Below are positions 1 to 40,096 of a stretch of DNA of 40,096 nt, in pieces. Positions within the stretch are counted from its first letter, which is position 1. Each line of letters begins with the position of its first letter. The stretch covers positions 1-40,096 of the forward strand of contig NZ_CAJYVU010000113.1 in assembly GCF_913778135.1 (NCBI RefSeq). The letters are read 5' to 3'. Under the pieces are notes generated by a model. It ran no database searches, was not told the DNA's origin, and was given only the letters and a program-made list of their open reading frames with translations. Origin of the DNA: an uncultured Sphingomonas sp. (GTDB lineage Bacteria > Pseudomonadota > Alphaproteobacteria > Sphingomonadales > Sphingomonadaceae). Made by a program: the position numbers and the translations under genes.

Positions 1-1
1 C

Positions 2-739
2 CGCGCCAACCTCAAGCTGAACGCCAGTGCGGCAACGGGTCGCTCGATCAACGCGGGCGGCACGGTGAATGCGTCAGGCGCCGATTACGCCGAGTACATG
101 ACCAAGGCGGCCGGGTGCGGCGCCATCTTGAAAGGCGACGTGTGCGGCGTTGATCGTGAGGGCAGGCTGACCCGCACGTGGGCGGACGCGCTGCGATACG
201 TCGTCAAGTCAACCGACCCGTCGCTGGTGGGTGGCGACACTTGGGCTGCGCACCTGCCGCCTAAGCCGGAGGAACCGGGCGCCGAGCCGACAGCGCCGAT
301 CGCGCCGGGGCCGAGGCCGACTGGTGAGGATGAAGCGGCCGAGCAAGCACGCGCGGCATGGCGTGACGAGGTCGAGCGTTATCATAGGGCTCGGGCAGAG
401 TCGGATGCCGCTCACGCTGAATGGTCGGCCGCGACCGAGGCGTACCAGATCGCGCTCCCGATCTGGGAGGCTGAGCTTGAGAAGGCGCGCACTTGCGTCG
501 ATCGGATCGCCTTCAGCGGTCAGGTGCCGGTCAACGTCGACACGGACACGCACGCTGCCTGCGAAGCGGCGCTCGCCGACGGCGTCGCGGTCTACCTCGT
601 CGCGAGCGCGCGCGGCGCTGGCATCGGCGTCACCGCAGTGCGCGAGGGCGACATGACGCTCGCGCAGTACATGCGCCGGGTCGGATGCGTGTGGGCGATC
701 CGCGACGGTCGGCCGTGGGTCGACGTGCAGCACGGCTGA
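2..739 (+). CDS. Phage tail/fibre protein, C-terminal part with peptidase-G2-like chaperone domain (5' truncated by window)
   Basis: The reading frame is open from the left edge, so the N-terminus lies outside the window; the GTG at 65 is probably internal. The visible part carries the motif S-G-A-D-Y-A-E-Y followed about 40 residues later by S-T-D-P-S-L-V-G-G-D. This resembles the intramolecular-chaperone/auto-cleavage domain (peptidase G2 type) at the C-terminus of phage tail fibres and spikes, which helps the trimer fold and is then cut off. A Pro/Glu-rich linker and an Ala/Glu-rich helical, probably coiled-coil, stretch interrupt the domain. The end (V-D-R-I-A-F-S-G-Q-V-P-V-N-V, then L-A-Q-Y-M, V-W-A-I) looks like the closing beta-rich part. 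It is the last structural gene before the lysis genes, as expected for a tail-tip or fibre protein. Cleavage activity is inferred from similarity only. Confidence 0.7.
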   Translation, partial: RANLKLNASAATGRSINAGGTVNASGADYAEYMTKAAGCGAILKGDVCGVDREGRLTRTWADALRYVVKSTDPSLVGGDTWAAHLPPKPEEPGAEPTAPIAPGPRPTGEDEAAEQARAAWRDEVERYHRARAESDAAHAEWSAATEAYQIALPIWEAELEKARTCVDRIAFSGQVPVNVDTDTHAACEAALADGVAVYLVASARGAGIGVTAVREGDMTLAQYMRRVGCVWAIRDGRPWVDVQHG

Positions 740-769
740 GCCGCGCGCCCTTTCACCGGAGATACATCG

Positions 770-820
770 ATGTTCTACCATCCCGCGGCTCACGCCGAGA
801 TTGAAGGCCTGGGCGGATGA
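770..820 (+). CDS. Possible 16-residue peptide, translationally coupled to the next gene
   Basis: A 17-codon frame starts at ATG 770 behind a good ribosome-binding site (CACCGGAGA, 754-762). It ends in TGA at 818-820, which overlaps the ATG of the next gene (ATGA). The leader TTTCACCGGAGATACATCG closely matches the one before the endolysin at 1280-1296, TTCACCGGAGAACATCA. The peptide (starting M-F-Y-H-P-A-A-H) has no recognisable domain. It may be a true small phage protein or a leader cistron that sets translation of the 817 gene. Confidence 0.4.
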   Translation: MFYHPAAHAEIEGLGG

Positions 821-1242
821 TCCGCCGTCGCTCACTCGAGCTGGACGATCTCGCTGCGCTGATCGCCGCGACCAGGCCGCCCCCACCCACGCCCGCGCCG
901 GTGACGCTCCCGCCCGACGATCGCGGGCTCGCCAAGCACGCGTCGACCGTGATCGTCGCAATCATCCTCGCGCTCTGCCTTTGGGTCGGCAACAGCGTAT
1001 CGTCGCTCGGCACCACCGTGACCCGCATGTCGGCGAACGTCGACGCGCTGCAGAAAGGTATTGCCGATCTGCAGGCCAGCCAAGGCTCGGCCTCGGTCCA
1101 GCTATCCGACACCAAGGCGACCAATGCCAAGCAGGACGCGCGAGCCGACGCGATGGAGGCGGACATGGGGCGCGTGAAAGAGCGCGTGCGGATCCTCGAG
1201 GGGCAGAAGCCGATCACCGTCGAGCCTCAACACGCGCAGTAA
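817..1242 (+). CDS. Prophage membrane protein with one TM helix and a periplasmic coiled coil (inner spanin or holin-accessory candidate)
   Basis: The product is 141 residues. Residues 1-40 are charged and then Pro-rich (P-P-P-P-T-P-A-P). Residues about 42-60 (V-I-V-A-I-I-L-A-L-C-L-W-V) form one membrane helix. Residues 62-128 are heptad-like and polar, with no Cys or Pro until near the end, as in a coiled coil. That plan (N-in, one TM, long periplasmic coiled coil) is that of Rz-type inner spanins, but also of several phage proteins of unknown role. It starts inside the stop codon of the 16-codon frame and lies 54 bases before the endolysin. A lipoprotein that could be the outer partner follows the endolysin. 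I do not recognise the family; the spanin role is inferred from topology and place. Confidence 0.6.
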   Translation: MIRRRSLELDDLAALIAATRPPPPTPAPVTLPPDDRGLAKHASTVIVAIILALCLWVGNSVSSLGTTVTRMSANVDALQKGIADLQASQGSASVQLSDTKATNAKQDARADAMEADMGRVKERVRILEGQKPITVEPQHAQ

Positions 1243-1296
1243 CCGCGCCACTGATCGCCGGCGGCCGATCGCCGCCACCTTCACCGGAGAACATCA

Positions 1297-2172
1297 ATGC
1301 AGCTGATTCCCAGCTGGAGGCGCGCCCCGCGCCTCTGGTCCGTGCGCGTGTCCGCGATCGCGGCCGCCATCTTCGCCATGCTGCTCGCCGCGCCCGATCA
1401 GCTGCTCGCGATCTGGTCGGCGCTGCCGCCCGAGGTGCAGGCGCTGGTACCGGGCGCGCCCAAGCTCGGGCTGATCCTGTCGCTCGCCGGCATCGTCGCA
1501 CGTCTGGTCGCGCAGAAGGACGTCGACGACGGCACCCCGCCGGCGGGCGCGTCAATCGCCTCGCTGCTGCGCTCGACAAAAGGCGCCGTGAAGAAGCGCT
1601 TTGGCGTGGGCGCGGCGATCGCCGCGATCATCGCCAGCACGATCGCGCTTGAGGGCGGGTACGTGAACGACAAGCGCGATCCCGGCGGTGAGACCAACAT
1701 GGGGATCACCGCGGCCGTCGCACGCCAGAACGGCTACACCGGCCCCATGCGCACGCTGCCGCGCGAGGTGGCCGAGAGCATCTACTACGACCGCTACCTG
1801 GTCGCGCCCGGCTACGCGCCGCTCGTGCTGATCGACGCCGCGGTGACGCAGGAGCTGTTCGACACGACGGTCAACATGGGGCCGGCGCGCCCCGGCCGCT
1901 TCTTCCAGCTGTCGATCAACGAGCTGTGCGGCGCGCGCCTGGTCGTGGACGGCCGCGTCGGGCCGGCGACAACCGCTGCCTACACCAGCTGCCAGCAGCG
2001 CCTCGGCGCCGCGCCGCTGTGCGTGTCGATGCTCGACAGCCTCGATGCAAAGCAGCGCGCGGAGTACGACCGCCTTGTGCGGGTGTACACGCAGCTCGGC
2101 GCGTTCCACCGAGGCTGGATCGCGCACCGCATCGGCAACGTCGACCGCGCCAAGTGCCGGGTCGCGCGCTGA
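1297..2172 (+). CDS. Holin-like membrane segment fused to a GH108-type endolysin
   Basis: The 291-residue protein joins two lysis functions. Residues about 10-75 have two hydrophobic segments (17-37 and 53-73) separated by P-P-E-V-Q-A-L-V-P and followed by A-R-L-V-A-Q-K, resembling small phage holins of about 70 residues. After a linker, hydrophobic residues 104-118 run straight into E-G-G-Y-V-N-D at 119, then D-P-G-G-E-T-N-M-G-I-T. This is the signature of the glycoside hydrolase 108 muramidase family, with Glu119 as catalytic acid; the C-terminal half matches its peptidoglycan-binding part. GH108 endolysins are commonly about 170-190 residues, so the excess is the membrane module. Ribosome-binding site CACCGGAGA lies at 1282-1290. 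It would degrade the host wall at the end of infection. The next gene starts in its stop codon (TGATG). Confidence 0.82.
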   Translation: MQLIPSWRRAPRLWSVRVSAIAAAIFAMLLAAPDQLLAIWSALPPEVQALVPGAPKLGLILSLAGIVARLVAQKDVDDGTPPAGASIASLLRSTKGAVKKRFGVGAAIAAIIASTIALEGGYVNDKRDPGGETNMGITAAVARQNGYTGPMRTLPREVAESIYYDRYLVAPGYAPLVLIDAAVTQELFDTTVNMGPARPGRFFQLSINELCGARLVVDGRVGPATTAAYTSCQQRLGAAPLCVSMLDSLDAKQRAEYDRLVRVYTQLGAFHRGWIAHRIGNVDRAKCRVAR

Positions 2173-2486
2173 TGCGTCGCGGCCTTGCGCGCCTGGTCGG
2201 CGCCGGCGCGGCGCTCGCCAGCCTGGGCGCGTGCGCGGCGATCGCCGCGCCCGGCGTGACCCCGCTCGATCGCGCCGGCGCAGCCTACTCGCACCTGCAG
2301 GCTGCCGCCGATCGCGCGATGCCGCTGCTCCCGGCCGAGAAGGCGTGCCGCGTGCGCGTGATCCTTGCGCTGATCGGCTTCGGGCTCGATGCCGCGCGCG
2401 CAGCGTCAGGCCCGGTCGACCGCACCGCGGCGATCGCCAGCGTCGAGGCGCAGCTGGTCGCGCTGCACGCCGCGCTGCGCGACTGA
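2172..2486 (+). CDS. Small prophage lipoprotein (outer spanin candidate)
   Basis: The 104-residue product begins M-R-R-G-L-A-R-L-V-G and has a clean lipobox L-G-A-C ending at Cys21, so it should be exported and lipid-anchored. The start ATG overlaps the endolysin stop by one base (TGATG). After the Cys the protein is short and mostly helical, Ala-rich, with one further Cys in E-K-A-C-R-V-R-V and no enzymatic motif. Its place directly after the endolysin and its lipoprotein nature fit an outer-membrane spanin (Rz1-like) that would pair with the coiled-coil protein at 817-1242. Rz1 proteins are often Pro-rich and nested in Rz, which is not the case here, so the role is tentative. Confidence 0.6.
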   Translation: MRRGLARLVGAGAALASLGACAAIAAPGVTPLDRAGAAYSHLQAAADRAMPLLPAEKACRVRVILALIGFGLDAARAASGPVDRTAAIASVEAQLVALHAALRD

Positions 2487-2500
2487 TCTCGACGCGCGCG

Positions 2501-2707
2501 GGCGCGCCTGCCATATCGGCCGAGCCCTCCCGAGCTTAGCCGCAGAGGTGGGCCCGCGCGCGCGGTCACAGGCCGACCGGCTATGCCGGGTGGCCTGCGG
2601 AATGAAAGACCTTCGGGGAATACGCGGGGCGCAGTCGCCTGTGCTGCGCGGCTAACCACCCGGTACCAGATGGCAGGCCAGGGCGCCTCCCTCGCGTATC
2701 CCCGAAG
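2501..2707 (+). ncRNA. Candidate structured RNA with a pseudoknot, in the prophage between lysis genes and the methylase
   Basis: The 347 bases between 2486 and 2834 have no convincing ORF but strong complementarity. P1: 2501-2514 pairs with 2670-2687 (9 bp, 4-base bulge, 5 bp). Inside it 2516-2521 pairs with 2571-2576; 2584-2593 pairs with 2656-2665 (10 bp including one G-U); 2629-2634 pairs with 2644-2649. A long helix, 2611-2626 with 2693-2707 (15 bp with one bulged A, extendable by about 3 pairs that would compete with the 2629-2634 hairpin), crosses P1 and the 2584 helix and would form a pseudoknot. I do not recognise it as a known class. The strand is assumed from the neighbouring genes. 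Bases 2708-2833 show only a weak 5-bp hairpin (2716-2736) and the leader of the methylase. Confidence 0.45.
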
Positions 2708-2833
2708 CCACCACCATCCGGCGCTGCGGCGCGGATCCACCACCACCATCATACCGGGCACGTCGATCGACACGATCGGCGGCAATCTCAGCGCGCGTAG
2801 CCGACGTGCTTCTCACCGAAGAGCTGAGCCACC

Positions 2834-3628
2834 ATGCACCCCGTCATCGCTGCCAACCCGCCCGCCGCCTACCTTGGCGGCAAGCGCAACCTCGCCAAGC
2901 GCCTGTGCGCGCTGATCGAGACGATCCCGCACCGCGTCTACATAGAGCCGTTCGTCGGCATGGGCGGCGTGTTCCTGCGCCGCGGCCGCGCGCCGGCGGC
3001 CGAGATCATCAACGACCTGTCGGGCGACGTCGCCAACCTGTTCCGCGTCGTGCGCCGGCACTACCAGCCGTTCGTCGACGAATTCTCCTACCTGCTCGCC
3101 AGCCGCGATGAATTCGAGCGGCAGAAGCGCGTCGACGCGACCACGCTGACCGACATCGAGCGCGCCGTCCGCTTCCTCTACCTGCAGCGGCTCGCCTTCG
3201 GCGGTCACGTCACAAAGCGCGTGTTCGGCGTTCGCAAGGATCAGTCGTCACGCATCAACGCCGCCACGATCCGCGCCGATCTGAGGAAGCTGTCGCAGCG
3301 GCTGCAGGCGGTGACGATCGAGCAGCTGCCGTACCAGGACGTGATCCGCCGCTACGATAGCGCCGGCGCGCTGTTCTACCTCGACCCGCCCTATGACGAG
3401 ACCTGCGGCTACGGCACCGGCTTCGGCCGCGACGATTACGTCGCGATGGCCGAGCAGCTCGCCGGCATCGCCGGCGCCTTCGTCATGTCGATCAACGACA
3501 CGCCTTTCATCCGCGATACGTTCGCCGCCTTCGAGATCCAGGAAGTCGAGACCACCTGGACGCTGTCGACCAGGACGCGCGATCGCGCCAGGAAGGTGAC
3601 CGAGCTGATCATCCGCAATCGCGCCTAA
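2834..3628 (+). CDS. DNA adenine N6-methyltransferase, D12 class (prophage orphan methylase)
   Basis: The 264-residue protein is a type II alpha (D12/Dam-like) DNA adenine methyltransferase, transferring methyl from S-adenosylmethionine to adenine in a short recognition site. Residues 11-17 (A-A-Y-L-G-G-K) are the N-terminal motif. E-P-F-V-G-M-G-G-V-F at 38-47 is the SAM-binding motif I. D-P-P-Y at 184-187 is catalytic motif IV. Length is normal for the family. No restriction nuclease is adjacent, so it is an orphan enzyme, probably protecting phage DNA or timing phage processes. It follows the structured non-coding stretch and has only a weak ribosome-binding site before ATG 2834. The target sequence cannot be read from the protein. 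Confidence 0.9.
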   Translation: MHPVIAANPPAAYLGGKRNLAKRLCALIETIPHRVYIEPFVGMGGVFLRRGRAPAAEIINDLSGDVANLFRVVRRHYQPFVDEFSYLLASRDEFERQKRVDATTLTDIERAVRFLYLQRLAFGGHVTKRVFGVRKDQSSRINAATIRADLRKLSQRLQAVTIEQLPYQDVIRRYDSAGALFYLDPPYDETCGYGTGFGRDDYVAMAEQLAGIAGAFVMSINDTPFIRDTFAAFEIQEVETTWTLSTRTRDRARKVTELIIRNRA

Positions 3629-3642
3629 TCGAGCGCCTGCAG

Positions 3643-3733
3643 GGTCGGGTATCGCACCCGACTTTGCGGGTACTTTTCAGGATCACACAAAAGGGCGCGG
3701 CGGAGGGGCTGTCCGCCGCTTCGGATGTCTGCT
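3643..3733 (+). repeat. Dispersed hairpin repeat, copy 1
   Basis: This copy shares with 4621-4725 and 5331-5420 a leading GGGTATCG-like block, a second GGGTA block about 20-30 bases on, and a core hairpin. Here GCGGCGGA (3697-3704) pairs with TCCGCCGC (3712-3719) around a GGGGCTG loop. After the hairpin it has GGATGTCTGC, matching GAATGTCCGC of copy 2. It is the most diverged copy and lacks the GACGCATTTGCGTG block of the other two. It lies just after the methylase and may act as its terminator, though no T-tract follows. Confidence 0.6.
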
Positions 3734-3799
3734 TAAACTCGAAAAGTGGCTTTGAAGAAATCAGACGGTATTGATCCGATTAGCTCTGGTCGTTAAAGG

Positions 3800-3985
3800 T
3801 CAGGTCGTTCTTGGGGAGTAGCCACCCGCTGCGCGGGGTTCTCGTCAACATGATCGCCGGTGTCTTCGGATTACCGTCGTGGCGTGGACAGCAAGCCGCC
3901 AGGCTTGCCCGGCAAGACCAACGACGTGTCGCCTCTACGTGGCCGGAGGTGGGCTCGTCGTTGTTTGTCAGGCCCTGAGTGATGT
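3800..3985 (+). promoter_or_regulatory. yybP-ykoY (Mn2+-sensing) riboswitch in the mntP leader
   Basis: Three conserved elements of the yybP-ykoY manganese riboswitch occur in order: GGGGAGTAGCC at 3813-3823, GTCAACATGATCG at 3844-3856, and GGCAAGACCA at 3911-3920. They are separated by hairpins such as CCCGC/GCGGG near 3825-3837. The element ends just before the start codon of mntP, a manganese exporter and known target of this class. In other bacteria Mn2+ binding turns such genes on. The outer boundaries are approximate. Confidence 0.85.
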
Positions 3986-3988
3986 TAC

Positions 3989-4564
3989 ATGACTGGAATT
4001 TTGACGCTTGGCGCGCTTGGCGCCAGCCTGTCTGTTGACGCGTTCGCCGCATCGCTCGGAAAGGGAGCGACAGAGCAGCGCAGTCGATGGTCGGACGCGA
4101 TGCGGGTCGGCGTTGTTTTCGGCTTCTTCGAGGCACTGACGCCGGCGATCGGCTACCTGCTCGGCTATCTACTGAACGACTGGATTGCGAGCTACGATCA
4201 CTGGGTGGCCTTCGGTCTCCTCTTGGCAGTCGGCGCCTATATGATCCGCGATGCGCTCAAGAACGACGACGCAGTCGCCTCGGACGCGCACTCACGCCCG
4301 GGGTTTTGGCGTCTGGCTGCGACTGCGATCGCGACCAGCATAGACGCCGCAGCCGTTGGGGTGTCGCTTGCGCTCATGGATGTGAACCTTTGGATAGCCT
4401 GCGCGGTAATCGGCGGGATCACGACGGTAGTCGCGACAAGCGGTATGATCCTCGGCCGGCATGTCGGCCCGTATCTCGGCCGCTACGCCGGCATCCTAGG
4501 CGGTTTCGTCCTCGTCGCGATCGGCGGCTCGATATTATTCCAGCATCTGTCCGGCGCAGCGTAG
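3989..4564 (+). CDS. mntP: Manganese efflux pump MntP
   Basis: The 191-residue protein has six hydrophobic helices arranged as two related halves. Each half carries the acidic signature: S-V-D-A-F-A-A-S at residues 15-22 in the first and T-S-I-D-A-A-A-V-G in the second. MntP exports excess Mn2+ across the inner membrane and has this length and duplicated layout. The Mn2+ riboswitch directly upstream (3800-3985) independently supports the substrate and predicts induction by manganese. The gene sits among prophage and integrase genes, so here it appears to be cargo of the accessory region. The ribosome-binding site before ATG 3989 is weak and may be controlled by the riboswitch fold. Confidence 0.9.
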   Translation: MTGILTLGALGASLSVDAFAASLGKGATEQRSRWSDAMRVGVVFGFFEALTPAIGYLLGYLLNDWIASYDHWVAFGLLLAVGAYMIRDALKNDDAVASDAHSRPGFWRLAATAIATSIDAAAVGVSLALMDVNLWIACAVIGGITTVVATSGMILGRHVGPYLGRYAGILGGFVLVAIGGSILFQHLSGAA

Positions 4565-4620
4565 GGCACGCACAAAAGCAGCGGCTAGTAAGCGGGCAAA
4601 CATTCTTGGGATCATCAGGC

Positions 4621-4725
4621 AAGGGTATCGAGCGTGCTGCGAGTGGGTATCGGCCATTAACGACCGACGCATTTGCGTGTTCAAGGCGGAGGGGTTCTCC
4701 GCCGCAACGAATGTCCGCATCGCCT
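4621..4725 (+). repeat. Dispersed hairpin repeat, copy 2
   Basis: Blocks in order: AAGGGTATCG (4621-4630), GGGTATCGG (4645-4653), GACGCATTTGCGTG (4666-4679, identical in copy 3 and itself able to fold), and the core hairpin GGCGGA (4685-4690) with TCCGCC (4698-4703), followed by GAATGTCCGC. It fills the gap between mntP and the VOC gene. The remaining bases of that gap (4565-4620 and 4726-4828) show nothing clear. Confidence 0.65.
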
Positions 4726-4828
4726 AACAGCCGACAATCCAACGGCTTGGGGGTGACCGCGGGTTGTGCGCGGGTTACGTGACGTAGCCAGTGGCGATCG
4801 GATGCGATCAGCCGTCAGGAGAGAATGC

Positions 4829-5227
4829 GTGCTTTTTCATACCATGGTCGGATCGAACGACATCGAACGCTCCAAGCGCTTCTACGATACGGTGCTCGGC
4901 ACCTTGGGTGCAGGGGAAGGGACGCGAAATATCGCCGACAGCGGCCATACACGTTTGATTTACAACAACGGCAGCGGCACCAACTTCATCGTCAGCCAGC
5001 CGATCAACGACGAACCAGCAAGTGTTGCTAACGGCAGCACCGTCGCCTTTTCCTGCGACTCGCCCGAGCAAGTGAAGCTGCTTCATGACACCGCCGTTTC
5101 CGCTGGCGGAACCTCGATCGAAGCTCCGCCCGGACCCCGAGAAACCGCCTCGATGGGGACCATTGAATTGGCCTATTTTCGTGACCCCGATGGCAACAAA
5201 CTGTGCGGAATTCATTTCCCCGCCTGA
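4829..5227 (+). CDS. VOC/glyoxalase-family protein
   Basis: The GTG at 4829 is chosen because AGGAGAG (4817-4823) is well spaced from it and the protein then begins L-F-H-T-M-V-G-S-N-D-I, the normal N-terminus of this family; the frame is open further upstream to 4766 without similarity. The 132-residue product is one vicinal-oxygen-chelate unit: N-terminal D-I-E-R-S-K-R-F-Y-D and C-terminal Y-F-R-D-P-D-G-N-K-L-C, with metal-ligand-type positions at the His near the start and in the last strand. Members include glyoxalase I, dioxygenases and resistance proteins, so the substrate is unknown. It stands alone between two copies of the hairpin repeat. An ATG at 4825 opens a different, shorter frame and is not used. 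Confidence 0.85.
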   Translation: MLFHTMVGSNDIERSKRFYDTVLGTLGAGEGTRNIADSGHTRLIYNNGSGTNFIVSQPINDEPASVANGSTVAFSCDSPEQVKLLHDTAVSAGGTSIEAPPGPRETASMGTIELAYFRDPDGNKLCGIHFPA

Positions 5228-5276
5228 TTAGCCCGGCACAGGTCTGCTTCTGGCGCTAGTGGACCCCGATCATGCG

Positions 5277-5330
5277 ATCCCGCGACTGTCCGCTCTCCAC
5301 CCAGGAGCGGACATCCGCCGATCGCGGGAT
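5277..5330. repeat. Nested palindrome between the VOC gene and repeat copy 3
   Basis: An outer arm ATCCCGCGA (5277-5285) pairs with TCGCGGGAT (5322-5330). An inner arm TGTCCGCTC (5287-5295) pairs with GAGCGGACA (5305-5313) around CTCCACCCAG-like loop bases. The inner block resembles the TGTCCGC sequence at the ends of repeat copies 1 and 2. It could stop transcription from both converging genes or be a REP-like element. No T-tract is present. Confidence 0.6.
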
Positions 5331-5420
5331 AAGGGTATTCGACGCGTCAGGTGCGGGTACCGACATGTAAAAATTGACGCATTTGCGTGACCGCGGCGGA
5401 GGGTTCCTCCGCCGCAAAGG
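5331..5420 (+). repeat. Dispersed hairpin repeat, copy 3
   Basis: Blocks in order: AAGGGTATTCG (5331-5341), GCGGGTACCGAC (5354-5365), GACGCATTTGCGTG (5376-5389), then GCGGCGGA (5393-5400) pairing with TCCGCCGC (5408-5415). Order and spacing match copy 2 closely. It ends three bases before the stop codon of the minus-strand sugar transferase, so it also lies in that gene's terminator position. Confidence 0.65.
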
Positions 5421-5422
5421 GG

Positions 5423-6310
5423 TTACGAAGGTTCGTCCTTCAAGATCCTTTTGAGGATGTACCACATTACGGCGAAGTCGCGTCCTATCGAGGGATCTAA
5501 GAAATAAGCCTCGGGATCAATTGGTATGCCGGTGATGCCTGGTTTGACCACAGTTAGCAGGTCGTGAGTTCTTTCACCCTCGCCGTTTACCTCTTCGCCA
5601 ACTACTCGGGGGATATCGCCCGGACGAGGGCCGACTAACGACATGTCGCCTTTAAGTACGGCGAATAATTGAGGCAGCTCGTCTATGCTACTGGTGCGCA
5701 GAAACTGACCCACACGCGTTAATCTTCTTGTCTCGCCGTCGGAAGTGACATGCATTGTTCGGAATTTGACCAGAGTGAATACATCTCCGCGAAAACCAAA
5801 CCGCTTTTGACGGAAGAATACAGGCCCGCGAGAGTCAAATTTGATCAGCAAAGCGATAACGAGAAACAGCGGTGCAAGCGCTGTTAAGGCAATCGTCGCG
5901 ATGTACAGGTCAAGCAAGCGCTTATTCAGGCGGTAGGTAAGCTTGTAATCAGAAACAATCGACAAAAGCAGTTTCGCGTCGAAGCGACGGCTTAAATCTA
6001 CAGGGCGCTTTTTTGGCTTGCTATATTGCCGCTCATAAACGGCTAATCGCAACCCTTCACCAGCAAATACGATGCTTGCCGCAGCCACGCAGTAGCATAC
6101 GATCATCGAGGGGCTTAACTCCCACCCAGTGAATGCAGCCCAAATAAAAATTAATGAGCCGGGCACTACTGCGGCGGCTAAGGCGACAAGAACACGAAAC
6201 ATATAGCCGAAGACAGCTCGCTCTCCGGATCCACCAGGAAGAAACGTTCGACGTAGTCTCGAGAACTGCTTCTCGTTGCCAAATGGGCCCGAAGCGGCGC
6301 GCGATATCAT
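5423..6310 (-). CDS. Bacterial sugar transferase (undecaprenyl-phosphate glycosyl-1-phosphate transferase family)
   Basis: The protein is 295 residues from ATG 6310, chosen for AAGGAGAG seven bases upstream and for the ATGA overlap with the preceding gene. Two hydrophobic segments lie at about 34-60 and 67-90. The catalytic domain begins near K-R-L-L-D-L-Y-I-A (130-138), with a membrane re-entrant segment at 139-157. It then has S-R-G-P-V-F-F-R-Q-K-R (160-170), K-F-R-T-M (182-186), S-S-I-D-E-L-P-Q-L (207-215) and G-D-M-S-L-V-G-P-R-P (221-230), all signatures of the WbaP/ExoY/PglC-type domain. Such enzymes put the first sugar phosphate on undecaprenyl phosphate to start exopolysaccharide or O-antigen units. 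It is shorter than WbaP and has no other polysaccharide genes beside it. One counted line (5881-5940) is 50% G+C against 75% in the integrase, suggesting transfer. Confidence 0.9.
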   Translation of the reverse strand: MISRAASGPFGNEKQFSRLRRTFLPGGSGERAVFGYMFRVLVALAAAVVPGSLIFIWAAFTGWELSPSMIVCYCVAAASIVFAGEGLRLAVYERQYSKPKKRPVDLSRRFDAKLLLSIVSDYKLTYRLNKRLLDLYIATIALTALAPLFLVIALLIKFDSRGPVFFRQKRFGFRGDVFTLVKFRTMHVTSDGETRRLTRVGQFLRTSSIDELPQLFAVLKGDMSLVGPRPGDIPRVVGEEVNGEGERTHDLLTVVKPGITGIPIDPEAYFLDPSIGRDFAVMWYILKRILKDEPS

Positions 6311-6642
6311 GGCCGACTCTCCTTGGCATACCGGGTCCAGAGGCGGACGACGCTCCAAAACGTGATCGTAGAAAAGGTCACGCTGCCGCTTATTGCGCCT
6401 GCCCAAGCAAGTATAACTTCTAAGAGCTTGGCTGGACCTGGGTCTTGAAGATGGAAGTGCTCGCCAGTCTTTTCCGTTAGGTAACTTAAAAAAACGAACA
6501 TCAGATATACCGAGTAGGCTGCCGCACCAGCTTGTGCTTCTGACACAACGAAGTGCAGCAACGGCCGCTGCTCTACATACCTATGTATCGCGCCCCGCCT
6601 TCTACCTGCATTGTCGCCCTGAGGCGACCCAGCCAACGACAT
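6307..6642 (-). CDS. Small membrane protein coupled to the sugar transferase
   Basis: The frame extends far upstream antisense to the integrase, but ATG 6642 has GGGAGG six bases before it and gives a sensible 111-residue protein. The stop overlaps the start of the sugar transferase (ATGA), so the two are translated together. A polar N-terminus is followed by hydrophobic segments at about 37-55 (A-G-A-A-A-Y-S-V-Y-L-M-F-V-F) and 72-100 (L-L-E-V-I-L-A-W-A-G-A-I-S-G). No family is recognised. Tight coupling suggests a partner, modulator or membrane anchor of the transferase. The 101 bases between this gene and the divergent integrase should hold promoters for both. Confidence 0.65.
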   Translation of the reverse strand: MSLAGSPQGDNAGRRRGAIHRYVEQRPLLHFVVSEAQAGAAAYSVYLMFVFLSYLTEKTGEHFHLQDPGPAKLLEVILAWAGAISGSVTFSTITFWSVVRLWTRYAKESRP

Positions 6643-6743
6643 TGCGGGCCTCCCAACCGTTAGCAAAGTTCGCGGCACCTTCGTATCGTGGTTCTGCCTC
6701 CTTTGTACATCCATCATCCGGACCAAGTAGAAAGGTGTAAGCA

Positions 6744-8009
6744 ATGTTGACGAACGCCGCGGTGAAAGCCGCGCGGCCGCGCGCGGCTGGCTACAAACTC
6801 GCCGACGCCGGCGGCCTGCACCTCTACATTGCGCCGAACGGCCGACGCTCTTTCCGAATGCGATTTCGCTGGCAGGGCAAGGAGCAGCTTCTGACGTTCG
6901 GCCAGTGGCCGGAGATCTCGCTGGACGTTGCGCGCCAGCGCGCCGACCAGGCGCGCGCGCAGCTCGCCCGCGGCGATGATCCCCGCGAGTGCGTCGGCGA
7001 CGAAGCGACGAAAGTTCGTGCTTTCGAGTATGTATCGCGCGACTGGTTCGAACAGCGCAGAGCGCGCTGGTCGGCGACGCACGGGGTCGACGTAATGGCG
7101 AGCCTGGAGCGCGACATCTTCCCGGCGATCGGTGCCATGCCGATCGAGGCAATTACGACGCCGGTCGTGCTGAGCGCGCTGCGCACGCTCGAGCAGCGTG
7201 GCCGCCTCGAGACCGCGCGGCGCGTCCGGCAGCGGATCTCCGGCGTGTTCAAGCACGCGATCGCGCAGGGCTGGGCCGAGCGCGATCCCGCGGCCGTCAT
7301 CACCGACGCGCTGCTGCCCCCGCCGCCGGTGCGGCCTCAGCCAGCGCTGACCGAGCTCGACGAAGTGCGCGCCCTGGTCGCCGCGGTCGACCAGCTGGAC
7401 GCAGCGCCGGCGACGAAGAACGCGGCCGCGTTCCTGATGCTGACCGCGGTGCGCCTGGCGGCGGTGCGTGGCGCGCGCTGGCGCGAGATCGAGGATCTGG
7501 ACGGCGCGGCGCCACTGTGGCGCGTGCCGGCCGAACGCATGAAGCTGAAGGTCGCGGAGAAGGCCGAGACCCGCAACGATCACCTGGTGCCGCTCAGCTC
7601 GGCCGCGGTGGACGTGCTGCGCGCAGCGAATATGCATCGTGGTGATGCAAATATGCATGATCGCGGCGACGAGCTGATCTTCGGCGACGTCGCGGAGGGC
7701 GCGATCGGCGCGCTCTACAAGCGCGCGGGGTTCGGCGGCCGACACGTGCCGCACGGCTGTCGCGCCAGTTTCTCGACCATCCTCAACGAGCGAATGCCGG
7801 CCGAGCGGGCAGCGATCGATCGCGCGCTCGGTCACGCGCACGCCGGCGACAAGTTGGAGGCCAGCACCATCAATCGCAAGGTCGAGGGCGCGTACAATCG
7901 CGCGGCCTACCTGGGCCCGCGTCGTCGCCTGTTCGACGCTTGGGCGGCGCTGCTCGCCGGTGCGCCGATCGCGGCCGACGTCGACGAGGGCTCGGCCGAG
8001 GCCGCCTGA
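6744..8009 (+). CDS. Tyrosine recombinase, P4-type integrase
   Basis: The 421-residue protein has the N-terminal arm-type DNA-binding domain of P4-family integrases (DUF4102; L-A-D-A-G-G-L-H-L-Y-I and T-F-G-Q-W-P-E-I-S-L). A core-binding helical domain follows (about 90-190), then a C-terminal catalytic domain. Visible catalytic residues are Arg237 in T-A-V-R, Lys about 267-269, His337 and Arg340 in H-G-C-R, His364 in A-L-G-H-A, and Tyr384 in A-Y-N-R. All are present, so it looks intact. It would cut and join attachment sites to insert or excise the element. A tRNA-Thr 1.3 kb downstream is the likely target. A seven-codon tandem duplication (A-N-M-H) interrupts the catalytic domain near residues 296-309. 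Confidence 0.93.
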   Translation: MLTNAAVKAARPRAAGYKLADAGGLHLYIAPNGRRSFRMRFRWQGKEQLLTFGQWPEISLDVARQRADQARAQLARGDDPRECVGDEATKVRAFEYVSRDWFEQRRARWSATHGVDVMASLERDIFPAIGAMPIEAITTPVVLSALRTLEQRGRLETARRVRQRISGVFKHAIAQGWAERDPAAVITDALLPPPPVRPQPALTELDEVRALVAAVDQLDAAPATKNAAAFLMLTAVRLAAVRGARWREIEDLDGAAPLWRVPAERMKLKVAEKAETRNDHLVPLSSAAVDVLRAANMHRGDANMHDRGDELIFGDVAEGAIGALYKRAGFGGRHVPHGCRASFSTILNERMPAERAAIDRALGHAHAGDKLEASTINRKVEGAYNRAAYLGPRRRLFDAWAALLAGAPIAADVDEGSAEAA

Positions 8010-8299
8010 CCCCCCGGGGGGGGGCGATAGTGGGGCAGCTGCGGTGCTGGACACCGCGCAGTGGGTCCATGCGCAACGCGACGTGTTTCGGAGTAAAAAG
8101 TTCGGCTTGATCGAGCTGCTCAGATCGCGCGTTGCCCGGCTTCATTGCGCGCTACGCGCGCGACGGTTCGGCACGGTTCCTGCTCCACCCCCTCGCCGAG
8201 CACCGGGGCGGCGCAAGCCGCCACGCTCAACAGCCGGATCTTGGCGGTTGAGTGGTCAGGCGGGTGACGGTGCCGGGTTGGGGGTGATCAAATCTGCGC
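8010..8299. other. Intergenic stretch after the integrase
   Basis: No gene is seen here. It starts with a C5-G9-10 run at about 8011-8025, then a small hairpin (GCGGTG with CACCGC near 8041-8057) and several GC-rich inverted repeats between 8140 and 8260, including an imperfect CTCAAC/GGTTGAG pair near 8226-8252. One of these could be the core or arm sites of the integrase, but none repeats elsewhere in the window. Confidence 0.4.
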
Positions 8300-8333
8300 A
8301 TGGCCTCGTCCAAACGAGGCCATTCCTTTTATC
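8300..8333 (+). terminator. Rho-independent terminator
   Basis: ATGGCCTCG (8300-8308) pairs perfectly with CGAGGCCAT (8315-8323) around a six-base loop, followed by TCCTTTTATCC. The T-rich side is on the plus strand, so it would end transcripts coming from the integrase. Its tail overlaps the stop codon of the convergent winged-helix gene. Confidence 0.75.
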
Positions 8334-9096
8334 CTTCAACCCCTGAGCGGTGATACTGACCGCATGGTGTACTCGCGTTCTGGCCTTCGGAGCGGAAGGC
8401 GATCGTCGCTTCCATCCGAGCGAGGGCGGCGCGCATCTCGGGACAGGATGGCTCGACAGGAGGCCGTAGGGCCCCGCTGGGCGTGTTCTGCCGCGCCAGG
8501 CGCTTTCGGGCCAGCAGGTCGCGGAACCGCCGTAGCAGCCGGGCAGGGAAGGCCTCAGGCGTGAAGGCGTAGCTGTTCGACACCTGCTCGCGCTGCGGCC
8601 CGAAAAGGCCATCCTTCCCGGTGCGCTGCGTGCGCCGCACCCAGTCGAGCACCTTGATCCGCTTGAGCGTGTTCAGTGCCCGCACCACCGTCGTGCGGCT
8701 GACGTCGGCGGCCTTCGCGATCGTGTCGAGTGCGGGCTCTATGCAGCCGGTGCGGAAGTCTATGCCGACTCCGCCACGACGGCCGAGCAAGGCCTCGAGC
8801 ACACGCATGCCATGCAGACCTAGCGGGCGGGCACCGCCTTTACGCCGTTCGCTATCGTCCCATTCGGACACCACCTTCAGCAGGCAGTCGATCCAGCCTA
8901 GCGCGCCGGCCGTCGTACCGTCGCCGATCGGGCGCGAGACTCGCGCGCGGCGATCGTCGACGTCGTAGCTGCCTCGACGCACCTTGCGATCGGCGCCGCG
9001 TACGGCGCGGCCGCTGAGCTGGGCGGCGAACCCCTTCATGATCTGACGTGTCTGGCGAGCGGTAATTGCAGCGGATGGCTGCTGGGTAAGCGGCAT
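8329..9096 (-). CDS. Winged-helix DNA-binding protein of the integrated element (replication/regulatory type)
   Basis: The 255-residue protein has a central helix-turn-helix: L-G-L-H-G-M-R-V-L-E-A-L-L at about 92-104, then I-E-P-A-L-D-T-I-A-K-A-A-D-V-S (119-133) and R-T-T-V-V-R-A-L-N-T-L-K (134-145) as the recognition helix, followed by V-L-D-W-V-R-R-T as the wing. The N-terminal 60 residues are basic and the C-terminal third is Arg/Ala-rich and poorly defined. Similar proteins sit beside integrases on mobile elements of sphingomonads and are usually annotated as replication or HTH proteins; that link is from memory, not a search. It lies between integrase and tRNA-Thr and converges with the integrase on the terminator. 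Confidence 0.65.
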   Translation of the reverse strand: MPLTQQPSAAITARQTRQIMKGFAAQLSGRAVRGADRKVRRGSYDVDDRRARVSRPIGDGTTAGALGWIDCLLKVVSEWDDSERRKGGARPLGLHGMRVLEALLGRRGGVGIDFRTGCIEPALDTIAKAADVSRTTVVRALNTLKRIKVLDWVRRTQRTGKDGLFGPQREQVSNSYAFTPEAFPARLLRRFRDLLARKRLARQNTPSGALRPPVEPSCPEMRAALARMEATIAFRSEGQNASTPCGQYHRSGVEG

Positions 9097-9226
9097 CGTT
9101 CCGGCCCCCGTGGCGGAAGTTCGATGGGCGCGCGAAAGCGTCGGCCGAAACGTCCTTGCTCGGCCGGCGCTAGATCACGCGGAAGGTTGCGGTGGGTGAG
9201 GGAGCCTACGGAGGCGCGCGGCAGCG

Positions 9227-9246
9227 CACGTCTGAGAACAGACGTG
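9227..9246. promoter_or_regulatory. Perfect 8-bp inverted repeat, possible operator
   Basis: CACGTCTG (9227-9234) and CAGACGTG (9239-9246) form a perfect dyad around AGAA, about 130 bases upstream of the minus-strand winged-helix gene. It could be an operator or a small hairpin in the leader. Nothing else is seen between 9097 and 9346. Confidence 0.3.
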
Positions 9247-9346
9247 GTACATAGTGTGCCGCTTTGTGTGTCGATGGAGACCGATGCAGATCGCGCGTTC
9301 TGCGCTTTCGGATCAGGTCAGAAGTGGCGGAAATCCGCGGAAAACG

Positions 9347-9422
9347 TGGTGCCGGTTGCAGGAATCGAACCCGCGACCTTCGGTTTACAAAACCGCTGCT
9401 CTACCAGCTGAGCTAAACCGGC
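9347..9422 (-). tRNA. tRNA-Thr (anticodon UGU)
   Basis: On the minus strand the sequence folds as a full cloverleaf. The acceptor arm is GCCGGTT (5' end at 9422) with AACCGGC (9357-9351), then discriminator A and an encoded CCA (9349-9347). The D arm is GCTC/GAGC. The anticodon loop is TTTGTAA, giving TGT, which reads ACA threonine codons. The T arm contains GGTTCGAATCC. The 3' end points toward the integrase and prophage genes, the usual arrangement when an element has inserted in the 3' end of a tRNA. Confidence 0.96.
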
Positions 9423-9471
9423 ACGTCGTGTGCGCCGCCATGCGTCACCCGCGCTCCGACGTCCAGCCCCT

Positions 9472-10347
9472 TTACGGCGCGCCGAAGGTCCAGCCTTCGA
9501 TCCGTGCAACCTCGGGCGTGAGCGCTGGCGGATGCCATAGCTCGCTACGAAGTGCGGCGACGCGCAGCCAAGCGGCGCTGAGCAGCGCATCGCTGCTGTG
9601 ATCGTCAATCCAGCCTTTCTCGCAAACCGGCGCGCTTCCCAGTGCAGCGAGCGCCTCGTTCAACGCGGCGGTATCACGCAGCTTGCTCCGTCCGGCTGGC
9701 ACCCCTGCTTCTCGCGCGGCAAGGGTGGTGTATATTTCGAGCAGCAGGTTGCCGTGGCCGGGATCGTGATCGAACGGCCAGATCGAGACGGTGCCGCTCA
9801 GCCGATGCAACATCCGCATGCCGGTCAGGCTCGACTTGCCGACCTGCGCTGCGCCTACGAGGTTGAGGTTGCTGACCGGGTTCAGCCCCAGCGCCGCCTG
9901 AGCATGTTCGGCCAATCGCCAGCGCCCGCGGCCGGGTGGAAACAGGTCACCGGCACGCCCACCGTGCCGACGAAAGTGGCGCGACGCGTCGGGGTGGTCG
10001 ACGAAGCTGGTTGCGGAGAGGTGCGGATCGTCGGCGCAGATGCGGTCTACCAACGCCCATAAAGCGCGCGCGTCCGCTGGGCTCTGCGTCCACTCGGGGA
10101 AATAGGCGCCGCGATCGAAAAAGGGCAGCGCGGTTCCGAGGTCGAGCCCGACAAGCGTGTCGGGCGGCAGATCGTGCATGATCCAGGCAAGCACCTCCGC
10201 GCGCGACCAGACGTGATCCGGCCGTACCAGCACGGGTGCCGCGTGGCCGATCGCGCACAACGCAACCCGGATGCCTTTCTGCCGCTCGCCGACCGCCCCC
10301 GACCAATCGACCCCGGCGAAATGCCGGAAGCGCGGCGTGACGATCAT
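9472..10347 (-). CDS. DUF429-like protein with predicted RNase-H fold
   Basis: The 291-residue protein starts H-F-A-G-V-D-W-S-G-A, the first-strand motif with its acidic residue seen in DUF429 predicted nucleases. It continues with a second acidic motif V-G-L-D-L-G-T-A-L-P-F near residue 65. Late in the chain come W-P-F-D-H-D-P-G and D-D-H-S-S-D-A-L-L-S-A-A-W, the expected C-terminal acidic residues of an RNase-H-like active site. Its activity is unknown. The gene ends about 50 bases from the tRNA-Thr and begins 15 bases after the serine hydrolase stop, so the two may be cotranscribed. It appears to be the first core-chromosome gene beyond the element. Confidence 0.7.
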   Translation of the reverse strand: MIVTPRFRHFAGVDWSGAVGERQKGIRVALCAIGHAAPVLVRPDHVWSRAEVLAWIMHDLPPDTLVGLDLGTALPFFDRGAYFPEWTQSPADARALWALVDRICADDPHLSATSFVDHPDASRHFRRHGGRAGDLFPPGRGRWRLAEHAQAALGLNPVSNLNLVGAAQVGKSSLTGMRMLHRLSGTVSIWPFDHDPGHGNLLLEIYTTLAAREAGVPAGRSKLRDTAALNEALAALGSAPVCEKGWIDDHSSDALLSAAWLRVAALRSELWHPPALTPEVARIEGWTFGAP

Positions 10348-10362
10348 GGGGTTCGCGGGCGA

Positions 10363-11739
10363 TCAGTGCTGCGCGGCAAGCACGTTCGCGGCGAAGCGCG
10401 CGATGTCGAAGCTGCTTCCCGCCGGATCCTCGCCACGACGCACCACCACCAGCTTCTCGGCCGGGATCACCATCACATATTGCCCGCGGTTTCCCTGCGC
10501 CGCGTAGCTGCCGGCGGGCAGACCCTGCTTCGCGCCGAACAGCCACATCGTCGCGCCATAGCCCTCGGCACGCTCTGGCTGCGGACCGGACGGCGTCGTC
10601 ATGTAGCGCAGCCAACCCGCAGGAAGCATGCGCTTGCCCGCCCACACGCCATCCTGCAGCCAGAACTGCCCCAGTCGCGCGAGATCGCGTGCGGTCGACC
10701 ACACGTCGGACGACAGGATGTAATTGCCCTGCCAGTCCTGCTGCGCGACCGTGTGCGTCATGCCGAGCATCGTGAAGAGGCGTTGCGGAAAGCGGTCGTA
10801 GGCCGCGTCACCAAGTGAGACGCGAAGGCTGCGGACTGCCAGCAGAATATCGTTGTTGGCGTAGCGAAAGCGGGTACCCGGCCGTGCCTCGAGCGGCCAT
10901 GACGACGCCTGCTCGGTCACGGTTGTACCGCCGAAGTAGATCGCGTCGGTTCGGTTGCCCGCCGTGTCGCTGTGCAGGCCGGAAGCCATGCGAAGCAGGT
11001 CGTCGAGTTTGATGCTGCTGCGAGGATCGCCGCTACGCCATTCGGGTACCTTGGCTGGCTGATCCGGGTTCACGCCGGCCATCCCGACCAGCGTCCCGCT
11101 GATGCTCTTCGCAACCGACCACGTCCGATTGGCGACGAACGGACCGAAGCCGTCGCGGTAACGCTCAGCTACTATCTTGCCGTCGCGCAGCACGACCACA
11201 CCGACTGTCTGGCTGCCCCGGCCATAATCGGAGAAGGCGCGCGCAACGACGCTGGCCAGTGCAGGTGATGGGGCCGGGCTGATGCCAGCATCGCCCATCG
11301 GCCATTGCCGCGGATCGGCCGAGGCAGGCGCCGGTGCGCGGGCGTAGGTCGTCGCGACCGCCCGCGACACCGCCCCGATCGGCGCCAGCGTGCAACCACG
11401 GCCACGCTGCCACGTCGCCTGCCGCGCCGGCAGGTCGGGCGCGAACGGCACCGTCACGCGAGCAGTGGAGCGATCAACCGTCGCGCTCAGCGTCGGCACC
11501 AGCGCGTCATATTCGGGATAGATGCCGCGCAGTTCCAGTGCCTCGACAGCGGCCTGGCTGCGTCCGGCGTTGAAGATGCCGCCGCAGATCGTCGCCGCCT
11601 TATACCCCGCGGCGATCGCACGTACGTAGCGTTGGTCCGTCTGCCGTGGCGCGGGCGCTTGCGCCGGGGCCGGACCGCTTGTCACGATAACGGCAAGCAG
11701 AGCGGGGAGGATGAGGCTAGTCGCGCGGCGGTTGAGCAT
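10363..11739 (-). CDS. Exported serine hydrolase, beta-lactamase/class C penicillin-binding family
   Basis: From ATG 11739 the protein is 458 residues with a signal peptide (M-L-N-R-R-A-T-S-L-I-L-P-A-L-L-A-V-I, cleavage after A-P-A-Q-A). ATG 11751 is an alternative; the frame further upstream only overlaps rarA. The catalytic S-V-A-K tetrad has the nucleophile at Ser208 and Lys211. The second motif Y-A-N is at 293-295, and a C-terminal region G-N-R-G-Q-Y-V replaces the classical K-T-G box as in many esterase/peptidase members. Substrates in this family range from peptidoglycan peptides to esters; nothing here decides. The start overlaps the end of rarA by 23 bases, so it is probably read from the rarA transcript. 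Confidence 0.85.
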   Translation of the reverse strand: MLNRRATSLILPALLAVIVTSGPAPAQAPAPRQTDQRYVRAIAAGYKAATICGGIFNAGRSQAAVEALELRGIYPEYDALVPTLSATVDRSTARVTVPFAPDLPARQATWQRGRGCTLAPIGAVSRAVATTYARAPAPASADPRQWPMGDAGISPAPSPALASVVARAFSDYGRGSQTVGVVVLRDGKIVAERYRDGFGPFVANRTWSVAKSISGTLVGMAGVNPDQPAKVPEWRSGDPRSSIKLDDLLRMASGLHSDTAGNRTDAIYFGGTTVTEQASSWPLEARPGTRFRYANNDILLAVRSLRVSLGDAAYDRFPQRLFTMLGMTHTVAQQDWQGNYILSSDVWSTARDLARLGQFWLQDGVWAGKRMLPAGWLRYMTTPSGPQPERAEGYGATMWLFGAKQGLPAGSYAAQGNRGQYVMVIPAEKLVVVRRGEDPAGSSFDIARFAANVLAAQH

Positions 11740-13039
11740 GGCGCCGTTCATCCCACCAAGCCATTCGCTCGGCAATCCGCTTCTCGAACCCGCGCTCGGT
11801 TGGCTGGTAAAAGCGTTGTGGCGGAAGCTCGTCGGGCCAGTAGTTCGCGCCGGAGAATGCGTCCTCGGCGTCATGGTCGTACTCATATCCCTTGCCATAG
11901 CCGATGTCGCGCATCAGCTTGGTCGGTGCGTTCAGGATGTTGGCCGGCGGCATCAGCGATCCCGTTTCACGCGCGCTACGCCACGCGCCCTTCTGCGCGG
12001 CATAGACCGCGTTCGATTTGGGCGCAGTCGCGAGGTACACGCATGCCTGCGCGATCGCCAACTCGCCCTCGGGACTACCTAGAAAGTCATATGCTTCCTT
12101 TGCCGCAAGGCATTGCTGCAGCGCCTGCGGGTCGGCGAGGCCGATGTCCTCCACCGCAGCCCGCGTCAGTCGCCTGAGCAGGTAGAGCGGCTCTTCGCCC
12201 GCGGTCAGCATACGCGCGAGATAATAGAGTGCGGCATTCGCGTCGGAGCCACGGATCGCTTTATGCAATGCGCTGATCAGGTTGTAGTGACCCTCGCGAT
12301 CCTTGTCGTAGACGGCCACGCGGCGCTGCAGGAAGGCTGACAGGCCTGTCGGATCGAGCGGCTGGTCAAGCGCGACCGAGAACAACGTCTCGACCTGGTT
12401 GAGCAGAAAGCGCCCGTCACCGTCCGCACTGGCGATCAACGCGTCGCGCGCCGCGCTGTCGAGTGGAAGTTCGCGTCCGACCTCCGCCTCGGCGCGTGCG
12501 ACCAGTTCCTCCAGCGCCGCCGATCCGAGCCGGTGAAGGATCAACACCTGCGCACGGCTGAGCAGCGCCGCGTTCAGCTCGAACGATGGATTCTCGGTCG
12601 TGGCACCCACCAGCGTCACCGTCCCGTCCTCGACGTACGGCAAGAAGCCGTCCTGCTGCGCACGATTGAAGCGGTGGATCTCGTCGACGAACAGCAGCGT
12701 CCGCCTTCCCAGTCGTGCGTGATCGCGTGCCTCGGAGAAGACCCTTTTTAGATCGGCGACGCCCGAGAACACGGCGGAGATAGGGGCGAAGCGCAAGCCT
12801 ACTGCATCGGCAAGCAGCCGCGCGATCGTCGTCTTGCCCGTGCCCGGTGGTCCCCACAGGATCATCGACGACAATCGCCCGGCCGCCACCATTCGGCCGA
12901 TCGCACCGTCGGCGCCGGTCAGATGCTCCTGCCCGACGACCTCGACGAGCGTGCGCGGCCGCAGGCGGTCGGCGAGTGGGGCGTCGAGTGGCGGGAGAGA
13001 GGGCGCGGTGGGCTCCAGCCCGGCGAAAAGGTCGGCCAT
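11717..13039 (-). CDS. rarA: Replication-associated recombination protein A, AAA+ ATPase
   Basis: The 440-residue protein is the RarA/MgsA/WRNIP1 family ATPase, which acts at stalled replication forks together with SSB. Residues 19-41 hold the typical A-D-R-L-R-P-R-T-L-V-E-V-V-G-Q-E-H-L opening. Walker A is G-P-P-G-T-G-K-T at about 63-70, Walker B is L-L-F-V-D-E-I-H-R-F, and sensor 1 is G-A-T-T-E-N-P-S. The C-terminal oligomerisation domain has G-S-D-A-N-A-A-L-Y-Y-L-A-R-M and P-P-A-N-I-L-N-A-P-T. Length is normal and all key motifs are intact. The serine hydrolase gene overlaps its 3' end. It diverges from the PadR gene across 114 bases that contain two AGATATATC boxes. Confidence 0.96.
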   Translation of the reverse strand: MADLFAGLEPTAPSLPPLDAPLADRLRPRTLVEVVGQEHLTGADGAIGRMVAAGRLSSMILWGPPGTGKTTIARLLADAVGLRFAPISAVFSGVADLKRVFSEARDHARLGRRTLLFVDEIHRFNRAQQDGFLPYVEDGTVTLVGATTENPSFELNAALLSRAQVLILHRLGSAALEELVARAEAEVGRELPLDSAARDALIASADGDGRFLLNQVETLFSVALDQPLDPTGLSAFLQRRVAVYDKDREGHYNLISALHKAIRGSDANAALYYLARMLTAGEEPLYLLRRLTRAAVEDIGLADPQALQQCLAAKEAYDFLGSPEGELAIAQACVYLATAPKSNAVYAAQKGAWRSARETGSLMPPANILNAPTKLMRDIGYGKGYEYDHDAEDAFSGANYWPDELPPQRFYQPTERGFEKRIAERMAWWDERRHAQPPRD

Positions 13040-13083
13040 CGCCCCGTTCTACTCCGTGGCGCACGGCACGTCATGCCGCGTGT

Positions 13084-13133
13084 AAAGATATATCTAGATC
13101 GCTCTTGATAAAACGCATCCTAGATATATCCTT
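13084..13133. promoter_or_regulatory. Paired AGATATATC palindromes, probable PadR operator
   Basis: AAGATATATCTAG (13085-13097) and CTAGATATATCCTT (13120-13133) are arranged as inverted copies with centres about 34 bases apart, roughly three helical turns. Each core (GATATATC) is itself a palindrome. They lie in an AT-rich island between rarA and the PadR gene. PadR-family proteins commonly bind such boxes and repress their own operon, so autoregulation is likely. An effect on rarA is possible. Confidence 0.6.
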
Positions 13134-13153
13134 GGATTAGCAAAGCAGTTTTA

Positions 13154-13780
13154 ATGAGACATCATATGAACGATTGCGTTTACCATCGGCACGGCTTGGA
13201 GGCGCACCTGGCCGCGAGGATGGCATCCATGGCGATGCAGGGTCCGCGTGGCGGCAGGCGAGGACCGTTCGGGGGCGACTGGTTTGTTTCCAGCGAGCAA
13301 CCACGCGGCGGGCGACGCGCGCGCATGTTCGACGGCAGCGAATTGCGCCTCGTGCTGCTCAAGTTGATCGCCGAGCGGGCGCGCCACGGCTATGATCTGA
13401 TCCGCGAGATTGAGGCGATGACCGCGGGGGCCTATGTGCCGAGCCCCGGCTTGGTCTATCCGACGCTGACGTTGCTCGATGAGATGGGGCTGATCGCGGA
13501 ACAGCAATCCGTTGGCGCGAAGAAGCGCTTCGCGATCACCGACGAGGGCGTGCAGCACCTGACCGAGCGCGCCGAGGAAGTCGCCGCGCTGATGGAGCGG
13601 TTGCGCGAGCTGGCCGCACACCGCGAACGCGTCGACGCGGCACCGATCCGCCGCGCAATGGGCAATCTGAAGGTCGCGCTAAGCCACACATTCGCGTCGG
13701 GCGAGGTGCAGCAGGAGCGCTTGCACGAAGTAGCGGCGATGATCGACGAACTGGCGCAGAAGATCGAGAGGCTGAAGTAA
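13154..13780 (+). CDS. PadR-family transcriptional regulator
   Basis: The 208-residue protein has a Gly/Arg-rich N-terminal tail (residues 25-57). It then shows the PadR winged helix: E-L-R-L-V-L-L-K-L-I-A-E, R-H-G-Y-D-L-I-R-E-I-E, Y-V-P-S-P-G-L-V-Y-P-T-L and L-D-E-M-G-L-I-A. The C-terminal half is an alpha-helical dimerisation region ending in a coiled coil (E-L-A-Q-K-I-E-R-L-K). The long N-terminal extension with a His-rich start is usual for the sphingomonad subgroup next to DUF2218. ATG 13166 is an alternative start; neither has a clear ribosome-binding site. It is coupled to the next gene by a one-base TAATG overlap, and the upstream AGATATATC boxes are the likely operator. The inducer is unknown. 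Confidence 0.9.
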   Translation: MRHHMNDCVYHRHGLEAHLAARMASMAMQGPRGGRRGPFGGDWFVSSEQPRGGRRARMFDGSELRLVLLKLIAERARHGYDLIREIEAMTAGAYVPSPGLVYPTLTLLDEMGLIAEQQSVGAKKRFAITDEGVQHLTERAEEVAALMERLRELAAHRERVDAAPIRRAMGNLKVALSHTFASGEVQQERLHEVAAMIDELAQKIERLK

Positions 13781-14082
13781 TGACCGACCATCTGTCCGTC
13801 GCACGCGTGCCGACCCAGTCGGCGAGTCGCTATCTCCAGCAGCTCGCCAAACATTGGAGTCATAAGATGACGGTCACCTTCTCCGAAGAGGAGGGCGTCA
13901 TCACCTTTCCGAACGGGAGCCGTCTGGAGATGCGCGCGAGCGATGACACACTCGACCTGCTCCTGCGCGTACCCGCTGGCGAGGATAGCGCGCGCATGCG
14001 CGACGTGGTGGCGAGCCATCTCGATCGCTTCGCCTTTCGCGAGGCGCCGCTGACGTTCGACTGGCAGGAGCGCGACGCTTAA
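13780..14082 (+). CDS. DUF2218 domain protein
   Basis: The 100-residue protein matches DUF2218 over its length: A-R-V-P-T-Q-S-A-S-R-Y-L-Q-Q-L near the start, K-H-W-S-H-K at about 24-29, and a closing H-L-D-R-F-A-F-R-E. Such proteins often lie beside siderophore-interacting or PadR genes and are suspected to work in iron uptake or reduction, but no biochemical role is established. It starts in the stop codon of the PadR gene, so the two form one operon. Its stop codon shares the palindrome TTAA with the stop of the convergent glycosyltransferase. Confidence 0.87.
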   Translation: MTDHLSVARVPTQSASRYLQQLAKHWSHKMTVTFSEEEGVITFPNGSRLEMRASDDTLDLLLRVPAGEDSARMRDVVASHLDRFAFREAPLTFDWQERDA

Positions 14083-15230
14083 GTGGACGCGCGCGCGCGC
14101 ATCACCTCGGTATAAGCCGCCAGTACTTGCGCGTTGGCCGTCTCCCATTGGAATCCGGCGGCGCGGGCGTAGCTCGCAGCACCCGCCCGTGCACGAAGGT
14201 CGGGATCGCGGATCAGCCGCGCGATCGCCTCGGCATAGCCGTCGATCTGCTGCGGCGTGACGAGGAAGCCGGTGACGCCGTCCTGCACCAGATCGACCGC
14301 GCCGGTCGCGCGCGCCGCCACCACCGGAACGCCCGCCGCCATTGCCTCCGAGGTTACCTGGCCCCAGGTTTCTGTGACACTCGGATTGAACAGGACGTCC
14401 ATCGACGCGACCGCGCGACCCAGGTCGTCGCCGCTCTGGAACCCCGCGAACGCAGCCTCCGGTGCGCGTCCGGCGAACCAATCGCGGGCGGGCCCCTCGC
14501 CGACGACGATCACGCGGTGACGCACGCCGCGTTCACGCAGCGCCGCGATCACGTCAGCGAACACGCCCAGTCCCTTCTCGAGCACCAAGCGCCCGAGAAA
14601 GCCGATCGCGACCTCATGGTCAGCGATCCCCAGCGATCGGCGCCACTCGAGGCTGCGGCGTTCGGGCGAGAAGCGTTGATGATTGACCCCGCGCGGCCAG
14701 AGCGAGATCGGTGTGTCGACGCCGAGTTCGCGAATGATCTCGCCCATCGATGGCGTCGGCACGAGCACGCGGTCGGCACGATTGTAGAAGCGCTTGAGGA
14801 TCCAGCGGATCGCCGGCTGGATGAAGCCTAGCCGATAATAATCGAAATAGGTCTCGAAACGCGTGTGGACCGCCGCGACGACGGGAACATCGTGCGCCCG
14901 GGCCCAGGTCACGGCCGCATGTCCGAGAAACTCGGGTGCCGATACGTGAACGAGATTTGGCGCAAACGTCTCCAGATCGCGGCGTGGCGCGGCGGGCAAC
15001 GACCGACCCAGTTTATACTCGCCGCGGCCCGGAAACGGGATTGCGGGTACGTCGATCAGATCGCCGCGCGGCGCGAACGCCGGTGTGGGAGAGGTAGGGG
15101 AGTAAACGCGGACCTTGACGCCCTGCGAAAGCAAATAGCCGACCAGCAGATTCTGCGCCTGGTTCGCACCATCGCGCACGTAATTGTAGTTGCCGCTGAA
15201 CAATGCGACGCGAAGGTCGGAAGGCCTCAT
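14079..15230 (-). CDS. Glycosyltransferase family 4 (GT-B fold)
   Basis: The start is taken as ATG 15230 (a TTG at 15233 precedes it), giving 383 residues. The N-terminal domain begins R-V-A-L-F-S-G-N-Y-N-Y with D-G-A-N-Q-A-Q-N, the Gly/Asn-rich acceptor loop of GT4 enzymes. A-V-H-T-R-F-E-T-Y follows near 120. The C-terminal nucleotide-sugar domain shows I-G-F-L-G-R-L-V-L-E-K-G-L, V-V-G-E-G-P-A, and the E-x7-E motif E-T-W-G-Q-V-T-S-E. It resembles the mannosyl/glucosyl-lipid synthases (MgtA/SqdX-like), so a glycolipid product is possible. Donor and acceptor cannot be read from the sequence. It stands alone. Confidence 0.9.
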   Translation of the reverse strand: MRPSDLRVALFSGNYNYVRDGANQAQNLLVGYLLSQGVKVRVYSPTSPTPAFAPRGDLIDVPAIPFPGRGEYKLGRSLPAAPRRDLETFAPNLVHVSAPEFLGHAAVTWARAHDVPVVAAVHTRFETYFDYYRLGFIQPAIRWILKRFYNRADRVLVPTPSMGEIIRELGVDTPISLWPRGVNHQRFSPERRSLEWRRSLGIADHEVAIGFLGRLVLEKGLGVFADVIAALRERGVRHRVIVVGEGPARDWFAGRAPEAAFAGFQSGDDLGRAVASMDVLFNPSVTETWGQVTSEAMAAGVPVVAARATGAVDLVQDGVTGFLVTPQQIDGYAEAIARLIRDPDLRARAGAASYARAAGFQWETANAQVLAAYTEVMRARAST

Positions 15231-15311
15231 CAATCACGCACCTAGGGTAAGTTTCCGGCATAAACGTGACGTGAGCGCCGGAAGATGCATCGGGAAAGAG
15301 TCACGCTGGCG

Positions 15312-17096
15312 TCAGTTCGTGCCGGCGGCCTCGATCTCTCCACGGCTGCGGATGCGCCGAATGCGCGGCTCGCGCGACATCCTTGCCTCGGCGCGAATGT
15401 CGTTGCGCAGCTCTTCGCGCTTCTCGTGTATTGACGCGATCACGGGACCCATCGCCGCACCCAGCTCGACCAGCACCGCCTCGGACAATTGCAGCGAACT
15501 CTCCAGCGTTTCGGGCACCGCGTCGGTCACGCCTGCCCGGTAGAGCTCCGCTGCATGGCGCGGATCACGCGCGCGCGCGATGATCGGCAGCTCGGGAAAT
15601 TGCGCCCGCACCTGCCGCGTTAGCCGCACCGTCAAAACCGGATCGTCCATCGTCAAAATCAATGCGCGCGCCGATGCGAGATCCAGCCGGTCGACCAGCT
15701 CGCGCCGCACGATGTCGCCGAAGACAACATTGTGTCCGGCAGCGCGGGCGCGGGTGACCGCGTCGATGTCCGCCTCGATTGCGACATAGGCTCGATCGTG
15801 CCGCGACAGCATGTCGGCGACGAGCTCGCCGACCCGGCCGAAGCCGATGATGATCGTTCGTCCGCTGTCGTCGGCGGGCACGTCCTCCAGCGGCGCACGA
15901 TGCTCGATCCGGTGCGAGATCGCGCGGCCCAGGGCGGCGAGCAGTGGCGTGATGGTCAGCCCGATTGCGGTCACCGTCTGCCAGAAGGTCGCGGTCGACG
16001 GCAGGATCAGCCGCGCCTGCGCCGCAGTCGCCAGCACGATCAGCGTCGTTTCCGACGGACTGCCCATCAGCAGCCCGGTTTCTGCCGCGACCCCGCGCCG
16101 CGCGTTGAACACGCGCAGCAACAGCCCGGTCACGACCGCCTTGGTCAACACCACACCCGCGACCGCGAGCAGCAGTGACGGCCAGTTGGCGAGGATGAGG
16201 CGCAGGTCGACGCTCATACCAACCGTGATCAGGAACACGCCGAGCGCCAGTCCCCGAAACGGCTTGGTGATGACCTCCACCTCGGAGTGGTACTCGGTCT
16301 CAGCGATCAAAAGCCCTGCCAGCAGCGCGCCGACGATCGGCGACAGCCCGGCCGCCGTCGTCGCCACGCTCGCGACGATCACGACCAGCAGCGAAGCGGC
16401 GAGGAACAGTTCGGGGCTCTTCGTGCGCGCAGCCTGCGCGAACAGCCGCGGCAGGAAGTAGCGCCCGCCACCGTAGATCGCGACCACGGTGAGCCCACCG
16501 CGCAGCGCCACGCCGGCAATGCCGGCCCAGCCGTCGTCACCCGCCGTCGGCGCCATCGCGCCCAGCGCGAAGATGATCGGGACCAACGCCAGGTCCTCGA
16601 ACAGCAGCATCGCAAATGCGCCGCGCCCGACCGGGCTCGACGTTCCGACCAGCGGCAGCACCAGCGCGGTCGAGGATAGCGACAGCGCCAACCCCAGACC
16701 GGCGGCCCCCGCCCACGGTTGCCCCAGCAGGTGCAGACCCGCCGCAATCAGCGCCGCCGAACCCAGCAATTGCGCTGCGCCGGTCCCGAACACCGCCTGT
16801 CGCATCGTCCACAAGCGGCGGAACGACAACTCGAGCCCAATCGAGAACAGCAGCAACACGATCCCGAACTCGGCGAACGGCTCGATCGCGTCGGGGTCCG
16901 AGATGGTAACGTAGTAGAGCCACGGGAATGACTTCGTCAGCGAGCCGAGCCCCGCCGGCCCGACCAGCGCACCGACAAGGATAAAGCCGATCACCGGACT
17001 GATGCGGAACCGGGCGAATGCGGGAATGACCAGCCCCGCCGCGCCCAGCACAACCAGCGCGTCCGAGAAGCCAGCGTTTTCCAATCCAATTGCCAT
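15312..17096 (-). CDS. Kef-type monovalent cation:proton antiporter (CPA2 family)
   Basis: From ATG 17096 (AAGGTG upstream) the protein is 594 residues; the frame reaches 17219 but that part is not conserved. About 12 membrane helices fill residues 1-390, with the exchanger motif region G-L-E-L-S-F-R-R-L-W and a glutamate-rich E-Y-H-S-E-V-E. A cytoplasmic RCK/TrkA-N domain follows from about 412, with the nucleotide loop G-F-G-R-V-G near 418-423 and acidic E-A-D at the end of the second strand. A charged tail ends the protein. Kef proteins exchange K+ (or Na+) for H+ and are gated by NAD(H) or glutathione adducts. No KefF/KefG partner is next to it. Confidence 0.92.
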   Translation of the reverse strand: MAIGLENAGFSDALVVLGAAGLVIPAFARFRISPVIGFILVGALVGPAGLGSLTKSFPWLYYVTISDPDAIEPFAEFGIVLLLFSIGLELSFRRLWTMRQAVFGTGAAQLLGSAALIAAGLHLLGQPWAGAAGLGLALSLSSTALVLPLVGTSSPVGRGAFAMLLFEDLALVPIIFALGAMAPTAGDDGWAGIAGVALRGGLTVVAIYGGGRYFLPRLFAQAARTKSPELFLAASLLVVIVASVATTAAGLSPIVGALLAGLLIAETEYHSEVEVITKPFRGLALGVFLITVGMSVDLRLILANWPSLLLAVAGVVLTKAVVTGLLLRVFNARRGVAAETGLLMGSPSETTLIVLATAAQARLILPSTATFWQTVTAIGLTITPLLAALGRAISHRIEHRAPLEDVPADDSGRTIIIGFGRVGELVADMLSRHDRAYVAIEADIDAVTRARAAGHNVVFGDIVRRELVDRLDLASARALILTMDDPVLTVRLTRQVRAQFPELPIIARARDPRHAAELYRAGVTDAVPETLESSLQLSEAVLVELGAAMGPVIASIHEKREELRNDIRAEARMSREPRIRRIRSRGEIEAAGTN

Positions 17097-17188
17097 TGAC
17101 GACACCTTGGCGGAGATGGCCGGCATTGCCAACCGACACGGACGACCGGTCTGGCGGATTAGCGCTGTTACTGCAGTAGTTCGTAAGA

Positions 17189-17500
17189 ATGCTGGTCGAT
17201 GGCGGCCGCGGCGCATCATGGCGGCAGAGCCAGAGCGAGGCGGTCGTGTCGTCGTGCGGACAAATCGATCTGCCGTTCAACGCATCACAGCGCGAGGCGA
17301 GCGTGACGCTTCGCCGCTCGGCGCGCAGCGACATGGCCGCCGATCTTTTCTCGGTCGAGGCGCGCTGGACCCGGCCAAGCGACGCAGGCTGTGGCGGAAC
17401 CAGCACGATCGAACTCCGCCAGACAGTTATGCTCGCCGTCGGCGCCACTCAGATACTGAAAGGCGACGGCGGGCTCGTGGTCGAACTCCGCCGCCGCTGA
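17189..17500 (+). CDS. Hypothetical small protein
   Basis: This 103-residue frame fills the gap between the antiporter and icd and ends seven bases before the convergent icd stop. The C-terminal half (F-S-V-E-A-R-W-T-R-P, then T-I-E-L-R-Q-T-V-M-L, G-D-G-G-L-V-V-E-L-R) alternates like beta strands and reads as real protein rather than a shadow. There is no signal peptide, no known domain, and only a poor ribosome-binding site before ATG 17189. A TAG at 17177 limits the start. Function unknown. Confidence 0.5.
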   Translation: MLVDGGRGASWRQSQSEAVVSSCGQIDLPFNASQREASVTLRRSARSDMAADLFSVEARWTRPSDAGCGGTSTIELRQTVMLAVGATQILKGDGGLVVELRRR

Positions 17501-17507
17501 CCGGATC

Positions 17508-18728
17508 TTACGCCCAGCTCGCCATTTTGTTTTCGAGGTTCTGACGCACGGCCTCGAAGAACTGCTCGGTCGTCATCCACTTCTGATCGGGGCCGATCAG
17601 GATCGCGAGGTCCTTGGTCATGTCGCCGTTCTCGACCGTCTCGATGCAGACCTGCTCCAGCGTCTCGGCGAAGCGGGTCACGTCGGGGGTGCCGTCGAAC
17701 TGGCCGCGATACTTGAGGCCACCGGTCCAGGCAAAGATCGACGCGATCGGGTTGGTCGAGGTCGCCTTGCCCTGCTGGTGCTGGCGATAGTGACGCGTCA
17801 CGGTGCCGTGCGCGGCCTCGGCCTCGATCGTCTTGCCGTCCGGCGTCATCAGCACCGAGGTCATCAGGCCGAGCGAGCCGAAGCCTTGCGCGACCTGGTC
17901 CGACTGCACGTCGCCGTCGTAGTTCTTGCACGCCCACACGAACTCGCCGTTCCACTTCAGCGCCGAGGCGACCATGTCGTCGATCAGGCGGTGCTCGTAG
18001 ACGATTCCCTTGGCCGCGAACTCGTCCTTGAACTCGGCCTCGAAGATCTCGGCGAACAGGTCCTTGAAGCGACCGTCATAGGCCTTGAGGATCGTGTTCT
18101 TGGTCGACAGGTACAGCGGCCAGCCGCGGCCGAGCGAGTAGTTCATGCTCGCACGCGCGAAATCGCGGATCGACTGGTCGAGATTGTACATCCCCATCGC
18201 GACGCCGCCTTCGGGGAAGTCGAACACCTCGCGCTCGATCACCTGACCGTCGGTGCCCTGCCACTTCATCGTCAGCTTGCCCGCGCCCGGCACGACGAAG
18301 TCGGTCGCCTTGTACTGGTCGCCGAACGCGTGGCGGCCAACGACGATCGGGTGTGTCCAGCCCGGGATCAGGCGAGGAACGTTCTTGATCACGATCGGCT
18401 CGCGGAAGATCACGCCGCCCAGGATGTTGCGGATCGTGCCATTGGGCGAGCGCCACATCTTTTTGAGGCCAAACTCCTCGACGCGCGCCTCGTCGGGCGT
18501 GATCGTCGCGCACTTGACCGCGACGCCGTACTTCTTGGTCGCCTCGGCGCTGTCGACCGTGACCTGATCGTCGGTCGCGTCGCGGTGCTCGATGCCAAGG
18601 TCGTAATAGTCGAGCTCGATGTCGAGATACGGCTTGATCAGGCGCTCGCGGATCCACTTCCAGATGATCCGCGTCATCTCGTCGCCGTCGATCTCCACGA
18701 CGGGCGTCTTCACCTTGATCTTGGCCAT
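17508..18728 (-). CDS. icd: NADP-dependent isocitrate dehydrogenase
   Basis: From ATG 18728 (GGAAGTGAG upstream) the protein is 406 residues and starts [21 protein letters not shown]. This is the eukaryote-like, homodimeric subfamily common in alphaproteobacteria. It oxidatively decarboxylates isocitrate to 2-oxoglutarate in the TCA cycle, forming NADPH. The substrate motif [12 protein letters not shown], the metal-binding Y-D-G-D-V-Q-S-D region and [10 protein letters not shown] (NADP site) are all present. The frame extends to 18815 upstream without similarity. It diverges from psd across 158 bases. Confidence 0.97.
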
Positions 18729-18886
18729 GTTCTCACTTCCGAGTTGGGAGGGGTTGCGGCAGCGCATAGAAAGGGCAGGGGCCGCGATCAAGCGCAGCGC
18801 ACCCGCGCGCCGCATAACGACACGAAAAGCGGCCGGAACGACGCGGCGCGTTGTCAGGGCGGTTCACCGACGATAGACCCGCACCC

Positions 18887-19609
18887 ATGTCATCGCTGCA
18901 AAAGCCCCCGGTGGGCACGTCCACGGTCAAGTGGCGCTTTCCCGCCGTTCACCCCGAGGGGCAGAAATTTACCGCCATCGCGTTCGGTATCACGCTGCTC
19001 GCAACGATCGTGACCAAGGTGCTGTTCTGGCCGCTGCTCGGCGTGACCTTGTGGGTCGCGGCCTTCTTCCGGGATCCGGTGCGCACCACGCCGATCGGCG
19101 ACGATCTGGTCGTCTCGCCCGCAGATGGGCTGATCACGATGATCGAGCGCGTGCCGGTGCCGCGCGAACTGGTCGGCGACCTGGGTGCCGAGCCGATGGT
19201 GCGCGTATCGGTGTTCATGTCGGTATTCGACGTGCACATCAATCGCACGCCGATCGCGGGCACGATCCGACAGGTCGTTTATATCTCGGGCAAGTTTCTG
19301 AATGCGGACCTAGACAAGGCATCGGACGAGAACGAGCGCCAGCATTTCGTCGTCGAGGGACACGACGGTCGCCGCATCGGCTTCACCCAGATCGCGGGTC
19401 TGGTTGCACGCCGCATTGTCGGCTTCGTCAAGGTCGGCGACATCGTGGCGGTCGGGCAGCGCGTCGGCCTGATCCGGTTCGGCAGCCGCGTCGACGTTTT
19501 CCTGCCTGAGGGTTGCATTCCCCAGGTCGCACTCGGCCAGCGTGCGATCGCGGGTGAAACGATCCTTGGCCGCTTTGACGGCACACCCGTTCGCGGGATC
19601 GCGCAGTAA
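18887..19609 (+). CDS. psd: Phosphatidylserine decarboxylase proenzyme
   Basis: ATG 18887 gives 240 residues; a TTG at 18851 is less likely. A hydrophobic stretch at 31-60 anchors it in the inner membrane and is followed by F-F-R-D-P-V-R, a family hallmark. The conserved S-P-A-D-G and [10 protein letters not shown] blocks follow. The autocleavage site is F-G-S-R-V-D, where Ser200 becomes the pyruvoyl cofactor; this is the short bacterial type. It makes phosphatidylethanolamine from phosphatidylserine, the step after the product of the next gene, pssA, which begins two bases downstream. The two form one operon. Confidence 0.95.
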
Positions 19610-19611
19610 TC

Positions 19612-20409
19612 GTGCGCGCCGCTCGCCCGCTTCGTCGTCCGCGTGGGCTGCCGCTCCGCGCGGTCGCACCCAACGCCGTCACCGCACTCGCGCTCTGTTC
19701 GGGACTGTCGGGCATCCGTTTCGCCATTCAGCAGAACTGGGCGATGGCGGTGGTGATGGTGCTACTCGCCGGCGTGCTCGACGGACTGGACGGGCGTGTC
19801 GCCCGCATGCTGCACGGCGAGAGTCGTTTCGGCGCAGAACTTGACTCACTCAGCGACGCGATTTCGTTCGGCGTATCGCCCGCGCTGATCCTGTATCTCT
19901 GGTCGCTCTCGACACTGCCGCGGTTCGGATGGACTGCGTCACTCATGCTCGCGGTATTCTGCGCGCTGCGTCTCGCCCGCTTCAACGCCGCGATCGACGC
20001 CGACGATCAGCCGCACAAATCCGCCGGCTTCCTGACGGGGGCACCAGCACCTGCCGGTGCGGGACTGTCGCTGCTGCCGATGTTCCTGTGGTTCGCGACA
20101 GAGGAACCGATCTTTCGGTCGCCGTACCTTGTCGCGCCGTGGACCGTGTTCGTAGCGCTTCTGATGGTCTCCAGCGTGGCAACCTTTTCCTGGTCGTCAC
20201 TGCGGCTGCGTCGCAACGTTCGCTTCGAGGCGATCGCCCTCGTCGTCGTTGTCGGTGCCGCTGCTATCTCGGCTCCATGGGAGACGATCTCGACCCTGTG
20301 TGTCGCTTATCTGCTCGCGCTACCGTTCAGCATCGCGAGCTATGCACGGGTCAAGCGGCTTCGCGGAAGCGTGACTGCGGACGAACCGACGATGCCGACC
20401 AGCGCCTGA
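19612..20409 (+). CDS. pssA: CDP-diacylglycerol-serine O-phosphatidyltransferase
   Basis: The 265-residue protein, from GTG 19612, has the CDP-alcohol phosphotransferase signature. Asp57, Asp60 and Gly61 are followed by A64-R65, eight residues, Gly74, Asp78 and Asp82 (read in the segment starting D-G-L-D-G-R-V-A-R). Six to eight hydrophobic helices surround it. It condenses CDP-diacylglycerol with serine to phosphatidylserine, which Psd then decarboxylates. It belongs to the type II membrane enzymes, not the PLD-like E. coli type. Its last 59 bases overlap a convergent small membrane-protein gene. Confidence 0.95.
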
Positions 20410-20584
20410 CCGCGATGCGGTTTTCGGCACGAACAAGCGTCGCGAGTGGCTCGAACCGCTGCTCCGGCCGGCCAGACAACGCATCCATGATGCGCCCGGC
20501 GTTCGGCGCGAGCGTCGAACCGAGAGCGTAAAGAGCGCCGACAGTGGCGCCTCCGAACACCAGAACATCAAGCACGATCAGCAT
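20351..20584 (-). CDS. Small single-TM protein, convergent with pssA
   Basis: The 77-residue frame starts at ATG 20584 behind AAGGA (spacing about 8). The N-terminus [16 protein letters not shown] is one membrane helix, followed by [14 protein letters not shown] and a basic tail. The last part overlaps the end of pssA by 59 bases on the other strand, so the final residues are less certain. No family is recognised. GTTC repeats of LexA type lie upstream of its start, so it might be a damage-induced membrane peptide; that is inference only. Confidence 0.5.
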
Positions 20585-20702
20585 GTTCGCTTCCTTAGCC
20601 TATGCGAACCCAACGTCCGCCAACATCCCTCAACGAACTTCGGTTCCCGCCACTAAGACCAATTCGGACGAAAAAAGAGCGACTTAGCGACTTAACGGGT
20701 GA

Positions 20703-20740
20703 GTTCGTGTTCTGTTCCTCTGTATGTTCCGCTTACGTTC
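20703..20740. promoter_or_regulatory. GTTC direct repeats including a LexA-type box
   Basis: Five GTTC units lie at 20703, 20709, 20714, 20726 and 20737. The last two are spaced by seven bases (GTTC-N7-GTTC, 20726-20740), the LexA consensus known from alphaproteobacteria. The box sits between the minus-strand 77-residue gene and rpsB. The rest of 20585-20897 contains an A-tract near 20670 and the rpsB leader. Confidence 0.5.
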
Positions 20741-20811
20741 CGCCGTCAAGTGGCATTCGCAGCTTGTCAGATCGAGCAATCGACGCTAAGCGCCGCCCCC
20801 TCAATCCCACA

Positions 20812-20871
20812 TGGGAAGCATCAACAACCGGTGCGCCGGGCTTCTAGCCTGCACGCGTCACTCGCTTCCCA
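20812..20871 (+). promoter_or_regulatory. Foldable rpsB leader
   Basis: TGGGAAGC (20812-20819) is perfectly complementary to GCTTCCCA (20864-20871). Its GAAGC part can instead pair with GCTTC (20840-20844) around a CCGG-TGCG-CCGG hairpin (20828-20839). The downstream arm ends about 11 bases before the ribosome-binding site, so the two folds could expose or crowd it. Autoregulation by S2 is known in other bacteria; this particular fold is inferred. Confidence 0.35.
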
Positions 20872-20897
20872 GCGGCTTAACCGGAAGGAATAACGTT

Positions 20898-21719
20898 ATG
20901 GCGGCACCTGTCGTCAGCATGCAGCAGCTTATCGAAACCGGCGCGCACTTCGGCCACCAGACGCATCGCTGGAACCCGAAGATGAAGCCCTACATCTTCG
21001 GCGACCGCAACGGCGTGCACATCATCGACCTGTCGCAGACCGTGCCGCTGTTCGCGCGCGCGCTCGAATTCGTCTCGTCGACGGTTGCGGCGGGCGGCAA
21101 GGTCCTGTTCGTCGGTACGAAGCGCCAGGCGCAGGAGCCGATCGCTGAAGCGGCGCGTCGCGCAGGCCAGCACTTCGTCAACCATCGCTGGCTGGGCGGC
21201 ATGCTCACCAACTGGAAGACGATCTCCAACTCGATTAAGCGCCTGAAGGCCCTTGAGGAGCAGCTGTCGGGTGACACGCACGGCCTGACCAAGAAGGAAG
21301 TGCTGCAGCTGACGCGTGAGCGCGACAAGCTCGAGATGTCGCTGGGCGGCATCCGCGACATGGGCGGCGTGCCCGACGTCATGTTCGTGATCGACGCCAA
21401 CAAGGAAGAGCTGGCGATCAAGGAAGCCAACACGCTGGGTATCCCGGTCGTCGGCATCCTCGATTCGAACGTTTCGCCCGACGGCATCGCGTTCCCGGTT
21501 CCGGCGAACGACGACGCGGCGCGCGCGATCCGTCTGTACTGCGAGGCGATCGCGATCGCGGCGACGCGCGGCAATCAGCAGCAGCAGGCGCGCAGCGGTG
21601 CCGACCTCGGCGCGATGATCGAGCCGCCCTCGGAGGAAGCGATCCAGGCCGCCGATGCCCCGATCGATACCGACGCGAACGCCGAGGGCAACGTCATGGC
21701 GGCGAACGCGCAGGCGTAA
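20898..21719 (+). CDS. rpsB: 30S ribosomal protein S2
   Basis: ATG 20898 follows GGAAGGAATAACGTT, a strong ribosome-binding site. The 273-residue protein begins [10 protein letters not shown] and has the S2 signatures [36 protein letters not shown] and [11 protein letters not shown]. An acidic, Ala-rich C-terminal tail of about 35 residues extends beyond the E. coli protein, as is common in alphaproteobacteria. S2 binds late in 30S assembly near the anti-Shine-Dalgarno end. It is the first gene of the cluster, with tsf following after an attenuator-like hairpin. Confidence 0.98.
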
Positions 21720-21760
21720 TCGTCGACGCGGTACCGCCTTCGCGGTGACGTGCAATTGTC

Positions 21761-21797
21761 ATGGAGGCTGCCTACATGGTGGCCTCCATTTGTTTCA
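21761..21797 (+). terminator. Terminator or attenuator between rpsB and tsf
   Basis: ATGGAGGC (21761-21768) pairs with GCCTCCAT (21782-21789), followed by TTGTTTC. The T-tract is broken by a G, so partial termination that lowers tsf relative to rpsB is likely. Confidence 0.7.
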
Positions 21798-21865
21798 TCG
21801 CTCGACTGCCCGCGGCACCGTGCCGGGCGCCTGAGCGATCTAATCACATCTGAGGGACCAGAACG

Positions 21866-22801
21866 ATGGCCGACATCACCGCTTCGATGGTGAAGGACCT
21901 GCGCGAGAAGAGCGGCGCGGGAATGATGGACTGCAAGAAGGCGCTGAACGAGACCGCCGGCGACATGGACGCCGCGCTCGACTGGCTGCGCACCAAGGGC
22001 CTTGCCGCCGCACAGAAGAAGTCGAGCCGCACTGCGGCCGAGGGTCTGGTCGGCGTCGCCGTTTCGGGCACCAAGGGCGCGGCGGTCGAGGTTAACTCGG
22101 AGACCGACTTCGTCGCCAAGAACGACCAGTTCCAGGCGTTTGTGCGCGAAGTGACGCAGATCGCGCTCAACACCGGTGACGATGTCGAGGCGATCAAGGC
22201 CGCGTCGATGCCGTCGGGCACCACGGTCGCCGAGGCGCTCACCAACAACGTCGCCACGATCGGCGAGCACCAGTCGATCCGCCGCGCACGCAAGCTCGAA
22301 GTGTCGCAGGGCGCGGTCGTCGCCTACGTTCACAATCAGCAGTCGCCGGGTTTGGGCAAGATCGGCGTGCTGGTCGCGCTCGAGAGCGCGGCGAACGATG
22401 AGGCGCTTCAGTCGCTCGGCAAGAGCCTGGCCATGCACATCGCGGCAGCCTTCCCGAAGGCACTCAACGAGGGTGACCTCGACGAGGCCGAGATCGAGCG
22501 TGAGCGCGCGATCGCGACCGAGAAGGCCGGGGAAAGCGGCAAGCCCGCCGACATCATCGCCAAGATGGTCGAAGGCTCGATCGCCAAGTATCGCAAGGAG
22601 CACGCGCTGGTCAGCCAGCTGTTCGTCATGGACGGCAAGACCAAGATCAGCGACGTCGTCGCCAAGGCAGGCAAGGATGCCGGCGCCGAGATCAAGCTGG
22701 TCGACTACGTCCGCTTCCAGCTGGGTGAGGGTATCGAGAAGGAGCAGTCAGACTTCGCTGCCGAAGTTGCTGCTGCATCGGGCGTTCCGCAGAACGCCTG
22801 A
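21866..22801 (+). CDS. tsf: Elongation factor Ts
   Basis: The 311-residue protein opens with the UBA-like domain ([19 protein letters not shown]) and has the T-D-F-V-A-K-N motif at residues 80-86 that contacts EF-Tu. The core dimerisation region and the C-terminal [11 protein letters not shown] segment follow. EF-Ts exchanges GDP for GTP on EF-Tu. Length is a little above the E. coli protein. It follows rpsB as in most bacteria and is followed by a hairpin before pyrH. Confidence 0.98.
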
Positions 22802-22820
22802 CACGCCGATCAGGCATGAC

Positions 22821-22856
22821 AAGCCGCCGCTTCGGTACCTACCGGGGCGGCGGTTT
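22821..22856 (+). terminator. Hairpin after tsf
   Basis: AAGCCGCCGC (22821-22830) pairs with GCGGCGGTTT (22847-22856), and CGGTA/TACCG pair inside the loop, giving a long stable hairpin. The T residues are in the stem and no T-tract follows, so termination is uncertain. A second dyad, GGGGCGG/CCGCCCC, lies at 22863-22882. Confidence 0.5.
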
Positions 22857-22931
22857 GCGTATGGGGCGGGTTGCTCCGCCCCGACCTGACCTCTAAGGTC
22901 CTCCAGCCTTTCCCCAAGCCATTCGGAATCG

Positions 22932-23660
22932 ATGACCAAACCGCGCTACAACCGTATCCTGCTGAAATTGTCCGGCGAAGTTTTGATGGGAGAGGGTGGC
23001 CTCGCGATCGATCCCACCGTCACCGCGCGCGTCGCGGAAGAGATCGCCGACGTGAAGGCGCAGGGGTTTGAGCTATGCGTCGTCGTCGGTGGCGGCAACA
23101 TCTTCCGCGGCATTTCGGGCGCGGCGCGCGGCATGGAGCGCGCGACCGGCGACTATATGGGAATGCTCGCGACCGTCATGAACGCGCTGGCGGTGCAGAA
23201 CGCGCTGGAGCAGATCGGCGTCGATACGCGCGTGCAGTCCGCCATTCCGATGCAGTCGGTGTGCGAGCCGTTCGTCCGCCGCCGCGCGATGCGGCACCTG
23301 GAAAAGGGGCGCGTGGTGATTTTTGCCGCGGGTGTCGGGTCGCCGTTCTTCACCACCGACAGCGGTGCTGCGCTGCGCGCGGCCGAGATGAACTGCGATG
23401 CGCTGTTCAAGGGCACCAGCGTCGACGGCGTTTACGATGCCGACCCGAAAAAGGTGGCGACCGCGAGGCGTTACGACACGATCGGCTATGACGAGGTGCT
23501 GTCGAAGAACCTGCGCGTCATGGACGCGAGCGCGGTCGCGCTGTGCCGCGACTCCAACATTCCGATCGTCGTGTTCAACATCCGCGAGCACGGCAATTTC
23601 GCCGCCGTGCTGCACGGTCAGGGTGTGTCGACGATCGTTCAGTCCACTACGGAGAAGTAA
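22932..23660 (+). CDS. pyrH: Uridylate (UMP) kinase
   Basis: The 242-residue protein is the amino-acid-kinase-fold UMP kinase that makes UDP for pyrimidine nucleotide synthesis. It has K-L-S-G-E-V-L-M-G at the start, [11 protein letters not shown] (phosphate-binding loop), the UMP-site [22 protein letters not shown], and the nucleotide region [10 protein letters not shown]. Bacterial PyrH is a hexamer, inhibited by UTP and activated by GTP. frr begins three bases after its stop, the usual pair. Confidence 0.98.
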
Positions 23661-23663
23661 GCC

Positions 23664-24221
23664 ATGCCCGCGTATGACAAGGCCGATATCGAGCGTCGCA
23701 TGAACGGCGCGGTGGAGTCGCTGAAGGGAGATCTGGGCGGGCTTCGCACCGGTCGTGCATCGACGTCGCTGCTCGATCCCGTGACGGTCGAGGTGTACGG
23801 TGCCAAGATGCCGCTCAACCAGGTCGCGACCGTGTCGGTGCCCGAGCCGCGGATGATATCGGTCCAGGTATGGGACAAGACCAACGTCGGTCCGGTTGAG
23901 AAGGCGATCCGCTCCGCCGGCCTCGGGCTCAACCCCATCAACGACGGACAGAATTTGCGCCTGCCGATCCCTGACTTGACCGAGGAGCGCCGCAAGGAGC
24001 TCGCCAAGCTCGCGGGGCAATATTCGGAAAAGGCCAAGATCGCGGTACGCAACGTGCGTCGTGACGGCATGGACGCGCTCAAGACCGACGAAAAGAAGGG
24101 CGTGTTCTCGGAGGACGAGCGCAAGCGGCTGGAAGGCGAGGTGCAGAAGTTGACCGACGCCACCACCGCTGACATCGACAGCGTGTCGGCCGCGAAGGAA
24201 AAGGAAATTCTCGGCAAGTGA
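23664..24221 (+). CDS. frr: Ribosome recycling factor
   Basis: The 185-residue protein has the RRF layout. The three-helix bundle is marked by [10 protein letters not shown] near residue 23 and by the C-terminal [12 protein letters not shown] and [11 protein letters not shown]. Domain II between them has [12 protein letters not shown] and [15 protein letters not shown] with EF-G splits the ribosome after termination. Length is exact for the family. Confidence 0.98.
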
Positions 24222-24249
24222 GCCTGCATCGGCATAGGGGGGAATGCTG

Positions 24250-24981
24250 ATGGCGACCGCAGCGCGGCCACAGACCGCGGGCGGTGCCGTGCCGCGCCAC
24301 GTGGCGATCATCATGGACGGCAACGGTCGCTGGGCGAAGAAGCGGCTGCTGCCGCGCGCCGCCGGGCACAAGGCCGGAGTGGAAGCGGTGCGCCGCGTCA
24401 CGCGTGCGGCACGCGCGATGGGGATCGAGGCGCTGACGCTCTACGCCTTCTCGTCGGAAAACTGGCGGCGACCGGCGGAGGAGGTGAGCGACCTAATGGG
24501 TCTGCTTAAGTTCTTCATCCGCAATGACCTTGCCGAACTGATCCGCGAGAACGTGCGGCTGCGCGTGTTGGGCGATTACGCCCGGTTCTCGGTCGATGTC
24601 GTCGCGCTGATCGATGATGCACTTGCGCGGACGGCGGGCAACAACGGACCGATCCTCGCGATCGCGCTCAACTACGGCGCACAGGCCGAACTGGTACGCG
24701 CCGCCCAGACACTGGCTGCGCAGGCGCAAGCCGGGGTGCTCGACCCCACCGCGATTGATGTCGGGTCGATCGAGCGCGAGCTGGAGACGCGCGAGTTGCC
24801 GCCGCTCGATCTGATGATCCGCACGTCGGGCGAGCACCGCCTGTCCAATTTCCTGCTATGGCAAGCAGCCTACGCCGAACTGCTGTTCGTCGACACGCTA
24901 TGGCCCGATTTCGGCGCTGACGACCTCGCGGCGGCCATCGAAGCGTTTGGCCAGCGGCAGCGCCGCTACGGTGGCTTGTGA
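24250..24981 (+). CDS. uppS: Undecaprenyl diphosphate synthase (cis-prenyltransferase)
   Basis: ATG 24250 is preferred over ATG 24244 because AGGGGGG (24236-24242) is seven bases before it. The 243-residue product has the catalytic M-D-G-N-G-R-W-A (Asp23), the G-H-K-A-G helix, the S-S-E-N-W-R-R-P isoprenoid-contact motif, and L-M-I-R-T-S-G-E-H-R-L-S-N-F with L-L-F-V-D-T-L-W-P-D-F near the end. It builds C55 undecaprenyl diphosphate, the carrier lipid for peptidoglycan and for the sugar transferase reaction. cdsA starts within its stop codon. Confidence 0.96.
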   Translation: MATAARPQTAGGAVPRHVAIIMDGNGRWAKKRLLPRAAGHKAGVEAVRRVTRAARAMGIEALTLYAFSSENWRRPAEEVSDLMGLLKFFIRNDLAELIRENVRLRVLGDYARFSVDVVALIDDALARTAGNNGPILAIALNYGAQAELVRAAQTLAAQAQAGVLDPTAIDVGSIERELETRELPPLDLMIRTSGEHRLSNFLLWQAAYAELLFVDTLWPDFGADDLAAAIEAFGQRQRRYGGL

Positions 24982-25769
24982 CGCCGTCGAACGCACCAGC
25001 GCGTCGTTCCGAATTGGCGCTCAGAACAATGGCTGCTGCGGTCATGGCAGCGGTCGCGCTGGCGGCGTTGGTGGCCGGTGGGTTCATCTATTGGCTGCTG
25101 ATGGTCGTCATCGCGCTGTTCATGATGGCGGAATGGTCGGACCTGACCGCGACTCCGCCGCGTGAGAAGCGCCTGGCGCAATATGCCGTTTCGGTACCGC
25201 TCGCGATCCTGGCGCCGGTCGCGGCCGGGGCGAGCTTTCTCGCGATCGGACTGATCGCGGCCGCGTTCTTCTTCACCGCCATCGTGACGCGGCGTGCATG
25301 GCTGGCGAGCGGAACGATCTATTGCGCGCTGCCGGTATTGTCGCTCGTGCTGATCCGCGAGCAGGATCACGGATTGCTGCTGTCGCTCTGGGCATTGGTG
25401 CTGGTGTGGATGACCGACATCGGTGCATTCTTCGCCGGTCGCGCGATCGGCGGGCCGAAATTGGCGCCGCGCGTCAGCCCCAACAAGACCTGGGCCGGGC
25501 TGATCGGCGGGATCGTCGCGGCGACGCTGTTCGCGCTGGTGCTGCACATCGCCTATGATCTGCCGCTACGATTGCTGCTCGCGACACCGGTGTTGGGCGT
25601 GCTCGCGCAAGGCGGAGACCTGTTCGAGAGCTGGTTGAAGCGGCGCGCCGGCGTGAAGGACTCGGGCAATGTTCTTCCCGGACACGGCGGCTTGCTCGAT
25701 CGGCTCGACGGTCTGGTGCCGGTCGCACCGGTCGCGGCGCTGCTCGTCGTCGCGCCGGCGATCTTCTAA
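24978..25769 (+). CDS. cdsA: Phosphatidate cytidylyltransferase (CDP-diacylglycerol synthase)
   Basis: GTG 24978 overlaps the uppS stop (GTGA). The 263-residue membrane protein has about eight helices. The diagnostic C-terminal signature is S-P-N-K-T-W-A-G-L-I-G-G followed by G-D-L-F-E-S-W-L-K-R and V-K-D-S-G-N-V-L-P-G-H-G-G with L-D-R-L-D-G. It makes CDP-diacylglycerol from phosphatidic acid and CTP, the precursor used by PssA elsewhere in the window. dxr starts in its stop codon. Confidence 0.97.
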   Translation: MTPSNAPARRSELALRTMAAAVMAAVALAALVAGGFIYWLLMVVIALFMMAEWSDLTATPPREKRLAQYAVSVPLAILAPVAAGASFLAIGLIAAAFFFTAIVTRRAWLASGTIYCALPVLSLVLIREQDHGLLLSLWALVLVWMTDIGAFFAGRAIGGPKLAPRVSPNKTWAGLIGGIVAATLFALVLHIAYDLPLRLLLATPVLGVLAQGGDLFESWLKRRAGVKDSGNVLPGHGGLLDRLDGLVPVAPVAALLVVAPAIF

Positions 25770-26926
25770 TGCGGACGGTCACGATCCTGGGTGCGACCGG
25801 ATCCGTCGGCACCTCGACGCTCGATCTGGTCGAACGCGAGCCCGAGCGGTTCCGCGTCCGCGCGCTGACCGCGAACTGCGATGTCGAACGGCTCGCCGCA
25901 GCAGCGATCCGCACGCGCGCCGAGCTCGCCGTCGTGGCGGACGAGACGTGCCTGCCCGCGTTGCGCGACGCACTTGCCGGAACGAACATCCAGGCGGCGG
26001 GAGGACCACAGGCGGTCTGCGACGCGGCTGCACTGGGTGCTGACTGGACGATGGGCGCGATCGTCGGCTGTGCCGGGCTCGCCCCGACGATGGCCGCGGT
26101 CCGCGCAGGGGGCACCGTCGTGCTCGCCAACAAGGAGCCGCTCGTCTCCGCCGGCGACCTGATCATGCAGGCCGCGGCGCAGCACGGCGCGACGCTGCTG
26201 CCGGCGGACAGCGAACACAACGCGATCTATCAATGCTTCGACTTCGCGCGGCCAGAGCGGGTGCGGCGTATCATCCTGACTGCGAGTGGCGGGCCGTTCC
26301 GCGACACCACGCTCGAGCAGATGGCTGCGGTCACGCGCGAGCAGGCGGTCGCGCACCCGAACTGGTCGATGGGCGCCAAAATCTCGGTCGACAGCGCGAC
26401 GATGATGAACAAGGGCCTCGAGCTGATCGAGGCGGCACGGCTGTTTCCGGTCGCCGCCGACCGCATCGAGATCGTTGTCCACCGGCAGTCGGTGATCCAC
26501 TCGATGGTCGATTACGTCGACGGCTCGATGCTGGCGCAATTGGGGCCGAGCGACATGCGCGTGCCGATCGCGCACTGCCTGGCCTGGCCCGACCGGATGG
26601 CGACGCCGATGGCGCCGCTTGATCTCGTGAAGCTTGGCCGACTCGATTTCGAGGCGCCCGATCCGGTGCGCTTCCGCGCCCTGGCACTCGCTCGAACAGC
26701 GCTGGAGGAGGGAGGCGCCCGGCCGGCGATCCTGAACGCGGCCAACGAGGTCGCCGTGGCGGCGTTCCTCGCTGACCGCATCGGCTTTCTTGAAATCGCC
26801 GCAATCGTGGAAGATACCTTGAACCGCTACGCTCCCGAGGCGCCGGAGACGATCGACGCGGTGATCGCGATCGACGCGGAGGCGCGCAGACTCGCGGGCG
26901 AGCGCGTAGAGGATTGCGTGGCTTGA
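25769..26926 (+). CDS. dxr: 1-deoxy-D-xylulose 5-phosphate reductoisomerase
   Basis: The 385-residue enzyme catalyses the second step of the MEP isoprenoid pathway. The NADPH loop is G-A-T-G-S-V-G-T-S-T at 8-17. N-K-E-P-L-V-S-A-G marks the hinge, and P-A-D-S-E-H-N-A carries metal-binding Asp and Glu. The flexible catalytic loop and substrate residues are H-P-N-W-S-M-G-A-K-I and D-S-A-T-M-M-N-K-G-L-E. Start ATG 25769 overlaps the cdsA stop (TAATG). With uppS it covers early and late parts of carrier-lipid synthesis in one operon. Confidence 0.98.
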   Translation: MRTVTILGATGSVGTSTLDLVEREPERFRVRALTANCDVERLAAAAIRTRAELAVVADETCLPALRDALAGTNIQAAGGPQAVCDAAALGADWTMGAIVGCAGLAPTMAAVRAGGTVVLANKEPLVSAGDLIMQAAAQHGATLLPADSEHNAIYQCFDFARPERVRRIILTASGGPFRDTTLEQMAAVTREQAVAHPNWSMGAKISVDSATMMNKGLELIEAARLFPVAADRIEIVVHRQSVIHSMVDYVDGSMLAQLGPSDMRVPIAHCLAWPDRMATPMAPLDLVKLGRLDFEAPDPVRFRALALARTALEEGGARPAILNAANEVAVAAFLADRIGFLEIAAIVEDTLNRYAPEAPETIDAVIAIDAEARRLAGERVEDCVA

Positions 26927-28056
26927 TCCAGACACCGGGACTGTTGCTGACCATCCTGGCCTTCGCGCTGGTGATCGGCCCGCTCGTCTTCATCCACGAA
27001 CTGGGCCATTACCTTGCCGGGCGCTGGTGCGGCGTGAAGGCGGAAGCGTTCTCGATCGGGTTCGGGCGCGAGATCGCGGGATGGACCGACCGGCGCGGCA
27101 CGCGCTGGCGGCTCGCGCTGCTGCCGCTGGGCGGATACGTCAAGTTCGCGGGCGACATGAGTGCCGCCGGGCGGAGCGATCCCGACTGGCTGCTGCTGCC
27201 CCCCGAGGAGCGTGCGCAGACCTTCCAGGCAAAGTCGGTGTGGCAGCGCGCAATCATCGTCGCTGCCGGACCGGCGATCAATTTCCTCCTCGCCATCCTC
27301 ATCCTCACCGGCTTCGCACTGGCCTACGGCGACGCGCAGACACCGGCAGTAGTTGGGCAGGCGATGCCGGGTACAGCCGCGGCGCAGGCGGGTCTTCGCC
27401 CCGGTGACAGGATAGACGCGCTCGGCGGTCGCCACGTCGACACGTTCGAGGACATGGTCCGCTACGTGAAGCTTCGCGCCGGCGAACGCGTCCGCATCGA
27501 CTATGTCCGCGGCGGGCAGGCCGATCACGTCGCGGCGCAGATCGGCACGCAGGAGCAGCGTGACCGGTTTGGCAACGTTTACAAGGTCGGGCTGCTCGGC
27601 CTCGCCCCCGCGCAACCGGTCGTGCGTCCTGTCGGCTTGCTGGAAGCACCCGTCGTCGCGGTGCGCCGCACCGGCGAGATCGTCGAGATGATGGCGGAGA
27701 CGATCGGCCAGATCGTCTCCGGCCGGCGCTCGGTCAGGGAACTGGGCGGGCCGCTGGCGATCGCCAAGGTGTCGGGCGAGCAGATCACGCTCGGCTGGGA
27801 TGCGTTCGTGTTCCTGCTCGCGCTCGTGTCCATCAATCTGGGGTTCATCAATCTACTGCCAGTGCCGATGCTCGACGGCGGGCACCTGTTGTTCTACCTG
27901 ATCGAGGCGGTCAGGCAGAAACCGGTCGGCGCGCAAGCACAGGAGTGGGCTTATCGCGGCGGATTGGCGGCGGTGCTGGCGTTGATGATGCTCGTCACCT
28001 TCAACGATCTCGGCAACTTCGGACTGTGGCGGCACCTGGCCGGCTTGATCGGCTGA
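26923..28056 (+). CDS. rseP: Site-2 zinc metalloprotease RseP
   Basis: TTG 26923 (TTGA overlap with the dxr stop, TAGAGGA about nine bases before) is preferred to TTG 26914, giving 377 residues. The first membrane helix contains the zinc site H-E-L-G-H at 25-29. A single PDZ domain lies near 130-200 (P-G-T-A-A-A-Q-A-G-L-R-P-G-D). The N-L-L-P-V-P-M-L-D-G-G-H motif in a late helix supplies the third ligand. It cleaves anti-sigma factors and signal-peptide remnants inside the membrane. It is shorter than E. coli RseP, which has two PDZ domains. Directly upstream of bamA, it ties envelope-stress control to outer-membrane assembly. Confidence 0.96.
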   Translation: MIQTPGLLLTILAFALVIGPLVFIHELGHYLAGRWCGVKAEAFSIGFGREIAGWTDRRGTRWRLALLPLGGYVKFAGDMSAAGRSDPDWLLLPPEERAQTFQAKSVWQRAIIVAAGPAINFLLAILILTGFALAYGDAQTPAVVGQAMPGTAAAQAGLRPGDRIDALGGRHVDTFEDMVRYVKLRAGERVRIDYVRGGQADHVAAQIGTQEQRDRFGNVYKVGLLGLAPAQPVVRPVGLLEAPVVAVRRTGEIVEMMAETIGQIVSGRRSVRELGGPLAIAKVSGEQITLGWDAFVFLLALVSINLGFINLLPVPMLDGGHLLFYLIEAVRQKPVGAQAQEWAYRGGLAAVLALMMLVTFNDLGNFGLWRHLAGLIG

Positions 28057-28117
28057 CGCAGGTGTTGCAGGGGCGGGCGCGAGCCTGGCGAGCGCAACGG
28101 GTTTTCTCGAAGGTAAC

Positions 28118-30847
28118 ATGGTGACGGTTCTGAACGTTTCAACTTCGCGGACGCGTGCCCTGCCGGCGCTGCTGGGCTGCACCATCCTGGCCGGGCTTCC
28201 GGTTGCGGCTGCGGCGCAGGCCCCGGCCGCGCGTACTGCGACCGGGCAGTCCGCACCGGCGAGTACTGCGCCGACGGCGGCCGCAATTCCCACCCCGAGC
28301 GGCGTCATCAGGAGCCTGCGCGTCGAAGGCACGCAGCGGATCGAACCCGAGACTGCGCTAAGCTACACCAAGCTGCGGCAGGGTCAGCCATACAACAACG
28401 AGACGCTCGATCAGGCATTGAAGGACCTGCTGGCGAGCGACCTGTTCGCCGACGTGCAGATCGAAGGTGCGCTGAGCGGCGACATCGTGATCCGCGTGCG
28501 CGAAAACCCGATCATCAATCGTGTCATCCTGGAAGGCAACAAGCGCCTGAAGGACGACAAGATCACCAAGGAGATCAAGCTCAAGCCGCGGCAGATCTTT
28601 ACGCGCTCGGCCGTTCGCGCCGATGTCGCGCGCATTGTCGAGCTTTATCGTCGCCAAGGCCGCTTCGCCGCGTCGGTCGATCCGAAGATGGTCAACCTCG
28701 ACCAGAACCGCGTCGACGTGGTGTTCGAGATCAGCGAGGGGCCGAAATCCAAGGTTCGCCAGATCAACATTCTCGGCAATGAGAAGTTCAAGGACAGCGA
28801 ACTCCGCGCGCAGATGGCGACCAAGGAGGCGCGGTTCACGCGTCTGCTGTCGTCGAACACCTCCTACGACCAGGATCGTCTCGCCTACGACCAGCAGAAA
28901 CTGCGTCAATTCTACCTGACGCAGGGCTATGCCGACTTTCGCGTCACCTCCGCCGTGGCAGAGCTGACGCCGGACAAGAAGGACTTCATCATCACCTACG
29001 TGGTGGAGGAAGGACCTCGCTATAAATTCGGCGATGTGACCGTCGACAGTGACATCCGCGACTTCGATGGAAAGCAGCTCGCCAAGACGCTGTCGATCAA
29101 GAAGGGCGACTGGTACAACGCGAAGGCGGTCGAGGACACGGTCGACAGCCTCAGCCAGACGACGGGTCTGTTCGGTTACGCATTCACCGACGTGTCACCC
29201 GAATTCAATCGCGACCGTGACGACCTCACGATGTCGATCAACTTCCACATCGCGCAGGCGCAGCGCACCTACGTTGAGCGGGTCGAGATCACCGGCAACA
29301 CGCAGACGCAGGACAAGGTGGTGCGGCGCGAGATCCGCCTCGCTGAAGGTGATGCGTTCAACAGCTTCCAGGTCAAGCGCAGCCAGGATCGCATCAACTC
29401 GCTCGGCTATTTTCAGGACAAGTTCGAGATCAAGCAGGAGCAGGGCTCCTCTCCCGATCGTGTCGTGCTGAACGCCGCCGTCGAAGAGAAATCGACCGGC
29501 GAGCTGCAGCTGTCGGCCGGCTATTCGAGCCTCGAGCGCTTCATCATCCAGGCGAACATCACGCAGCGCAACTTCCGCGGTCGCGGCCAGGAGCTGCGCG
29601 CGGGCGTCAATTACTCGAGCTATTCGAAGTCGATCGAGCTCGGGTTCACCGAGCCGTATCTTTTCGACAAAAACATAGCGGTCGGCGTCGACGTGTTCCG
29701 GCGCGACTATAATTCGTTCAATTACATCGGCAACGATCGCAACACGACCTACGGGCAGGTATCGACCGGCTTCCAGGTTCGCGCCGGCGTGCCGTTGACC
29801 GAATACTGGCAGCTCGCCGCGCGCTACGGCCTGTCGTACGACGAGGTCACGCTCGACCGAAACACCTTCTTCACCAACGGGCAGTGCGACGTGTTGAAGG
29901 CGGGCAGCTATCTCTGCTCGGCGCTCGGCAACCGGTTTACCTCGTCGATCGGCTATTCGCTGATCTACGACAGCCTCAACAGCCGACTGCGTCCAACCGC
30001 CGGTCAGCGCCTGTCGTTCAGCCAGGACTTCGCCGGGCTTGGTGGCGACGTGAAGTACATTCGCACGCGCATCGAAGGCGCGAAGTTCAAGGGTTTGGGT
30101 AAGGGCTTCATCGCCTCGCTGACCGCGGAGGGCGGCTACATCCACTCGCTGGAGGGTGAGCGCGCCGACGGTAACGATCGCATCCGCATCAATGACCGCT
30201 TCTATCTCGGCATGCCGCAGTTCCGCGGGTTCGACATTCGCGGTGTCGGACCGCGCGTGCTGCGCACGCCTTACACGCTCGACGCGAACGGCAGCCAGAT
30301 ACTCGAGACCGATCGAAGCCGGATCACCGACGATGCGCTTGGTGGCCGCGCCTATTACCTCGCCAAGCTCGAGCTCGAGCTGCCGCTTGGCTCAGGCGCG
30401 CGTGAACTGGGCTTGCGTCCGTCGATCTACGCGCAGGTCGGCAGCCTGTGGGGGCTAAAGCGTCCGCCGCTGACCGCGACGTTCCCGACCACGGTTATCG
30501 ATGGCAAGACCGTCGTTCTGCCGTTGCCGCTGACCAACGATTCGGGGCAGCCGATCTATACCTACGCGCTGGCGGATGGGAGCACCGCGACGACGATCTG
30601 CTCGGCCGGTATCCCTGGCGCTGGCGGCACCTGCAACGGCGTCGTGCCCAACACGCCGCTGATCCGTGCAAACCCATTCCAGGAGCAGTTCCTCGGCAAC
30701 TCGCCGAAGCCGCGCGTCACCGTCGGCGTCGGCGTCAACTGGAACTCGCCGTTCGGACCGCTTCGTATCGACCTCGCCAAGGCACTCGTCACCCAGCCGG
30801 GCGACGATCCCAAACTTGTTACCTTCAACGTAGGGACGCAGTTCTGA
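28118..30847 (+). CDS. bamA: Outer-membrane protein assembly factor BamA
   Basis: The 909-residue precursor has a signal peptide ending near A-A-A-A-Q and a short Ala/Pro linker. Five POTRA domains follow (about residues 62-430; V-I-R-S-L-R-V-E-G opens the first), then a 16-strand barrel ending in the terminal Phe recognised by the assembly machinery. The conserved lid motif F-R-G-F-D-I-R-G-V-G is present. BamA inserts beta-barrel proteins in the outer membrane. It is about 100 residues longer than E. coli BamA; most of the excess is one external loop at about 779-863 containing C-S-A-G-I-P-G-A-G-G-T-C. Another loop near 588-600 also has two Cys. Confidence 0.97.
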   Translation: MVTVLNVSTSRTRALPALLGCTILAGLPVAAAAQAPAARTATGQSAPASTAPTAAAIPTPSGVIRSLRVEGTQRIEPETALSYTKLRQGQPYNNETLDQALKDLLASDLFADVQIEGALSGDIVIRVRENPIINRVILEGNKRLKDDKITKEIKLKPRQIFTRSAVRADVARIVELYRRQGRFAASVDPKMVNLDQNRVDVVFEISEGPKSKVRQINILGNEKFKDSELRAQMATKEARFTRLLSSNTSYDQDRLAYDQQKLRQFYLTQGYADFRVTSAVAELTPDKKDFIITYVVEEGPRYKFGDVTVDSDIRDFDGKQLAKTLSIKKGDWYNAKAVEDTVDSLSQTTGLFGYAFTDVSPEFNRDRDDLTMSINFHIAQAQRTYVERVEITGNTQTQDKVVRREIRLAEGDAFNSFQVKRSQDRINSLGYFQDKFEIKQEQGSSPDRVVLNAAVEEKSTGELQLSAGYSSLERFIIQANITQRNFRGRGQELRAGVNYSSYSKSIELGFTEPYLFDKNIAVGVDVFRRDYNSFNYIGNDRNTTYGQVSTGFQVRAGVPLTEYWQLAARYGLSYDEVTLDRNTFFTNGQCDVLKAGSYLCSALGNRFTSSIGYSLIYDSLNSRLRPTAGQRLSFSQDFAGLGGDVKYIRTRIEGAKFKGLGKGFIASLTAEGGYIHSLEGERADGNDRIRINDRFYLGMPQFRGFDIRGVGPRVLRTPYTLDANGSQILETDRSRITDDALGGRAYYLAKLELELPLGSGARELGLRPSIYAQVGSLWGLKRPPLTATFPTTVIDGKTVVLPLPLTNDSGQPIYTYALADGSTATTICSAGIPGAGGTCNGVVPNTPLIRANPFQEQFLGNSPKPRVTVGVGVNWNSPFGPLRIDLAKALVTQPGDDPKLVTFNVGTQF

Positions 30848-31506
30848 TGAAGACCTTCAAGACCATTCTGCTCGCCGCCGCGCTCGCGACGCCGGGTGTT
30901 ATCGTGGCCGGCGCTGCCAGCGCGCAGGTGAACGGCGTCGCCGTCGCCGATCCCGAGGCGGCGATCGCCAATTCGCGCGCCTTCACGACCGCGGTGACGC
31001 AGATCCAGACGACCTACAAGGCGCAGCTCGATCAGGCGAACACGCGTCGCAACGCGATCCAGGCCGAGCTTCAGCCGCTGGTGACCGCCGCGCAGACCGC
31101 GGCGCGTGCCCCCGGCGCGACTGAAGCGTCGCTGCGTCCGCAGCTGCAGGCGATCCAGACCAAGGAGCAGGCCGGCAACGCCGAGCTGCAGCGTCTGACC
31201 GCGCCGGCACAGCGCGCACGTGCCTATGCCGCCGAGCAGGTGCAGCGTCAGCTCGCCACCGCGGTGCAGAACGTCGTCAAGGCGAAGAACGTCAGCCTGC
31301 TCGTTTCGCCGCAGGCGACGCTGTTCACCCAGCCCGCCGCCGACATCACGCCGGCGATCACCGCCGAGCTCGACCGTCTGGTGCCGAGCGTCAGCACCGC
31401 GGTTCCCGCCAACTGGCAGCCGGGTCAGGCAGCTGGCGCTCCGACCGCGGCAGCGCCCGCTGCTGCCCCTGCGACCAGCAACCGGAAGGCGCCGTCCGGC
31501 CGGTGA
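30847..31506 (+). CDS. skp: OmpH/Skp-family periplasmic chaperone
   Basis: The start overlaps the bamA stop (TGATG). The 219-residue precursor has a signal peptide ([16 protein letters not shown]) ending near A-S-A-Q. The strand [12 protein letters not shown] follows, then a long helical hairpin (about 45-140) rich in Gln and Ala that would form the tentacles. The body returns with [13 protein letters not shown]. Skp holds unfolded outer-membrane proteins for BamA. It differs from the E. coli protein by a longer Ala/Pro-rich C-terminal tail. Its position between bamA and fabZ confirms the call. Confidence 0.9.
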
Positions 31507-32012
31507 GCGATGCGCAGGTAACCGATAGCGCGGCAGACGAGGCGAAGGCGAGCGGGTCAATCGGCCCGCTCGACATCGCGCGCGTCATGGCTGCGCTGCC
31601 GCATCGCTACCCGATGCTGCTGGTCGACCGGGTCGAGGAGCTGATCCCCGATCGGTCGATCGCCGCCATCAAGGCGGTGACGATCAACGAAAGCTTCTTT
31701 CAGGGGCATTTCCCCGGTCGCCCGATCATGCCGGGCGTGCTGATCGTTGAAGCGCTGGCGCAGGCGGCGGGCGTGCTCGCGGTCGAGAGCCTGGGCCTCG
31801 CCGGCTCGGGCAAGCTCGTCTACTTCATGGCAATCGACGAGGCGAAGTTCCGTGCGCCGGTCGAGCCGGGCGTCCTGCTGCGACTGGAGGTCGAATTCGT
31901 CCAGAAGCGCAGCAGCGTATGCAAGTTCGCCGGGCGCGCGCTGATCGACGGCAAGGTCGCCGCGCAGGCGAACTTCACCGCCATGATCGCCGATCCGCCC
32001 AAGGCAGCGTAA
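31503..32012 (+). CDS. fabZ: 3-hydroxyacyl-ACP dehydratase FabZ
   Basis: GTG 31503 overlaps the skp stop (GTGA). The 169-residue hot-dog-fold enzyme has [13 protein letters not shown], then [16 protein letters not shown] with catalytic His69, and E-A-L-A-Q with Glu83. It dehydrates 3-hydroxyacyl-ACP in fatty acid elongation. The N-terminal 20 residues are an extra polar tail. In E. coli fabZ is flanked by lpxD and lpxA; neither is here. Confidence 0.97.
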
Positions 32013-32063
32013 CGCGCATCCTTTGACTTTCGTGCGCTCGGGCGCTACCCGCGCGCGCTTCCA

Positions 32064-32081
32064 GGCTGGTCGGAACCAGCC
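32064..32081 (+). promoter_or_regulatory. Hairpin in the rpmE leader
   Basis: GGCTGGT (32064-32070) pairs perfectly with ACCAGCC (32075-32081) around the tetraloop CGGA, nine bases before the ribosome-binding site (GGAGAAG) of rpmE. L31 leaders with autoregulatory hairpins are known in other bacterial groups, so an L31-binding element is possible. Confidence 0.35.
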
Positions 32082-32099
32082 ATTGAACGGAGAAGACCC

Positions 32100-32330
32100 A
32101 TGAAGACCGGAACGCACCCCGACTATCACATGATCAAGGTGCAGATGACCGACGGCACCGTGTACGAGACCCGCTCCACTTGGGGCAAGGAAGGCGACAC
32201 GATGACGCTCGAGATCGATCCGCTGGCGCACCCGGCATGGACCGGTGGTCGTGGCCAGATGCTCGACCAGGGTGGCCAGGTGGCGCGCTTCAACAAGCGT
32301 TTCGGCGGTGGTCTGACGCTGCGCAAGTAA
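32100..32330 (+). CDS. rpmE: 50S ribosomal protein L31
   Basis: The 76-residue protein has the L31 pattern: K-T-G-T-H-P-D-Y-H at the start, T-R-S-T-W-G in the middle, [13 protein letters not shown] and F-N-K-R-F-G at the end. The zinc-binding cysteines of the C+ form are absent, so this is the Cys-free form usual in alphaproteobacteria. A strong ribosome-binding site (GGAGAAG) precedes ATG 32100. It follows fabZ by 87 bases, with its own leader hairpin and a possible TTGACT -35 at 32022-32027. Confidence 0.97.
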
Positions 32331-32385
32331 GCGTTCGGCTCGGGTGGGTAAGGACCTGTTAGGGATGTCGATCTAGCATCCCAGC

Positions 32386-32712
32386 ATGGCAACCTTCGCA
32401 GCCGAATTTGAACCTGCTCAAACGCAAGGCCGGCGCCGCTCCCCGCGTGCGCCGGTTTCGTTTGATGCGCGCCTTGGCGGGCAGGGGGGCATGGGGCGGA
32501 CGCTGTGCAAGGTCGTCGACCTGTCGCTGCACGGTTGCCGGTTGCAAACCTATTCCGCGATGAAGCGGGGCCAGACGATCTGGCTCAACCTGCCGCAGAT
32601 CGGGCCAATAGCGGCAGACGTGATGTGGGCGGACGATTTTACCGCCGGCTGCCAGTTCCACGCACCACTCAACGAACCCGCGTTCGATGCGCTGATCGAG
32701 CGCTTCGCCTGA
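32386..32712 (+). CDS. Single-domain PilZ protein
   Basis: The 108-residue protein is one PilZ domain. R-R-R-S-P-R at residues 16-21 and D-L-S-L-H-G-C-R-L at about 45-53 are the two c-di-GMP-binding motifs (RxxxR and D/NxSxxG), both intact. Beta-strand-rich sequence such as M-W-A-D-D-F-T-A-G-C-Q-F follows. It probably senses c-di-GMP, but its target is unknown. No Shine-Dalgarno is visible before ATG 32386. Instead GGGATG (32362-32367) and CATCCC (32377-32382) form a hairpin ending three bases before the start codon. Confidence 0.85.
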   Translation: MATFAAEFEPAQTQGRRRSPRAPVSFDARLGGQGGMGRTLCKVVDLSLHGCRLQTYSAMKRGQTIWLNLPQIGPIAADVMWADDFTAGCQFHAPLNEPAFDALIERFA

Positions 32713-32718
32713 GTTGAT

Positions 32719-32808
32719 TGGCGGAGAGAGTGGGATTCGAACCCACGGTGAGCGTGAACCCACGGCGGTTTTCAAGACCGCTGCCTTAAACCACTCGGCC
32801 ATCTCTCC
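32719..32808 (-). tRNA. tRNA-Ser (anticodon UGA)
   Basis: On the minus strand GGAGAGA (5' end at 32808) pairs with TCTCTCC (32729-32723), followed by discriminator G and encoded CCA (32721-32719). The anticodon loop in GGTCTTGAAAACC gives TGA, reading UCA. A long variable arm (GTGGGTTCACGCTCAC region) marks a class II serine tRNA. The T arm has GGTTCGAATCC. Confidence 0.96.
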
Positions 32809-32912
32809 GCGTGCTGAGTGCTGCGCGCCGCTTAGGCCGGTTGCGGTGCCGCGTGCAAGCCCGTCGACGATTGGCTGTTTGCCTGTCCCCGCCGCTATGC
32901 CACAACGCACGC

Positions 32913-33959
32913 ATGCGAATAGAGCGAGCGATATCTTCCGGGTGGCGTGCCGGTGCCTCCGCCGCGGTGTGCCTGCTGATGAGTGCGCCATCGGCGATGG
33001 CACAGGATGAGAGCGGCTTTCAGGCGTACCTCTCGGGGCTGCGCTCGTCGGCAATCGCCGCGGGCGTCCGACCGGCGACGGTCTCTTCGGTGTTCCCGAC
33101 GCTCAGCTACAATCAGCGCGTCGTCGATCTCGACCGGCAGCAACCCGAACAGAACAACAGCAGCGCGATCCCGATGTTCGCGCCCTATCGAATGCAGCAC
33201 GTAGACGCGGCGCGGATCAGGCGAGGACGCGCCACCTATCAGGAGCAACGATCGCGGCTTGCCCGGGTCGAGGCGCAGACCGGGGTGCCCGAGGAGATCA
33301 TGGTCGCGATCTGGGGGCATGAGACCAACTACGGTTCGTACACCGGCAATTTCGACCTGCTGCGCAGCCTCGCCTCGCTCGCTTACGAAGGGCGCCGCCG
33401 CAGCCTGTTCCAGGGCGAGTTCATCGCCGCGCTGAAGATGATCGATCGTGGTGTGCCGCGCTCACGGCTGGTCGGCAGCTGGGCGGGGGCCACGGGGAAC
33501 CCGCAGTTTCTGCCGTCCGCTTATCTTCGCCTAGCGCGCGACGCCGATGGCGACGGGTTCGCCGACATCTGGGGCAGCGCGGCGGATACACTCGCCTCGA
33601 TCGGCAATTATTTCACGCAAGCCGGCTGGCGCGCGGGCGAGCCGTGGGGTGTCGCGGTCGACGTACCTGCGGGGTTCGATCGCGGTGCGGTGGCAAATCG
33701 TCTCGTGTCGCCGCGCTGCCCGCGCGTCTTCGCGCGGCACAGTGGTTGGCGCACGATGGCCGAGTGGCGTGCGCTCGGCATCGCGCCGCAGCGTGGCAGC
33801 TGGCCGCGTGATACAATCCAGGCGGTGCTGATCGAGCCTGACGGTCCTGGTCGCACCGCCTATCTGCTGACGGGTAATTACCGGGTGATCCTGGATTACA
33901 ATTGCTCCAATTTTTATGCCTTGTCGGTGGGGCTGCTGGCCGATGAGATCGCACGCTAG
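32913..33959 (+). CDS. Lytic murein transglycosylase, MltB family
   Basis: ATG 32913 gives 348 residues with a signal peptide (V-C-L-L-M-S-A-P-S-A-M-A, cleavage near 30). There is no lipobox Cys, so the protein is soluble in the periplasm rather than lipid-anchored like E. coli MltB. The catalytic Glu137 lies in I-W-G-H-E-T-N-Y-G. Further family blocks are S-W-A-G-A-T-G-N-P-Q-F-L-P-S-A-Y and D-G-D-G-F-A-D-I-W. It cuts glycan strands to 1,6-anhydro ends. The next gene starts inside its 3' end. Confidence 0.93.
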   Translation: MRIERAISSGWRAGASAAVCLLMSAPSAMAQDESGFQAYLSGLRSSAIAAGVRPATVSSVFPTLSYNQRVVDLDRQQPEQNNSSAIPMFAPYRMQHVDAARIRRGRATYQEQRSRLARVEAQTGVPEEIMVAIWGHETNYGSYTGNFDLLRSLASLAYEGRRRSLFQGEFIAALKMIDRGVPRSRLVGSWAGATGNPQFLPSAYLRLARDADGDGFADIWGSAADTLASIGNYFTQAGWRAGEPWGVAVDVPAGFDRGAVANRLVSPRCPRVFARHSGWRTMAEWRALGIAPQRGSWPRDTIQAVLIEPDGPGRTAYLLTGNYRVILDYNCSNFYALSVGLLADEIAR

Positions 33960-34758
33960 CCTGCTGCTGCTCGCGCCGATGCTGATTGCGGCCCAGCAGC
34001 CTGACGCGAGCGTCGCCGGCCCGCGCGGCACTGCCGGGAACGGCGAGGCGGGCGCTTTCGATCGCATCCAGCGCGCGTCGGTGCAGCCGGGCAGCGGGTT
34101 CACGGCCACGCACGCGCAACTGCCGCTCGGTTCCGTCGCAGAGGTCACCGATCTCGCCAGCGGACACATCATTCTCGTGCAAGTGAGCGCCAAAGCGGCT
34201 GATATAAGCGACGCAGAGATCACGCTGTCGGCCTCGGCCGCACGCGCGCTTGGTCTCTCGGGAGAGCACGGCCTCGTACGGGTACGCAGTATCCAGCCAT
34301 CCGCGAGCGACCTCGCAGCGCTGCGGGCGGGCGGCAGCGCGTCACCGCGCTTGTCTGCGCCGGACGCACTGCTACGTGCGCTTCGACGTGAGGTTGCTAC
34401 ACCGACGCAAGCGTCCCCATCAGTTGCCGCGACTGTTGCGGCCAGGTCAGTGAAGCCGCACGTACGGCCACCTGTTCCCGCGACTGCCAAGATCCCCACT
34501 AACAGCGCCGCTACCAAGCCGACGCAGGCCGCACCCGCCAAACCACGCGCATCCGGTCCAATGGTGCAGGTCGCCGCCTTGCGCGACGAGGTTCGCGCTC
34601 ACGCCGTGGCACGATCGCTCAGCGGTTATGTCGAGCAGGCATCAGGATTTTGGCGCGTTCGCCTGGGTCCCTTCGCCGATCGCGCCGCGGCGCAGCGCGC
34701 ACGTGACGCGGCGATTTCGCGCGGTTATGGTGGCGCCTCGATCATCCAGGCTCCCTGA
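33943..34758 (+). CDS. RlpA-like SPOR-domain protein with a degenerate catalytic barrel
   Basis: ATG 33943 overlaps the transglycosylase gene by 17 bases and gives 271 residues with a signal-like start (S-L-L-L-L-A-P-M-L-I-A-A). Residues 39-117 resemble the double-psi barrel of RlpA: F-T-A-T-H-A-Q-L-P-L-G-S, E-V-T-D-L-A-S-G-H, and S-A-S-A-A-R-A-L-G-L. The V-N-D-R-G-P-F stretch that carries the catalytic Asp is missing; the strand reads V-Q-V-S-A-K-A-A-D. A Pro/Ala linker leads to a C-terminal SPOR domain (about 200-271), which binds denuded glycan at the division septum. It may be a non-enzymatic septal protein. Confidence 0.75.
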   Translation: MRSHASLLLLAPMLIAAQQPDASVAGPRGTAGNGEAGAFDRIQRASVQPGSGFTATHAQLPLGSVAEVTDLASGHIILVQVSAKAADISDAEITLSASAARALGLSGEHGLVRVRSIQPSASDLAALRAGGSASPRLSAPDALLRALRREVATPTQASPSVAATVAARSVKPHVRPPVPATAKIPTNSAATKPTQAAPAKPRASGPMVQVAALRDEVRAHAVARSLSGYVEQASGFWRVRLGPFADRAAAQRARDAAISRGYGGASIIQAP

Positions 34759-34797
34759 ACGAGCCGCCCGAGCGCGGCCCAGTTGGAAAGTGCGTCA

Positions 34798-35979
34798 ATG
34801 TCCAAGTTCCTGACCGCGCTCGCGGTTCCTGCCGTCATCGCCGGCGTGGCCTTTCCGGTCGCGGCACAGGCGCCCGCCGCGCCGCAGTTCGATACGCCCG
34901 CACCCGTCGCCTTCATGGAGGATCTGTCCTCGGGTGCGGTGCTGTTCGCGAAGGACGCTGACCGTCGCATGCCGCCGGCCTCGATGGCGAAGATGATGAC
35001 GGTCTACACCGCGTTCGAAATGCTGAAGAAAGGCGACATCCGCCTCGACCAGGAACTCGAGGTGCGGCCGGAAACGTGGCAGAAGTGGCATGGTCCGTCC
35101 GCCGGTTCGACCATGTTCCTGTCGTCGGGTGAGCGCGTCTCGGTCGCGAACCTGCTCTACGGCATCGTGACGCTCAGCGGCAACGACGCCTGCGTCGTGC
35201 TGGCAGAGGGCCTCTCCGGCACCGAGCCCGCGTTCGTCGATCGCATGAACGAGAATGCGAAGAAGCTTGGGCTGACCAACAGCCATTTCGGCACATCGAA
35301 CGGCTGGCCCGACAACGGCGTCACCTATGTCACTGCGCGCGACCTTGCGCATCTCGCGGCCGCGACGATCGAGGAGCATCCCAAGCTCTACAAGCAATTC
35401 TACTCGCGCCGGGATTTCACCTGGGGCAAGACGATGGGTGGCAACCAGATCACCCAGGCGAACCGCGACCCGCTGCTCGGTCGCGTCGCGGGGGCCGACG
35501 GGTTGAAGACCGGCCATACCGAGGAAGCGGGCTACGGCTTCACCGGCTCTGCCGAGCAGAATGGGCGTCGCCTCGTCATGGTGCTCGCCGGCCTCACCAG
35601 CTTCAACCAGCGTGCCTCCGAATCGGTTCGGTTCATGGATTGGGGCTTCCGCGCGTGGCAGTCGAAGCCGGTGGTGAAGAGCGGCCGCGTCGTGGGGCAA
35701 GCCGCCGTGCAGATGGGTGACGCGACCTCGGTCGACCTTGTCGCACCCCGCGCGGTTGCAGTGTCCGTGCCCGCGGGCACCAGCCCGGCGGTAACGGGCA
35801 AGATCGTCTATCAGGGCCCGCTCAAGGCGCCTATCAAGGCGGGCACGCACGTCGCCGACCTCGTCGTCGCAGCTCCCGGCCTGTCGCCGCAGATTACCCC
35901 GCTCAATGCCGCCAGCGACGTCGGCGAAGCCGGCTTCTTCCGCCGCGCGTGGCATGGCCTGACCGGCATGTTCGGATAA
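34798..35979 (+). CDS. dacA: D-alanyl-D-alanine carboxypeptidase (PBP5/6 type)
   Basis: ATG 34798 (GGAAAG upstream) gives 393 residues with a signal peptide ending near A-A-Q-A. The penicillin-binding motifs are S-M-A-K (Ser62, Lys65), S-G-N in T-L-S-G-N-D-A-C, and K-T-G in D-G-L-K-T-G-H-T. The C-terminal beta domain and a final amphipathic helix (R-R-A-W-H-G-L-T-G-M-F) anchor it at the inner membrane surface. It trims the terminal D-Ala from peptidoglycan stem peptides. tmk starts in its stop codon. The choice of dacA over a paralogue name is by similarity. Confidence 0.92.
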   Translation: MSKFLTALAVPAVIAGVAFPVAAQAPAAPQFDTPAPVAFMEDLSSGAVLFAKDADRRMPPASMAKMMTVYTAFEMLKKGDIRLDQELEVRPETWQKWHGPSAGSTMFLSSGERVSVANLLYGIVTLSGNDACVVLAEGLSGTEPAFVDRMNENAKKLGLTNSHFGTSNGWPDNGVTYVTARDLAHLAAATIEEHPKLYKQFYSRRDFTWGKTMGGNQITQANRDPLLGRVAGADGLKTGHTEEAGYGFTGSAEQNGRRLVMVLAGLTSFNQRASESVRFMDWGFRAWQSKPVVKSGRVVGQAAVQMGDATSVDLVAPRAVAVSVPAGTSPAVTGKIVYQGPLKAPIKAGTHVADLVVAAPGLSPQITPLNAASDVGEAGFFRRAWHGLTGMFG

Positions 35980-36605
35980 TGCGCGGACGCTTCCTGAGCC
36001 TGGAAGGGGGCGAGGGGGCGGGCAAGTCGACGCAGGTCCGCGCGCTCGCCGCCGCGTTGCAGGCACGCGGGTACGCGGCCCGCGTGACGCGCGAACCCGG
36101 CGGCAGCGAGGGCGCGGAGGCGATCCGCGCGCTGCTGATGCAGGGTGACGCCGGCCGCTGGAGTGCGCGCAGCGAGGCACTGCTATTCGCTGCCGCACGC
36201 GCCGATCACGTCGAGAAGGTGATCCTCCCGGCGATCGGGCGCGGCGAGTGGGTTATCTGCGACCGCTATCTGGATTCGTCGCGTGCTTATCAGGGAGTCG
36301 CCGGCGGGATCGCCGACGCCGACGTGCTCGCGCTTCACGCCTTCGGCTCGGCCGGACTCTTGCCCGATCGTACTTATGTGTTGGCGCTGCCCACCGAGGT
36401 GGGTGCGCACCGCGCAACCGCACGCGACGGCATCGCGGCCGACCGCTTCGCCGCGCGAGGTGTCGCCTTTCACGAGGCAGTCGCTTCCGCTTTCGACCGG
36501 ATCGCCGCCGAGGAGCCCGATCGCGTGCGTCGCATCGACGCCAGCATGGCGCCGGACGCGGTCACCGCGGCAATCCTCGACGATCTTTCGCCTTGGCTGG
36601 CATGA
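35979..36605 (+). CDS. tmk: Thymidylate kinase
   Basis: ATG 35979 overlaps the carboxypeptidase stop (TAATG). The 208-residue protein begins M-R-G-R-F-L-S-L-E-G-G-E-G-A-G-K-S-T, the P-loop of dTMP kinases, followed by T-R-E-P-G-G-S-E-G-A-E-A-I-R. The D-R-Y-L-D-S-S-R-A-Y-Q-G motif binds dTMP and magnesium. It phosphorylates dTMP to dTDP. The pairing with holB directly downstream is widely conserved. Confidence 0.97.
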   Translation: MRGRFLSLEGGEGAGKSTQVRALAAALQARGYAARVTREPGGSEGAEAIRALLMQGDAGRWSARSEALLFAAARADHVEKVILPAIGRGEWVICDRYLDSSRAYQGVAGGIADADVLALHAFGSAGLLPDRTYVLALPTEVGAHRATARDGIAADRFAARGVAFHEAVASAFDRIAAEEPDRVRRIDASMAPDAVTAAILDDLSPWLA

Positions 36606-37642
36606 ACGAGGCGACGAGCGCGCCTGTGCTCTACGGTCATGACGATGCGGCGACTGCGTTGCTCGAAGCGATGCGCAGCGGGTCGCTACATCACGCATGG
36701 CTGATCACCGGCCCTGCGGGCATCGGAAAAGCGACCTTCGCCCGGGCCGCCGCGGCCCGCCTGCTCGCCGAGAGCGCGGAGCCGGGCGCGCTACCGCTCC
36801 AGCTGCCGCTACCACCAAATCACCGCACGGCGGCATTGCTGGCTGCCGGCGCACACCCTGATTACCGCGAGCTGCGCCGGCTGCCGAAGAAGGACGGCAA
36901 GGACGGCGAACTCGCGCGCTCGATCACGATCGATCAGGTCCGTGGGCTCGCCCCATTCCTCGGCACGATGGCGTCACTCTCCTCCCGCCGCGTCATCGTC
37001 ATCGACAGCGCCGACGAGCTCGAACGGCCGGGTGCGTCCAACGCGCTGCTGAAAAGCCTGGAGGAACCCCCCGCCGGCACGATCTTCCTGCTCGTCAGCC
37101 ACGCCCCCGGCCGTTTGTTGCCGACGATCCGCTCGCGCTGTCGGGTGCTGCGGCTTGAGCCACTCGATCATAGCGCGATGCGACAGGCGCTCGCGCAGGC
37201 GCTGCCTGATGCGGATGCAGAAGAGATCGATGCGCTGGTGCGCGCCGGCGCAGGCTCGCCCGGCCGTGCGCTGCGCTACGCCGAACTGGGCATGGCCGAG
37301 ATCGACGACGCGCTCCATGCTATCGCGCGTGACGGAGACCCGACAACCAGTCGCCGCGCAAAGCTGGCAAAAGCGCTCAGCCTCAAGGCGGCGCAACCCC
37401 GCTACGAAGCCTTTCTCGACCGTGTTCCCGGCGTGATCGCGGAGGCCGCGCAGGATCGCCGCGGCTCCGCGTTAGCGGTCGCGCTCGATGCTTACGCGCG
37501 CGCGCGCGACGTGGCAGGTGCCGCACGCGGGCTGTCGCTCGATGCGGGCGGGACGGTGCTCGAACTAGGCGGCCTGGTCGCACGGCTCGCAGGCGACACG
37601 CCTGCGCAACACGGGGCTGACTTACGGCGAACGCGCGGCTAG
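36602..37642 (+). CDS. holB: DNA polymerase III, delta-prime subunit
   Basis: ATG 36602 overlaps tmk by four bases (ATGA). The 346-residue clamp-loader subunit has the degenerate P-loop G-P-A-G-I-G-K-A-T (non-ATPase, as expected), V-I-D-S-A-D-E-L in the Walker B position, N-A-L-L-K-S-L-E-E-P-P and the arginine-finger motif S-R-C in T-I-R-S-R-C-R. The zinc-module cysteines seen in E. coli are absent. With the gamma/tau and delta subunits it loads the sliding clamp. Confidence 0.93.
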   Translation: MNEATSAPVLYGHDDAATALLEAMRSGSLHHAWLITGPAGIGKATFARAAAARLLAESAEPGALPLQLPLPPNHRTAALLAAGAHPDYRELRRLPKKDGKDGELARSITIDQVRGLAPFLGTMASLSSRRVIVIDSADELERPGASNALLKSLEEPPAGTIFLLVSHAPGRLLPTIRSRCRVLRLEPLDHSAMRQALAQALPDADAEEIDALVRAGAGSPGRALRYAELGMAEIDDALHAIARDGDPTTSRRAKLAKALSLKAAQPRYEAFLDRVPGVIAEAAQDRRGSALAVALDAYARARDVAGAARGLSLDAGGTVLELGGLVARLAGDTPAQHGADLRRTRG

Positions 37643-37651
37643 GAGCGGCGC

Positions 37652-39205
37652 ATGGGCAAGCCCTTCTACATCACCACCGCGATCAGCTATCCCAACGGCC
37701 GTCCGCATATCGGCCACGCGTACGAAGCGATTGCCGCCGACGCGATCGCACGTTTCCAGCGGCAGGCCGGGCGCGACGTACGGTTTCAGACCGGCACCGA
37801 CGAGCACGGCCTGAAAATGGCGCAGACCGCGCGCGACCAGGGGCGCGACGTGCGTGAGTTCGCCGGCGAAATGTCGGGACACTTCAAACAGATGTGCGAT
37901 ACGCTTGCGATTAGTTACGATCGCTTCATCCGCACCACCGACGACGATCACTACCGTGCCAGCCAGGCGATCTGGCGTGCGATGGAGGCGAGCGGCGATC
38001 TCTATCTCGATCGCTACGAGGGCTGGTATTCGGTCCGCGACGAGGCCTTCTACGACGAAAAGGAACTCGTCGTGGGCGAGGGCGGGGCGAAGCTGTCGCC
38101 GCAGGGTACGCCCGTCACCTGGACCGCGGAGGAGACGTGGTTCTTTCGCCTGTCCAAATACCAGCAGCCGTTGCTCGACCTGTACGCGCGCGAGCCTGAT
38201 TTCATCCGGCCAGAGAGCCGCCGCAACGAGATCATGCGCTTTGTCGAGGGCGGGCTATCCGATCTGTCGGTGTCGCGTACCACGTTCGACTGGGGCGTGC
38301 CGGTGCCGGACAGCGACGGGCACGTCATGTACGTCTGGGTCGATGCGTTGACCAACTACCTGACCGGCGCCGGCTACCCGGACGGCGAGATGCCGTACTG
38401 GCCCGCCGACCTGCACCTGATCGGCAAGGACATCGTCCGCTTCCACGCGGTCTACTGGCCCGCGTTCCTGATGTCGGCGGGGATCGCGCTGCCGAAGACG
38501 GTGTTCGGGCACGGTTTCCTGCTCCACCGCGGTGAGAAGATGTCGAAGAGCGTCGGCAACGTCGTTGATCCGCTTGGACTCGCCGACGCGTTCGGCGTCG
38601 ATGCGCTGCGCTACTTCCTGCTGCGCGAGGTCAGTTTCGGGCAGGACGGCAGCTACTCGGCCGACGCGATCGTGACGCGCGTCAACGCCGAACTCGCCAA
38701 CGCCTTCGGTAATCTAGCGCAGCGTACCTTGTCGTTCATCGCCAAGAACCTGGGTGGCGCCTTGCCTCAGTCAGGTCGCAGCGACGACGCCGACGCGCAG
38801 TTGATCGAGGAGATGGTCGTTGCCTGTGCCGGGCTGCGGAGCGCCTTCGACGACCTGATGCTCAGTCAAGGGATTGAGGCGTGGTTGCGCGGCGTATTCG
38901 CGTGCAATCAATATATCGACGCGCAGGCGCCGTGGTCGCTGCGCAAGACCGATCCCGAGCGAATGCACGCGGTGCTCGGCACGCTGGTCCGCGCGATCCG
39001 CATGCTCGCGATCGCCATTTTGCCCGTGGTGCCGCGCGGGGCCGGGCACGTGCTCGATCTGCTCGGCGCCGAGGAACGCTCGCACGCGGCGATCGACGAT
39101 GACGGCTGGTACGCGCGGATGGTTGATGCCGGCTTTACCATCGCCGCGCCGACGCCTGCATTTCCGCGGCTCGAGTTGCCGGTCGATGGCGAGGTGGCAG
39201 CCTGA
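37652..39205 (+). CDS. metG: Methionyl-tRNA synthetase
   Basis: The 517-residue enzyme has the class I signatures P-H-I-G-H (H-I-G-H at 19-22) and K-M-S-K-S at 296-300. W-V-D-A-L-T-N-Y and a helical anticodon-binding domain follow. The connective peptide (around W-Y-S-V-R-D-E-A-F-Y) has no CxxC pairs, so it is the short form without a zinc knuckle, and the C-terminal tRNA-binding dimer domain is also absent. Both are usual in alphaproteobacteria. tatD starts in its stop codon. Confidence 0.97.
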   Translation: MGKPFYITTAISYPNGRPHIGHAYEAIAADAIARFQRQAGRDVRFQTGTDEHGLKMAQTARDQGRDVREFAGEMSGHFKQMCDTLAISYDRFIRTTDDDHYRASQAIWRAMEASGDLYLDRYEGWYSVRDEAFYDEKELVVGEGGAKLSPQGTPVTWTAEETWFFRLSKYQQPLLDLYAREPDFIRPESRRNEIMRFVEGGLSDLSVSRTTFDWGVPVPDSDGHVMYVWVDALTNYLTGAGYPDGEMPYWPADLHLIGKDIVRFHAVYWPAFLMSAGIALPKTVFGHGFLLHRGEKMSKSVGNVVDPLGLADAFGVDALRYFLLREVSFGQDGSYSADAIVTRVNAELANAFGNLAQRTLSFIAKNLGGALPQSGRSDDADAQLIEEMVVACAGLRSAFDDLMLSQGIEAWLRGVFACNQYIDAQAPWSLRKTDPERMHAVLGTLVRAIRMLAIAILPVVPRGAGHVLDLLGAEERSHAAIDDDGWYARMVDAGFTIAAPTPAFPRLELPVDGEVAA

Positions 39206-39993
39206 TGCTCGCCGACAGCCACTGCCACCTGAACTACAAGGGACTGGCCGAGGACCAGCAGGCAGTGCTCGAACGCGCGCGCGCGCGCGGCGTGACGGCC
39301 ATGCTCAACATCTCGACCCGCGAGAGCGAGTGGGACGACGTGCTCGCCACCGCGGAGCGCGAGTCCGACGTGTGGGCGAGTGTCGGCATTCACCCGCACG
39401 AGGCCGATCGACACCCGCACATCGACACGGCCAAACTGGTCAAGCGCGCCGCGCATCCACGCGTCGTGGCGATCGGCGAAAGCGGGCTCGACTATCACTA
39501 CGATCATTCCGATCGCGTCCGACAGCAGCAGAGCTTCCGCGCGCATATCGCCGCCGCTCGCCAGGCTGGCGTGCCCCTCATCGTTCACACTCGCGACGCG
39601 GAGGACGACACGATCGGCATGCTCGCCGACGAGATGACGCACGGCACCTATACCGGGGTGATCCACTGCTTCACCGCGAGCGGGGACTTCGCGGACAGGG
39701 CGCTTGCGCTCGGTTTCTACATCTCGATCTCGGGCATCGTCACGTTCAAGAATGCGCGCGATCTGCAGCAGACGGCCGCACGACTTCCAACTGATCGATT
39801 ATTGATCGAAACCGACGCTCCGTTTCTCGCGCCCGTGCCGCATCGCGGTAAGACCGGCGAGCCCGCCTTCGTCGCTGATACTGCCGCGTTCCTGGCCGAC
39901 CTACGCGGAGAGCCGGTCGAGGACCTGCGGCGGTACACGGCCGAGAACTTTTATAAGCTGTTCGGCAAGACCGGGATCAAGGCTGCGGCGTGA
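39205..39993 (+). CDS. TatD-family metal-dependent hydrolase
   Basis: ATG 39205 overlaps the metG stop (TGATG). The 262-residue TIM-barrel protein has the metal ligands D-S-H-C-H (H-x-H), I-H-P-H-E, G-E-S-G-L-D-Y-H-Y (bridging Glu), V-H-T-R-D-A, I-H-C-F-T-A and the final Asp in E-T-D-A-P-F. TatD proteins act as DNA exonucleases or deacylases; alphaproteobacterial copies next to metG are the YcfH type. The following gene starts within its stop. Confidence 0.94.
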   Translation: MLADSHCHLNYKGLAEDQQAVLERARARGVTAMLNISTRESEWDDVLATAERESDVWASVGIHPHEADRHPHIDTAKLVKRAAHPRVVAIGESGLDYHYDHSDRVRQQQSFRAHIAAARQAGVPLIVHTRDAEDDTIGMLADEMTHGTYTGVIHCFTASGDFADRALALGFYISISGIVTFKNARDLQQTAARLPTDRLLIETDAPFLAPVPHRGKTGEPAFVADTAAFLADLRGEPVEDLRRYTAENFYKLFGKTGIKAAA

Positions 39994-40096
39994 AGGTTCG
40001 CATCCTCGGCTCGGGCACATCCTCCGGCGTGCCGCGGATCGGCAACGACTGGGGTGCCTGCGACCCGGACGAGCCGCGCAATCGGCGAACGCGCGC
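39990..40096 (+). CDS. MBL-fold metallo-hydrolase, N-terminal fragment cut by window end
   Basis: GTG 39990 overlaps the tatD stop (GTGA). Only 35 residues are visible: V-K-V-R-I-L-G-S-G-T-S-S-G-V-P-R followed by I-G-N-D-W-G-A-C. This opening is typical of the PhnP/RNase-Z-like metallo-beta-lactamase proteins that follow metG-tatD in alphaproteobacteria. The metal motif H-x-H-x-D-H lies beyond the window. The function is inferred from the start and the context. Confidence 0.75.
   Translation, partial: MKVRILGSGTSSGVPRIGNDWGACDPDEPRNRRTR

Follow-up and report, generated by a model that had tools for sequence, protein, structure and literature searches.

The antisense RNA C4 of phages P1 and P7 (RF01695; c4-a1b1, RF03163; c4-2, RF02944) is organized in the order a1-b1-core-a2(-b2)-gene. 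Its core consists of a closing stem and two hairpins, with a1 in the loop of an upstream hairpin, b' in the loop of the second core hairpin and a' before the 3' strand of the closing stem. In the phage P1 record the annotated order is a1, b1, c4, a2, b2, icd; the placing of a' and b' was read from the annotated targets and the sequence. Processing of C4 by RNase P has been described, and C4-like RNAs of Acinetobacter are processed from longer transcripts (PMC5320573). Rfam's C4 and the c4-a1b1 motif are both listed in PMC2864571. Another phage antisense RNA, sar of phage P22, blocks translation of an antirepressor (PMC12197685); an a1/b1 competitor layout goes unmentioned in the parts of that source consulted, and the likeness of sar to the RNA studied here is one of description.

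A second RNA relevant to this study is sRNA-Xcc1 (RF02221), which has been described as a virulence-linked trans-acting sRNA (PMC2996969, PMC12444791). RACE mapped its length to 88 nt, and on Northern blots its band ran near 100 nt (PMC2996969); its activation by type III secretion regulators has been described (PMC12444791). It is also found in integron cassettes, and the cassettes of Xanthomonas have it upstream of symE (PMC12444791). In PMC12189769, sRNA-Xcc1 and the c4 antisense RNA are listed as separate RNAs.

A structured RNA ahead of a prophage methylase gene

We analyzed a window of 40,096 nucleotides, which is the whole of contig NZ_CAJYVU010000113.1 from an uncultured Sphingomonas sp. 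and which appears to start inside a prophage. On its 5' side the RNA is flanked by a gene encoding a GH108 lysozyme-type domain and by a small ORF that has no Pfam family. The RNA is followed by dam (2834-3628, + strand), an orphan N6-adenine DNA methylase gene (PF02086, MethyltransfD12, E 1.9e-27) that is presumed to be the regulated gene. Between dam and the integrase (6744-8009), the segment 3989-6406 carries an MntP-type manganese efflux gene (PF02659) together with a glyoxalase-like and a sugar-transferase-like ORF, both recognized by eye; several relatives have an integrase-like gene that begins only about 1.2-1.9 kb past the RNA. Just 5' of the RNA we noted by eye a weak promoter-like block, CTCGAC-17 nt-CCATAT (2488-2516, +). 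A loose -35/-10 pattern of our own making for this block occurred in 31 of 61 loci, compared with 2% of mononucleotide shuffles, and a consensus sigma-70 scan detected no promoter.

To assemble homologues, positions 2480-2790 were searched in 295 genomes of the genus. A total of 135 genomes matched at E<=0.01, mostly through short G+C-rich pieces, and the 58 places whose E-value was about 2e-6 or lower were retrieved along with their flanks, the weaker ones looking like short G+C matches. A plasmid search returned eight records, two of them real (the Novosphingobium plasmids L033 and L034) and six short matches, and blastn of phage records (INPHARED) gave no match. The resulting set comprised 61 loci, namely the 58 fetched places, the two plasmids and the window, so that 59 came from genomes of one genus. 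A model search of the family found matches at E<=0.01 in 23 of 397 genomes and 20 of 96 sampled genera, with filters that lose some weak matches. All 61 loci and 23 viral contigs had one architecture in common, in which a1 (in a hairpin loop) and b1 (in the linker) pair with a' and b'. Both a' and b' lie inside a core of about 80 nt (2585-2664, +), and their pairing with a1 and b1 crosses the closing stem of this core.

We then evaluated the fold by covariation. The alignment contained 58 of the 61 loci, with L082, L086 and L091 omitted as degenerate or carrying an inserted loop, and the tested structure comprised 35 pairs in hairpin 1, a1-a', the closing stem and the two core hairpins. Overall 96.0% of cells were paired and 27 of the 35 pairs had changed on both sides, which supplies the compensatory changes that an earlier note on this DNA had proposed to look for among homologues. 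In 500 shuffles none of the five measures was ever reached, and a control in which the partners were slid by 1-3 columns brought pairing down to 31-46%. The closing stem (2585-2593/2656-2664, +) was paired in 96.0% of cells with double changes in five of nine pairs, and the second core hairpin (2630-2634/2644-2648, +) in 98-100% with double changes in four of five. Two helices of the earlier note, 2584-2593/2656-2665 and 2629-2634/2644-2649, correspond to these two elements and were thus confirmed. The first core hairpin (2595-2599/2623-2627, with inner pairs 2610-2611/2616-2617, +) also covaried. Hairpin 1 (2524-2553, paired as 2524-2530/2547-2553, +), which holds a1 in its loop, showed double changes in all seven pairs and was paired in 90.6% of cells in the 58 sequences, the window itself having a T-T mismatch at one of the seven.

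The single-sequence folding energy was modest (z -2.71 on the + strand, and even lower, -3.80, on the - strand), and the case for an RNA therefore rests on covariation. A stop-free + frame extending from hairpin 1 through the whole core was present in 21 of the 61 loci; there is thus no conserved ORF, in line with the earlier note, which had seen no convincing one. From this comparative evidence we conclude that the conserved and interlocked structured RNA is real.

The two crossing helices were examined separately. The segment a1 (TTAGCCG, 2536-2542, +) pairs with a' (CGGCTAA, 2649-2655, +), which occupies the stretch separating the second hairpin from the closing stem; 97.0% of cells were paired and five of seven pairs showed double changes. 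A separate set of 32 sequences, from 23 viral contigs and 9 genomes outside the genus, was aligned with a model lacking a1-a'; there the helix was paired in 97.7% of cells, again with double changes in five of seven pairs. Four of the five measures were reached by none of 500 shuffles in this set, and the fifth, the number of pair types, was unexceptional. Because a1-a' crosses both hairpin 1 and the closing stem, the a1-a' pseudoknot is real.

For the second helix, b1 (CACAGGC, 2567-2573, +) is complementary across loci to b' (GCCTGTG, 2637-2643, +) in the loop of the second core hairpin. With one mismatch allowed, at least 7 bp were found in 59 of the 61 loci; without mismatches the median was 8 bp and the minimum 5 (59 loci). 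The mean b1-b' score was 21.5 for native partners versus 12.9 (sd 3.4) when partners were swapped among 59 loci, a test that left out L082 and L086, and in 32 of these 59 loci b1 preferred its own b' loop over all different loops. A convincing helix was missing in L082 and L092 among the 61 loci scored, and in a few rows, such as L064, the best-scoring pairing was non-homologous. The b' loop region itself was highly variable, with 48 distinct versions among 59 loci.

These results change the picture of the pseudoknot. The earlier note was right in proposing a pseudoknotted RNA, and the pseudoknots are formed by a1-a' and b1-b', helices that it did not list. Its 15-bp helix, 2611-2626/2693-2707 (CTTCGGGGAATACGCG / CGCGTATCCCCGAAG), is present in the window. 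It competes with the first core hairpin and is therefore to be read as an alternative pairing, one specific to a single subclade, rather than as part of a simultaneous pseudoknot. On comparison of relatives, the 3' segment (2693-2707, +) was complementary to the core in that subclade only: among 18 other subclade loci chosen by eye, an uninterrupted 10-15 bp was retained in 17 and 6 bp in L077, with matched changes in L043, L048, L050, L051 and L057. In other dam loci, different downstream segments pair with different parts of the core. Across 46 loci, complementarity of the segments just 3' of the core scored 33.6 for native versus 29.7 (sd 5.6) for swapped partners, so that complementarity just 3' of the core is suggestive by subclade only. 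Two further helices of the note were not supported. The helix 2501-2514/2670-2687 is a 9-bp run in the window that shrinks to 5-8 bp in 18 relatives and overlaps the promoter-like block, and 2516-2521/2571-2576 is complementary in the window, with a 3' arm that overlaps b1, whose covarying partner lies elsewhere.

Relation to sRNA-Xcc1 and to phage C4

Searching Rfam at gathering thresholds returned only tRNAs in the window. Below threshold, RF02221 matched 2584-2672 over positions 1-87 of 87 with 34 bits, short of the gathering score of 53; on 141 nt the E-value was 8.9e-5, a significant match to the full-length fold. The earlier note's statement that the RNA matches no class it could name is superseded by this distant sub-threshold match and by the layout of the phage P1 C4. 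Riboswitch models of any Rfam class gave no match at E<=10 in 2480-2850, and RF01695 had no match in the window at gathering and none at E<=10 in the same interval. In 101 genomes of the genus, RF02221 detected 20 places at E<=0.01, 15 of them loci of the 61-locus set, and none of the 101 genomes had a match above the cut-off; at E<=1 the model also matched one of 14 control genomes. Reciprocally, a model built from the window-type RNA (R1) found 15 of 30 sRNA-Xcc1 loci at E<=0.01 and 24 of 30 at E<=1, these E-values being rough. The reported RACE length of 88 nt (PMC2996969) agrees with a core closed by a long stem.

The 30 sRNA-Xcc1 loci were those returned from a phylum sample, in which RF02221 matched 62 of 398 genomes at E<=0.01, 39 of them above the cut-off. 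On the 5' side, these loci usually carry a hairpin with a complement of a' in its loop, followed by a complement of b', and on the 3' side many have second copies (a2/b2) near the ribosome site. When partners were permuted 10,000 times among the 30 loci, the native mean was reached 0 times for a1, 0 for b1, 4 for a2 and 0 for b2. The own partner beat all 29 others in 8 loci for a1, 4 for b1, 0 for a2 and 7 for b2. The matches thus appear locus-specific on average and are less striking individually.

We also classified the genes downstream of sRNA-Xcc1. A mechanical choice of ORFs yielded 28, two of the 30 loci giving none. Ten of the 28 scored above the Pfam cut-off as SymE (2), Bro-N (4), KilA-N (1), P22_AR_N (1) or Rha (2). 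The rest comprised one Bro-N below the cut-off, one Rap1a immunity protein and 16 ORFs without a Pfam family. Accordingly, 11 of the 12 neighbors with a Pfam family were antirepressor-type or SymE, one of them below the cut-off. A short ORF of about 30 codons separates the core from the Bro-N gene in L107, L116 and L118, an arrangement reminiscent of icd ahead of ant in P1. In L112 a sub-threshold match to c4-2 (RF02944) was seen at 2890-2958 on the - strand, about 1.3 kb from the sRNA-Xcc1 copy, and the two kinds may stand side by side there. Three genomes (G573, G685 and G386) each contained 5-9 sRNA-Xcc1 matches, and such multiple copies are possibly parallel C4-type switches of differing specificity.

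The window-type RNA resembles sRNA-Xcc1 in its core, in the internal-loop signature and in the a1/b1/a2/b2 layout. It differs in its score, in its downstream gene (dam or small secreted proteins) and in its junction between a1/b1 and the core: a terminator-like T-run precedes the core in 23 of the 30 sRNA-Xcc1 loci, whereas such a run between hairpin 1 and the core is present in P1 and in none of the 61 window-type loci. The sequence of P1 has the topology of the window RNA as well. The window-type RNA shares with C4 the three-stem core, in which the loop of the last hairpin holds b' and a' precedes the 3' strand of the closing stem, and the upstream a1 and b1 complementary to a' and b'. Candidate downstream targets were a2 in dam leaders and b2, the latter recognized by eye in non-dam loci of sphingomonads and through the permutation test in sRNA-Xcc1 loci. 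Unlike C4, the window RNA has a longer first core hairpin with an AAUA..GGRAAUA internal loop, its candidate regulated gene is dam, and b2 was not seen in dam leaders. The RF02221 model does not reach the c4 of P1. The RCC motif of RNase P substrates, searched as a rough pattern after the stem, occurred in 16 of 61 sphingomonad and 16 of 30 sRNA-Xcc1 loci; it was too poorly conserved to be of use. Because both sRNA-Xcc1 and the window RNA have the c4-icd-ant layout of P1, and given the antirepressor-type and SymE neighbors, both are best read, by their architecture, as C4-type antisense RNAs.

Candidate targets in dam leaders and other downstream genes

In 43 of the 61 loci, dam begins within about 250 nt of the core (41 leaders examined; L048 and L050 by their ORFs). 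The hexamer TAGCCG or a listed variant was found before dam in all 41 dam-adjacent leaders examined, with patterns that were written after the sequences had been seen. In the window this proposed a' target, a2 (TAGCCG, 2798-2803, +), lies about 15 nt before a weak Shine-Dalgarno-like GAAGAG. Between loci, a1, a' and a2 change together (L041, L047, L049 and L081, and the viral contigs L201 and L198, the latter added by eye), a2 pairing through G-U in L041 and L049. Among 32 viral contigs with a dam homologue, 23 had the RNA, and a2 was present in all 23, again by patterns set after inspection of the sequences; in the nine without the RNA, TAGCCG was absent within 100 nt before dam, and TGACCG was present in two. 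Since b2 was not seen in dam leaders, a2 pairing would need to act indirectly on translation.

In five loci (L200, L207, L209, L071 and L073), the RNA and dam are 1.3-2.1 kb apart and a2 still lies just before dam; in L207 and L209 the intervening ORFs are on the opposite strand. That a2 stays beside dam despite this separation argues more for recognition of the target in trans than for a folded cis-leader. The region separating the RNA from dam is also an insertion spot for cargo (L200 1699-3000, L207 885-3000, L209 872-3000; also L071 and L073). This cargo includes a cytosine-methylase-like ORF in L200 (by eye), a DUF5677 protein in L209, and in L207 an HTH-like ORF together with a reverse transcriptase (PF00078) that looks retron-like by eye.

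Forty other dam homologues of the genus had no R1 match in the roughly 0.6-1 kb fetched upstream, which indicates that dam does not need the RNA. An a2-like hexamer was present in 6 of 39 RNA-less dam homologues. We had predicted that such a hexamer without an adjacent RNA would point to an RNA farther away, and this prediction failed: none was found within about 11 kb upstream of the six, in a search that did detect L071 and L073. A search with R1 over 18 whole genomes (6 with and 12 without the hexamer) gave no match, an empty answer that is uninformative for this search. Two dam leaders look by eye like natural deletions: in L136, one of the six with the hexamer, apparently only the 3' end of the RNA remains, and in L135 the promoter-like block is joined almost directly to a2 and dam.

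In many other sphingomonad loci the RNA lies directly before genes for small proteins that mostly bear signal peptides, as judged by eye. None of six such proteins tested behind non-dam RNAs had a Pfam family above the cut-off. In these non-dam loci b' can pair with the Shine-Dalgarno region (b2; by eye). Just 3' of the RNA in L079, L080, L083, L084 and L182 we noticed by eye small secreted proteins with a 'DP.SA.(Y)RF ... GG..GF' pattern, and those tested (L079, L083 and L084) matched no Pfam family. Near some non-dam RNAs there are IS1595-type transposase genes (annotated in L033; by eye in L084 and L091) or tRNAs (L083, L087 and L090).

Proposed mechanism, alternatives and meaning

Based on these data, the window locus probably encodes a C4-type antisense RNA, for which we propose antisense repression of dam modulated by a1 and b1. 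Comparison between loci establishes the fold of the core, the pairing of a1 with a' and of b1 with b', the match to a2 ahead of dam, and the layout shared with sRNA-Xcc1 loci and P1; release of the core, repression of dam and immunity we infer by analogy. The transcript would start just 5' of hairpin 1 and run through a1, b1 and the core, which contains a' and b', into the dam leader, where a2 lies. The core would be freed as a small RNA, as RNase P does in P1, and a' would pair with a2 and lower translation of dam, while a1 and b1 would compete for a' and b' and so set the amount of free antisense RNA. Where b2 lies at the Shine-Dalgarno region (small-secreted-protein loci, by eye; sRNA-Xcc1 loci, tested), b' may pair with it too, as annotated for P1. 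When a related phage enters, the core RNA could also act on it in trans. The lysogen, and possibly a superinfecting relative, would thus make little methylase. The earlier note's suggestion of a phage regulatory RNA or methylase switch pointed in the right direction, the RNA being conserved, pseudoknotted and placed before dam; control of the methylase itself belongs to the part drawn from analogy.

A cis-acting riboswitch or attenuator, in which the leader responds to a metabolite or protein by opening or masking the ribosome site of dam or of the small-secreted-protein genes, would account for the strongly conserved pseudoknotted core, its position before genes and the alternative pairings 3' of it. 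We consider this unlikely, given that a2 stays with dam across inserted genes, some of them on the opposite strand, that a terminator-like T-run stands before the core in most sRNA-Xcc1 loci, and that the b' loop region varies freely, unlike a ligand pocket. The layout moreover equals that of a known antisense system, P1, and the riboswitch idea was abandoned once the a1/b1-core-a2/b2 layout emerged in the sRNA-Xcc1 loci. The usual description of sRNA-Xcc1, a host-adapted sRNA acting in trans on chromosomal mRNAs, draws on the RACE and Northern sizes (PMC2996969), on the activation by type III secretion regulators (PMC12444791) and on the Rfam type 'sRNA'. It fits poorly with a matching local target that adjoins the RNAs and with the many RNAs in prophages, in viral contigs or next to integrases, and we regard it as quite improbable here.

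Even less probable is a DNA-level element, such as a recombination or integration site whose repeats merely resemble RNA pairing. The frequent position near the integrase end of prophages, the genes inserted beside the RNA and the occurrence of sRNA-Xcc1 in integron cassettes (PMC12444791) would suit such an element; the free use of G-U pairs, the pairs kept across pseudoknots, the orientation of the RNA toward the gene and the closeness of a2 and b2 to translation starts all speak against it. Finally, a chance structure in G+C-rich DNA would agree with the merely moderately low single-sequence energy, and is hardly conceivable in view of the 0 of 500 shuffles and the slid controls in two sequence sets.

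A C4-type antisense RNA is itself already known; what appears to be new here is a C4-type layout whose downstream gene encodes a viral DNA methylase and not an antirepressor. The shared architecture suggests that one kind of RNA switch is common to many mobile elements. More tentatively, and with somewhat more doubt than confidence, we propose that the C4-type module is wider than antirepressor control, that sRNA-Xcc1 is one of its branches, and that sphingomonad phages moved the module onto a DNA adenine methylase, giving RNA-based, sequence-specific control in trans of phage DNA methylation, possibly including that of superinfecting relatives. If this is true, sRNA-Xcc1 would be linked with the C4 antisense immunity RNAs of phages, and its predicted direct target would be the neighboring gene, namely SymE or an antirepressor at loci that have one there. 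The reach of C4-type control would then include a viral DNA methylase in addition to antirepressors. Given the joint changes of a1, a' and a2 from locus to locus, cross-regulation between phages would be predictable from sequence and its specificity testable.
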